A stretch of DNA of 46,106 nt, taken from the NCBI GenBank assembly GCA_030532685.1, contig JAUNKN010000016.1, positions 1 through 46,106 on the forward strand, written 5' to 3'. Shown piece after piece: positions 1-46,106 of this stretch. The notes beneath the pieces were generated by a model. The model saw only the letters and a program-made list of their open reading frames with translations. It had not been told where the DNA came from and did no database searches. Position numbers and translations under genes: made by a program. The first letter of the stretch is position 1, and each line of letters starts with the position of its first letter. Origin of the DNA: Bacteroidales bacterium. GTDB taxonomy: Bacteria; Bacteroidota; Bacteroidia; Bacteroidales; Bacteroidaceae.

Positions 1-77
1 GAAAGATTTCACCCCCAAATCTCTAACCTCTTAAACTTTACCGGACAGCAATAAAAGAAATTGTAGCTGTCAACTAA

Positions 78-114
78 AAATCCGCATAAAAACATCTCGT
101 TTTTATGCGGATTT
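78..114 (-). terminator. Intrinsic terminator after the small acidic gene
   Basis: A perfect 16-bp inverted repeat (78-93 with 99-114) encloses a 5-nt loop. A T-rich side is present in both directions, so it may act bidirectionally. It lies 16 nt past the stop codon of the leftward gene at 130-471. Nothing else is seen in bases 1-77. Confidence 0.8.
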
Positions 115-129
115 CTGTTAGAGTAAACT

Positions 130-471
130 TTAGCTATTAGCATCGTCAAAGTCATCTCCATAGGAGAGTTCGGCTTCGCAAAGTAAGAGTAATTCTTCAA
201 CAAGGAAGTCTCCCATTTTGTCTTTTTTTGCTTGTTGGGCAAGAGAGCTTGCCATTGTTTCCATATCTAAAGAAATATATCCTTCTTCATCTGGTTCAGC
301 TTCGAGAACTCCACTTTGTGCCAAATATTCTTCGATTAAATCATGGAAATAATAGAGCATTTCATCGTCATAGCGCTCTTTCATCTCTTGAGGAAGTTGC
401 GCACGAACGTGAGTGATAAGTTCTGCATCGAGCTGTGCATCCCTCAAAAGTTCATCGTCTAAGACTGCCAT
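130..471 (-). CDS. Conserved hypothetical acidic protein
   Basis: The product is a 113-residue acidic protein (many Asp/Glu, especially after residue 60) with no signal peptide or membrane segment, so probably cytoplasmic. I do not recognise a named domain. The reading frame extends upstream to a TTG at 534, but that stretch crosses the stem-loop at 499-541. I therefore chose the ATG at 471, which gives a protein starting MAVLDDELL. The gene is downstream of thioredoxin but separated from it by an intrinsic terminator, so it is probably expressed by read-through or its own weak promoter. No function is assigned. Confidence 0.7.
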   Translation of the reverse strand: MAVLDDELLRDAQLDAELITHVRAQLPQEMKERYDDEMLYYFHDLIEEYLAQSGVLEAEPDEEGYISLDMETMASSLAQQAKKDKMGDFLVEELLLLCEAELSYGDDFDDANS

Positions 472-498
472 ACTTTTTATGTTTATGGGAAAAGGAAT

Positions 499-541
499 AA
501 AGGAGTTGTGCTCAAGATTCAACCTTTGACACAACTCCTTT
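499..541 (-). terminator. Intrinsic terminator after thioredoxin
   Basis: A 12-bp perfect inverted repeat (499-510 with 530-541) has a 19-nt loop. On the minus strand it is followed by a T-rich run. It starts 16 nt after the stop codon of the thioredoxin gene. Confidence 0.75.
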
Positions 542-556
542 TTGTGAAAACTGTTC

Positions 557-871
557 TTACAAATTGGCCTGCACCTTTGCTACCACTTCGCTCTTGGGAA
601 GAGCACCGACAAATTTGTCTACTACCTGTCCTCCCTTGATAAACAAAACCGTGGGAACAGAACGGATACCAAATTCGATTGCTAAATCATCGCTCTCGTC
701 TACGTCTACTTTTACGATATTGGCTTTTCCTTCAAATTCGGTAGCAACCTCATCAATGATAGGGCTGAGTTTTTTGCAAGGGCCACACCAAGTGGCAGAG
801 AAGTCGGCTACGAGGAGAAGATCTTGTGCAGCAAGTTGCTTGAATGTTTCGCTATTTACAGGATTGGACAT
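557..871 (-). CDS. trxA: Thioredoxin
   Basis: This is a 104-residue single-domain thioredoxin, the usual length. The active site WCGPCK lies at about residues 28-33 and the cis-proline motif (SVPTVLFIKGG) at about residues 71-81. There is no signal peptide, so it acts in the cytoplasm as a disulfide reductase, normally recharged by thioredoxin reductase (not in this window). A consensus promoter lies about 40 nt upstream and a terminator 16 nt downstream, so it looks monocistronic. The gene symbol is by family similarity; Bacteroidales carry several thioredoxins and this could be a paralogue. Confidence 0.93.
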   Translation of the reverse strand: MSNPVNSETFKQLAAQDLLLVADFSATWCGPCKKLSPIIDEVATEFEGKANIVKVDVDESDDLAIEFGIRSVPTVLFIKGGQVVDKFVGALPKSEVVAKVQANL

Positions 872-911
872 AGTGCTTAATTTTATGAGTTTAGATAAAT
901 TTCTTTGTATG

Positions 912-943
912 CAAAGATACAGTTTCGAACTGAATATCCCAAA
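912..943 (-). promoter_or_regulatory. Bacteroidetes-type promoter of trxA
   Basis: Read on the minus strand, TTTG (940-943), a 20-nt spacer, then TATCTTTG (912-919) match the Bacteroidetes primary sigma consensus TTTG-N19/20-TAnnTTTG. It lies about 40 nt upstream of the thioredoxin ATG. Confidence 0.75.
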
Positions 944-962
944 CCTTTCTATCTGTTTATGG

Positions 963-3551
963 CTATTCTTGCTTTTTTAAGCTTTCCAGCGTCAATTCGG
1001 CAGCTGCTGGTTTTTCTTGTAAAACATGAGAGAAGATATAAGCAACTCCTACGCTTACACACATTCCAATGGCGCCATATAGAAGGAAAGATAGATTGCT
1101 ATATTCCTTTACGATAAAAACGGCACAAACTCCCATTACGAAACCAATTGTGGCAGCCTTGCCTCCTATACGAGGAAAAAATATACCCATAAGGAAGAGC
1201 CCTCCCAATCCAGAAGATAATAAACCTAATATTTCTTGGAAGAAGTCGAGTAGCGATAGGATGTTCCAAGTCGCCATAAGTAAAGCCAAAAGCATGCCAA
1301 GTATTCCAGAAATCAATGAGCTATATCGTGCCGAAATTAAAATTTGCCGCTCACTCGTATTCTCGCGAAAACGCTTGTAAAAATCCATTGTAAAGGCAGT
1401 GGCTACAGAATTGATGTTGCTTGAGATTGTGCTCATCGTGGCAGCAAAGATGGCGGCGATTAATAACCCCGCTACACCTGCAGGAAGCTGACTCATAATG
1501 AAGAATGGAAAGATTGTATCGTTTTTCTCCATCACGAAATTCATTTCTGCAGGCTGTGTCTTGAAGAACGTATATAGGCCTGCTCCTATCGCAAAGAATA
1601 CAATGCTCACAAATACACTCATTACACCATTGAGCATAATCGAGCGGCGAGCAGCTCTTTCGTCTTTGGTCGTTAAATAACGCTGAATAACGGTTTGATC
1701 GGAAGTATAAGAAATTAGGTTGTTGGCCATTCCTCCGAGAATGATCACCCAAAAGGTTGCACTTTCCCATGAGAAACTCCAATCGAAGAGTTTCATTTTT
1801 TCATCAGTAAGAGCAATGTCTATAAATCCGGAGAATCCTCCTTCTGTACCTGTAATGAGATAAATAACGGCTAAGATAGCCCCTCCTACTAAGATAAATC
1901 CTTGTACCACATCGCCCCATACAACGGCTTCAACTCCTCCCATCGTACAGTAAACAATGGTGATGATAGCCATCAGTACGATACAAACATAAATATCGAT
2001 GCCTGTTACAGCTGTCAATGCCAAAGAAGGGAGATAAAGAACGAGCGCCATGCGCGCTATCATGAATACGATGAACAAGGTGGACGCCAGCAAACGTAGG
2101 GACAGATTGAAGCGTCGTTCCAAATACTCATAAGCAGAAGTTACATTGAGTCTGCGGAAAAAAGGCAGATAGTACTTCATTACCGGGAAACTCACGATAA
2201 GGATCGTTACGAGCATGGGATAATAGGTCCAGTTAGTAGCATAAGCCTTGGCTGGATAGGCCATGTATGTAATAGCTGAAAGCATAGTAGCATAAATACT
2301 AATGCCTGCTGCCCACCATGGAATACGTCCTCCTCCTGTGAAAAAATCTCCAGCAGCTTGTTCGCGTTTCATAAAATAGTATCCCAATAAAATCATCCCC
2401 AAAAGGTAGGTAATGAGTACCGTCCAATTCAAAAAACCAAACTCCGTGCGCACGTTCATCTCTACTTTTGTGACTTCGGTGGCTCGGATACCAGGTTTAG
2501 ACTCTCCGCCTATAAATATCCAAGCTCCTTGACGGTCAACAAGCGAAGCACCAGCACGAGCCAAAAGGGGAGAATATCCCTCTTCCACCCAAGTATCGGT
2601 AATCGTATTGTAAAGAATCAGTGAGGAACGAAATTTGTACCATGAAGGCTCCTGGCGCAGATAATCTTCATCGGTTTTTCCTTGAATTGCGGCCTCAAAA
2701 ATATCTTTATTAACTCCTCCCATTGTGACGACAAACTGGCTACCACTTTTAGTACTGGCAGCTCCGACGAGTGCAAAAGGTTTTCCAGAGAGCTGCATAG
2801 AGGCCGTTTCTCTCCACGTTCGTTTGTTCAAGTCATATATAAGACTCGTGCTGGCACAACATTTTTGTTGTGCATCATAGCCACCTAATATCAGGAGAAG
2901 ACCTCCTGTTGCTCCATTTTGTACCACCATCGTGGCTTGTAGGCGTCCTTGACCAGGCATTTCTCCAAGGTCTTCCCATTGGCGGATTTTAGGATCAAAA
3001 AGATAAAGTCTCTTGTTCTGATTTCCTTTATCATCCACTCCTCCTGCTACATAAATTTGTCCTTTCTCGTCGATAGCCGCTGCCATTTGTTGCAAAGCTT
3101 TAGGCATAGAGGGCCATGGTTGAAGAGCAGTCTTACCTTCACGAAGGATAAGTAGATAGGCCGTCGAGAAAGTGCGTGTACCATCTGTTCCTCCTAAACA
3201 AAGCACGCCTTGAGGTAAACTCACACTTGCTCCATAGGCAAGAGGATGAGGGAGGTTTCCGACATGTTGCCACGTTTTCCCCTCGCTTACAAAAATGTTA
3301 CGATAAAACACTTTTTCTCCCCCCTTTGCTGCAGGAGTATTAGGGAAATTGCAGCCTCCAGCTATAAGTATTTTCCCTCCATGTTTTCCTGCCATCATCC
3401 CAGACAATCCTTGTCGTGCAGAAACTTCAAGAGCAGGCCAAGGAGTGAAGGCCGTTGTATTATATTTATTGTCGGGAGAAGTTTTAGACTCAGCGTGTAG
3501 GTTGATTACCGTGAGCAGAGAACATAAAAGCGAAAAAAATAAGTGTTTCAT
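963..3551 (-). CDS. NanM-like mutarotase fused to sodium:solute symporter
   Basis: The product is an 862-residue two-part protein. After an N-terminal signal peptide (residues 1-20), about 350 residues form Kelch-like repeats. Six Gly-Gly motifs (AGGCNF, LGGTDG, AGGVDD, LGGYDA, MGGVNK, IGGESK) match a six-bladed propeller of the N-acetylneuraminate epimerase / cyclically permuted mutarotase type. From about residue 374 to the end it is a sodium:solute symporter (SSS family) with roughly 13 membrane helices. The likely role is sugar-anomer conversion in the periplasm coupled to uptake of sialic acid or a related sugar; the substrate is inference. No other nan genes are adjacent, so it stands alone. 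A consensus promoter precedes it. The frame is uninterrupted, so the fusion is not a sequencing artefact visible here. Confidence 0.88.
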   Translation of the reverse strand: MKHLFFSLLCSLLTVINLHAESKTSPDNKYNTTAFTPWPALEVSARQGLSGMMAGKHGGKILIAGGCNFPNTPAAKGGEKVFYRNIFVSEGKTWQHVGNLPHPLAYGASVSLPQGVLCLGGTDGTRTFSTAYLLILREGKTALQPWPSMPKALQQMAAAIDEKGQIYVAGGVDDKGNQNKRLYLFDPKIRQWEDLGEMPGQGRLQATMVVQNGATGGLLLILGGYDAQQKCCASTSLIYDLNKRTWRETASMQLSGKPFALVGAASTKSGSQFVVTMGGVNKDIFEAAIQGKTDEDYLRQEPSWYKFRSSLILYNTITDTWVEEGYSPLLARAGASLVDRQGAWIFIGGESKPGIRATEVTKVEMNVRTEFGFLNWTVLITYLLGMILLGYYFMKREQAAGDFFTGGGRIPWWAAGISIYATMLSAITYMAYPAKAYATNWTYYPMLVTILIVSFPVMKYYLPFFRRLNVTSAYEYLERRFNLSLRLLASTLFIVFMIARMALVLYLPSLALTAVTGIDIYVCIVLMAIITIVYCTMGGVEAVVWGDVVQGFILVGGAILAVIYLITGTEGGFSGFIDIALTDEKMKLFDWSFSWESATFWVIILGGMANNLISYTSDQTVIQRYLTTKDERAARRSIMLNGVMSVFVSIVFFAIGAGLYTFFKTQPAEMNFVMEKNDTIFPFFIMSQLPAGVAGLLIAAIFAATMSTISSNINSVATAFTMDFYKRFRENTSERQILISARYSSLISGILGMLLALLMATWNILSLLDFFQEILGLLSSGLGGLFLMGIFFPRIGGKAATIGFVMGVCAVFIVKEYSNLSFLLYGAIGMCVSVGVAYIFSHVLQEKPAAAELTLESLKKQE

Positions 3552-3576
3552 AGAATTTCTGTAAGATTTTGCTGAG

Positions 3577-3608
3577 CAAATATAGCACTTTTCACCGAAT
3601 GCAACAAA
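3577..3608 (-). promoter_or_regulatory. Bacteroidetes-type promoter of the mutarotase-symporter gene
   Basis: On the minus strand TTTG (3605-3608), a 20-nt spacer and TATATTTG (3577-3584) fit the consensus. The -7 element is about 26 nt before the ATG at 3551. Confidence 0.7.
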
Positions 3609-3675
3609 CGCTATCTTTGTGAAATATCATGGCGAGAGCTCTTCGTCTTTCCTCTGTATTATCTCATGGATTGGC

Positions 3676-3731
3676 AAAAAAAGTGGGTAATGCCAAGAGA
3701 ATACATCCGATATCCCTCTCACATTACCCAC
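3676..3731 (-). terminator. Terminator of the hmu operon
   Basis: A 10-bp stem (3683-3692 with 3722-3731) is followed on the minus strand by seven T residues (3676-3682). It sits about 60 nt past the stop codon of the last gene of the hmu operon. Confidence 0.8.
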
Positions 3732-3790
3732 GTATTGATAGATTCGTACGTGATTTATTCTCTTCTTCTCGGAAGAAGAATTTGTATCTA

Positions 3791-4129
3791 CTATTCGGGC
3801 AGATAAATAATCTCTCCGTTTTCTAATTGGTAAGCTACGCCTACCTTTTTACCACGTTTGCCAGATTTTCCAGATTGATCTTCCGAAGGTGTATATCGAT
3901 TGATTTTCTGTCCTTCTTTAGTGATAATTTCCATGTTGTCTTTCCCGGGATTCTTCACCATTGTAAAATCTTCCTGAGAAAACATTTCTGTCATATCGTA
4001 GCGAGCAACGAGCGCCACCATTAGGGCGACAGCAAAAACCATGGCGACGTCAAAAAGATTAGCTACGGTACTCATAATATCACTTCCTTCGTCGTCGGAA
4101 AGGAAAGTGCGTCTGTGTCGTCGTGTCAT
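3791..4129 (-). CDS. hmuV: HmuV, DUF2149 (ExbD-like) membrane protein
   Basis: The 112-residue protein has one membrane segment at about residues 22-42, preceded by a basic N-terminus (MTRRHRR), followed by a periplasmic tail. This is the layout of DUF2149 proteins, which resemble ExbD/TolR and pair with MotA/TolQ/ExbB-like proteins. Its ATG is 4 nt from the end of the upstream hmuU gene, so the two are translationally close and probably form one channel complex. Last gene of hmuYRSTUV; a strong terminator follows. The likely job is to pass proton-motive force to the haem uptake/processing machinery; that role is inferred from family and context. Confidence 0.85.
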   Translation of the reverse strand: MTRRHRRTFLSDDEGSDIMSTVANLFDVAMVFAVALMVALVARYDMTEMFSQEDFTMVKNPGKDNMEIITKEGQKINRYTPSEDQSGKSGKRGKKVGVAYQLENGEIIYLPE

Positions 4130-4133
4130 AGGA

Positions 4134-4730
4134 TTAAATTGATTTTCGGGCAGAGAATGTAGCTATGATAAACTCAAGATTAGCCAAATCATGAGCATAC
4201 CAACGCTTTTTGACTTGCAGCGTGAGCGTACCAATGGCACCTGTAACCAAGCCAACGACGGTGGTCGCAAAAGCCACTTGCATATTGTAGGCCATAGAGG
4301 CTATATCTCCTGTAGAAAGTCCTACCAAGGCAGGGCCCATAGGAATGAGCGTACCCAACAAACCGAGTACAGGTCCCATTTTGGAAAGTGTGCGAGAGAG
4401 GGATAAGTCAGAATCTGCAGAGTTCTCAAATTGGGCGAGCAAACGTTCGCTTTGAGCGGCATCTTCTCCTATCATAAGCAGGTGTTTGTAGTAAGGAGTG
4501 GCGATTCCTACCAACTTGGGTAAACGATTTTCGAGGTGCTCCAGATTATTGGGAGTGAGAGTATCAAGCACTTCGCTGAGCTGAGCAGCACTCTTACGAT
4601 AAGCCATGTATTGGCCAAAGAAACCGCCAACGAGTAGCAGAGAGCGGAGAAAAAGCAAAATGAGGAGAACGATGACGGGTACAAGCAATCCATTGCTTAT
4701 CCAAAACAGAGTATCGGAAATAAAATGCAT
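4134..4730 (-). CDS. hmuU: HmuU, MotA/TolQ/ExbB-type proton channel protein
   Basis: This 198-residue inner-membrane protein has a hydrophobic N-terminal helix (about residues 12-36) and two further helices in the C-terminal half. Its GPVLGLLGTLIPMGPALVGLS segment (about residues 118-138) is the signature of the MotA/TolQ/ExbB proton-channel family. It follows hmuT after 52 nt and precedes the ExbD-like hmuV by 4 nt. By analogy with ExbB-ExbD it would use proton-motive force. Whether it energises HmuR or the HmuS chelatase step is not decided by sequence. Confidence 0.9.
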   Translation of the reverse strand: MHFISDTLFWISNGLLVPVIVLLILLFLRSLLLVGGFFGQYMAYRKSAAQLSEVLDTLTPNNLEHLENRLPKLVGIATPYYKHLLMIGEDAAQSERLLAQFENSADSDLSLSRTLSKMGPVLGLLGTLIPMGPALVGLSTGDIASMAYNMQVAFATTVVGLVTGAIGTLTLQVKKRWYAHDLANLEFIIATFSARKSI

Positions 4731-4782
4731 AAGTCAAAGAGAAAATGAGGAGTGAATGTTGATAATGAAAGAAGATTTGCAC

Positions 4783-5466
4783 TTAAAGGCTTTTCTTACC
4801 TTGTCGGAAGCGCCACCAAGCATAGCCCATTAAAGCAAAAGCAAAAGTGAGACCTAATACACCAAGTAGTGCATAGATATCCACATGCGATATCGCAGGA
4901 ACGGCACTGCCACCATTGACTGTTGCGACGATTCCCATGACGGCGATTAAGACATTGAGCATGAAGAGTAGCTCCAAACGCAATTCTACCTCTGGCAGCA
5001 AACTGCGTAGCCCAATGACCATCAGCGGGAGTCCAATCGCCAAGACTATGGCCAATCCCCATGCTATCAGCGGAAAACTAAATCCTGGTAGTGCAAAAAT
5101 ACAACTCACAAGTGTGGCAAAGAGCACAGGAAAGATGAGTAGGCTGGGATAATAGCCCAAGAACTTCCAAAGCCAACGCCTCCGAGGATGAGGCGTTGTA
5201 GGAGCTGTTACACTCAGCCAGCAGAAAGCCAAAACCAAGGCTATATCGAGCGATAATAAAACGCTGGTATCACGCATCAAGTTCGCATCAGATAGCCAAG
5301 CGGCTATCTGAGTACGACTTTGTTCAATGGCCCAGGGCCAGCTCAACCCCACGAAAAGGGCTACGAGGAGCATGGTTGCTAAAAGTTGCCACCGCGCAGC
5401 AAAGGTGAGCTTGAGCAAAAAGCTCAAACCCACCATTGCCATCAGCGATAGTACGAGAGTTTCCAT
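4783..5466 (-). CDS. hmuT: HmuT, polytopic inner-membrane protein of the haem locus
   Basis: The 227-residue, very hydrophobic protein has about six predicted membrane helices and charged stretches (HPRRRW, RFRQGKK) typical of cytoplasmic loops or tails. I see no catalytic motif. Its place between hmuS and the proton-channel pair hmuU-hmuV matches hmuT of the Porphyromonas hmuYRSTUV locus. It should not be confused with the periplasmic haem-binding HmuT of other phyla. Function is unknown; a membrane partner of HmuS or a haem/iron permease component are both possible. Confidence 0.8.
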   Translation of the reverse strand: METLVLSLMAMVGLSFLLKLTFAARWQLLATMLLVALFVGLSWPWAIEQSRTQIAAWLSDANLMRDTSVLLSLDIALVLAFCWLSVTAPTTPHPRRRWLWKFLGYYPSLLIFPVLFATLVSCIFALPGFSFPLIAWGLAIVLAIGLPLMVIGLRSLLPEVELRLELLFMLNVLIAVMGIVATVNGGSAVPAISHVDIYALLGVLGLTFAFALMGYAWWRFRQGKKSL

Positions 5467-5524
5467 ACGAGATGATTTTTCAAAATCGGTAGTTGTCGAC
5501 GATGCATGGCTGGAAGTGAAGAGC

Positions 5525-5550
5525 GAGGAGCTCCCCGTAGGGGACTCCTC
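5525..5550 (-). other. Intra-operon RNA hairpin between hmuS and hmuT
   Basis: An inverted repeat of 6+5 bp with one bulged base (5525-5530/5532-5536 with 5540-5544/5545-5550) has a 3-nt loop. It lies in the 128-nt hmuS-hmuT gap. No U tract follows on the minus strand, so it is more likely an RNA stability or processing element than a terminator. Confidence 0.6.
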
Positions 5551-5594
5551 CTCTTCTTTTCCTTTTTGACAAAGTACCTAACATTGATACTTGT

Positions 5595-8500
5595 TTAGGC
5601 TGATCGACGGCGCTTGCGTACAAAGAACACGGCAGCGACTAATAGAGCTAAAACTCCTGCTCCAATGGCGAGTCCACTGATGACTTGACGCTGCGAAACA
5701 GGCTGAGCATTGAGCTCCTCTTTTTTGAGCACAGTGCCATTCTTTCCATCGGCCGCAGCTTCACGCATCTTGTCGATTTGCTGCTCGTAAGTTTTTGCCG
5801 CTTCAGCATCTACTTTAGAAGCAATATACTTATTGAGCGTTTGGTTGCCTCCTGCAAATTGAGTGCCTGCACTACCGTATTTAGCAACCAATTCCGTATG
5901 TACTTTAGCCAAGGTCTGTACCTGTTCATTGCTGGCTTTCCACATCCCTTTTCGTACGCTCTCGAGCATTACTCCTGTGATGGTTTGCAGAGCAGCAGGA
6001 TTTTTAGACTCGAAGAATTCGCGCGTGCCGAGTTTATGCTTATCCTTGACGTACACTTCATAGATTTCGCTCCACAACTGGTCGTCGATAGCTTCGGGCT
6101 TCATGACCTCCCACCCGAAGGTGTTCTTGACATATTCCTCGAAACCTGCGGCAGCAGTAGCTTCGCCTTTCATTTGCTCGCGGATGTATTCGGGATTGAA
6201 TATTGTTGTGCGGCTTTCTACCCCGATAGCTTCCTTTACTTCTTGCATTCGCACACGATTGCGATTGCGATAGTCGCTTAAGTAAGCATCGGGATCTTTG
6301 CCCGTAACATTGCGTACGGCCAAGTTCAAACCTCCCATGAATTCAAATACGTGGTCGAGGCTCAACGCTCCCCAAGTGTTGCTTTGGCGCGGTTGTACCA
6401 CGACGTCAGTGCGAGTAAGTGCAGCTGTGAAACTCTCTTTTTGGAATTCTTCCCAGCGTTTTTCGTCGCCATAGAAAGCTCCCATATTATTGAGATAAGT
6501 GTCGGCCACCTCTTTTTCGCCCTCCCACTTGTCCGAAGCCATGACCATTCCCTGAATTCCAGTACCATAGTTGCCATTTACGCCTCCAAAGACGCGGCGC
6601 GCTGCAAGTTCACGAGCATCTTTAGGCGAAACACCTTTCTCTACCAGTACGCGTTCGCTTTCTTCTACTCCTGCGACCACTTCATTGGTAAAAGTTTCGT
6701 CTTTTGCCTCGGCTGCCATACGTACGGCACGCTGTATGAGGAATAGACGTGAAGCTGCAAGGTCACGCAGTTGTCCCGAAGTTTGTACGACAACGTCTAT
6801 GCGAGGACGTCCCAATTCTTGCGAAGGAATGAGGCGCAAATCATTGACACGACCGAAAGGATCTCTTACTGGCTCTACTCCCAGCATATATAGTGCTTGA
6901 GCGATGGTGGCTCCTTCTGTTTCGATAAACTCGCTGCTCCACAAGGTGTAGCTCACTTTACGTGGTAGGCTATCGTTGTGACGACGGCGATAGGTATCGA
7001 GCGTATTCTTCACCAAGTGCTTGGCTTTTTCCCAAGCAGCTTCGCTGGGAGTTGCTTCGGCGTTGATGGAATACATGTTGCGTCCAGTGGGGAGTGCATT
7101 GGGATTGGCAATGGGGTCGCCGCCAGGGCCTGGTTTTATGTATCCGCCAGACAAGGCGTCGATCATGGCATCTATTTCCAATTGCGGGCTACGCAACAGG
7201 TGCTCACGGTAGCGTCCTACGTTCTTAATCGTGCGTTCTACCTCCATAACTGCAAAAGCAAAATCTTTTTCAGCACGGGTGTATTCCTTGGATTGAGACA
7301 AAGCCTTCGCTCTTGCTGCCACGTCAGCAGGCATTCCCGTGGGCTTCTTCTCCTCTTTTTCCTTTTTGCCCATGCCATGAGGCGCCTTTAACCCCATAGC
7401 AGCAGCAGTGCGCATCATGGCCATCATGGCCGCACTGGGCTTTTTGCGTTTGCCCTTATTCTTGGAGCTGGGAGGAGGCATCATAGCCATCATGCTCTTG
7501 GGCTTGGTCAGATCGGCATAGGTCTCTCGTGCTTTGGCCAATTCTTGAGGAGATATTTTGGCCGTAGTACAAATAAACTGATCGGTAGCGGCAGCAGGAT
7601 TGGCCAGTAGACGAGCGACGATAGCCTTGGCAGGATTCAAGTAGCGGGCCGTAAATATAGCTCGATGACGCTCGGCATCTTCCACCTTCCGTTTGCGCAT
7701 CTTGTCCAAAGCCAGAAGGTTATAGGCTATGGGATCGGCACTCATCGCCATCACTGTCGTGTTGAGGCGTTGAGAAGAGAAGGGGAGTCCGAGGGTGTAG
7801 AGCTGTCCACCAATCTTTTCGGTCGACAGTTCTTCGGCAAAGGCTTCGATGCGTTCCACATCGCTCTCCGAGTAAGGTTGAGTCAAAATGCTGTCCAAGC
7901 CTAATTCTCGGTGCATACCCATTTGCACGGTGAGCTTTTTGACCTTCAATCCAGCCTCACGCAAAGCTGCTGGATTGGGCTTTTCCTCCATGAGCAAATG
8001 ATTGTATTGGTGAATGGCCTGATCGAGCGCGCTATATGTGCTACGCAAGTTGCTTTCCAAGAAAGGAGGAGTCAGATAGCTCTGCAGCGTTGCGTAGGCA
8101 CGGCGCTTGGCCATGATTGATTCGCCTACGTTGGCAATGGTCCAAAGATAAAAATGCGGCACAGTGCCTACCAAGCGGTCAGGCCAATCGAGCGATGAGA
8201 GCATCGTTTGCTTGTGTGGGGTAAACTCCAAACTTCCATGTGTACCAAAATGGAGCATTGCATCGGCCTTGAAGCCATGTTGGGCCCATAGATATTCGGC
8301 AATGTAGGCATGGGGAGGTGTTGCGTTCACACCATGTACAATTTGGAATTGATCGCTGCCTTCGGCGGCGGCCAACTGGGGGAGCAAAACGACATTGCCC
8401 AAGTCTATGCGAGGCACTCCCAAGCGACCATCGGGCGAAACGAGGTATTGCCCAGGGAACTCGCCCGAAGCCTTGACTACTGCTTTGTACACTTCGGGGT

Positions 8501-9890
8501 GGAGAGATTGCTTGACCCAAGTCTCGTATTGTGCTTTGCTAATCAATTCAGGATTGCCCTTACGCATGAATTCTTCCATACGTCCCTTGGCATATCCTCC
8601 TAAGACGCTACCCTGGTTTTGAAGCATTTGCTCCAATACGGCGGGAGAAGCAGGGAGTTTCACGTCATAGCCTTCTTGTTGCAGACGCTTCAAAAAGTTA
8701 TAAAGCGAAGGTACGACCTCTAAGCCTTGAGCGGCGAGTGCACTTTGTCCTGGCCCTTTGAAGTAAAAGATGGCCAAACGCTTGTCCTTATTGGGGAGTG
8801 TGCGCAAGCGAGTGTAATTGCCCACCGTTTGTACAAAGTCTTTGACACGTTGGGGCATGGCATATACTTGTAGTAGCCCTTCTTTGTCCTTGCGGTGTCC
8901 AAACACGGCATAAGGGCGCACTGCACCATCAATCTCGGGCATAGTGATGCTTTGAGAAAGCATTCCCCCGCTCATTCCCATGCTGGTGGCTCCTTCTGGG
9001 CGTTCCCAGTCTTCCACAAGTTGCTGTGTGTTGAGAGGAGCAAAGAAGGGGATATTCGTGCTGTCGAGATAGGCTACCATTTCTTCTCCCAAGCGCCCAT
9101 GGGCCATGTTGATGATAGCGGCAGGGCGAATGGTGTCAATGTGCTGCTTTTCGATAGCCATCGCGATGTCCTCTACATAGTAAGCTCGGAAACCAGCTTC
9201 CTCAAAGGCCGAAGTGAGCTCAAAAGGCTCGCCCATGGGGCCTGTGATGACCACGGGAGTTCCTTGTTCGTTCCACACTCCACTTTCTCGTAGAAATGCT
9301 TCGTAGTCGCGCACGCTGTTGAAGCCTTTTTCTTCTGCTTCAGGTTGGCGAGGAGCACGGTGGTAAAGCAGACTACGCTTGAAGGGAGTGGCCTTGAGGG
9401 CTTCGGGAGCCATTAGGATTTTTCCGTCAATGTCGCGACGCACATAGCGTAGAAGTTGGCGATAGTTTTCGCGTCCTCCAGATTGAAAGTAAGATTGCAG
9501 GCGCGCTGTTTGGGCAGTATCGAGCGAAATGATGTCGTTGTCGGGATTGGTCACCATAATCGACATGATAGGTCGCCCCATCATGGCTTGCAGTTGCACC
9601 GCTTCGCGCTGAGCCTCGGTGATGCGCAGTCCCATGGCGTTGATGAACACCATGTCGTATTGGTCGATACTTTCGATATCTTCGGCATTGAGACCGACGA
9701 TGTCGATAAGAGCATTGTCGTTGGCCTTGGCAATGTGTCCAAGTTGTAGGGTGGGGAAATTGACAAAGGCAATGCGTGTGGTGCCCAGCCAAGTACGCCA
9801 GACACCAACTAAGACTCCGAGGAGTAGGAGCGAGGCCAGCCCGATTCCAATTTTACGACGATGTCGGCGCAAGAAAGGTTTAAGTTGCAT
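5595..9890 (-). CDS. hmuS: HmuS, membrane-anchored CobN/magnesium-chelatase-like protein
   Basis: This 1431-residue protein belongs to the CobN / magnesium-chelatase H-subunit superfamily, with conserved stretches such as HFGTHGSLEFTP (about residues 558-570) and the GVNATPPHAYIAEYLWAQHG region. It differs from cobalamin CobN in having an N-terminal helix (about residues 14-35) and a C-terminal helix followed by a basic tail (VRKRRRSA). It is therefore anchored at both ends, with the catalytic body probably periplasmic. A Met/Lys/Pro-rich low-complexity insertion spans about residues 795-850. In the hmu locus it acts on imported haem; work on Bacteroides homologues proposes removal of iron from haem. 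No cobalamin genes are nearby, which supports haem over cobalt chelation. Confidence 0.92.
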   Translation of the reverse strand: MQLKPFLRRHRRKIGIGLASLLLLGVLVGVWRTWLGTTRIAFVNFPTLQLGHIAKANDNALIDIVGLNAEDIESIDQYDMVFINAMGLRITEAQREAVQLQAMMGRPIMSIMVTNPDNDIISLDTAQTARLQSYFQSGGRENYRQLLRYVRRDIDGKILMAPEALKATPFKRSLLYHRAPRQPEAEEKGFNSVRDYEAFLRESGVWNEQGTPVVITGPMGEPFELTSAFEEAGFRAYYVEDIAMAIEKQHIDTIRPAAIINMAHGRLGEEMVAYLDSTNIPFFAPLNTQQLVEDWERPEGATSMGMSGGMLSQSITMPEIDGAVRPYAVFGHRKDKEGLLQVYAMPQRVKDFVQTVGNYTRLRTLPNKDKRLAIFYFKGPGQSALAAQGLEVVPSLYNFLKRLQQEGYDVKLPASPAVLEQMLQNQGSVLGGYAKGRMEEFMRKGNPELISKAQYETWVKQSLHPEVYKAVVKASGEFPGQYLVSPDGRLGVPRIDLGNVVLLPQLAAAEGSDQFQIVHGVNATPPHAYIAEYLWAQHGFKADAMLHFGTHGSLEFTPHKQTMLSSLDWPDRLVGTVPHFYLWTIANVGESIMAKRRAYATLQSYLTPPFLESNLRSTYSALDQAIHQYNHLLMEEKPNPAALREAGLKVKKLTVQMGMHRELGLDSILTQPYSESDVERIEAFAEELSTEKIGGQLYTLGLPFSSQRLNTTVMAMSADPIAYNLLALDKMRKRKVEDAERHRAIFTARYLNPAKAIVARLLANPAAATDQFICTTAKISPQELAKARETYADLTKPKSMMAMMPPPSSKNKGKRKKPSAAMMAMMRTAAAMGLKAPHGMGKKEKEEKKPTGMPADVAARAKALSQSKEYTRAEKDFAFAVMEVERTIKNVGRYREHLLRSPQLEIDAMIDALSGGYIKPGPGGDPIANPNALPTGRNMYSINAEATPSEAAWEKAKHLVKNTLDTYRRRHNDSLPRKVSYTLWSSEFIETEGATIAQALYMLGVEPVRDPFGRVNDLRLIPSQELGRPRIDVVVQTSGQLRDLAASRLFLIQRAVRMAAEAKDETFTNEVVAGVEESERVLVEKGVSPKDARELAARRVFGGVNGNYGTGIQGMVMASDKWEGEKEVADTYLNNMGAFYGDEKRWEEFQKESFTAALTRTDVVVQPRQSNTWGALSLDHVFEFMGGLNLAVRNVTGKDPDAYLSDYRNRNRVRMQEVKEAIGVESRTTIFNPEYIREQMKGEATAAAGFEEYVKNTFGWEVMKPEAIDDQLWSEIYEVYVKDKHKLGTREFFESKNPAALQTITGVMLESVRKGMWKASNEQVQTLAKVHTELVAKYGSAGTQFAGGNQTLNKYIASKVDAEAAKTYEQQIDKMREAAADGKNGTVLKKEELNAQPVSQRQVISGLAIGAGVLALLVAAVFFVRKRRRSA

Positions 9891-10021
9891 AGCGGTGTTA
9901 TGTAGTGTTGCGATTAAGATGAAGTTTTGTTTTAGAATAAGGTGCTTCCTGCAGCTACAGGCGTGGTGCCGAATATGACCTCGAACCTATGCGTGATGAA
10001 GGCTTGCAAGGAAGGCGAATT

Positions 10022-10099
10022 TTATGTGGGAAGCAAAAAATCCTGCGTGGGAAGAAGACATTTCTACGTGGGACGTAGGAATTTTTACGTGGGAAGAAG
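10022..10099. repeat. 21-nt-period array, four 15-nt cores (family A)
   Basis: Four 15-nt cores start at 10022, 10043, 10064 and 10085, so the period is exactly 21 nt with 6-nt spacers. The shared centre is GTGGGA. The third core (10064-10078) is itself palindromic (CTACGT-GGG-ACGTAG) and is identical to a core at 18583-18597. The array fills the middle of the 308-nt gap between hmuR and hmuS. On the minus strand, 10073-10079 can pair with 10042-10048 (one mismatch) and is followed by six T (10035-10040). It may therefore reduce read-through from hmuYR into hmuS. Apart from this array I see nothing in the gap. Confidence 0.8.
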
Positions 10100-10198
10100 A
10101 AATCAGGATATTTTGATTCGTGGTAGGGAGGTAGTCCTCTTGCCGTATCACAGCAGGAAGATGAGTGAGGAGTTGGCTTCTTGCCTTTTATACAGGAA

Positions 10199-12418
10199 CT
10201 ACCAAGCGAATAGTTCAGCCACGTTCATGCCTAGGGTGAAGACGAGCGTCCGCCCTTGATCGGGGAGCTGTACTGTGGCCGTTGTGGCGCGGTCACGATG
10301 GTTAAAGATATTGTCGATCATGACACCAGCCGTAAGTCCATATTTGGGAAGACTGGCGGAGAGATTGAGCGAGCAGAGTAGACGGGCATCATACACGTAG
10401 CGCGCATAGGCTTTCTCCTTCGGTAAATACTGATGGCTGGTGAAGCGTGCCCCCCAATGCCCATTGAAAGCGGCATTGGCTACCCATTGTTTGCCTATCT
10501 TTTGTTTGTGACTGGCACCAAAAGTAAAGGCGTGTGGGCGTGTACTTGAGATATTGTACCCGTGGTGAAGATTATAGTCGTTCACGTAGTTGTAAGTGAG
10601 CATCAGCATAAAACCTGCTGCATTGCGATAGCGGGTGCTCAGCTCCAATCCTGTTGTTCTGCGATCGTCGGTGTTGATGTATTGGAGGGCATCAACACGA
10701 GCATAGGCATAGTCGATATAATCCTTGTACCGATTGTGGAATACCGAAGCTGTAAAGTTACAGCCGCCCTTTTCAAACTCGAGCGAGGCCGAAATTTGTT
10801 GGCTCTTTTCGGGGCGCAAATTCTCGTTACCCAAGATGTACATAATGTTCATCATGTTGAACTCTTGGAAGCGTTCTTTCAAGGTGGGAGGACGATAGCC
10901 GTGAGAAAAATTGGTGCGGAGTGTGAGCCAATGTTGAGGGCGGTACAAGAGGGAGAGTTTCGGGGTGAGGTGGGCTGCATAACCTTCGGCCTTGTCTAAA
11001 CGGACACCGCCCACGAGCTGTACTTGAGGAGCAATGCGCCAATCTTCTTGTGCATAGAGTGAAAGGCGATGTCCAGAACGCGAACCTCCTTGAGGCATCA
11101 TGTAGTGACGCAGATCTTCCATGAGCCACTCGGCTCCCACACTCACATGGTGCATTCCCAGCGTGCCAGTATAGTTCAATCGTGTTGTGTTTTGTCGATT
11201 GATATAAGGCGTTTCGATTAAATCGAGCGCATGATAGACATGGCGCTTCAGGTAGTTATCGCTCAGGTGAGAGAGATCGATTTGATGCCCATCGTGGGGG
11301 AGATATTTGATGCGTCCAGAGAGCGTCCAGTCTTCGTATCGCTCGTGATGGCGATGGCTGGGGCGAGTGGCACGTACGTTGTTGTAGTAAGTGCCTTTAA
11401 CCTCGGCCGAAAGCTGATCAGAAAATGTGTAGCCTACTCGTTGAGAAGCATCCCAAGCGGTGTAGCCATAATAAGGTACTTGCAATGTGGAAGCCTCGCT
11501 TTCGTGTGCCACAACTTTCCCTTGTTCATCGATTTTGTCGTAGGTATAGGCCGCATTGTCCGTAAGATAGAAGGTGGGACGCCGGCGATGGCCCAAGGTG
11601 GTGAAGGTTTCCCAAGCACCGTGTTTTGTTCCGAGATTGAGGCCATAGCGCTGCCCGTGCTGCTCCGAATATCGCCCATTGAGTGTCAGAGAAATGGGGC
11701 GAGAAGCACGACGGGTAATGATGTTGATCACTCCTCCTTGTGCATTGCTGTCGTAGAGGGTTGAAGCAGCTCCTCGCACCACTTCGATGCGCTCGATATC
11801 GTCGATGTTCAGGCGGTTATAGTCAATGTTGTGGTCGCTACTTTCGCCACTGATGCGCTCGCCATCAATCAGAAAAACAACCATCTTGCTGTTCATGCCT
11901 TGATAGGTCATTGTGGCCGTTTGGCTCATCGTATTAAAGCGAAATTGGATGCCAGGAAGCGTGTATTGCAACAGTCCATTCATGTCGAGAGGATTGATGC
12001 GTTCAATTTCGGCGCGACCTATGACTCGAGTGATGACGGGAGCATCTTTCAATTGTCGCTCCATACGCGAACCTGTTACGACGGCTTCTCCCAAGGTGCC
12101 GAGCGTGGGATGTAGCTGTATGCGAAGCGGGCTGTTCTGTGCGCCTACCTCTATTTCTACGTGCTGAGAGGTATATCCCACATAGCTTACGAGTAGTGTG
12201 CGACGTCCAGCTTTGGAGAGTGACAAGCGAAACTCTCCCTTGCTACTGGTTCCTGTGCTTTGGGTCGTTCCCAACACACGGACGGCGGCCGCAGGCAGAG
12301 GATGCCCCATTTCATCGATCACGACTCCCTGCACAACGTGATTCTCCATGCCATTTTCGGCCATGACGACAATGGGAGTAGAGAGAACAAGGGCGGTTAA
12401 AATTGTTGTTTGTAACAT
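10199..12418 (-). CDS. hmuR: HmuR, TonB-dependent haem receptor
   Basis: This 739-residue outer-membrane receptor carries a signal peptide (about residues 1-20), a carboxypeptidase-regulatory-like domain (VVQGVVIDEMGHPLPAA, about residues 28-110), a plug domain (GAASTLYDSNAQGGVINIITRR) and a C-terminal beta barrel. Haem-receptor boxes are recognisable as YRPPTLKERF and GNENLRPEK. The interval between them has no His but three Met (FNMMNIM), unlike the His of the classical receptors. The ATG at 12418 is preferred over the TTG at 12442, because it starts a normal signal peptide. It is downstream of hmuY (102-nt gap with a hairpin) and upstream of hmuS, as in Porphyromonas. Confidence 0.92.
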   Translation of the reverse strand: MLQTTILTALVLSTPIVVMAENGMENHVVQGVVIDEMGHPLPAAAVRVLGTTQSTGTSSKGEFRLSLSKAGRRTLLVSYVGYTSQHVEIEVGAQNSPLRIQLHPTLGTLGEAVVTGSRMERQLKDAPVITRVIGRAEIERINPLDMNGLLQYTLPGIQFRFNTMSQTATMTYQGMNSKMVVFLIDGERISGESSDHNIDYNRLNIDDIERIEVVRGAASTLYDSNAQGGVINIITRRASRPISLTLNGRYSEQHGQRYGLNLGTKHGAWETFTTLGHRRRPTFYLTDNAAYTYDKIDEQGKVVAHESEASTLQVPYYGYTAWDASQRVGYTFSDQLSAEVKGTYYNNVRATRPSHRHHERYEDWTLSGRIKYLPHDGHQIDLSHLSDNYLKRHVYHALDLIETPYINRQNTTRLNYTGTLGMHHVSVGAEWLMEDLRHYMMPQGGSRSGHRLSLYAQEDWRIAPQVQLVGGVRLDKAEGYAAHLTPKLSLLYRPQHWLTLRTNFSHGYRPPTLKERFQEFNMMNIMYILGNENLRPEKSQQISASLEFEKGGCNFTASVFHNRYKDYIDYAYARVDALQYINTDDRRTTGLELSTRYRNAAGFMLMLTYNYVNDYNLHHGYNISSTRPHAFTFGASHKQKIGKQWVANAAFNGHWGARFTSHQYLPKEKAYARYVYDARLLCSLNLSASLPKYGLTAGVMIDNIFNHRDRATTATVQLPDQGRTLVFTLGMNVAELFAW

Positions 12419-12460
12419 AGGGTTAAGGCGAGAACTTTGCAAATCGCAAATCTATGCCAA

Positions 12461-12496
12461 AGCAGACCGCTCTTCTGATTTGAAGCGCGGCCTGCT
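12461..12496 (-). other. RNA hairpin between hmuY and hmuR
   Basis: A 10-bp stem with one G-U pair (12461-12470 with 12487-12496) has a 16-nt loop, and only three T follow on the minus strand. It sits just after the hmuY stop codon. It may protect the hmuY 3' end or terminate partially, giving more hmuY than hmuR transcript. This is inference from structure and position. Confidence 0.6.
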
Positions 12497-12520
12497 AAGG
12501 TGTAAGGTGTTATTTCTTCA

Positions 12521-13198
12521 TTATTTAGTCATTCCCAAAGGCATTACCTTGAAGGTGACTATGCCCTTCTCATTTCCCTTAGCATTGAGGAAATCGGTAA
12601 ATTGCAATTTGAAAAGTTTTCCTTCCTTTGTGCGCAAGACAAAAACCTCGTTGGTGGGAGTATAAACGAAGTTGGGCATGGCACCAGAACGTTTTACCCA
12701 GTTGCTCAGCAGTGGGTTTCGTTTGTCCTCTGTAGAGAAAGTGGCTTTTCCACTCATCATTGCCGAGAAATCAATAATCATAGGATTTTTGCTTTCTACA
12801 GCATCGGCAACGAAAGTGGGATTGGCTGGCAGTTGAGCTTTGTCAAAATCGGTTCCTCCTGTGGTTGCGACACTTCCTTCGTTGGTCTTAACAAGGTTGC
12901 GACGCAGAGCAATGTGCCAAGCAATCTTGACATCAGACAAACTGCCTTGAGCGGGAATCACTACTCGCTCCTTTGTCTTGGGATCAATGTAAAACCAAGC
13001 CGTGAAATCGCGATGGCTTTCTGTTTGACCAGTTTCAAGGTTGATGTATACCCAGTTGCTATGCTCCTTAGCATTGATTTCTTTCATGACCTTCGTTTCT
13101 TTCTTGGGCACAACAGGAGCGTTAGGTTCGTCGTTTTCACAAGAAGTAAAAGCCAGTAGGGCAAGAGCTGCAAGAGCTACGGATTTAAGTTTGAACAT
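12521..13198 (-). CDS. hmuY: HmuY-family haem-binding lipoprotein
   Basis: The product is a 225-residue lipoprotein with a signal peptide and lipobox FTSC (Cys20), close to the length of P. gingivalis HmuY. The family segment AWHIALRRNLVKTN (residues 93-106) is present. HmuY proteins capture haem at the cell surface and pass it to HmuR. No His occurs after residue 95, so the bis-His coordination of P. gingivalis HmuY cannot be formed in the usual region. Met140, Met147, Met148 and Met174 are candidate axial ligands, as in the Tannerella/Prevotella homologues. The ATG at 13198 is chosen because the promoter -7 box lies at 13231-13238, inside the longer frame that runs to 13261. Confidence 0.88.
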   Translation of the reverse strand: MFKLKSVALAALALLAFTSCENDEPNAPVVPKKETKVMKEINAKEHSNWVYINLETGQTESHRDFTAWFYIDPKTKERVVIPAQGSLSDVKIAWHIALRRNLVKTNEGSVATTGGTDFDKAQLPANPTFVADAVESKNPMIIDFSAMMSGKATFSTEDKRNPLLSNWVKRSGAMPNFVYTPTNEVFVLRTKEGKLFKLQFTDFLNAKGNEKGIVTFKVMPLGMTK

Positions 13199-13230
13199 AA
13201 TATTAAAAAAAAGTTGATGATTTTCGAGTG

Positions 13231-13262
13231 CAAAATTACAAAGCTTTTGTACGCTTGGCAAT
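13231..13262 (-). promoter_or_regulatory. Promoter of the hmu operon
   Basis: On the minus strand ATTG (13259-13262), a 20-nt spacer and TAATTTTG (13231-13238) resemble the consensus, with one mismatch in the -33 box. The -7 box is about 33 nt upstream of the hmuY ATG. A weak -33 box would fit a promoter under activation or repression. Confidence 0.6.
13237..13251. promoter_or_regulatory. Palindrome in the hmu promoter, candidate operator
   Basis: A perfect 6-3-6 inverted repeat (TACAAA-GCT-TTTGTA) overlaps the edge of the -7 box and occupies the promoter spacer. Its position would let a bound dimer block RNA polymerase. The regulator is unknown; the sequence does not match a canonical Fur box. 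Confidence 0.5.
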
Positions 13263-13419
13263 CCCTTATTTAGGTGATTTGTAAGGCTTTCAAATGCTAC
13301 GGAATACCATATTAAAGGTATGTCTTCGGTGTTTTTCAGCGCTTCATACCCACATATAGTGATAAAACTTAAAATCGATTTCTTTCTTGTCTGTCGAAAT
13401 TGTAGAAGTGTAGCAATAA

Positions 13420-13463
13420 AAAAGCATTGCCTCCATAGCTCAGAAGCTACGGAGGCAATGCGG
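13420..13463 (-). terminator. Terminator of the cydAB operon
   Basis: A stem of about 17 bp (13426-13442 with 13447-13463) has a 4-nt loop. On the minus strand it is followed by TTTTTTATTG. It lies 23 nt beyond the cydB stop codon and separates cyd from hmu transcription. Confidence 0.85.
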
Positions 13464-13485
13464 TTATTAGAAGGAGGAACAAAGC

Positions 13486-14634
13486 TTAGTAGGCATGTTC
13501 GCTATTTTTTAGTTCTTCGCGAGTCAAACTCTTACGATCGATGCTGCGCCAAGCATGGAAGATATAGGCCAGGACAAAAGGAATAGCCAAAGAAACCACA
13601 CTCATGGCCTGCAAAGTCAATTCGCTCGAACAGCTATTGGCCAGGGTGAGCGAACTTTGCAAGTCGGCATTAGAAGGGTAGTAGGAGGTGTTGTTCAATC
13701 CTGCCACGAGAAGCAAAGCCCAAACGGCAAATACACTTCCTGCTCCTGCGAACCAAATGCCTTTGGTGCAAGCCGAAACCAAAAGGGTGCGTGCAACACC
13801 GAACAAAACGAGCACTACGCCCACAAGGAAAAGTATTAGGATGGCGGGAAGCGCCAAGAAGTTGTTGAGATACTTGTAGGATTCTACCGAAACTAAACCT
13901 GTCGTGGGATCGACCGCAAAGCCGTCAATCGTGAGAAGATGAGCAGTAAAGGCCAAGAAAAGCACGACAAAAACACCTGCATCGGTGAGGAGCTGACGAC
14001 GGATGCGAGGCACGAGTTCGGCATCGTCAATGTTGTTGATCATGTACAGGTCTCCAAGAGTACGACTCAAGAAGAAGACGACAAGTCCCAATACTACGTT
14101 CCAAGGATTGGCAACGGCTTCCAGACCATGCCAAGCAGTGGTCCACTGAGAAATTGCAGGGGCTAAACTTTCGCCCATCACATCCTTATTGATCACAAAG
14201 TTGGCTCCATGAAAGAAGGTGCCTACGGCTGTACCTAACAGCAAGGGGCCAATTACTCCGTTGAGCACCAAAAACCAACGATAGGTTTTCGTCCCCAAGA
14301 TATTGCCCAATTTTGATTGAAACTCATAGCTGACGGCTTGCAATACGAATGAGAACAAGATAATCATCCATACCCAGTAAGCTCCACCAAAGCTGGTGCT
14401 ATAAAACAAGGGGAAAGAGGCAAAGAACGCGCCACCAAAAGTGACCAAAGTCGTAAAGGTAAACTCCCACTTACGTCCTGTGGAATTGATAATCAGTTGG
14501 CGCTCTGCCTCGCTACGACCCAGGGTGAAAATCTGTGTGTTGGCGCCTTGTACAAACATTAGGAAAACGACCAGCGCTCCTAATAGGGTGACGAGAAACC
14601 ACCAATATTGTTGGAGAAATGTATAGGTAAACAT
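13486..14634 (-). CDS. cydB: Cytochrome bd ubiquinol/menaquinol oxidase subunit II
   Basis: This 382-residue integral membrane protein has about eight or nine helices. Its N-terminal half carries the conserved RKWEFTFTTLVTFGGAFFA region of CydB. Subunit II supports haem insertion and stability of the bd oxidase, which oxidises quinol (menaquinol in this group) and reduces oxygen to water at the inner membrane. It lies 83 nt after cydA and is followed by a strong terminator. Bacteroidales use this enzyme to scavenge traces of oxygen. Confidence 0.95.
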   Translation of the reverse strand: MFTYTFLQQYWWFLVTLLGALVVFLMFVQGANTQIFTLGRSEAERQLIINSTGRKWEFTFTTLVTFGGAFFASFPLFYSTSFGGAYWVWMIILFSFVLQAVSYEFQSKLGNILGTKTYRWFLVLNGVIGPLLLGTAVGTFFHGANFVINKDVMGESLAPAISQWTTAWHGLEAVANPWNVVLGLVVFFLSRTLGDLYMINNIDDAELVPRIRRQLLTDAGVFVVLFLAFTAHLLTIDGFAVDPTTGLVSVESYKYLNNFLALPAILILFLVGVVLVLFGVARTLLVSACTKGIWFAGAGSVFAVWALLLVAGLNNTSYYPSNADLQSSLTLANSCSSELTLQAMSVVSLAIPFVLAYIFHAWRSIDRKSLTREELKNSEHAY

Positions 14635-14717
14635 ATTCTTTTGATATTTTGGACAGAGACTTGAGAGAAAATAGAGAAATAGGAGAATCGATTACTTCGC
14701 TCAAGTGTCCTGTTCGA

Positions 14718-16214
14718 TTATTCTTGATGATGATTTTTTATAGCCTTGAACATAATACGCAGCTCGGCAATGAGCATAATCGTAAAGAGCACCAAGAAAA
14801 TAAAGAAAGTGGTTTGTACGCTTGTCACAGAGAGTTTAGAAATTGCTGCATTAACGGGGAGCAAATCTTGAATGGCCCAAGGCTGACGACCAACTTCTGC
14901 TACAATCCAACCAGATTGCTGAGCGGCATATACTAATGGAATGCTCCACAAACCTGCATGTAGTAGCCAACGATGCTTTTGGAGCTGTTCTTTACGTCCA
15001 AACCACCACATGGCAATCATCAGCAGCAACAAGAAACCTCCTGCACCTACCATGATACGGAAAGGCCAGTAAACCAACCAAATAGGAGGAACTAAGTCTT
15101 CGGGCTTCTGAATATAGCCGTAGCCAAAATAGGCTTTGTGTTCCTCAAATACTTTTCGAGCCTCAGCTGCCTTTTCTGGATCGTCTTTGCGCGTAGCACG
15201 ATAGGTTTTGAAAGCATCCAAAGCGAGCTTACCCTTGGCCATCTTCTCCGTTGCAGGCATAATGTATTGCCCATCGGTATTGGTATAGCCTTTATATAGA
15301 ATGTCGGTTGTGCCAGGTACGAAACCATTTAAATCGTGAGTGGCCAGCACGGAGAGCACACCAGGAACTTCAACGCCAGGAACAATCGAGAAAGGAGCAG
15401 CTTTGCTACCTTCGATAAGCCCTTCGGCAGCAGCCAACTTCATGGGTTGATGACGTGCCACGTCAATACCACTTCTGTCGCCCGTACCAGCGGTGAGAAT
15501 GCCCGCAAAGATACCAACGATGCTGGCAACCTTGATGCTTTGTGTTGCCATTTTTACATTTCGACCGCGCAGCAAATACCAGCAGCTCACGCCAATCACG
15601 AATACGGCTCCCATAAGCCAAGCGCTGGTGACAGTGTGTGAGAATTTATTGACTGCGAAGGGTTGAAAAGCAACAGCAAAGAAATCCATCATTTCGTTAC
15701 GTACGGTATCGGGATTGAAATCCATGCCTATGGGATGCTGCATCCAACTATTGGCTACCAAAATCCACCAAGCCGACATCGTTGCACCGAATCCCGTGAG
15801 CCAAGTTGAAGCTAAATGGAATCCGCGACTTACTTTGTTCCAGCCAAAAAACATAACGGCGATAAAAGTGCTCTCCATAAAGAAAGCGAAAATACCTTCG
15901 ATTGCGAGAGGAGCTCCAAAGATATCGCCGACAAACCAAGAATAGTTGCTCCAGTTGGTTCCAAATTGGAATTCCAAAATAATTCCTGTGGCAACTCCTA
16001 TAGCGAAATTGATACCAAAAAGCTTTTGCCAAAACTTGGCTGTTGTTTTCCAAAATTCGCTACCTGTGCGGTAATAAACGGTTTCCATAATAGCCATGAC
16101 CAGCGCGAGTCCCAAAGTGAGAGGGACGAAGAGCCAGTGATAGCAAGCGGTAAGCGCAAACTGCGCTCTCGACCAATCCAAGACGGCCGGGTCGAAGGCA
16201 TTCAATAGCGTCAT
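14718..16214 (-). CDS. cydA: Cytochrome bd oxidase subunit I
   Basis: The 498-residue membrane protein has the CydA haem regions: SRAQFALTACYHWLFVPLTLG near the N-terminus with the haem-ligand His, and the conserved GRQPW motif in the C-terminal third. It binds haems b558, b595 and d and carries the quinol site. The length fits the CydA family. It lies between DUF4492 (53 nt upstream) and cydB (83 nt downstream), the usual Bacteroidetes order. Its haem demand makes the neighbouring hmu locus notable, although the two operons are separated by a terminator and independent promoters. Confidence 0.96.
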   Translation of the reverse strand: MTLLNAFDPAVLDWSRAQFALTACYHWLFVPLTLGLALVMAIMETVYYRTGSEFWKTTAKFWQKLFGINFAIGVATGIILEFQFGTNWSNYSWFVGDIFGAPLAIEGIFAFFMESTFIAVMFFGWNKVSRGFHLASTWLTGFGATMSAWWILVANSWMQHPIGMDFNPDTVRNEMMDFFAVAFQPFAVNKFSHTVTSAWLMGAVFVIGVSCWYLLRGRNVKMATQSIKVASIVGIFAGILTAGTGDRSGIDVARHQPMKLAAAEGLIEGSKAAPFSIVPGVEVPGVLSVLATHDLNGFVPGTTDILYKGYTNTDGQYIMPATEKMAKGKLALDAFKTYRATRKDDPEKAAEARKVFEEHKAYFGYGYIQKPEDLVPPIWLVYWPFRIMVGAGGFLLLLMIAMWWFGRKEQLQKHRWLLHAGLWSIPLVYAAQQSGWIVAEVGRQPWAIQDLLPVNAAISKLSVTSVQTTFFIFLVLFTIMLIAELRIMFKAIKNHHQE

Positions 16215-16267
16215 AATGTAGTGTGTGTTGAAAGGTTATGTAGTTGTTCGAATTTGCGAAACTGCAT

Positions 16268-16468
16268 TTATTCTGCGAGGTTGTTGCCCACTTGTTGTTG
16301 CTTTTCATCGGGAGTGCCCTGTACCGTAGGCTGAAAGAAGAAGACTCTCAGCACAGCAAACATGACAAAGAGTTTAATGGCTATGATTATCCATAAGGTG
16401 CGTCCCCAAGTCATTTGTTTAAAGCCCTCGACATAAAAGCGTAATATTTTGCGAGGAGAAAAACTCAT
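16268..16468 (-). CDS. DUF4492 small membrane protein linked to cydAB
   Basis: The 66-residue protein has one hydrophobic helix (about residues 22-42) preceded by an amphipathic basic segment and followed by a short polar tail. DUF4492 proteins sit directly before cydA in many Bacteroidetes and may be an accessory subunit comparable to CydX/CydS, though this is not shown. The ATG at 16468 is chosen over an upstream in-frame start at 16531 because the promoter -7 and -33 boxes (16501-16532) lie inside the longer frame. Confidence 0.85.
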   Translation of the reverse strand: MSFSPRKILRFYVEGFKQMTWGRTLWIIIAIKLFVMFAVLRVFFFQPTVQGTPDEKQQQVGNNLAE

Positions 16469-16500
16469 ATCTATCTTAATTTTAATACTATTTGTGACTA

Positions 16501-16532
16501 CAAAAATACAGTAAGGGAGCAAATCTGCCAAA
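16501..16532 (-). promoter_or_regulatory. Bacteroidetes-type promoter of the cyd operon
   Basis: On the minus strand TTTG (16529-16532), a 20-nt spacer and TATTTTTG (16501-16508) match the consensus. The -7 box is 33 nt from the DUF4492 ATG. It is divergent from the panC promoter, 78 nt away. Confidence 0.78.
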
Positions 16533-16609
16533 TGAAAATCCTATTTTATATCGTTTACGTATTTTTTTTGTGGCATCGCCCTTAACAAACGGCATTTGTC
16601 GGTACAAAA

Positions 16610-16641
16610 TTTGGCTTCCCCCCCCTAAGTTTGTACCTTTG
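16610..16641 (+). promoter_or_regulatory. Bacteroidetes-type promoter of panC-panD-nadD
   Basis: TTTG (16610-16613), a 20-nt spacer and TACCTTTG (16634-16641) are a perfect consensus match. The -7 box ends 17 nt before the panC ATG at 16659, implying a very short leader. Confidence 0.85.
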
Positions 16642-16658
16642 CACCGCAAAAAAAACGT

Positions 16659-17534
16659 ATGTCCAACATGAAAATCATACAACATATTGCTGACTTGCGC
16701 AATGCCATAGAAGAGGCGCGAACAGCTCATCGTACTGCTGATTTCTGCATAGGTTTTGTTCCCACAATGGGGGCTCTCCATGCAGGACACGCTTCGCTTA
16801 TCGCTCGCAGTGTGAAAGAATGTAGCCTCACGGTGGTGAGTGTTTTTGTCAATCCTACTCAGTTTAATGATCCAAAAGATTTGCGCAATTATCCTCGAAC
16901 CATGGAGGCCGATTGCGAGTTGATAGAAAGCCTTGGTGGAAACATCGTGTTTGCACCAACCGTGGAGGAGATGTATCCCGAAGTGGACAATCGCCAATTT
17001 TCCTATCCTCCCATTGATACTGTCATGGAAGGGGAAAAGCGTCCAGGGCATTTTAATGGAGTGTGTCAAATCGTATCGAAGCTTTTCGACGCCGTGCAAC
17101 CTAACCGCGCATATTTTGGCGAGAAGGATTTTCAACAGATAGCTGTGGTGCGTGCTATGGTGAATGATTTAGGCTATAACATTGAACTAGTGTCCTGTCC
17201 CATCGTACGTGAGAAAGATGGTTTGGCTATGTCCTCTCGAAACACGCTTTTATCTGTCGAAGAGCGACAAAAGGCTGTGCACATTAGTCAAGCCCTTTTT
17301 GAAAGCCGTTCATTCGTCCCTGGGCATCGCGTGGATGAGGTACATACTTTTGTCGTTGAAAAGCTAAATGCTATAGAAGGCTTAGAGGTCGAGTATTTCG
17401 ACATTGTCAATGCCGACACCCTACAAAGCATAACAAATTGGGACGAAGCTGAGCGTGTGCAAGGGTGTATCACCGTATTTTGTGGCACTCGCCCAGTGCG
17501 TCTTATCGACAATATCTCTTATAAGCCATCTTAA
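16659..17534 (+). CDS. panC: Pantoate--beta-alanine ligase
   Basis: This 291-residue cytoplasmic enzyme joins D-pantoate and beta-alanine with ATP to make pantothenate. Seen motifs are VPTMGALHAGH (about residues 33-43, the nucleotide-binding HxGH signature), GEKDFQQ (about 152-158) and SSRN (about residue 188), typical of PanC. A second in-frame Met (MKIIQ) lies three residues on; either start fits. It is followed after 3 nt by panD, whose product supplies its beta-alanine, so the two steps are co-expressed. Confidence 0.96.
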   Translation: MSNMKIIQHIADLRNAIEEARTAHRTADFCIGFVPTMGALHAGHASLIARSVKECSLTVVSVFVNPTQFNDPKDLRNYPRTMEADCELIESLGGNIVFAPTVEEMYPEVDNRQFSYPPIDTVMEGEKRPGHFNGVCQIVSKLFDAVQPNRAYFGEKDFQQIAVVRAMVNDLGYNIELVSCPIVREKDGLAMSSRNTLLSVEERQKAVHISQALFESRSFVPGHRVDEVHTFVVEKLNAIEGLEVEYFDIVNADTLQSITNWDEAERVQGCITVFCGTRPVRLIDNISYKPS

Positions 17535-17537
17535 ACT

Positions 17538-17888
17538 ATGATTCTGAGCATACTAAAATCTAAAATACACTGTGCTACCGTCACCGAGGCCAATCTTCAT
17601 TATATGGGAAGCATTACCATTGACGAAGCTCTGATGGAGGCGGCTAATCTTTTGGCTGGAGAGCAAGTCCATGTGGTCAATAACATGAATGGTGAGCGCA
17701 TTGAAACCTATGTGATACGCGGTGAACGTGGCAGTGGTTGCATCTGCTTAAATGGAGCTGCTGCGCGCAAGTTTCAACCAGGCGACGAGGTAATTATCAT
17801 GGCCTATGCTGGACTTTCGCCCGAAGAGGCTCGTACATTTGAGCCGCGTATCGTTTTTCCTCACGAAGGTAATCAGCTTCCACAATGA
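17538..17888 (+). CDS. panD: Aspartate 1-decarboxylase proenzyme
   Basis: The 116-residue proenzyme converts L-aspartate to beta-alanine for pantothenate synthesis. The self-cleavage site is visible at Gly24-Ser25 (HYMGSITID), where the Ser becomes the pyruvoyl group. The conserved CTHER-type substrate region is represented by [15 protein letters not shown]. The length is normal for the family. The stop codon overlaps the nadD start (ATGA), indicating translational coupling. Confidence 0.96.
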
Positions 17889-18460
17889 AGCGAGTAGCTT
17901 TGTTGGGAGGCTCATTCAATCCGATTCATCTTGGACATATTGCTTTGGCCCAAGCTGTTGTTGAGCAGCAACTGGCTGATGAAGTATGGTTGGTGGTATC
18001 TCCTCAAAATCCTTTGAAACAAACGGCCGAGTTGCTGGATGAGCGAAAACGCTTGTTCTTGGTGCAAAAGGCGGTAGATGGTTTGGCGCATATTCACGTG
18101 TCGGAGATAGAATTTTTGCTCCCTAAGCCGAGCTACACTTGGCAAACCTTAGAAGCCCTTGCCACGCAATATCCCTCGTTTCATTTCTCTCTATTGATAG
18201 GAGGCGACAATTGGGCCAACTTTCGCAAATGGGCTCGTTGGGAGCAAATCCTTGAACGATATGAAATAATTGTATATCCTCGAGTCGGCTCTTCTATGCC
18301 ATCGCCTTTACCACAAAGCGTGCATCTACTTGAGGCTCCTTTGCACGAAGTGAGTAGTACTCAAGTTCGAGAAGCCATCGTCCATGGAGCTCCATTACAC
18401 ACTTTGCTTCCTGCTTGTATCATTGAAGATTGCAAGGCTTTTTATTGCCATGTGAAATAG
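17885..18460 (+). CDS. nadD: Nicotinate-nucleotide adenylyltransferase
   Basis: This 191-residue nucleotidyltransferase transfers AMP from ATP to nicotinate mononucleotide in NAD synthesis. Motifs are [12 protein letters not shown] (residues 7-18) and the C-terminal [11 protein letters not shown] segment (ISSTxIR-type), both diagnostic. It overlaps panD by 4 nt, so CoA and NAD precursor genes share one operon here. A terminator hairpin made from the family A repeat follows about 120 nt downstream. Confidence 0.94.
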
Positions 18461-18561
18461 CCCTTTGCTAAAGGATAATAAATGGAGAAAAATTGCTGAT
18501 GGAGAGATTTTGTTAAATGTCTGTGAGATGTCTACTTTTTCTGCATATCACACAGTGAATC

Positions 18562-18618
18562 CTGCGTCCCATGTAGAAAATCCTACGTGGGACGTAGGAT
18601 TTTTTTCTTCCCACGTAG
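18562..18618. repeat. 21-nt-period array, three 15-nt cores (family A)
   Basis: Three 15-nt cores start at 18562, 18583 and 18604 with 6-nt spacers. The middle core is identical to that at 10064-10078, while the third is in reverse orientation (CTTCCCACGTAG). The array lies between the convergent nadD and tyrA genes. Confidence 0.8.
18578..18606 (+). terminator. Terminator of panC-panD-nadD
   Basis: A perfect 11-bp stem (18578-18588 with 18592-18602) has a GGG loop and continues into a T tract ending at 18606. It is formed by the central unit of the repeat array. Confidence 0.8.
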
Positions 18619-18642
18619 AATAAAATGCAACGTACTTAAAAG

Positions 18643-18709
18643 AGAAGAGCTATTACTTAGGCTCTTCTTCAGCCCACGCGCCCTGACACATTGTGTGCCA
18701 GGGCGCGTG
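18643..18709 (-). terminator. Tandem hairpins terminating the aromatic amino acid operon
   Basis: The first hairpin after tyrA pairs 18675-18685 with 18699-18709 (GC-rich, 11 bp plus an inner extension). The second pairs 18643-18650 with 18661-18668 and is followed on the minus strand by CTTTTAAG. Together they end leftward transcription. Confidence 0.65.
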
Positions 18710-18731
18710 TTTGTAGAGCAAAGAAAGGGTT

Positions 18732-19511
18732 TTATTGGCCTGCGATATTTCCTCGTATACGAGCAAGAAACTGAGAGAGTTTTGTTTCGTCTTTTTGTTC
18801 AATGATCTCGATGAGAGATTTCATTTCCTCACGAATTTGGCAGAGATGAGCAGGAGTGCAGGGGTTGAATAGAATTTCCCGCAAGAGTCCTTCATCCTCT
18901 CCAAGTACTCCTCGAGCTATTTTTAAGTGTCGCTTGAAAGTTGTTCCTGGAGCATCAAGATGCTTCATTACTGCGGCAAATACAAAGGTCGAGACAAAAG
19001 GAATGGAAAGCGAATAGGCCATTGTCTCGTCATGTTCTTCAAAAGTGTACTCCTCAAGATGCAAGCCCAGACGAGCATAAATGTCGCGGAAGAAGAGTCT
19101 CCCCATGTGATCGCCTTCGCTGATGATAATCGCATTTTCGCTCGAAAGGTTGCCCAAGTGAGCAAAGGTGGGACCAAACATCGGATGGGTAGAGACGTAG
19201 GGATGCCCGCAAGAAGCATAGTATTCCTTGAAGCCTGTTTTGACCGAAGCTATGTCCGAAAGAATACATTCAGGAGATAGGTAAGGCTTTACGTGTTCAA
19301 AGGTCGAGAGAGTGTGCTTGAGCGTAACGGCATTGATGACGAGATGGGGAGAAAATGCGCGAACTTCTTCGAGCGTTGTGAAGCGCTGCGTATTGTACAT
19401 AAAGCGCAATCGTTGCGCATTAATGTCATATACTGCGGTTTCATGATCGAACGAAAGTAGATCGGCAAAAAAGGCTCCCATCTTTCCTGCTCCGAGAATG
19501 AGTATTTTCAT
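18732..19511 (-). CDS. tyrA: Prephenate dehydrogenase
   Basis: This 259-residue cytoplasmic enzyme has an N-terminal Rossmann motif GAGKMG (residues 7-12) and the prephenate dehydrogenase segment STHPMFGPT (about residues 109-117). It oxidatively decarboxylates prephenate to 4-hydroxyphenylpyruvate on the Tyr branch. It has no fused chorismate mutase; that activity is on the upstream gene 12 nt away. It is the last gene of the four-gene operon controlled by the leader at 22681-22816. Confidence 0.93.
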   Translation of the reverse strand: MKILILGAGKMGAFFADLLSFDHETAVYDINAQRLRFMYNTQRFTTLEEVRAFSPHLVINAVTLKHTLSTFEHVKPYLSPECILSDIASVKTGFKEYYASCGHPYVSTHPMFGPTFAHLGNLSSENAIIISEGDHMGRLFFRDIYARLGLHLEEYTFEEHDETMAYSLSIPFVSTFVFAAVMKHLDAPGTTFKRHLKIARGVLGEDEGLLREILFNPCTPAHLCQIREEMKSLIEIIEQKDETKLSQFLARIRGNIAGQ

Positions 19512-19523
19512 TACGTAACGACT

Positions 19524-20591
19524 TTACTTGTTCATTACTTCCGATTGTTGAGCAATGCTTTCTTCATGTATGAGTTCGAATATGTCACGGACAAATGTCG
19601 GATTCATACCACACAAGCTCCCCTGTGCACCACGCTTGTCGAGAATTTCGGTGTAACGAGCCGTTTGCACGATGGTCAAGTTGTGCTCTTTCTTGTAAGT
19701 TCCAATTTCGCGGCTTATGCGCATACGTTTGGTCAACAATTCGAGCAAGGCATTGTCGCACTCGTCAATTTGTTTACGTAAAGACACAAGGCTTTCTGTC
19801 GTTTCGGCAACTTCACGGATGGTGAGCTTTTCGAGTATGAAGTCGAGCACATCGGGAGTTATCTGTTGAGCAGCGTCGCTCCACGCCGTATCGGGAGTAC
19901 AGTGGCTTTCCACAATGAGTCCTTCATAGCCCAAGTCCATGGCTTGCTGACAGAGAGGAGCAATTAGCTCGCGGCGCCCACCGATGTGCGAGGGATCGCC
20001 AAAAATGGGAAGATTGGGAATGCGACGACGCAGTTCAATAGGAATGTGCCAAAGGGGAGGATTGCGATAAATACGTTTGTCATAGCTGGAGAAACCGCGA
20101 TGAATGACCCCAAGACGCTTGATTCCGGCTTTGTTGAGGCGTTCTAATGCTCCAATCCAAAGCTCGATATCTGGATTCACAGGGTTTTTCACCAATACGG
20201 GAATATCTACTCCAATCAGCGCATCGGCCAGATCTTGCATGGCAAAAGGATTCACAACAGTGCGAGCTCCCACCCAAAGAAGGTCCACATCGTGTTTCAA
20301 AGCAGCCTCGACATGAGCTGGTGTAGCGACTTCGGTGGCGATGAGCATGCCCAGCTCGCGCTTTACACGCTGCAACCAAACAAGTCCTTTTTCGCCAATG
20401 CCTTCAAAACCACCTGGCTTGGTGCGAGGCTTCCATATTCCTGCACGAAATATCTTGATGCCTTTCTGCGCTAAAGTTGTGGCGGTAGCCATAACTTGTT
20501 CTTCGGTTTCGGCGGAACAAGGGCCCGCAATTACAAGAGGACGTTGAGCCTCGATACCTGGTAGATTGAGAGGAAGAATATGAAGATCCAT
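19524..20591 (-). CDS. Bifunctional DAHP synthase / chorismate mutase
   Basis: The 355-residue fusion has an N-terminal 3-deoxy-7-phosphoheptulonate synthase (AroF/KdsA-like barrel; IAGPCSAE at about residues 21-28, AGIWKPRTKPGGFEG, GDPSHIGGR). A C-terminal AroQ-type chorismate mutase spans about residues 262-350 (LRKQIDECDNALLELLTKRM). It therefore runs both the first step of the shikimate pathway and chorismate to prephenate. In related enzymes the mutase domain also mediates feedback by prephenate; this is known for the family, not visible here. It lies between the aminotransferase and tyrA with gaps of 15 and 12 nt. Confidence 0.95.
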   Translation of the reverse strand: MDLHILPLNLPGIEAQRPLVIAGPCSAETEEQVMATATTLAQKGIKIFRAGIWKPRTKPGGFEGIGEKGLVWLQRVKRELGMLIATEVATPAHVEAALKHDVDLLWVGARTVVNPFAMQDLADALIGVDIPVLVKNPVNPDIELWIGALERLNKAGIKRLGVIHRGFSSYDKRIYRNPPLWHIPIELRRRIPNLPIFGDPSHIGGRRELIAPLCQQAMDLGYEGLIVESHCTPDTAWSDAAQQITPDVLDFILEKLTIREVAETTESLVSLRKQIDECDNALLELLTKRMRISREIGTYKKEHNLTIVQTARYTEILDKRGAQGSLCGMNPTFVRDIFELIHEESIAQQSEVMNK

Positions 20592-20606
20592 GTGCGATTT
20601 GCTTAA

Positions 20607-21791
20607 TTATTGATGAGTAAATACTTGTTGTATACGTTGTAGAGCTTGTTGGAGCTTTTCTTCTGTAGCGCAGAGAGATATACGAATATATCGTGCTCCA
20701 TTACTGCCAAATATAAAGCCTGGAGTTAGGAATACTCTTGCTTCGTGTAGCACACGCTCGGTTAGACTTTCACAATCTGGAAGCTGCTCGGGGATGCGCC
20801 CCCAAAGGAACATTCCCACTTGGGTGGGAGCGTAGGAGCAACCGAGTGTCGTCATAATGGATTCGGCCAAAGCACGACGACGGGCATAGACATTGACATT
20901 ATATTCCTCGTGCCAACTATCTTCGTTGTCGATAGCGCTTGCGGCTGCAAGTTGAATGGCGCGGAATGTTCCTGAGTCGATGTTGCTTTTTACTTTGAGA
21001 ATCCAACTACAAAAATCGGCATTGGCGATGAGCATTCCTACGCGCCACCCTGGCATATTGTGGCTTTTGGACATAGAGTTGAATTCAATACAACAATCTT
21101 TGGCTCCCTCTACCTGTAAAATACTTAGTCGTTCTTTTCCAAGAATAAAAGAGTAGGGGTTGTCATTGACAATGACGATGCCGCGCTCTTGGGCAAAACG
21201 TACCAATCGCTCATAAGTATTGCGTTGAGCCCTTGCACCTGTAGGCATATTGGGATAGTTGACCCAAAGGATTTTCACTCTACTTGTATCTAAGGCTTCA
21301 AGCTGCTCGAAATCGGGCTGCCAATCTTGTTCGGGTAGCAGGTCATAATTTACGACTTCGGCTCCAAGTAGGCGAGACAGAGAGGTATAGGTGGGATAAC
21401 CAGGGTTAGGAACAAGTACTTGGTCACCAGGATTGACCAAGGCTAAGGTGGTGTGCAAAATTCCCTCTTTTGAACCTATAAGAGGAAGCACTTCGCTTTT
21501 TGCATCGAGCTGTACGTCAAACCATCGAGCATAAAATCGAGCAATCGCTTCGCGCAGCTCCGAGGTGCCTTGTGTGGGTTGATACCCATGTGTCGTGGGC
21601 TGCTGTGCAACATTGCAGAGCGTCTCAATGGTACGTGGCGAGGGGGGGAGGTCTGGGCTTCCAATACCAAGACTGATAACGTCCTTTCCCTCGGCATTCA
21701 TCTGGGCTACTTCTTTAAGTTTGCGCGAGAAGTAGTATTCTTGTACCTGTTCGAGACGGGTAGCTGGGATTATATTTTTGGTTGTGGACAT
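20607..21791 (-). CDS. Class I aminotransferase of Phe/Tyr synthesis
   Basis: This 394-residue PLP enzyme of fold type I shows the PLP-lysine motif SMSKSHNMPGWRVG (about residues 240-253) and an Asn-Asp PLP-contact region (IVNDNPYSF). The AspC/DAT family covers aromatic, aspartate and LL-diaminopimelate aminotransferases. Its position between pheA and the DAHP synthase fusion makes transamination of phenylpyruvate and hydroxyphenylpyruvate the likely role. Substrate range cannot be fixed from sequence. Confidence 0.88.
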   Translation of the reverse strand: MSTTKNIIPATRLEQVQEYYFSRKLKEVAQMNAEGKDVISLGIGSPDLPPSPRTIETLCNVAQQPTTHGYQPTQGTSELREAIARFYARWFDVQLDAKSEVLPLIGSKEGILHTTLALVNPGDQVLVPNPGYPTYTSLSRLLGAEVVNYDLLPEQDWQPDFEQLEALDTSRVKILWVNYPNMPTGARAQRNTYERLVRFAQERGIVIVNDNPYSFILGKERLSILQVEGAKDCCIEFNSMSKSHNMPGWRVGMLIANADFCSWILKVKSNIDSGTFRAIQLAAASAIDNEDSWHEEYNVNVYARRRALAESIMTTLGCSYAPTQVGMFLWGRIPEQLPDCESLTERVLHEARVFLTPGFIFGSNGARYIRISLCATEEKLQQALQRIQQVFTHQ

Positions 21792-21819
21792 ATCGTGTAC
21801 ACCAATGAAAAAAGAAAAA

Positions 21820-22650
21820 CTAAGGATAGGCTTGATATTCGCCGAGGATGCGTAATTGCTTGGTCAAAGGACGCACCGCATCTATACTCTGTCGATAACG
21901 AACAAAATCGTCATAAACAATATCCACATAAAATAAATATTGCCATTCTCTCCCAATGATAGGGAGCGATTGTATCTTGGTGAGGCTAATTTTGTAGAAA
22001 CTAAAAATGCTAAGTACCTGTGAAAGGGAACCTTCCTCGTGAGGAAGCGCGAAAACAATACTCGATTTGTTGGATTGACGAGTATCGCGCAGCTGATCGG
22101 CCGTCCAGGTATCGGCAAGAATTAAGAAGCGGGTAAAGTTGTGCTTGTTGTCTTCAATCGCACGCTCCAAAACTTTTAGGCCGTACAATTCGGCGGCATC
22201 GGCATGACAAATGGCAGCATGTCCTTGAAGTTGTTGGCGCGATATCATTTCGGCAGCCCCTGCGGTATCGTCGGTTTCGACCATTTTTAGGCGAGGATGC
22301 GTGGATAGATAATTGCGACATTGCATGAGAGCAACAGGGTGTGAGTGAACTTCTACGATATTGCTGATATCATCTTCGGGGAGGCACATTAGAGAGTGTT
22401 CTATATGCAATTTGTGTTCCCCCACGATGGCGGCTCCGCTGGCTCGTAAAAGCTCATAATTGTAGAGCAATGATCCTGCGATGGTGTTTTCTATAGCCAC
22501 CACACCAAGGCATTGGTTGTCAGCCTTAATAGCCGCGAAAACGTCCTCAAAGTTGCTGCACCATATCATGTCTAACTTCTCTTGCGAAAAATACTGATGG
22601 GCGGCAATATCGTGGAAGGAACCCTTAATGCCTTGTATCGCTACTTTCAT
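21820..22650 (-). CDS. pheA: Prephenate dehydratase
   Basis: This 276-residue cytoplasmic enzyme converts prephenate to phenylpyruvate. The catalytic domain starts with VAIQGIKGSFHDIAA and contains VVAIENTIAGSL (about residues 50-61) and TRFLIL (about residues 168-173), which match the TRF motif region. A C-terminal ACT domain follows (SSIVFALPHEEGSLSQVL, about residues 196-213), normally the site of Phe feedback. No chorismate mutase domain is fused. It is the first structural gene of the operon, about 30 nt behind an attenuator terminator, and its own ATG is at 22650. Confidence 0.95.
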   Translation of the reverse strand: MKVAIQGIKGSFHDIAAHQYFSQEKLDMIWCSNFEDVFAAIKADNQCLGVVAIENTIAGSLLYNYELLRASGAAIVGEHKLHIEHSLMCLPEDDISNIVEVHSHPVALMQCRNYLSTHPRLKMVETDDTAGAAEMISRQQLQGHAAICHADAAELYGLKVLERAIEDNKHNFTRFLILADTWTADQLRDTRQSNKSSIVFALPHEEGSLSQVLSIFSFYKISLTKIQSLPIIGREWQYLFYVDIVYDDFVRYRQSIDAVRPLTKQLRILGEYQAYP

Positions 22651-22680
22651 GTTGCTGCTAAGAACTTAAAAAACTACTAT

Positions 22681-22715
22681 AAAAAATATCCCGCTTCCAG
22701 GAGAGGAGCGGGATA
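22681..22715 (-). terminator. Attenuator terminator hairpin before pheA
   Basis: A perfect 9-bp GC-rich stem (22687-22695 with 22707-22715) has an 11-nt loop and is followed on the minus strand by six T (22681-22686). It lies 30 nt upstream of the pheA ATG and downstream of the promoter. It therefore cannot be the terminator of the upstream EF-G gene, which has its own at 23005-23035. Confidence 0.85.
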
Positions 22716-22732
22716 CTATTTTTGTGTTTGCA

Positions 22733-22816
22733 TTAATCACATTGGCCTACAACGTCCCGCTTCGCTTGTGGAGCAAAGTAATAATAGTAAAAGGAAGGAG
22801 CGTAGAACGTTGTCAT
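22733..22816 (-). CDS. Phe/Tyr-rich leader peptide of the pheA operon
   Basis: This is a 27-residue ORF (ATG at 22814-22816, TAA at 22733-22735), too short for routine gene callers. Residues 4-14 read FYAPSFYYYYF, so eight of eleven are Phe or Tyr, including Tyr x4 in a row. It begins about 30 nt downstream of a consensus promoter and ends 17 nt before the terminator hairpin. The peptide itself is unlikely to act; its translation would sense charged tRNA-Phe and tRNA-Tyr. The operon downstream makes exactly these two amino acids, which is strong independent support. Confidence 0.88.
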   Translation of the reverse strand: MTTFYAPSFYYYYFAPQAKRDVVGQCD

Positions 22817-22845
22817 TTGTAAGCGTGTACTAATATTTCTGCGGA

Positions 22846-22876
22846 CAAAAGTACGGCTTTCTTTTGAAAACCCAAA
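22846..22876 (-). promoter_or_regulatory. Bacteroidetes-type promoter of the pheA operon
   Basis: On the minus strand TTTG (22873-22876), a 19-nt spacer and TACTTTTG (22846-22853) are a perfect match to TTTG-N19-TAnnTTTG. The expected transcript start near 22840 gives a leader RNA of about 160 nt ending at the attenuator U tract. Confidence 0.85.
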
Positions 22877-23004
22877 GAAAATAAAAGAAAATGTGACAAG
22901 CCTCGGATTTCTTTGAGAAGAAAAACGTGTACGAACATCTGAACACTAAGGTGGAGGGATTACTTTTTTAACCATTTCAAAAGGAAAAGAGGATAGAAAA
23001 GTAA

Positions 23005-23035
23005 GGTTCGCCTCTCATAAAGAGAGAGGCGAACC
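23005..23035 (-). terminator. Terminator after the EF-G paralogue
   Basis: A perfect 12-bp stem (23005-23016 with 23024-23035) has a 7-nt loop and is followed on the minus strand by TTACTTTTC. It lies about 110 nt beyond the EF-G2 stop codon. Nothing else is recognised between here and the pheA promoter. Confidence 0.7.
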
Positions 23036-23147
23036 GAATGATAAATGTTTGAAATAGCCCCTGCACCACAGCGCTTCCTATAGGAGAAAAGAAATTATAG
23101 GGACTTTCGACCAGCAGTAGCTATTTCTTCTCATGAGCGAGGAGTCG

Positions 23148-25301
23148 TTACTCCTCTTCCTTTTGACTATGTTCGACCACAAGCTTGTTCTGAATATCGG
23201 TAGGTACAAGCTCGTAGCTGGCAAATTTCATAATAAAACTAGCACGACCTCCTGTGAGGCTGGAGAGGGTAGTAGCGTAGGTGCTCATTTCCTTCAGTGG
23301 AACCTTGGCTTGCAACTTTTCATAGCCATTTTCACTACTCATACCTACAATCATACCTCTACGGCCTTGGAGATCACTCATCACATCTCCCATCTTTTCG
23401 GCTGGTACAAATACTTCGACATCGTAAATTGGTTCGAGTATTTTAGGGCCTGCTTCGCGGAAGGCTTGTGAGAAAGCATTGCGACCTGCGAGCATAAAGG
23501 AAAGCTCGTTGCTATCTACAGGGTGCATCTTACCATCATAAACGATGACTCGAACGTCGCGGGCATAAGATCCTGTGAGAGGTCCTTGCTCCATACGACT
23601 CATCACACCTTTGAGAATAGCGGGCATGAAGCGGGTATCAATAGAACCACCCACTACGCTATTGATGAAGACAATTTTTCCACCCCATTCGAGAGAAATT
23701 TCTTCTTTGCTCTTAGTGGTAATGCGGATTTCTTGATTGCCAAATGTGAAACTTGTGGGATCAGGCATTCCTTCGAAATAGGGTTCAACGATGAGGTGTA
23801 CTTCCCCAAACTGCCCAGCACCGCCCGATTGCTTCTTGTGACGATAGTCGGCACGAGCCGCTTTAGTGATAGTTTCTCGATAGGGAATGCGAGGCTCGTA
23901 GTACTCGATTTGTATTTTATCTATGTGCTCAAGCATCCACTTTAAGGTGCGTAGGTGAAATTCTCCCTGCCCGTGCACCAAAATTTGACGCAGTTCCTTG
24001 CTCTGCTCTACAACCCATGTAGGATCCTCTTGACGTAGACGAGTGAGCGCAACCATCATCTTCTCAGTCTCAGCTTCGTTTGTTGCTCGAATGGCACGAG
24101 AAAATTTGGGATTTGGATACTTGATAAAGTTGAAGCGATGCTCGCAGTCCTTACCATTTAGTGTGTTGCCTGTACGTACATCTTTCAGTTTCACGGTGCA
24201 ACCTATGTCTCCTGCGGACAGCTGTTCTACTTTATCGCGTTGGGCTCCAGAACAAACAAACAATTGTGCCATGCGTTCTTTCGATCCTCTATCGGCATTC
24301 GTCAATTCGTCTCCCTCACGAACGATACCACTCATCACTTTGAAGTATTGCACTTCACCGATATGTGGCTCAATACCAGTCTTGAAGAAATAGATGCTTG
24401 TTGGTCCTTCTTCTGCAGGAATGACTTCTTCGCCGCGGGTATTGTGTACCTTGGGCATTTCATCAACAAAGGGTACAACATTTCCCAAGAACTCCATCAA
24501 GCGCCCTACGCCCATATCTCGTCCAGCACAAACGCTGAATACAGGGAAAATACTACGAGTAATCATACCTTTACGGATGCCTTCGCGCATTTCATCCTCA
24601 GTGAGATGTTCTGTTTCGAAAAACTTTTCCATGAGAGCTTCGTCATTCTCGGCAGCTGCCTCTACGAGAGCCTTGTGCATTTCCATAGCTCGATCGTACT
24701 CTTCTGAGGGAATGTCCTCGATGGTGGGTTCTCCTCCTTCGGCTCCCCAAGACAACTTTTTCATCAAAATCACGTCAATGAGAGCATTGAAATTAGGGCC
24801 AGCATTCAACGGATATTGTACAGGAACAACTTTTTGTCCATAAATGTTTTGCAGTTCCTCGACAATGGCTTCATAGTCGCAGTTTTCGTGGTCCAGTTGA
24901 TTGACCAAAAAAACGACGGGCTTATTCAGCTTCTCCGTGTAGCGGAAATGGTTTTGAGTACCAACTTCGTGTCCAAAACCTCCATTGATGAGGAGTACGG
25001 CTGTATCCGTCACATTGAGTGCAGTCATTGCAGCTCCAACAAAGTCGTCGGATCCAGGGCAATCAATGATATTGAGTTTTTTACCCTTCCATTCTACGTG
25101 GAAAGCCGTGGCGAATACGCTATAACCGTATTCTTGTTCTACGGGGAAATAGTCAGATACGGTGTTTTTTTGCGTGATACGACCACGGCGACCTAAGGCG
25201 CCAGCGTGGAACAGGAGGCTCTCGGTAAGAGTCGTTTTACCAGAGCCATCATTGCCAAGAAGCGCGATGTTCTTGATGTCATGGGAATTATACACTTTCA
25301 T
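23148..25301 (-). CDS. EF-G paralogue (EF-G2 type) without the catalytic His
   Basis: This 717-residue translation GTPase has EF-G domain order. The P-loop is GNDGSGKTT (residues 16-24) instead of the canonical GHIDAGKTT. The G3 motif is DCPGSDDF (residues 80-87), so Ser84 replaces the catalytic His of DTPGHVDF. G4 is NQLD (about 134-137). Domains III-V follow, with HGQGEFHL and a normal C-terminal region. This matches the Bacteroides EF-G2 group, reported to translocate without GTP hydrolysis and to be needed under nutrient limitation. It is therefore not the housekeeping fusA, which normally sits with rpsL/rpsG. It appears monocistronic with a terminator downstream. Confidence 0.9.
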   Translation of the reverse strand: MKVYNSHDIKNIALLGNDGSGKTTLTESLLFHAGALGRRGRITQKNTVSDYFPVEQEYGYSVFATAFHVEWKGKKLNIIDCPGSDDFVGAAMTALNVTDTAVLLINGGFGHEVGTQNHFRYTEKLNKPVVFLVNQLDHENCDYEAIVEELQNIYGQKVVPVQYPLNAGPNFNALIDVILMKKLSWGAEGGEPTIEDIPSEEYDRAMEMHKALVEAAAENDEALMEKFFETEHLTEDEMREGIRKGMITRSIFPVFSVCAGRDMGVGRLMEFLGNVVPFVDEMPKVHNTRGEEVIPAEEGPTSIYFFKTGIEPHIGEVQYFKVMSGIVREGDELTNADRGSKERMAQLFVCSGAQRDKVEQLSAGDIGCTVKLKDVRTGNTLNGKDCEHRFNFIKYPNPKFSRAIRATNEAETEKMMVALTRLRQEDPTWVVEQSKELRQILVHGQGEFHLRTLKWMLEHIDKIQIEYYEPRIPYRETITKAARADYRHKKQSGGAGQFGEVHLIVEPYFEGMPDPTSFTFGNQEIRITTKSKEEISLEWGGKIVFINSVVGGSIDTRFMPAILKGVMSRMEQGPLTGSYARDVRVIVYDGKMHPVDSNELSFMLAGRNAFSQAFREAGPKILEPIYDVEVFVPAEKMGDVMSDLQGRRGMIVGMSSENGYEKLQAKVPLKEMSTYATTLSSLTGGRASFIMKFASYELVPTDIQNKLVVEHSQKEEE

Positions 25302-25790
25302 AATGGTAAAGATTTAGGTAGAGAACTAAAGAAGAACAACGAAAGATTAATCTTTGGGTTGTTTATTTTTAAGTTGGTTCGTGTCGAAAATGTTATGCTT
25401 GTTTTTCAATTTGAGCGCAAATTACGACTTTAATTCGAGGCTGACAATGTTTTCTGCGAAAAAATGTGCATTTTATTTTGTTTGAGGTTTTCATTCGGTT
25501 CAGAGATGCGTATTTCGTGAGAAGACTCTATGGTTTCGAAGCGATTTGAAAAGCGTTGCTTGCTTGACTCCTTCATCTTAGTATTTTTTCTCTTATCCTT
25601 ATCTTTCTTACTGTGAACTTCATAAAAGAAGGAGGGAATTGAAATAGAGAATAAGCAGTAATTAAAAAGCGAAGCATACGTTCCGCTATTTATTGAATAG
25701 GTACATATGAAAGCTAAACGAAAGTTCTGGAAGTAAGAAGAGAATAAATCGAGTAGCCTTGGCATGTCAAAGGAAAATCGTTTAACTTAT
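25302..25790. other. AT-rich intergenic region between EF-G2 and menF
   Basis: This divergent 5' region holds no convincing gene. An open frame on the minus strand (25430-25765) has biased, low-complexity composition and no recognisable domain, so I do not call it. I found no good TAnnTTTG promoter for EF-G2. A 7-nt approximation (TAATTTG at 25418-25424 with ATTG at 25445-25448) is weak. The length suggests a regulated or long EF-G2 leader, but nothing specific is visible. Confidence 0.4.
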
Positions 25791-25822
25791 CTTGTTGATG
25801 AGGGGAAGAATAGCTACCTTTG
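25791..25822 (+). promoter_or_regulatory. Bacteroidetes-type promoter of isochorismate synthase
   Basis: CTTG (25791-25794), a 20-nt spacer and TACCTTTG (25815-25822) match the consensus, with one mismatch in the -33 box. It overlaps the upstream in-frame ATG at 25792, which decides for the downstream start at 25846. Confidence 0.7.
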
Positions 25823-25845
25823 TAGACGAAATACTAAATAAAAAG

Positions 25846-26880
25846 ATGAGTTCCCATATCCTTTATCGTTTACCGAATGAAAAAATTGTGCATCAGCTCG
25901 ATGCGCAGGCTTCTCCGAGGCACTTGAGTCGTTATGGCGAAGTTGGAAATCACAAAGGATATGTTTTCGCTCCTTTTTCCATAGGGGAGAAAAGTCCAAT
26001 TTTATTGATTGAGGCGGACGAAGAAAGTTCTTGGATAGTTCCCACTAACTGGGCTGCACGACATATAGCTTACGCTGCTGATGAGAAAAAATCGCGCAGT
26101 AACTACGAGCGGGATTTCTCTCAATGTTTAGAGGCTTTGGGAGGTGAACAGGTGGAGAAAATAGTTCTTTCGCGTTCGTTAAGTTTACGCTTGGATAGTA
26201 TCATTGATGAAAGCGACGAGCGCAATTTCTTTATAGCCGCTTGCAATTACTATCCACAAGCCTACGTTGCTCTTATTAAAACAGAGGAAACAGGAACCTG
26301 GCTTGTTGCAACGCCCGAGGTACTTATCGAAGAGCGTGAAGGATGTTTTCACACTATGGCGCTTGCAGCTACAATGCAGGCCGATGAGGGGGAGGGACTG
26401 AGTCCAAATCTTTGGAGCGATAGCTATCGCAAGGAGCAACGTATTGTTGCAGACTACATTGACGAACAACTCCGACAATTAGGCTTGTTGCCAGCAGCTT
26501 CTGCCCTGCACTTGAAGCGAGCTGCTCATTTGGTGCATCTCTGTACCGATTTCAGTTTGCCCACTCCTCTTCCTTGTCCGTTGGGCGATGTGGTCGAGGC
26601 ACTTCATCCTACTCCTGCTGTTTGTGGATGGCCAACTACAACGGCTGCTATGTTGTTGAATCAAATAGAGGGGCACGAACGAAACTATTATGCAGGGTTC
26701 TCTGGTCCAATAGGACTTTCTGGTGGGACACATCTGTTTGTTACCTTGCGTTGTATGCAACTGATGTCCGATAGTGCTATACTTTTTGCAGGAGGAGGGC
26801 TCCTACCAACGAGTCATTTGGAAAGCGAATGGATAGAAACACAACGTAAGATGAAAACTATGCTACGTTTGCTACAGTAA
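25846..26880 (+). CDS. menF: Isochorismate synthase (menaquinone pathway)
   Basis: This 344-residue chorismate-utilising enzyme converts chorismate to isochorismate. The C-terminal two thirds carry the family signatures KIVLSRSL, KEQRIVADYI, LHPTPAVCGWP (about residues 255-265) and NYYAGFSGPIG (about residues 284-294). Bacteroidales need menaquinone, which cydAB uses, so MenF is more likely than a siderophore EntC. The remaining men genes are not in this window. The start at 25846 (MSSHILYR) is preferred because a promoter -7 box covers the longer frame. It draws on the same chorismate pool as the nearby Phe/Tyr operon. Confidence 0.88.
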   Translation: MSSHILYRLPNEKIVHQLDAQASPRHLSRYGEVGNHKGYVFAPFSIGEKSPILLIEADEESSWIVPTNWAARHIAYAADEKKSRSNYERDFSQCLEALGGEQVEKIVLSRSLSLRLDSIIDESDERNFFIAACNYYPQAYVALIKTEETGTWLVATPEVLIEEREGCFHTMALAATMQADEGEGLSPNLWSDSYRKEQRIVADYIDEQLRQLGLLPAASALHLKRAAHLVHLCTDFSLPTPLPCPLGDVVEALHPTPAVCGWPTTTAAMLLNQIEGHERNYYAGFSGPIGLSGGTHLFVTLRCMQLMSDSAILFAGGGLLPTSHLESEWIETQRKMKTMLRLLQ

Positions 26881-26920
26881 TTTGCCTCTCTTCTTCGTTA
26901 AGCACTTTCCATTGAATGCT

Positions 26921-26951
26921 TTTGCCATGTGATGCAAATTCTTTATATTTG
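26921..26951 (+). promoter_or_regulatory. Bacteroidetes-type promoter of the glycosyltransferase
   Basis: TTTG (26921-26924), a 19-nt spacer and TATATTTG (26944-26951) are a perfect consensus match. It lies inside the longer open frame that starts at 26929, so the ATG at 26983 is the likely start. The glycosyltransferase is thus probably transcribed independently of menF. Confidence 0.75.
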
Positions 26952-26982
26952 CTCATTCTTCCGTTTTCTCTTCAATTATTCT

Positions 26983-27786
26983 ATGACACTCGACGTCCTT
27001 ATATGTACCTTCAACAAAGGGATAGTACGCATTGCTGATGTCTTGGGAACACCAAGAAAAGAAGTGCGTTATATAGTTTCGTATCAATACACCGAGGAGC
27101 GCTATTTAGAACTAATTCCTCGAGAAGTGCATGAACGGGAAGATGTCGAGTTTCATAGTTTCAAAGGGCAAGGATTGTCGTACAATCGAAATCATGCTCT
27201 TGAATTAGCCACTGCCGACTGGGTTTGCTTTGCCGACGATGACTCTCGTTTATCAGAAGATGCCTATGAGAAGATTGCCGATACTTTTGCTAAATATCCT
27301 CTCATGGACGTGGCTTTCTTTCGTGCCAGTACTTATACAGGCAAGTTGTTGAAAAACTACCCGAAAGACGAAAGGGTTATTGACAGCTTTCCCAAGGACT
27401 ATGGTATTTCTACCATTGAGATGGTTTTTCGTCGAGAAGCGGTGCAGGGACGCCTACGTTTTGACGAGAGAGTGGGGCTGGGCACTCCTTTTCTCACCTG
27501 TAGGGAGGAGGATTTTTGGTTGATAGATGCATTAAGGGCTGGGCTGAATATTCGCTATTTCCCTTATCGTATCGTTGAGACAAGCACGATGCTCAAACGC
27601 TCTATGCTCTATGTGGATGCAGGAGTGCAGCGTGCAGAAGGAGCTTTTACCTATTACGTGTATGGAGCTTCTGCCTGGTGGCGTTGTTTTTGGTTTGCAG
27701 CCAATTGTACACGAAAAGGTCTGTGCCACTTCATTCCCATGTTACGACACTTATACGAAGGGATAGCTTTTATACGCCGCAAATAA
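26983..27786 (+). CDS. Family 2 glycosyltransferase
   Basis: This 267-residue GT-A fold protein begins MTLDVLICTFNKGI, the typical beta-1 strand and nucleotide-binding start of GT2 enzymes. It continues to GLSYNRNHALELA (about residues 67-79) and the DxD-like metal motif FADDDSRL (about residues 86-93). An EEDFW motif (about residues 181-185) matches the catalytic-base region. The C-terminus has a short hydrophobic stretch that could touch the membrane. Donor and acceptor are unknown; no polysaccharide locus surrounds it, so a single-sugar addition to a surface glycan is a guess. A strong terminator follows. Confidence 0.82.
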   Translation: MTLDVLICTFNKGIVRIADVLGTPRKEVRYIVSYQYTEERYLELIPREVHEREDVEFHSFKGQGLSYNRNHALELATADWVCFADDDSRLSEDAYEKIADTFAKYPLMDVAFFRASTYTGKLLKNYPKDERVIDSFPKDYGISTIEMVFRREAVQGRLRFDERVGLGTPFLTCREEDFWLIDALRAGLNIRYFPYRIVETSTMLKRSMLYVDAGVQRAEGAFTYYVYGASAWWRCFWFAANCTRKGLCHFIPMLRHLYEGIAFIRRK

Positions 27787-27806
27787 TAAAGAATTGGGAA
27801 ATACAA

Positions 27807-27847
27807 AAATCCGTGCAATCTCTTTGGAGAGGCTGCACGGATTTTTT
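27807..27847 (+). terminator. Intrinsic terminator after the glycosyltransferase
   Basis: An 11-bp stem (27807-27817 with 27834-27844) has a 16-nt loop and is followed by a T run. The opposite strand also carries T residues, so it may also serve leftward transcripts from the lipoprotein gene at 27947. Confidence 0.8.
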
Positions 27848-27946
27848 GTATCTAAAAGTCTTTCGTTGAGAGCCTAAAACCGCGTTGGAAAGTCAGTGTT
27901 TTACGCTCCCGATAGTCTGTAAGCTTTGAGGATCGGTAGTTAAATC

Positions 27947-28936
27947 TTAGAACCAGAAACCGCCATCGTTGTTGTGTGGAGGACGCTTACCATTGAGGTT
28001 GTAGTAGAGTTCCGAAACAGCTTGTTCGAAGGTGATTCCAAAGGCGCGCATCATGGAGTGGATAGAACGCAAGTCCTCGCTACTCAGTTCGCTTTCTTTG
28101 GTGTTCAACTCTAAATCGTCGATATCCTTCTCCTTGGTATCCATGTAGAGATTGATGGGGATTTGGATTGCAGATAGCCATTGCCCCTCTTTCTTTTGCT
28201 TTTCAGTAGGAGCATAGCAGGGAGCAGTAATAGGCTCTCCATCTTTCTCACCAATAAATTTGCTGTCTTGAGTTTTCATCAGATGAATGTTGAGCGTGAC
28301 TAATTTGCGCACCTTGTTGAAGCGGAGATACCCTTTCAGGCCAACAGGATTCGTTGGGCCAGTAAGTCTGGCGCGATCAAACTTCACTGTCTTGTCCCAG
28401 GGAGTGGTGTCGCAATACATGTATTGGAAGAATTTTGCACCATTCTGATCGCTTTCTTCAGCTTTTCCATCTGCAGTGGGGCGGATGTCGGTAAGATAAT
28501 AGAAAGTTTGGAACTGCTTGTCGTTGGCGGCAACATTGCCATTGAGAATGTTGCCTTTTTTATCGTAATAATTTACGAGGATGGCATAGACGGGAGGGTA
28601 AGCCTCGCTACCCATAAGAGGGAGTTGCTTCGGATTGCTTGCATCGGCCTTCCAAGTATTGTCGGTGTCGAGTGTGTAGCGGAGGGTGTCGCGACGTCCG
28701 ATGTAGCGCATCTCTTTTGGATAGACGTTGGCATGAAAGCCATAGAGCCCATGTAGGTGTCCTTCTACAAAGATCACTTCGGCACGAGCCGCCTCGGCTA
28801 CTTCTGTGGGAAAGTTTGCAGGTTTAACAGGGGGAGTGGGAGGTGTGGGATTTTCCTCATCAGTGCAAGCGGTGAGCATGCCAACTGCGCCCAAAGCAAT
28901 GCCGAACGCAAGGGTAGAAAATAATTGTTTGAACAT
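27947..28936 (-). CDS. TonB-receptor-associated lipoprotein, larger paralogue
   Basis: The product is a 329-residue lipoprotein with a signal peptide and lipobox LTAC (Cys24), followed by a Pro/Thr linker (PTPPTPP). I do not recognise a named family. It shares with the next upstream gene the pattern G(L/F)xG(Y/F)(L/V)RF, a (D/H)LM segment, DSK(F/Y), then a YAP motif and a closing beta strand, so the two are divergent paralogues. It has a C-terminal extension of about 70 residues ending NNDGGFWF that the smaller paralogue lacks. It is 19 nt downstream of that paralogue in a TonB-receptor operon. A surface ligand-capture role is inferred. Confidence 0.8.
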   Translation of the reverse strand: MFKQLFSTLAFGIALGAVGMLTACTDEENPTPPTPPVKPANFPTEVAEAARAEVIFVEGHLHGLYGFHANVYPKEMRYIGRRDTLRYTLDTDNTWKADASNPKQLPLMGSEAYPPVYAILVNYYDKKGNILNGNVAANDKQFQTFYYLTDIRPTADGKAEESDQNGAKFFQYMYCDTTPWDKTVKFDRARLTGPTNPVGLKGYLRFNKVRKLVTLNIHLMKTQDSKFIGEKDGEPITAPCYAPTEKQKKEGQWLSAIQIPINLYMDTKEKDIDDLELNTKESELSSEDLRSIHSMMRAFGITFEQAVSELYYNLNGKRPPHNNDGGFWF

Positions 28937-28955
28937 AAAATGAAGGATTAAAGGG

Positions 28956-29693
28956 TTAAGATTTTACTTGGAAAGGAAGGTCTGTGCTGATATCCCAAAG
29001 TGCACGACCTATTTGTGCTGCCGAAGGGGCATAGAAAGGAGAAACTTTTCCCTGTTTGTCATACTTACTATCGATGGCATGCATCAAATCGACCGTAAGG
29101 GTATAAGCTCCGTTGGGTCCTGTGAAGCGAACGAAGCCCGTGAATCCTAAGGGAGAGCTTACAGCGGTGTAATTTCCTTGTTTGTCCTCATCGGCATACA
29201 CATATTGGAAAGGCAGCAGCTCAGGCTTGTTGATGCGTACATCGTTCTGATAGTACGAGAAGAAGTGCTGGTGTATTTTTTCCTGCCCATTTTCAATGAA
29301 TTGTTGATTCATCAACTCTCCATCAATATTGTAATAGTTGATGTCCAAACGGTACACATTTTCGGGTTCGCGCAAGGTATTCCCTACGACAAATGCTTCG
29401 ATACTTCCAGGTGCCAAATGCCAGCCAATATCTTTTGTGATCACTTTTGTCAGCACTTGAGGAGGTGCCGTGGCTACAAACTGCGAACGACGAGGGTACT
29501 TGTCGAAAAGCAGAGCGTTGGGACTTTTGTTGGTAGTCAAATAGCCTTTGGTGAGTATGAACTCTGCCTTTGTTGGATCTTCGTGTTGCTTGTTCAAGCG
29601 TTCGTCTTGAGGGGCTACAGGCTCGCTCTCGCAGGCTGTGAGACTTCCCAACAGGGGAAGGCTGAGTAGGAAAAATAGAAAAACTTTGTGCAT
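28956..29693 (-). CDS. TonB-receptor-associated lipoprotein, smaller paralogue
   Basis: The product is a 245-residue lipoprotein with signal peptide and lipobox LTAC (Cys21). The mature part is predicted to be beta-rich, with the shared segments LGFTGFVRF and YTLTVDLMHAIDSKYDK found in related form in the downstream gene. It starts 12 nt after the TonB-dependent receptor ends. A HmuY-like partnership, in which a surface lipoprotein hands ligand to the receptor, is plausible. I cannot show homology to HmuY itself, so the ligand remains open. Confidence 0.8.
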   Translation of the reverse strand: MHKVFLFFLLSLPLLGSLTACESEPVAPQDERLNKQHEDPTKAEFILTKGYLTTNKSPNALLFDKYPRRSQFVATAPPQVLTKVITKDIGWHLAPGSIEAFVVGNTLREPENVYRLDINYYNIDGELMNQQFIENGQEKIHQHFFSYYQNDVRINKPELLPFQYVYADEDKQGNYTAVSSPLGFTGFVRFTGPNGAYTLTVDLMHAIDSKYDKQGKVSPFYAPSAAQIGRALWDISTDLPFQVKS

Positions 29694-29705
29694 GAGAATT
29701 GAAGA

Positions 29706-31868
29706 TTAGAATTGCCACGTCAGAGCGATACGTATATCGCGCCCCAAATCATGAGCATAATAACGTGAACGGTTGGTATATTCCTTGTAAAGACGATTCA
29801 AAAGATTGTCGACCGTGAGTGTTGTGCGCAGTTGTTGATGTTTGGCAAGGGCGAAGTTAATGCCAATTTCACCTCCCACGAGATGATAACCGTGAGGAGA
29901 GGTAGCAATGAGGTCGGTCTTGGGATCAAAACGAGTTTGTTGTGCCACATATTGATGACGGAGCGCAATCCAAACCTGTGTTTTCTTCCACCATTGGGGA
30001 CTATAGCGCACTTCTTGGTTCAGGCGTGGAGGTGGCATATAAGGCAGATATTTGCCCGTGCTTCGCTCGTGAGCCCAAAGGAGAGAAGCGACAAGATGGT
30101 AGTTAATCGTGCGGTAGGGAGTATATAGAATATCGAGATCTAGCCCACGAAACAAAGCCTCTGTTTGGCGATAAGCAAAGATGGGATAGCTTCCCGAAAC
30201 GACTGTTCGTACTTCCTGGGTGGGTTGGTCATAGATATAGTGGTCTATCCATTGAACCCATGCGTCCAACTTTATTTTCCAATTTTGAGGGGTATAGGCC
30301 AGTGAATTTATCCATTTGTATCCCTGTTCCGATTGTAGCTGGTCGTTGCCTTCTACATAGATTCCCGAGCCTAACTCGTTGCCATTGCTGTATAATTCGT
30401 ACACGTGAGGAGCTCTCCAAGCCACTCCGAAGTTACTGGTTGCTGTAAGGTGTTCGTTAAAATGATAGTGGGCTGCAAGCGTGTAGGAGAGATTGGAAAA
30501 ACGCCTTGTTCCTCCGTATTTACTCCCAGTCCAATCATAGCCTGCTGCTTGTGTGCGTTGGTAGTCAAAGCGCAATCCTGCTTCTGCCGTGAAATGTCCA
30601 TTACGATAGCGTTCCAAGGCATATAGTCCTAATGCTTGTTCCGTGTAGTTGGGAATGATAGGAACAACTCCAGTACCTTCACTATTGTGATTGTTGAGGT
30701 AAAGGCCTTGCAAGCCTATTTCGGTATTCCATGCCTCGAAGTTTTTGCGCCATCCTAATTGTTGTTGTAGCGAATATAAGTTGAGAGCCGTAGCAGGGAT
30801 TGAGGAGCGATTTTGTCGGCGGAAGCGGTGTTCCGTTCTTTTATTTTTTTGGTAAGCTATGGTCCATTTCCATTCGCCCAGTAGGGGAGTAGAGTAGTAT
30901 AGTTTCAAAGTCGCGTTGTGATGAGCTACTTGTTGAAATGGATAGTCAATCCTGCGTGACCAAGGAGTGAAAAGTGTGGGTTGGCCTATGCGAATACGTT
31001 CTGCCAAAAGATGCTCGTTGCCCATTTGGGCGCTTGGCAAGACCCCGTATCGATGATTATATCGACTCAAAGTGAGTTCGGCTTTGAAGTTTCCCTTCCT
31101 ATATCCAATACTTCCCAATAGGTTGCTTTCTCGAGCCCCCGTATTGTTGAGCACATAGTCGGCCGTGTGTCGATCGCCACTGTTCGTGTAGCTCCCTTGT
31201 AGGCGCCATGCCCATGCCTTGGAAAAGAGATGTCCTCCCTCAATGCGCCCAACAGCTTGATAGCGTCGCCCATTGCTCCCATAGAGCAGACTGGTGCGTC
31301 CCGATAGATATTGCTTCCCATAAGGGAGGCTTTCTTGCTCGAGCAATACGATACCTCCCAAGGCTTCTGAGCCATAGCGCACCGATTCGGCTCCCTTTAC
31401 AACATGGAGTTGTTGGGCGCTTTGTAGGTCGACTTCGGGAGCGTGGTCCATCCCCCATTGTTGCCCTGTTTGCCGGGCTCCATTATTAACAATCAGTATG
31501 CGTGTACCATGCATACCTTGAATCACAGGTTTAGTCACATTCGCTCCCGTTTGAAGCATAGAAGTACCACTCACCGCTTGCATTGCTTGAGCCAAAGATT
31601 GTCCCATACTGGACACGATGTGTTGTCCATCCAAGCGTGTGCTCACACTATTGATACTTACTGAACGCCGTGCACCAACGGCTACAGCTTCGCCAATCTC
31701 TATGGGCTCGTGGTCGTGTTCGGCACTGTGATGAGGAGAGTGACGAATCAAACTGTCCGAACACATCGTGCTGTCCGAAGGCTGAGAGATTTGAGCATAG
31801 GATGAGCAAGGGCTGCACCATAGGCACAGTCCAACGAACGCTACATGTAGATATAGCGAGGACTTCAT
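29706..31868 (-). CDS. TonB-dependent receptor with His-rich N-terminus
   Basis: This 720-residue outer-membrane receptor has a signal peptide ending near SSYAQ (residue 25). A short His-rich segment follows (RHSPHHSAEHDHEP, about residues 42-55). Next come a plug domain (VIQGMHGTRILIVNNG; QQWGMDHAPEVD) and a beta barrel ending in WQF, the terminal aromatic typical of outer-membrane barrels. Unlike HmuR it has no carboxypeptidase-regulatory-like domain. The His-rich stretch and the Cys/His-rich protein upstream suggest a transition metal or metal complex as substrate; this is inference. It forms an operon with the two lipoproteins downstream (12-nt gap). Confidence 0.9.
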   Translation of the reverse strand: MKSSLYLHVAFVGLCLWCSPCSSYAQISQPSDSTMCSDSLIRHSPHHSAEHDHEPIEIGEAVAVGARRSVSINSVSTRLDGQHIVSSMGQSLAQAMQAVSGTSMLQTGANVTKPVIQGMHGTRILIVNNGARQTGQQWGMDHAPEVDLQSAQQLHVVKGAESVRYGSEALGGIVLLEQESLPYGKQYLSGRTSLLYGSNGRRYQAVGRIEGGHLFSKAWAWRLQGSYTNSGDRHTADYVLNNTGARESNLLGSIGYRKGNFKAELTLSRYNHRYGVLPSAQMGNEHLLAERIRIGQPTLFTPWSRRIDYPFQQVAHHNATLKLYYSTPLLGEWKWTIAYQKNKRTEHRFRRQNRSSIPATALNLYSLQQQLGWRKNFEAWNTEIGLQGLYLNNHNSEGTGVVPIIPNYTEQALGLYALERYRNGHFTAEAGLRFDYQRTQAAGYDWTGSKYGGTRRFSNLSYTLAAHYHFNEHLTATSNFGVAWRAPHVYELYSNGNELGSGIYVEGNDQLQSEQGYKWINSLAYTPQNWKIKLDAWVQWIDHYIYDQPTQEVRTVVSGSYPIFAYRQTEALFRGLDLDILYTPYRTINYHLVASLLWAHERSTGKYLPYMPPPRLNQEVRYSPQWWKKTQVWIALRHQYVAQQTRFDPKTDLIATSPHGYHLVGGEIGINFALAKHQQLRTTLTVDNLLNRLYKEYTNRSRYYAHDLGRDIRIALTWQF

Positions 31869-31988
31869 TAAAGAGGGCTTTAAGGAGAAAATAAGTAAGT
31901 GGAAAGGGGATACGACTCAAAGCTCGATTCAGCATAAAAAGCTAAATAGAGAATGAAATGTCGTGGCGAAAAAAGGGAAGTTCCCTCC

Positions 31989-32390
31989 TTAAAGAGCAAA
32001 AGGAGGAGAGTGCGCATTTATCAAAAGAATGGGGCGATAAATGAGCTTCAATAAACGTTCTACAACCGCAGTTTGATAGGTTTCAAGGAAAGGATTGTAG
32101 TGAAAAAATACGGGTACGGAAGAGGCGAAAAAGTGAAAGTCGCAGATATTGCAGAGGGCCTTGACAACAGGAACATCTGTGGTTGAGGTATCGACCAGTG
32201 CTTTCTTTGCTTGATGGTCAGAAACGTGCGATACTACTGTAGGGCAAGACTTCACATTTGCGAGATGGCAAGTCGGAGTTGGTGAGCCACAGCAGGTGTG
32301 CGAATGTTGGTATTTGCCCACGACGACAAGCATGAACGCCGTGATGAGCGTCCACACAAACCATTGGGTGATGCGACGAGGGAAATACAT
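31989..32390 (-). CDS. Small Cys/His-rich membrane-anchored protein
   Basis: The 133-residue protein has a hydrophobic N-terminal segment (about residues 10-26) followed by KYQHSHTCCGSPTPTC, a further Cys (SCP) and a CNICDFHFF motif near residue 80. Clustered Cys and His in an exported protein suggest metal binding. I do not recognise a characterised family, though small CxxC proteins upstream of TonB receptors recur in Bacteroidetes. It lies 120 nt upstream of the receptor with no terminator between them, so it is probably the first gene of the same operon. Candidate roles are metal sensing, metal delivery or chaperoning. Confidence 0.7.
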   Translation of the reverse strand: MYFPRRITQWFVWTLITAFMLVVVGKYQHSHTCCGSPTPTCHLANVKSCPTVVSHVSDHQAKKALVDTSTTDVPVVKALCNICDFHFFASSVPVFFHYNPFLETYQTAVVERLLKLIYRPILLINAHSPPFAL

Positions 32391-32630
32391 ATTGAAATTC
32401 TTAAATCAGATGTCAACAAGCGACACCTTCACTTTTCGTCGCGAAGGTAGCAAAAAAACTTCATTCTTCCGGTCTTTTGTACCATAAAACTCTTCAAATT
32501 AAATCGCCTTTAAGAAAAGAAGGGAAGAAGCCCCCTTCATTGCCCTGAAAAAGGGAAATCAAAAGGTGAAGCAAGTGGTATTTCTTGTAAAATCGATAAA
32601 GAAAAGAACAGAACATTGGGGAAAACTTCG

Positions 32631-32708
32631 TTCAGCGCCTTTGAACGTACATTCAGCGACGCTGAATGTATATTCGACGCCTTTGAATGTGCGTTCAAAG
32701 GCGCTGAA
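32631..32708. repeat. 21-nt-period array, four 15-nt cores (family B)
   Basis: Four cores of 15 nt start at 32631, 32652, 32673 and 32694, each beginning TTC and ending GAA, with 6-nt spacers. Core 2 is a perfect palindrome around one base (TTCAGCG-A-CGCTGAA). Core 4 is the exact reverse complement of core 1, and with flanks the pairing between 32631-32647 and 32692-32708 reaches 17 bp. The array could form one long cruciform or four short ones. The architecture is the same as the family A arrays but the core sequence differs. Confidence 0.85.
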
Positions 32709-32903
32709 TTAAGAAAAAATGGGAGCTACGAGATTTTAGAAGCTGTGTTACTACTCTCTTTGAGGAGTGCGAAAAGTGTCTTCGTGGCGTGAGGTGTAGT
32801 TTCTCCTTCTTGAAAGGGATAGCAAATTATTCGAGCGAAATACCAGAAATACAAACGTTTTTGTGCGATGGGGATGTACAAGCTATCTGCTGAACGAGAA
32901 AAA

Positions 32904-32963
32904 CTCCATTCTTTGCTCTTAGGCTTTCTAAACGAAAGAATAAACTAAAAGCGAAGAATGGAG
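32904..32963 (-). terminator. Terminator of the SusC/SusD operon
   Basis: A 14-bp stem with one G-U pair (32904-32917 with 32950-32963) contains an inner small hairpin and is followed on the minus strand by TTTTTC. It lies about 60 nt beyond the stop codon of the retropepsin-PDZ gene. Confidence 0.75.
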
Positions 32964-33023
32964 GTTAAGAAAATAACGGAGTCGTCTCTTTGCGTGAGAC
33001 GCTATTAAAACTCGATGCTTAAA

Positions 33024-34166
33024 CTAACGACGGCGTATGCTGATGGTTTCTTCTTTTCCCGTTCGTGCATTGAGATAAGTGAGTGTGGCGCGATCGCCTG
33101 GCATATTAAATAAAGCCCGGGTGGTTGCTTCGCGCAAATCAACCCGTTCGGGGAGGCGTTGCTCATTGACTGCGAGAATGCGATCGCCCATACGAATGGG
33201 GAGTTTTTCGTTCCACACAATACCTGCTACCAGCTGACTGTCCTGTACGATAATCACGACTTCCCATTCTTTCTTATAAAGTTGAGGAATGGCAGAGACA
33301 TCGTGAGGAAGGTAGTAGAAGAGGCGTTGAGGATAGTCGATGACGACGTCGCCATAGTGCAAGATGTTGGAGCCTATGCGAGAGTCACGTCCATCGGTGG
33401 TGATGCTCGGTACATCTCGGAATTGAGCTGTAGCAAGGTAAAACTTGGGAACGCGAATGCGATGTAACTCGCTTTGCTGAGCAATGCCTGCAGCTCCCAT
33501 TGAGAGAACTCCATGTCCTGAAGCCAAATGTTTAAACGACTTGTGCTTTTTCCCCAAGCGTTGAAAGGTGGTTGTGGACATTTCGTAAAAACTTGAAGCT
33601 CCGCTATCGAACATGACCGTGTCGACCGTTTCTTTTCCCAATCGTATGGGGAGAAGTGGAACCATTTCGTCTTTGAGTAGCAGTAGGGCTTGCGCTGGAG
33701 TGATGCCGAGATCGCGAGAAAAAGAGGTAAAAGTGAACTCCGAACGACGACCATCAAACTTGGCAATGCCCATCATCAAAAGATTGTATCCCACGATGCC
33801 GTCAATTCCCATTTGCTCGGTCATATTGCCTTTTTCCCAACGCATGGCTTGCAGGGAGCGGAAATTGATGCTTCCTAACTTCAAGCTATCAAGGGTAACG
33901 AGGTGAGCTTGGGTGAACTGTCCATTGGAGTCTTGACCTGGAAGTGCTTGGCCGGCTTTCAAACCAAGGCGTTCTGCAAAACTATAGGTGATGCAACAAG
34001 GAGCTCCCGTGTCTAAGAGAAAGCGGGCGGGGTGTCCATTGACGCGCACGGAAACGATGAGTTTTCCTGCTTCGTTTTGATAAGGTATCGTGGTATGAAA
34101 TCGCGTCTGTGCCACCACCATAAGGGTGGCACAGACGCATAGAAAGAGAGAGAGGATGCGACGCAT
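33024..34166 (-). CDS. Retropepsin-like aspartyl protease with PDZ domain
   Basis: The 380-residue exported protein has a signal peptide ending near VVAQ (residue 20). It contains two retropepsin-like halves: FLLDTGAP (about residues 49-56) and VMFDSGASSF (about residues 184-193). Both keep the D-T/S-G catalytic triad, so a single chain could form a complete active site. A C-terminal PDZ-like domain follows (about residues 315-380, RMGDRILAVNEQ). It is the last gene of the six-gene SusC/SusD operon, 11 nt after the double thioredoxin gene. Substrate unknown; a periplasmic or surface protein-processing role is inferred. Confidence 0.85.
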   Translation of the reverse strand: MRRILSLFLCVCATLMVVAQTRFHTTIPYQNEAGKLIVSVRVNGHPARFLLDTGAPCCITYSFAERLGLKAGQALPGQDSNGQFTQAHLVTLDSLKLGSINFRSLQAMRWEKGNMTEQMGIDGIVGYNLLMMGIAKFDGRRSEFTFTSFSRDLGITPAQALLLLKDEMVPLLPIRLGKETVDTVMFDSGASSFYEMSTTTFQRLGKKHKSFKHLASGHGVLSMGAAGIAQQSELHRIRVPKFYLATAQFRDVPSITTDGRDSRIGSNILHYGDVVIDYPQRLFYYLPHDVSAIPQLYKKEWEVVIIVQDSQLVAGIVWNEKLPIRMGDRILAVNEQRLPERVDLREATTRALFNMPGDRATLTYLNARTGKEETISIRRR

Positions 34167-34177
34167 AGAAAAAAAGA

Positions 34178-36109
34178 TTAGGGAGTGGTGAGTTCCGCAA
34201 TGTAGGACTGCAAGACAAGACGAGCTTTTTGCAGTTGAGGACGCTTGCTGGGCAAACGATCGAACTGTTTAAGCAGCTGCTTCAAACTATCGAGCTCCGT
34301 AGCCGTTGGTTTATTCTGCAACGCGGTTTTTACTCCTTGAGCAAAGGCTGCATCTACGTTTTCGGCGGTGTGTTGTTTGCACAGTTCGGGATAAAGTTGA
34401 ATGGCGCGTTCCATCACTGGCGATACTTTGTGCAAATGATGACGCACGTACTCCCAAGCAGAAGGAGCACAGAAGTCGGCATCGCTCAAGGACTTGTACC
34501 AGCCATCCATCATCTTTTGTGCTTCTTCGGGTTGCATCTCGGAAGCTTCTACCGATAAACGGGTATAGTAGTAGAGCACGTTTCCTGTGCGATCGCCCTT
34601 CTCATAAGCTTGTTTTACTCGCCAATAGCCCCATTCGGGAGCAGGAAGTTGAGTGGTGAGTGCATTGATGAGATGATTGGCGTCGCAAGAACCAACGAGT
34701 TTCTTGACAACATTGCCTTCTGCATCTAAAACTAGAAGGGTGGGAAAGCCTTTGATGGCATAGCGCTTGGCAAGCTCCGGGCCTTCGCCTTTTTCCATAT
34801 CGATTTTTAGGCTAATGTAGCGTGGATTGAGGGCGCGTCCAACATCGGCACGTGGAAACACGTTTTTGGCCATGTGTTTGCAAGGGGCACACCACGCAGT
34901 ATAAGCATCGAGAAACACAAGCTTCTTCTCTGTCTTGGCCTTTTCGAGGGTTTTGGAGAGCAATCCGTTGTTGATAATGTCCAAGCCTTCGGTTTGGCTG
35001 AGTTGGTCGACCAAGTTGTTGAGGCGCTTGGCGGTGCGCTCTGTTTGTGTCGCAGCCAATTTACGGAGATAAGCGATAGCACGCTGCTTTTGAGCCTCGG
35101 TCTGTTCTGGTAAATCAAGCGTGAGGGCAAGGGAGATACGTTCATGGCCGAGCTTATCACCACGCTCTTCCATGAGAGTGAGCAGGTCGTCGTATTTCTG
35201 CTCGCCACGCAATTTGGCCACTTCATACATACGGTAGCAAATGGAGGTGTCGGGAAGTTGGGCACGTTGCATGCCGAGGTAAAGGTCGAGCAAACGTTCG
35301 GCATTGTAGGTTTCTCTCCCTGCGGCCATTGCAGCAATGGGAGGATAGAAAAGCCCTTCGGCAAGCCCATTCACCTTTGCTTCGCCAACGTTTTTGACAT
35401 AGGCGGCCTTATTCGCTATGATATGTGAAAAAAGTTCGCTGTTGGGATCGGTAATGATGCGAGAAATGATGGGCCAGTTTTCGGCACGGGGATAATCTTT
35501 CTCTTTGATTTTGCCGAGGATTTGTGTTCCGACCTGAATGAAACGTTCGTCTTCGTCGGCAAGACGAAGAGCGTTGAGGTAGGCGCGTAGGTCTTTGAGA
35601 GAGGGATTGCCTTTCTTGTAGCGTGCCTCTGTTCCTGCCAAAGAAGTCTTGGGCGAGAGTGCCATCTCCAGGTCTTGCTGGAAACCAGGAAGAGGTTTGC
35701 CACCTACGATGCGATGCACGATGCGACCATCAGAATCCAACACGAGATAGTGGGCGAATTGCTTGATCTCATATTTGGTGGCAATGGCTTTCTGACTGGG
35801 ATCGGTAACGTCGATAAAGAGCGGGATGAAGTGCTTTTCTACCCATTTTGCAAAATTTGCATCGGAGAATACGTACATATTCATTCCATGACAAGGCATG
35901 GCCCAATCGGCAAAACAGTTAAAGAAAATCGGCTTGCCTTCTGCTCTGGAACGCGTAAGGGCTTCTTCTATACTATAAACGTAGTTGAGTTTAACATCGG
36001 CTTTCACCTTATCGCCATAAATGCTTGGCTTTTGTTGGGCTGTGGCCGTAGGAGTGTAAAAAAACGTGGTGGCAAATAGAGCCGTAACCACAAGGAGGGG
36101 GTGTTTCAT
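34178..36109 (-). CDS. Exported protein with two thioredoxin-like domains
   Basis: The 643-residue protein has a signal peptide (about residues 1-24). The first thioredoxin-fold domain (about residues 45-150) has ADWAMPCHGM, where the first active-site Cys is replaced by Ala, leaving a single Cys. An alpha-helical middle region of about 200 residues follows. The second thioredoxin domain (about residues 385-490) has a complete WCAPCK motif and a cis-proline segment (GFPTLLVLD). A C-terminal helical region ends the protein. It probably works in the periplasm, the second domain being redox active and the first perhaps a binding domain. It belongs to the SusC/SusD operon; a hairpin at 36135-36182 precedes it. 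Confidence 0.88.
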   Translation of the reverse strand: MKHPLLVVTALFATTFFYTPTATAQQKPSIYGDKVKADVKLNYVYSIEEALTRSRAEGKPIFFNCFADWAMPCHGMNMYVFSDANFAKWVEKHFIPLFIDVTDPSQKAIATKYEIKQFAHYLVLDSDGRIVHRIVGGKPLPGFQQDLEMALSPKTSLAGTEARYKKGNPSLKDLRAYLNALRLADEDERFIQVGTQILGKIKEKDYPRAENWPIISRIITDPNSELFSHIIANKAAYVKNVGEAKVNGLAEGLFYPPIAAMAAGRETYNAERLLDLYLGMQRAQLPDTSICYRMYEVAKLRGEQKYDDLLTLMEERGDKLGHERISLALTLDLPEQTEAQKQRAIAYLRKLAATQTERTAKRLNNLVDQLSQTEGLDIINNGLLSKTLEKAKTEKKLVFLDAYTAWCAPCKHMAKNVFPRADVGRALNPRYISLKIDMEKGEGPELAKRYAIKGFPTLLVLDAEGNVVKKLVGSCDANHLINALTTQLPAPEWGYWRVKQAYEKGDRTGNVLYYYTRLSVEASEMQPEEAQKMMDGWYKSLSDADFCAPSAWEYVRHHLHKVSPVMERAIQLYPELCKQHTAENVDAAFAQGVKTALQNKPTATELDSLKQLLKQFDRLPSKRPQLQKARLVLQSYIAELTTP

Positions 36110-36134
36110 TTCGAGAAATGTTGTTTCGAGAAAG

Positions 36135-36182
36135 CAGCCCTGTAAGGATTTCGAACGAATGTGAGATACGCTTACAGGGCTG
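36135..36182 (-). other. Intra-operon RNA hairpin before the double thioredoxin gene
   Basis: A perfect 12-bp stem (36135-36146 with 36171-36182) has a 24-nt loop. It lies in the 94-nt gap after the FISUMP gene. No long U tract follows on the minus strand, so full termination is unlikely; partial termination or 3'-end protection of the upstream genes is possible. Confidence 0.6.
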
Positions 36183-36203
36183 AAAAGAGAAGATATAAGG
36201 TTC

Positions 36204-37226
36204 TTATTTCAAGTCGCGGACACAGCGTACGCTGTAGACCATAGGAATGCCTCGGAGGCTCATGAGACGACTTGTGCCACGCCACACCTTATCGGTGTAC
36301 TTGTTGGCAATGCGAATGGTCGCAACATCGACCGAATCGTTTTGTACAGATTGAGAAGCAGACCAGAAGTACCAGGCCCGATCGAGGTTGGTGTAGTACT
36401 GCGTATTGTCAGCTACATAGGCACGGGCACCAGCATGGAGGGCATTGAAGCCTGATTGGCCTCCTTGGCTCATAAGAGGGGCAAGTCCCTTACCTCGCCA
36501 AGCTTCAAAGCGTTGCACTTCGTTCTCTGAGAGACCAAAGTTGCGTTCTAATTGCTGCCAGTCTTCGTCGGTGGGCAGGCGCCAACCTTCAGGAACTGCT
36601 GCTTTGGCCCCTTCGAAGGTATAAAGGAAACCGTATTTGGAAACATAACCACCATTGGCGGCCTCGGCCTTTTCGTGGGATGCTTTTCCCACGCGTGCTC
36701 GAACTTCAGGTAGTTCTACGATATTGAGCTTCTCTTTTTCAATGACAAGCGCCATATCAGGATTAGTTTGGCCAATATACTCAAGGACGTCTTTAATGGT
36801 CATTCGGCCATGTGCTATTTGTTTGAGCCATCCTAAAACGATATCGCCGAATTTTACAGGAGGAAAAGGATCGTTGGCCATAATCCAACCATTGTACTGA
36901 GGGTCTTTGACCACCTTTTGAACAATAGCTAGCATGGATTCGTCATCGGGTCTAATGTTGGCCTTGTTGACATTGGCTTCTTTCCAGGTATAGGCTCCAT
37001 CCAACGAATAACCTGGGGGAGCATAACGAAGATTTTCGGCCATCCAAAGCTGATTGCCTACTTGTAGCGTTTTGTAGGTCGTATTATCGCGAGGGTCGAT
37101 AAAATCAGGACCTGCTTTTACTGTGTTGCTATTGAAAGTGACAGCTTCTGGCTGCTCATTGTCTTGGCAAGAAATGACCCCCCAGAGACTCAGAGCGAGC
37201 AAAGAAGGAAGAATATACTTTTTCAT
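36204..37226 (-). CDS. FISUMP-domain lipoprotein
   Basis: The 340-residue lipoprotein has a lipobox ISC (Cys20). Its body matches the Fibrobacter succinogenes major paralogous domain (FISUMP). Diagnostic pieces are TLQVGNQLWMAENLRY (about residues 53-68), EGWRLPTDEDWQQLE (about residues 214-228), a YWFWSASQS segment and the closing SVRCVRD. Such domains occur on surface lipoproteins of Bacteroidetes, with no defined biochemical function. A central insertion of about 90 residues separates the halves. It lies 23 nt after the metallohydrolase-like lipoprotein in the SusC/SusD operon. Confidence 0.85.
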   Translation of the reverse strand: MKKYILPSLLALSLWGVISCQDNEQPEAVTFNSNTVKAGPDFIDPRDNTTYKTLQVGNQLWMAENLRYAPPGYSLDGAYTWKEANVNKANIRPDDESMLAIVQKVVKDPQYNGWIMANDPFPPVKFGDIVLGWLKQIAHGRMTIKDVLEYIGQTNPDMALVIEKEKLNIVELPEVRARVGKASHEKAEAANGGYVSKYGFLYTFEGAKAAVPEGWRLPTDEDWQQLERNFGLSENEVQRFEAWRGKGLAPLMSQGGQSGFNALHAGARAYVADNTQYYTNLDRAWYFWSASQSVQNDSVDVATIRIANKYTDKVWRGTSRLMSLRGIPMVYSVRCVRDLK

Positions 37227-37249
37227 AAAATAATGAGCTTAGAGAGTCT

Positions 37250-38356
37250 TTATTCGGTAGGTTCAACGTTGTTGGCGTCGTTTGCATCAGGGCGACCATC
37301 ATAGTCGAGTGAGTATCCGAGTTCTTGAACAATAAAATTGGCAAGGATATTATATTTCTCCATAACCAGCTTTGAGTTGCCATAGCGAGCGCGGAATCCT
37401 TTGTCGCCCAAATGAATAATGGCCTGTAAGAAATACTCACGGTCTTCCTTGTCGTCTCCCGGGCTTTCGACACCAGTATGTTTCCATCCACGAATGAAAC
37501 CGTAATTTCCCATTTCGTTGAGAATCTCTTGTCTGATGGCTTCGGCTTCTTCAAGACTTCCTACATAGCTTTCGCCCGCAGCTCCTCCAGCAAGAAGTAG
37601 CGTGACGAAATCTTCTCCATCGTAGGTGACATAGGGAGGCTCGTTGTAGAGTGCATTGGGAGAAAGTGCCCAAGTCTTTGACTGCCACTTGGTGAGAGTA
37701 GGGCAGTTCCCCAGTTCCGTCCAACTGCTTTGATACCAGCCTTTTTCGCTGGAAACATTCGCAAAGCGAGCACAAACTGTCTTATTGGCTGATACGCGGT
37801 CAGTAATCATATTTTTAATGACCTTATCCACTTGCTGCTTGATGCTATCTTCGCTGGTAATGTCCTTGATTTGAGCGAAAACTAAAGTACGGAAACCTAC
37901 GTGATAGATGGGCTTTTCGACCTTGTTGTTAGAAGTAGCCGTTAGCGTATCGGCCAACATAATACTAAAAGGACGTAGGCCTTTGGGAGTCGTTTTTAGA
38001 TAGAAACGTACGAATTGCAAAGAGCGTAGTTGCTCGTCAGGATTCGTGAGGTAGTCGTACGTATATTTTACTCCACGATCATAGCCCGAGAAAGTCCAGT
38101 TGAGATCAACGGTTTCGTAAATCTTACGAGGGGTACCATCGTAATTACTACCTTTTTCTCTTATCGCGATAGTATCGTTGAGATAAACAGGTACACCGAA
38201 CTCCTTAAAAATAGCATATCGTTCGTGCTGGACGGGATCCGAAGGATTGTCCTGAATCGTAAATTCATTGGCATAATCGATATGTGGTACAATAGGAGCT
38301 TCGCTTCCGCAAGCTGTAAGCACGAGCAGAGCGAATAGATAGGCTATCTTTTTCAT
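37250..38356 (-). CDS. Metallohydrolase-like lipoprotein of the SusC/SusD operon, HExxH absent
   Basis: The product is a 368-residue lipoprotein with lipobox LTAC (Cys16). Its size, position after SusD and pieces such as SSW, GEDFVTLLLAGGAAG (about residues 248-262) and the closing YNILANFIVQELG resemble the substrate-import-associated zinc metallohydrolase lipoproteins. Members normally have an HExxH motif before the SSW segment. Here the corresponding stretch reads TVCARFANVSSEKGWYQSSW and no HExxH occurs anywhere in the protein, so it would be catalytically dead if the assignment is right. The family call is from memory of the pattern, without a profile search. Confidence 0.6.
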   Translation of the reverse strand: MKKIAYLFALLVLTACGSEAPIVPHIDYANEFTIQDNPSDPVQHERYAIFKEFGVPVYLNDTIAIREKGSNYDGTPRKIYETVDLNWTFSGYDRGVKYTYDYLTNPDEQLRSLQFVRFYLKTTPKGLRPFSIMLADTLTATSNNKVEKPIYHVGFRTLVFAQIKDITSEDSIKQQVDKVIKNMITDRVSANKTVCARFANVSSEKGWYQSSWTELGNCPTLTKWQSKTWALSPNALYNEPPYVTYDGEDFVTLLLAGGAAGESYVGSLEEAEAIRQEILNEMGNYGFIRGWKHTGVESPGDDKEDREYFLQAIIHLGDKGFRARYGNSKLVMEKYNILANFIVQELGYSLDYDGRPDANDANNVEPTE

Positions 38357-38379
38357 TGTTTCGTTTGGCTTGGGAGAGA

Positions 38380-40014
38380 TTATGGATTTTCTGTATCGTC
38401 AGTGTCATCAGTATCGTCACCATCGCCTAAGTCGGGAATAACAAGAGGGGGGGTGATTTTCTCTTCTTCTCGCTTAGGGCGTATATTGTTCGTCATGGGA
38501 ACTCGGTCGAACTCGATGGCTTTGGCAGGGATTGCAAAAGTATAAGCTCCGTCGCCAGGACGCAATATGAACTTGTGACTTGTTACGTAAGAGTTGTTGT
38601 TCGAGTAGGCGTGGTACTCATGAACAATATTCTTCGTAAAAGGATAGGCTTTGTTTTCTTGATAGCGACGCAAGTCAAACCATCGATGCCCTTCAAAGCA
38701 AAGCTCTCTACGGCGCTCTTCACGAATTTCTTGAACGAGTGCGGCTCCCGCATACGGAGTTGCAGCGTAGTCGGCAATACGTTCCTTGCGCAAAATTCCG
38801 AGAGCTTCATTAGCTTCTGTTTCCTTACCTTGCATGGCACAGGCTTCGGCGTAATTCAGATAAGCCTCACTGGCTCGCAAAGCAAAAGCATCAGAAATGT
38901 GGTTAAGTTCTAACCCACGTTGATACTTATTGGTCAAACGAATGCTATCGCTCGAAGCGTTTGGAGCAAAGAAAGCATTTCTTCGTACATCGAACTCTGA
39001 GTAGCTATCGTAAAGGTCACGGCTCACACAGAAATCTCCAGGCTGCGCTGATAGAGAAGTCTTTTCGTTTTTCGCCGCGATGAAATTTGCACCTTGTGAA
39101 AATAAGATTTCACGGTTGATTTCATTCAAGATAGGAGTGCCTTTCTGCATTTCTGCGATGCTCGCAAGATGACAATAAGGACTTTCGATAACCGCCTTTG
39201 CAGCCGTTTCTGCAGCTGCCCAATCTTGACGATACAAGTGCACACGACTCAGCAACACCCCAACAGCCTCGGCAGAAGCTCGATGGAGTCGATAGCGGTC
39301 GACTTGAGGGGAAAGCGTAAGTTCCTTCTGAGCCAAGGTAAGGTCTTCGACTATTTGGTCAAATACTTGCTTTACACTTGCGCGTGAAAATTGAGTTTCT
39401 TTCGCCTTATCGTGCTCTACATTCGGTGTAAGCTTCAAAGGCACACAGAGATCGGTAGCAGCAGAATCGGGACGATAAGCATGACCATAGAGGTTGGCCA
39501 AAGCGAAATAGAATTGTCCGCGGAGGAAATAGGCCTCTCCTTTTACACGATGATACAATGATTTCTCATCATCTGTGTTACGAGGCATTTCATCTATAAT
39601 ATCGATGATGTTATTGGCATTGGCGATTCGGTTATAAAGCCTATTCCAGGTCGTATTGTCTTCCACATTGGACGTGGCTCCATAGTTGTAGCGTACATCT
39701 TGCTGCCAAGTAAAATAGCCATACATAGGTTGAACAACACTCGACCAAGCGATGTCTGCGATATTACCTTGGTTTTTCGTACCAACAGTGTTGATGTCGT
39801 CGTCAAGAAGATTGACAAATCCGTATACTCCTTGTGACATACCTCTATCAACAGTGTGCGAGCGAAGATAAACATCTCCAATGAGAAGTTCATTCAAATC
39901 TTGTACGCTCTTAGCCACAACGAGATCCTGCGAATATTGATCAAGAAAATCATCGCAGCTGGCCATGCTCGCAGTTAATGCAGCAAAAGCTAGAGGAAAG
40001 ATATATTTTTTCAT
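38380..40014 (-). CDS. SusD/RagB-family nutrient-binding lipoprotein
   Basis: The 544-residue lipoprotein has a lipobox MASC (Cys20). It has the SusD helical TPR fold: an N-terminal DDFLDQYSQD region, RVKGEAYFLRGQFYFALANLYG (about residues 156-177, the hallmark region) and a C-terminal ERRRELCFEGHRWFDLRRY (about residues 454-472). SusD proteins sit on the SusC barrel as a lid and bind the substrate. The C-terminus has an unusual Asp/Thr repeat tail (DDTDDTDDTENP) encoded by 9-nt repeats near 38393-38420. It is 15 nt downstream of SusC. No glycoside hydrolase is nearby, so the ligand need not be a glycan. Confidence 0.95.
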   Translation of the reverse strand: MKKYIFPLAFAALTASMASCDDFLDQYSQDLVVAKSVQDLNELLIGDVYLRSHTVDRGMSQGVYGFVNLLDDDINTVGTKNQGNIADIAWSSVVQPMYGYFTWQQDVRYNYGATSNVEDNTTWNRLYNRIANANNIIDIIDEMPRNTDDEKSLYHRVKGEAYFLRGQFYFALANLYGHAYRPDSAATDLCVPLKLTPNVEHDKAKETQFSRASVKQVFDQIVEDLTLAQKELTLSPQVDRYRLHRASAEAVGVLLSRVHLYRQDWAAAETAAKAVIESPYCHLASIAEMQKGTPILNEINREILFSQGANFIAAKNEKTSLSAQPGDFCVSRDLYDSYSEFDVRRNAFFAPNASSDSIRLTNKYQRGLELNHISDAFALRASEAYLNYAEACAMQGKETEANEALGILRKERIADYAATPYAGAALVQEIREERRRELCFEGHRWFDLRRYQENKAYPFTKNIVHEYHAYSNNNSYVTSHKFILRPGDGAYTFAIPAKAIEFDRVPMTNNIRPKREEEKITPPLVIPDLGDGDDTDDTDDTENP

Positions 40015-40029
40015 TGTAGTGGTCGAAAA

Positions 40030-43000
40030 TTAGAACGTTATGCGCAATCCGAAGGTATAGGAAGGACGTAAAGAAAGGGCCGTGTTGATAGAGAAGCCTG
40101 TTTGCGTAGGATCCTGTCCTTCAAGTTCGGAAGACTTAACTGTAAACACGTTGCTAACAGAAGCGTCGAGAGACAGATTGCTAAAAGGTAAGTTTTTGAG
40201 CAAGCGACTTGGGAACTGGTAGCGCAGCGACACTTGAGAAAGACGGAGATAGCTACCAGAAACGACGCGAGCGTCAGAATGGTCATACATCATCCAGTAG
40301 TTGTCCGCAAAAGGTTTGAAGCCCTGAATAGCTACAGGAGTACGACCACTCCAGTGGTAACGATTTTCGTTCCATACTGGATCGCTGGGAGAGATGAGCG
40401 AAGGATAAGAAGTATATTTCTCATCACCAGGTTTTAGCCAACGTTGAGTAAACTCTTTGCGCACGTTGTTTTCCGAAGAAACACCATCTAAGATATCTTT
40501 ATAGAGGGCAAAGCGGCGAATCTTATTGCCCAAAGAATAATTGAAGCTGGTGGATAGCGTGAATTGTTTATAGCGCAATGTTGAATAGAAACCACCAGAG
40601 AGATAAGGCTCGCGACTACCACTATTTGTTCCTACGAGCTCCATAATGGAGCCCAGTGTTTTCCCCTCAAGCAAATGACGACGGTCGGCATAATCATCGA
40701 AGAGGGGCATACCATTGTTGGGATTCAGCCCCAAGAATTGATAGGAGTAGAAGGTTCCGATAGGTTGGCCATCAATAATCGCTGTTCCTCCAAGATAGTC
40801 GGTCAGGTTATAGTCGTTAGCACTCTTACTCTCTACTTTGTTGTAAACTACAGAATAGTTGGTCGAGATGTACCAAGACCAATCGCGCGTTTTGATGGGG
40901 TAAGCTGAGAGCGAGATGCTAAAGCCGCGATTGAAAATGTCTGAACCATTCATCACGTATTGCGTAACCCCATTCACGGGGGAAACCTCAACATTGTTGA
41001 AAGCATCCTTCGTGTGCTTGTAATAAGCCTCTGCTCCAAAAGTGAGACGATAATCGAAGAGGGCGGCATCAATGCCAACGTTCCATTGGTCCGTTTGCTC
41101 CCAGCGAAGATTGGGATTGGGCAGAGCGAATACAGTAGAGGTGTTTTCGACATAATAGGTATCTACACTTCCTTGACGCAGGAGCAGGTTGGGAGTTTGA
41201 TTGTCCACCATATTGCCCGTCTTACCAAAAGAGGTGCGTAGGCGCAAGTCATTGACCATACGATTTTCTTTCAAGAAAGTATCGCCAATGTTCCACATTC
41301 CAGAGATAGACCATACAGGAAGGAACTTTTCGTTGGAACGAGAACCAAACTTGTTACTGGCATCAAAACGTCCATTCAAGCTGATAGAGGCATAGGTACT
41401 ATAAGCATAAGACGCAATGGCATATCCAGACAAACGATGCGTCTTGTCGGCGCGAAGGGTAGGGTGATTATGAGCTAAGAACGAAGCATAGTGAGGAAAC
41501 TTTTCTACTTCTTCCTTCGTCATGTTCACATACTTCATACCACGCTCCTTGAAGAATCCACGTGTTTGTTCGCTGTATCCGTCCGTGTTGGAGGTGTTCA
41601 TTTCGGCACCGACCGAAGCACTGACCATGTGTTTGCGATCCGCACCAATGTTCTGGCGGAAGTTGGTTTGTAGGCGCAAAGTGAAGTTTTCGTTCACGCT
41701 GTTGTTCGTGTTGTAAACTCCACCATAGGGCAAATCACTCAAACCAAATTTTCCAGGGATGGGAGGTACTTCGACTTCACCATTGCGAAGCTGGGCTACA
41801 TAGTTTGACTTTTCGCCAAACCAAGTGTATCCATTATTGCCTGAACGCTGATAAGAAGTCGTGAATGTAGCGTCAAACCAATACTTATAACGATAAACGA
41901 GGTCGAGCGCAGCTAATACGTTGTTAGACTCATACTTATTTTCAGCGTTTGCTATTTCGTTGAGAATGTTGTAGCGATATTTGTATTCAGAGCTTTTGTC
42001 TGTCCCCACGTTATAAGCGTGACGCTGATAGTAGAAAAGCGACCCATCGTTATTGTGTGATGGAAGTGCACGTGTCGTTTGGTAAGCGTATCCCAAGGCA
42101 TCAATTTCAGAAGGCAATTGGCTCTTCTTCATCACGCTTGCATTGAGTCGGAAGTTGGCTTGAATCACATTGGCAATCTTCGTTTGCATGTTGAGTGTTG
42201 CTGTATAACGATCGTTGCCATGTGAGTGCACAACTCCTTGCTCCTTATTATAACCCATAGAGGCATAATAACGAGCTGTTTCAGAACCACCTGATAAACT
42301 TACGGTATGGTTATGGTTGAAAGTATCGTTGGTGAGTAAACCGAACCAATCGGTATTGACCGTTTCGTATCGCTGTACTTCGGCCAAGAATTGCTCATAG
42401 GTCGTTTGTCCTGTAACGAAACGATGGTAAGCCCCTTCATATCCCACCATAGTCATACGGTTGGGGAAGGTGTAGTGAAGCTCTGTGAGGTCCTTACCAA
42501 ACTGGACGCGTTCCTGGGAATTCATCAAGTAGATGTTACGGTCGCTATAGCGAGGACGAGCCGTATATTTCATCTGCGTGTTGTAGCTGATGCGAGGAGG
42601 CCCAGATTCTCCTTTCTTTGTGGTTACGACAATAACCCCATTAGCTGCACGCGTTCCATACAAAGCTGTAGCAGCAGCATCTTTGAGCACGTCTACTCGT
42701 TCAATATCTTGCGGGTTAATACCGGAAATAGCATTACCGATATAGTTGATGTAATCAGGGTCGTTCAACTGCTCATTGCTCACATCTACAGGATCGGAGA
42801 GGGGAATACCATCCAACACCCAAAGTGGCTCACGATTACCAATGATAGACGAGGTTCCACGAATACGCATACGTGCAGTGGCTCCCACTTCTCCCGAGTT
42901 TTGCATGAACACCATGTCGGGCACTCTACCTTCCAAGGCTTGGTCAATGGAAGTCATGCCAGGCATGAGAATATCGTCCATTTTTAAGGAAGTGATAGAG

Positions 43001-43419
43001 CTCGTTTTTTCGCGAGTACTCACCGTGCCATATCCCGTAACGATAGCTTCTCCCAACTCCTTAGAGTTGCTTTCCAAGATAAAGTTGTATGTGGTCTTTT
43101 CTTTACGAAGTGACAACCAACTAAACTTCATTCCCAAATAGGTAGCGGTGATGCGAGCATTGCGTCCTTGCAAGGCGGCGTCTGGAACATTCAAAGTATA
43201 TTTACCTTGCGTGTCGGCCTTCACTGTATATGCTTTCTTGCCAAACATTACACGAACGGTTGCTCCATAGAGCGGGTCGCCTGCTTTGTCGACCACGGTT
43301 CCGCTGAGTGTAATCTCCTTTCCCTGTGGCGTTTGAGCCACAGCGGCGACGTTGACGCCCATAGCAGCTACAACGATGCTACTCACGAGCGTTGTCCTCC
43401 ACTGATTTTCGATTGTCAT
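40030..43419 (-). CDS. SusC/RagA-family TonB-linked outer-membrane transporter
   Basis: This 1129-residue receptor has a signal peptide (about residues 1-29), a carboxypeptidase-regulatory-like domain (LSGTVVDKAGDPLYGATVRV, about residues 38-57), a SusC plug domain (RGTSSIIGNREPLWVLDGIP; DAAATALYGTRAANGVIVVTTK) and a long beta barrel ending in GLRITF. It imports nutrients across the outer membrane with SusD, driven by TonB. Neighbouring genes encode a retropepsin, thioredoxins and lipoproteins rather than glycosidases. Peptides, as for RagAB, are thus a reasonable guess; this is inference. It is the first gene of a six-gene operon with a promoter at 43513-43544 and a hairpin in its leader. 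Confidence 0.96.
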   Translation of the reverse strand: MTIENQWRTTLVSSIVVAAMGVNVAAVAQTPQGKEITLSGTVVDKAGDPLYGATVRVMFGKKAYTVKADTQGKYTLNVPDAALQGRNARITATYLGMKFSWLSLRKEKTTYNFILESNSKELGEAIVTGYGTVSTREKTSSITSLKMDDILMPGMTSIDQALEGRVPDMVFMQNSGEVGATARMRIRGTSSIIGNREPLWVLDGIPLSDPVDVSNEQLNDPDYINYIGNAISGINPQDIERVDVLKDAAATALYGTRAANGVIVVTTKKGESGPPRISYNTQMKYTARPRYSDRNIYLMNSQERVQFGKDLTELHYTFPNRMTMVGYEGAYHRFVTGQTTYEQFLAEVQRYETVNTDWFGLLTNDTFNHNHTVSLSGGSETARYYASMGYNKEQGVVHSHGNDRYTATLNMQTKIANVIQANFRLNASVMKKSQLPSEIDALGYAYQTTRALPSHNNDGSLFYYQRHAYNVGTDKSSEYKYRYNILNEIANAENKYESNNVLAALDLVYRYKYWFDATFTTSYQRSGNNGYTWFGEKSNYVAQLRNGEVEVPPIPGKFGLSDLPYGGVYNTNNSVNENFTLRLQTNFRQNIGADRKHMVSASVGAEMNTSNTDGYSEQTRGFFKERGMKYVNMTKEEVEKFPHYASFLAHNHPTLRADKTHRLSGYAIASYAYSTYASISLNGRFDASNKFGSRSNEKFLPVWSISGMWNIGDTFLKENRMVNDLRLRTSFGKTGNMVDNQTPNLLLRQGSVDTYYVENTSTVFALPNPNLRWEQTDQWNVGIDAALFDYRLTFGAEAYYKHTKDAFNNVEVSPVNGVTQYVMNGSDIFNRGFSISLSAYPIKTRDWSWYISTNYSVVYNKVESKSANDYNLTDYLGGTAIIDGQPIGTFYSYQFLGLNPNNGMPLFDDYADRRHLLEGKTLGSIMELVGTNSGSREPYLSGGFYSTLRYKQFTLSTSFNYSLGNKIRRFALYKDILDGVSSENNVRKEFTQRWLKPGDEKYTSYPSLISPSDPVWNENRYHWSGRTPVAIQGFKPFADNYWMMYDHSDARVVSGSYLRLSQVSLRYQFPSRLLKNLPFSNLSLDASVSNVFTVKSSELEGQDPTQTGFSINTALSLRPSYTFGLRITF

Positions 43420-43473
43420 TGCGTTCCTTATTATTTGATTTGACCTGTTTGCTATTTTCTCGCAGAGAGTTTC

Positions 43474-43503
43474 TCACTAAAATGAATATGTATCATTTAG
43501 TGA
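43474..43503 (-). promoter_or_regulatory. Stem-loop at the 5' end of the susC leader RNA
   Basis: An 11-bp inverted repeat with one bulged A (43474-43485 with 43493-43503) has a 7-nt loop. It starts about 10 nt past the promoter -7 box and so would be the very first structure of the transcript. It could stabilise the mRNA or be an operator at the start site. Confidence 0.6.
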
Positions 43504-43512
43504 AATATGTTG

Positions 43513-43544
43513 CAAAAATAAGCTTATTTGCACTTGTAGCCAAG
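43513..43544 (-). promoter_or_regulatory. Promoter of the SusC/SusD operon
   Basis: On the minus strand CTTG (43541-43544), a 20-nt spacer and TATTTTTG (43513-43520) match the consensus with one mismatch in the -33 box. The leader to the susC ATG at 43419 is about 87 nt. Confidence 0.65.
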
Positions 43545-43633
43545 ATATTTTATAGGAAATTTAAGGGTGTTGTATCTAAATGTAATGCTTATGTATCTTT
43601 TTGCACAGAAAGGCGTTTTTTCAAATAGAATTC

Positions 43634-43665
43634 GCCCCACCATGACAATAGAGTCGTGGTGGGGC
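43634..43665 (-). terminator. Hairpin after the outer-membrane barrel gene
   Basis: A 12-bp stem with one G-U type pair (43634-43645 with 43654-43665) has an 8-nt loop and lies 25 nt past the stop codon at 43691. The following minus-strand sequence is only moderately T-rich (GAATTCTATTTG). Confidence 0.6.
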
Positions 43666-43690
43666 AAATCTGCAATAGGCGTAGGATAGA

Positions 43691-45361
43691 TTAGAAGCGG
43701 TAACCTATCGTAAGAGAGAGTTGGCTACGATTGAAGTCTAAGTTTTGGCCTGCAATGGAGTTTTGGTTGCCAGCAGGACCCGCTGTGTCGTAAAAGAATG
43801 GATAGACTTCGGCTTTTTGCGTTTGATATTGATAGGAGAAATCTACGTAGTAATCGCTACTACGATAACCCAAACCGCAAGTGAAACGATGGGTTTCGCC
43901 AAGATTTACATAATCGGTACTCATCGTGTTGTAGAGCGAAGGGCTATCGCTGTACAAACGTCGGAAAGCTTTCTCTGAGAACGGGGAGCTAACAAAGTTG
44001 TAGCCCACACGGCCATACCATTCAGGAGCAAATCGCATTTCTGCTCCTACACGCAATGTATGCGTGTCGTTAAGCATATTGTTGATATCTGGCTGCTGCA
44101 CTTTATCGATTGTTCCGTTCGAACTATCGTAGTTCGTGTAGCCATTGCCTAAATGGCGAATTTGTCCAGTCAGATGGTCGGTGATTTCATATTCAGCGCC
44201 CAAGGCCAAACGACGACCGATGGTGGTGCCTAAACTCACATTGACCTTCCAAGGAGTGCGCATGCGATAGTCATAGTTTCGTTCTGCATCCTTCTTGATG
44301 TAGTCGTAATACTTGCCGTCTATCGTACCTCCAACAGGCGATTCCATGTACACATAATTGTTGGCACTGAGCATGTAGAAGATAGGGGTAGTCAAGGAGA
44401 GTCCTATGCGGAAAGGACTTTCGGGGAGAGGGCGCACGAGGACACCAAATTTGGCATCGACGCCTGTACCTGTCACACGTTGTTGGTGTTGCATGAGATA
44501 GGTTTTCCGCGCTCCCTCTTGGGTAGTGAAGTATTTTCCTTCGTTATTGAGCGATAGTTCTTGATATTCGGCGGCGGTATTATAATAGAGGTTATACAAA
44601 CCTATGTTTGCACCGACGTAGAAACGGTCGTTATAGTTGGCGGAGATGTTGAAATCGTAGGCCTCTATTGCTCCCCAAGTAGCACGACGCAAGTGGTAAG
44701 CTTCGGCATTGGTTTTCTCGTATCCTACCACCTTATTCTCCTTGCGTATAGGTTCAAGCAGACGAATGTCTGTAGCTAAGGCCGACATAGGAGAGGTCGC
44801 TTCAATACCTGCTTTTGTGTCGAGGTCCAAGAATCCTTGGTTAGTGCGCGCCAAGTCTACCAATTGCCATGTTTGAGAAGCGCCTGCCATAGGTGAGCCA
44901 TCGTGAGCGGCATTGGGGTTGCTCAGCGTGGGCAAACTGGCATTGTCGATATTGATGAGGTTGTGGAAATTGTGTGTTTTGCGATAGTTGAAACCTAAGT
45001 TCACAAACTTCAGGCTCTCTCCATTCACAAAGAGGGGATAAATAAAGCCCAATTGGTCTAAACTCCCTTTCCGAGAGCTTGTTCCCAAATAGTTGGCTAC
45101 ATCGCGATTGCCTAAATGGCTGAGTTTGCTTCCCGATATAGACATGTCCCCACGACGATAGAGTGCAACAGAAGCGGGGTTGGTGTTCATCGCCGAAATA
45201 TTGGCGCCCAAAGCTCCCATTGCTCCTCCCATACCTACAAAACGGGCATCTCCATTGAGGTCGCTGGCCGAAAATTGCTGTACCTTATAAATATCTTGTG
45301 CCGACAGAGGAGCGGCGCACAAGATAGCAAGGAGAGTAGTGGAATATAATTGACGTTTCAT
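43691..45361 (-). CDS. Outer-membrane beta-barrel protein, OmpP1/FadL-like
   Basis: The 556-residue protein has a signal peptide ending APLSAQ (about residue 22). The N-terminal region of the mature protein, SASDLNGDARFVGMGGAMGALG with NTNPASVALYRRGD (about residues 32-70), is the pattern of the Bacteroidetes OmpP1/FadL/TodX-like family. The C-terminus ends LTIGYRF with a terminal Phe, as expected for an outer-membrane barrel. Such proteins are often annotated as hemin receptors, but no TonB box or plug exists here. A hydrophobic-compound channel is the family-based guess. An ATG three codons upstream (45370) is also possible. It lies 65 nt after the Gly/Ser-rich gene and may be co-transcribed with it. 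Confidence 0.85.
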   Translation of the reverse strand: MKRQLYSTTLLAILCAAPLSAQDIYKVQQFSASDLNGDARFVGMGGAMGALGANISAMNTNPASVALYRRGDMSISGSKLSHLGNRDVANYLGTSSRKGSLDQLGFIYPLFVNGESLKFVNLGFNYRKTHNFHNLINIDNASLPTLSNPNAAHDGSPMAGASQTWQLVDLARTNQGFLDLDTKAGIEATSPMSALATDIRLLEPIRKENKVVGYEKTNAEAYHLRRATWGAIEAYDFNISANYNDRFYVGANIGLYNLYYNTAAEYQELSLNNEGKYFTTQEGARKTYLMQHQQRVTGTGVDAKFGVLVRPLPESPFRIGLSLTTPIFYMLSANNYVYMESPVGGTIDGKYYDYIKKDAERNYDYRMRTPWKVNVSLGTTIGRRLALGAEYEITDHLTGQIRHLGNGYTNYDSSNGTIDKVQQPDINNMLNDTHTLRVGAEMRFAPEWYGRVGYNFVSSPFSEKAFRRLYSDSPSLYNTMSTDYVNLGETHRFTCGLGYRSSDYYVDFSYQYQTQKAEVYPFFYDTAGPAGNQNSIAGQNLDFNRSQLSLTIGYRF

Positions 45362-45426
45362 TGTAATCATCTAATTTTGAAAATAATCGTAATGGGTAGT
45401 TTCGCGTCGTGACAACAGGAAGCTGA

Positions 45427-46106
45427 CTATCTACGTCCTCCCACTACACCGCTGCGGCTGGGCGAAGACGATGAGCTTCCGCCGCCAAAGCCACCGCGAC
45501 TTCCTGAGTTGAAACTTCCTCCTGAATTAAAACTACCACCAGAGCTCCTTGAGGGAGCGCTATAGGAGTTGGAAGAAGGAGTGTAAGAACGTGAAGGAGC
45601 TGTGTAGGAACCACTATTGCCTCCACGGCTTCCACCTATCACGCCACTACGAGAGGGGCTAAAAGAGGAGCCTCGCGAGTTGTCATATCCTCGAGGTGTA
45701 TCGCTTCCTCGTCTACTACGTAAGTCGTAGCTGCTTCCACTACGACCACCGAAAGCGTTACCACGTGAGTTATAGCTACCTCCAGCATTGCGAGAACCAA
45801 AGGAGTCGCCACGACCTCCAAATCCTTGGCGAGAGGCATTGGTGCCTCGAGTAGGACCATAGAACGTCATGTTGCGAGGAGCAGGACTATGCCACAAGGG
45901 ATAAACGTTCCAATCTTGATACCAAGGGTAGTAGCGACCATACCAGCCTCCCCAATTGTAGTAGGGAGAGCGCCAGCCCCAATGCCAATGAACGTAGCCA
46001 AAGGGAGAACGCCAAGGGGAGTACCAAAGGCTCCAGCCCCAGCCATCAAACCAAGGGTCATAATAGCCATACCAACTGTTCCAACCCCAGTTGCTAAACC
46101 AAGGAT
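45427..46106 (-). CDS. Low-complexity Trp/Tyr/Gly then Gly/Ser-rich protein, 5' part missing
   Basis: The frame is open to the right window edge, so the N-terminus lies outside and only the last 225 or so codons are seen. The first about 70 visible residues are rich in Trp, Tyr, Gly and Pro (for example YGYYDPWFDGWGWSLWY). They are followed by MTFYGPTRGTN and then about 140 residues of Gly, Ser and Arg with short repeats such as FNSGGSFNSGSRGGFGGG and SRSGVVGGRR at the end. The composition suggests a flexible surface or adhesion protein; no enzyme motif is seen. Function is unknown. A possible start near 45897 is a TTG inside the continuous frame and should not be used. Confidence 0.8.
   Translation of the reverse strand, partial: PWFSNWGWNSWYGYYDPWFDGWGWSLWYSPWRSPFGYVHWHWGWRSPYYNWGGWYGRYYPWYQDWNVYPLWHSPAPRNMTFYGPTRGTNASRQGFGGRGDSFGSRNAGGSYNSRGNAFGGRSGSSYDLRSRRGSDTPRGYDNSRGSSFSPSRSGVIGGSRGGNSGSYTAPSRSYTPSSNSYSAPSRSSGGSFNSGGSFNSGSRGGFGGGSSSSSPSRSGVVGGRR

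Follow-up and report, generated by a model that had tools for sequence, protein, structure and literature searches.

A predicted phenylalanine and tyrosine leader-peptide attenuator before the pheA operon of a Bacteroidales bacterium, with counterparts in the class Bacteroidia

How might a Bacteroidales bacterium adjust the expression of its genes for phenylalanine and tyrosine synthesis to the supply of these amino acids? The question is raised by a short open reading frame (ORF), rich in Phe and Tyr codons and followed by a terminator, that lies upstream of pheA in a stretch of 46,106 nucleotides (contig JAUNKN010000016.1; this whole stretch is referred to here as the window). A first interpretation made from the letters of the DNA (the sequence-only reading) had proposed that this region is a complete ribosome-mediated attenuator. 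Here that proposal is examined by comparison with related loci from the genus, the order, the class and the phylum.

The pheA operon and its leader region

The operon is encoded on the minus strand in the order pheA, aminotransferase, DAHP synthase/chorismate mutase, tyrA. The pheA gene at 21820-22650 encodes prephenate dehydratase (PF00800, E=3.2e-58) and is followed by genes for a class I/II aminotransferase at 20607-21791 (PF00155), a DAHP synthase (DAHPS) fused to chorismate mutase at 19524-20591 (PF00793 and PF01817) and the prephenate dehydrogenase TyrA at 18732-19511 (PF02153, 34.5 bits). The EF-G2 gene upstream of the leader has a terminator-like hairpin of its own, with 12 pairs, at 23005-23035. 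A chorismate-binding enzyme (PF00425) is encoded divergently on the plus strand at 25792-26880, about 3 kb from the leader. The four operon genes had been thought to make only Phe and Tyr, a view that has to be revised. Two PF00793 matches were found in the genome (85.5% complete), one being the operon DAHPS and the other a higher-scoring protein that we infer to be KdsA-like; in 20 relatives there were two matches in 15, one in 3 and three in 2, and PF01474 had no match in any of these 21 genomes. At this level of completeness no DAHPS besides that of the operon was recognised in the genome, and the operon therefore supplies Trp and further chorismate products as well.

For comparison of the leader itself, a strict script was applied to 141 loci (80 from named genomes, the window and 60 from the class). 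Leader and terminator were both found in 107 of these, giving 68 distinct leaders. In the window the leader region, again on the minus strand, starts with two motifs read from the sequence, TTTG at 22873-22876 (about -33) and TACTTTTG, a TAnnTTTG element, at 22846-22853 (about -7), which are separated by a spacer of 19 nt (22876-22846). We take this pair to be the Bacteroidota promoter consensus TTTG/TAnnTTTG. Of the 68 distinct leaders, 54 have a TAnnTTTG element at most 75 nt 5' of their ATG; shuffled sequences gave a mean of 3.3 and a maximum of 9. A generic sigma-70 promoter scan of 22500-23200 gave no minus-strand site, a result that is neutral regarding a promoter of the Bacteroidota type. 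The leader ORF, which has counterparts in relatives, lies at 22733-22816 and comprises 27 codons and a stop codon; its translation is MTTFYAPSFYYYYFAPQAKRDVVGQCD. Phe or Tyr is found at residues 4, 5 and 9-14, that is at 8 of residues 4-14 (F4 Y5 ... F9 Y10 Y11 Y12 Y13 F14), and these predicted regulatory codons span 22775-22807.

Four segments of the leader RNA could form mutually exclusive helices. Segment 1, ACAACGTTC at 22805-22813, is the 5' arm of a putative protector helix and pairs with GGACGTTGT at 22749-22757 through 9 pairs, one of them G-U. Both arms were identified by eye and assessed by a class-wide swap test, and the 3' arm overlaps segment 2. Segment 2 is AGCGGGA at 22755-22761; it lies within the leader ORF, is a copy of the terminator 3' arm sequence and, on alignment pairing and the swap test, would provide the 5' strand of an antiterminator. 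Segment 3, TATCCCGCT at 22707-22715, is the 5' arm of the terminator and is common to the antiterminator, an assignment based on sequence, folding and relatives. Segment 4, the terminator 3' arm AGCGGGATA at 22687-22695, was assigned from sequence and folding, with its core pairs kept in relatives, and is followed by the U-run TTTTTT at 22681-22686. The distance from the end of the terminator to the pheA ATG at 22650 is 30 nt. Every coordinate that the sequence-only reading had given for promoter, leader ORF, antiterminator segment and terminator was found to be correct. Its protector pairing was likewise retained, but an apical part of this helix had been missed, in which CTTTGC at the end of the run (22773-22778, from RNAalifold) pairs with GCGAAG at 22760-22765 (from RNAalifold and covariation).

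These features lead us to read the window element as a ribosome-mediated transcription attenuator by which Phe and Tyr supply would be sensed together, with a probability of roughly nine in ten. The reading is built on sequence and comparison, which show a leader ORF with its aromatic run, a promoter box, a terminator, mutually exclusive helices and a codon composition that depends on operon content. The mechanism is very probably classical ribosome-mediated attenuation, a starvation sensor of the textbook type; ribosome stalling, readthrough and a response to amino acids are inferred, as is the point at which transcription starts. Transcription would start near 22840 and a ribosome would translate the leader. 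Where charged tRNA-Phe or tRNA-Tyr is scarce, the ribosome would stall in the FY....FYYYYF run and mask the protector hairpin on its 5' side, leaving AGCGGGA free to capture TATCCCGCT as it exits from RNA polymerase; no terminator would form and the operon would be transcribed. Where both tRNAs are charged, the ribosome would reach the stop codon and cover or release segment 2, allowing the terminator to form. Where there is no translation, the protector hairpin would sequester segment 2 and the terminator would again form. In either of the latter cases transcription would end about 30 nt before pheA.

The spacing and predicted folding of the 68 leaders are in keeping with such a scheme. Segment 2 starts 3-20 nt past the last aromatic codon, with modes at 11 and 12 (13 in the window), and the footprint of a stalled ribosome ends at about the start of segment 2. 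With a ribosome placed on the run and the polymerase just past segment 3, the best fold contains the antiterminator in 67/68 leaders. With no ribosome, the best fold contains the terminator in 64/68, and in all 68 the region of segment 2 pairs with sequence on the leader side. Once segment 4 has been made and with the ribosome still stalled, the terminator is present in the best fold of 50/68 leaders, that of the window included, and the antiterminator in 20/68. The calculated energies for the window are -13.1 kcal/mol up to segment 3 and -25.6 kcal/mol with the terminator. The terminator is thus the more stable fold even with a stalled ribosome, and readthrough would therefore require kinetic trapping. 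The leader run, intrinsic terminator, antiterminator with a shared arm, protector helix and geometry of a trp/phe-type attenuator were all found.

Recurrence of the leader and conservation of its pairing

The sequence-only reading had proposed to look for conserved Phe/Tyr codon runs and covarying stems upstream of pheA in related Porphyromonadaceae/Bacteroidales. The family name was mistaken, the nearest named relatives being of Alloprevotella/Prevotella type; the conserved run and the covarying stems were found. Named genomes were scanned for pheA and the best 80 loci kept, with Alloprevotella the nearest. In 75 of these best 80 loci pheA is preceded by a short ORF in which 6 or more of 11 residues are Phe/Tyr, and in 72 of the 75 a terminator was also found by script. 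A leader was seen, for example, in L033, the locus of Phocaeicola vulgatus ATCC 8482. As for the other five, the run is one base short in L002, the contig ends inside the leader in L013, a weaker run of 5 aromatic residues is present in L026, and no leader was found in L020 and L074. L002 is the closest named relative and has the same sequence over the leader region as L204. As its run is one base short, the reading frame leaves segment 2, and either a sequencing error or a decaying leader may account for this frame slip.

As a control for chance, short ATG ORFs were collected from both strands of the window and the 80 relatives (1,123,594 bases). The threshold of 7 or more aromatic residues in 11 was passed by 77. 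A script placed 64 of them at a pheA leader, 11 more were assigned by hand to this leader at loci whose contig ends closer by, and the remaining 2 lay elsewhere. Within the genus, pheA was found in 50/58 genomes, and 29 loci from the 49 other members with pheA were examined, in part repeating the named loci. These 29 comprised 24 leaders with at least 7 aromatic residues, one with 5, two that were frame-shifted or cut, and two loci (L217 and L221, the latter a repeat of L020) in which no leader was found. With a covariance model built on the leader, matches were obtained in 46/61 relatives at E values up to 1, and the window scored 98.4 bits. Weak second matches of model R1 in relatives (L280, L282, L283, L289, L290, L292 and L293), found without operon genes, were treated as chance. 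Judged by these counts, the occurrence of the leader before pheA is not due to chance.

The leader is widespread in the class. In a sample of the class, pheA was found in 64/247 genomes, and a tally was made of the 63 other than the genome of the window, a leader being scored where an ORF with an ATG start had at least 5 aromatic residues in 11. A leader was present at 43/46 pheA loci linked to DAHPS and at 1/17 unlinked loci (Fisher p=4e-11). The 1 unlinked locus that scored, L178, is truncated by the end of its contig, and when starts other than ATG were allowed one more unlinked locus passed (L199, 5 aromatic residues). At the linked loci L143, L197 and L198 a leader was not found. An initial view that the system is absent from class loci without DAHPS beside pheA was corrected when leaders were found at DAHPS in four such genomes: in G095 and G127 a DAHPS gene on the same strand precedes pheA and bears the leader, and in G024 and G167 the leader lies at a separate DAHPS operon elsewhere. 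No leader was found at DAHPS in the 8 f13 genomes, in G021 or in G242, and the unlinked genomes G164 and G136 are cut by a contig end. In the other classes of the phylum, none of 28 loci (28 of 95 pheA genomes were examined) had an ORF with at least 5 aromatic residues. L331, which has DAHPS behind pheA, showed no convincing leader. At several loci (L186, L191, L281, L285, L309, L321, L323, L333 and L383) the operon is preceded by a tandem pair of aromatic leaders, and behind each leader comes a terminator-like hairpin; the pairs of L186 and L191 were recognised by eye. From their sequence these may be read as two attenuators in series.

Conservation of pairing was assessed by a swap test, in which the 5' arm of each leader was paired with its own 3' arm and with those of other species (2000 permutations, with relatedness retained). 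For the 68 distinct leaders the antiterminator arms gave z=14.0 and the protector arms z=5.2 or 5.6, depending on the stretch used, with 0/2000 permutations as good in each case. Two control regions in the same leaders gave z=0.1 (upstream sequence) and z=1.9 (aromatic run), and these controls handle relatedness only in part. The terminator gave z=18.9, a figure that is biased because the terminator was chosen by its pairing. Within the Bacteroidales set (n=41) the values were 5.8 for the antiterminator and 3.7-4.2 for the protector, with z=2.5 (15/2000) for the aromatic-run control; within the class sample (n=27) they were 10.3 and 3.0-3.2, with controls at 0.2 and 0.3. The cores of different leaders can be dissimilar and still complementary, as in AGGATTGT/ACAATCCT (L152), TTGAGACTTT/AAAGTCTCGA (L190) and GAGAACT/AGTTCTC (L188). 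An early test of the protector with shuffled arms was weak (27/73 loci at 10 or fewer of 200) and was superseded by the swap test.

An alignment (A1) of the distinct leaders of the Bacteroidales (40 of 41, without L038) gave a similar picture. RNAalifold predicted the terminator and, between the end of the run and segment 2, the apical hairpin CUUURC/GYGAAG, in which 92.5% of cells are paired and whose covariation score exceeds that of 500/500 shuffles. Seven core pairs of the terminator have 96.4% of cells paired, against 29-60% in slid controls. For the antiterminator 93.9% of cells are paired, against 39-51% in slid controls, and both sides have changed in only one of its seven pairs. With promoter box and geometry, and with the composition described below, the run, the terminator and the covarying exclusive helices of the proposed complete leader-peptide attenuator hold across relatives.

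These results also bear on the idea that the ORF encodes a functional small peptide, perhaps a membrane peptide, and that the terminator merely sets the ratio of peptide mRNA to operon mRNA. The ORF is indeed hydrophobic and recurs over a class, as such a peptide would. Outside the aromatic run, however, the peptides of the class are unlike one another, the end of the leader stop codon may lie up to 4 nt short of the start of segment 2 or as much as 39 nt beyond it, covariation at the RNA level links segments 2 and 3, and the identity of the aromatic residues tracks the products of the downstream genes. We regard a functional peptide as very improbable and continue with the attenuator reading.

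Codon composition and operon content

Selection on the leader appears to act at the level of codons. In the 68 distinct leaders, F, Y or W accounts for 375/408 residues over the six final codons of the run, the last of which is aromatic by definition, and within the run codons the first positions are nearly fixed and the second and third variable. This constraint is relevant to the suggestion that the leader is an attenuator without translation, in the form of a T-box, a riboswitch or a terminator controlled by a protein, and that the ORF is incidental. The window leader RNA is structured (z-score of its fold -3.18, with 1/200 shuffles equally stable) and could in principle bind something else, but no Rfam family reaches its gathering score in the window, and the codon-level constraint is accompanied by a composition that tracks gene content. 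Attenuation without translation is thus extremely improbable in our view.

The run residues of the 68 distinct leaders comprise 281 F, 264 Y and 12 W, and F and Y are both present in 68/68. The sequence-only reading had called joint sensing of two amino acids by one leader unusual; within this group the combination is the rule. A survey of the order provided cases in which the operon is divided. Of 198 genomes, 80 yielded pheA and 95 tyrA; only split sites, sites with tyrA alone and a few more were fetched, so that the survey gives no presence count. The split genomes included nine pheA sites with no other operon gene behind. The stretch checked was 1.6-2.0 kb long, except in L306, a locus cut by its contig end, where it was 0.8 kb. 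Five of the nine sites are without a leader and four have one. The four leaders, from four families, are MTRFFTHFFFFFTQQ, MYFDFVFGFLFCFPKS, MITINNSFFFFFFRSDPEKGL and MRRNSFRFFFFFAFFFCNGRNGVSYLY. Their densest 11 residues hold 27 F and 1 Y, with a mean F/(F+Y) of 0.96. The mean was 0.52 for 85 leaders of joint operons (the 68 distinct leaders and 17 typed ones, with L307, L330, L331 and L281 unused) and 0.51 for the subset of 65 in which DAHPS was verified (64/67 fetched loci and the window). Leaders of tyrA/DAHPS operons with pheA elsewhere in the genome (10 leaders, 9 genomes) had a mean of 0.46, and those from genomes in which no pheA was found (10 leaders, 7 genomes, 79-99% complete) had a mean of 0.20, with 16 F and 53 Y.

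These groups were compared by permutation, with relatedness ignored and with candidates that have weak terminators or lie far from the operon left out. As large a difference was reached in 0/20000 permutations for lone pheA against joint operons, in 0/20000 for joint operons against all operons lacking pheA, and in 17/20000 for pheA elsewhere against no pheA. Joint operons and tyrA/DAHPS operons with pheA elsewhere did not differ significantly (1614/20000). On this compositional evidence the leader codons follow the products of the downstream genes.

The same figures speak to the possibility that the leader responds chiefly to a single amino acid, Phe or Tyr, the codons for the other being filler. 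F and Y replace one another freely at individual positions of the run, and selection may therefore act on total aromatic content alone. Against this, the two residues occur together, close to 1:1, in every joint-operon leader among the 68, almost only F is found before a lone pheA, and mainly Y where pheA is lacking. A single-amino-acid sensor thus seems unlikely, and joint sensing of Phe and Tyr remains the preferred reading. Two leaders, L321 (genome G464) and L327 (genome G584), have a run without any Phe codon before tyrA/DAHPS, and prephenate dehydratase was not found in these two genomes. They are perhaps Phe auxotrophs whose leader has lost Phe sensing.

Trp codons are also found. W occurs in 1/41 distinct leaders of the named set and the window and in 11/27 of the class sample, and the order survey added Trp codons in several further families, so that an earlier supposition of an order without any Trp codons had to be given up. 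In more distant leaders (L142, L148, L149, L153, L156, L170, L174, L176, L182, L190 and others) a Trp codon often stands amid Phe and Tyr codons, a pattern that would suit the sensing of all three aromatic amino acids. Since the operon also feeds Trp, a Trp codon would be a reasonable addition.

Relation to known systems and wider meaning

The Rfam search proposed with the sequence-only reading was carried out with the window, and no family, T-boxes and other riboswitches included, reached its gathering score; in the leaders of 10 relatives there was again no match at gathering score, tRNAs outside the leader being the only ones. In a permissive search Phe_leader, Thr_leader and Trp_leader appeared, all far below threshold. 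The leader of enterobacterial pheA (Phe_leader, RF01859) resembles that of the window in having a peptide rich in Phe codons and an antiterminator and terminator before the prephenate dehydratase gene. It scores 16.0 bits against a gathering score of 55, and differs in phylum, promoter and operon; we know of no Tyr sensing by it. The sensing of several amino acids of one operon by one leader has precedents in the enterobacterial ilv (Ile, Leu and Val) and thr (Thr and Ile) leaders. From these the window leader differs in the aromatic amino acids that it is predicted to sense and in its phylum, and Thr_leader reaches 20.3 bits against a gathering score of 55.

Within the Bacteroidota a comparable family is Bacteroid-trp (RF01692), likewise a cis element of this phylum but found before trp genes and differing from the window leader in sequence and amino acid. 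It has no match in the window or its genome. Matches were found in 3/31 genomes, one of them over the cut-off. In two of the three (L201, above the cut-off, and L202, just below it) a short ORF with WWW is followed by a terminator-like hairpin, and the gene behind the L201 element is presumably trpB, as which it reads. The WWW ORF and hairpin make Bacteroid-trp look like a Trp leader-peptide attenuator. In the available part of one paper this element is listed as probably cis-regulatory and not a switch (PMC2864571).

No description of a Phe/Tyr leader in Bacteroidota was found in the open-licence literature, in agreement with the sequence-only reading, which knew of no version in Bacteroidales; that statement has to be qualified by work on Flavobacteriaceae. 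In the portion available, clues for leader-peptide attenuation before amino-acid operons were given for Flavobacterium psychrophilum, together with a conserved and unexplained transcribed structured 5' element, without Rfam match, before pheA in Flavobacteriaceae (PMC9723704). In that portion pheA is not tied to a Phe/Tyr leader and the element is confined to Flavobacteriaceae, unlike the window leader; the two are nevertheless probably the same thing. Leader-like small ORFs have been described in B. thetaiotaomicron, pheA not being among those in the text available (PMC7366714). In 2010, according to the accessible text, leader-peptide systems were known to the authors of one study from Proteobacteria and Actinobacteria only, to which they added Firmicutes (PMC2965389), and a survey by Lopatovskaya (2010) is cited in the available part of PMC4833913. 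As far as these searches show, what would be new here is the identity of the leader, its reach, the joint sensing of Phe and Tyr (and Trp) and the re-tuning in split operons.

Taken over the class Bacteroidia, the leaders are likely to represent an ancient and modular family of aromatic attenuators whose codons have been re-tuned to the downstream genes and which in places has been duplicated in tandem. Re-tuning is read here as Phe before a lone pheA, mainly Tyr without pheA, Phe and Tyr in joint operons, and Phe, Tyr and Trp in many distant lineages. Such a family would provide a concrete and widely shared mechanism for the control of aromatic amino-acid synthesis in one major group of bacteria of gut and environment, and the window leader likely explains the pheA 5' element of Flavobacteriaceae, as far as the available part of its description goes (PMC9723704). 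The leaders of split operons would be ready-made Phe-only, Tyr-rich and joint sensors for the study of codon-specific stalling. If this view of the family is true, it would imply tight coupling of transcription and translation across a phylum in which attenuation of this kind is hardly documented. A working leader-peptide attenuator needs the leading ribosome to be abreast of RNA polymerase, and coupling in Bacteroidota would therefore be directly testable.
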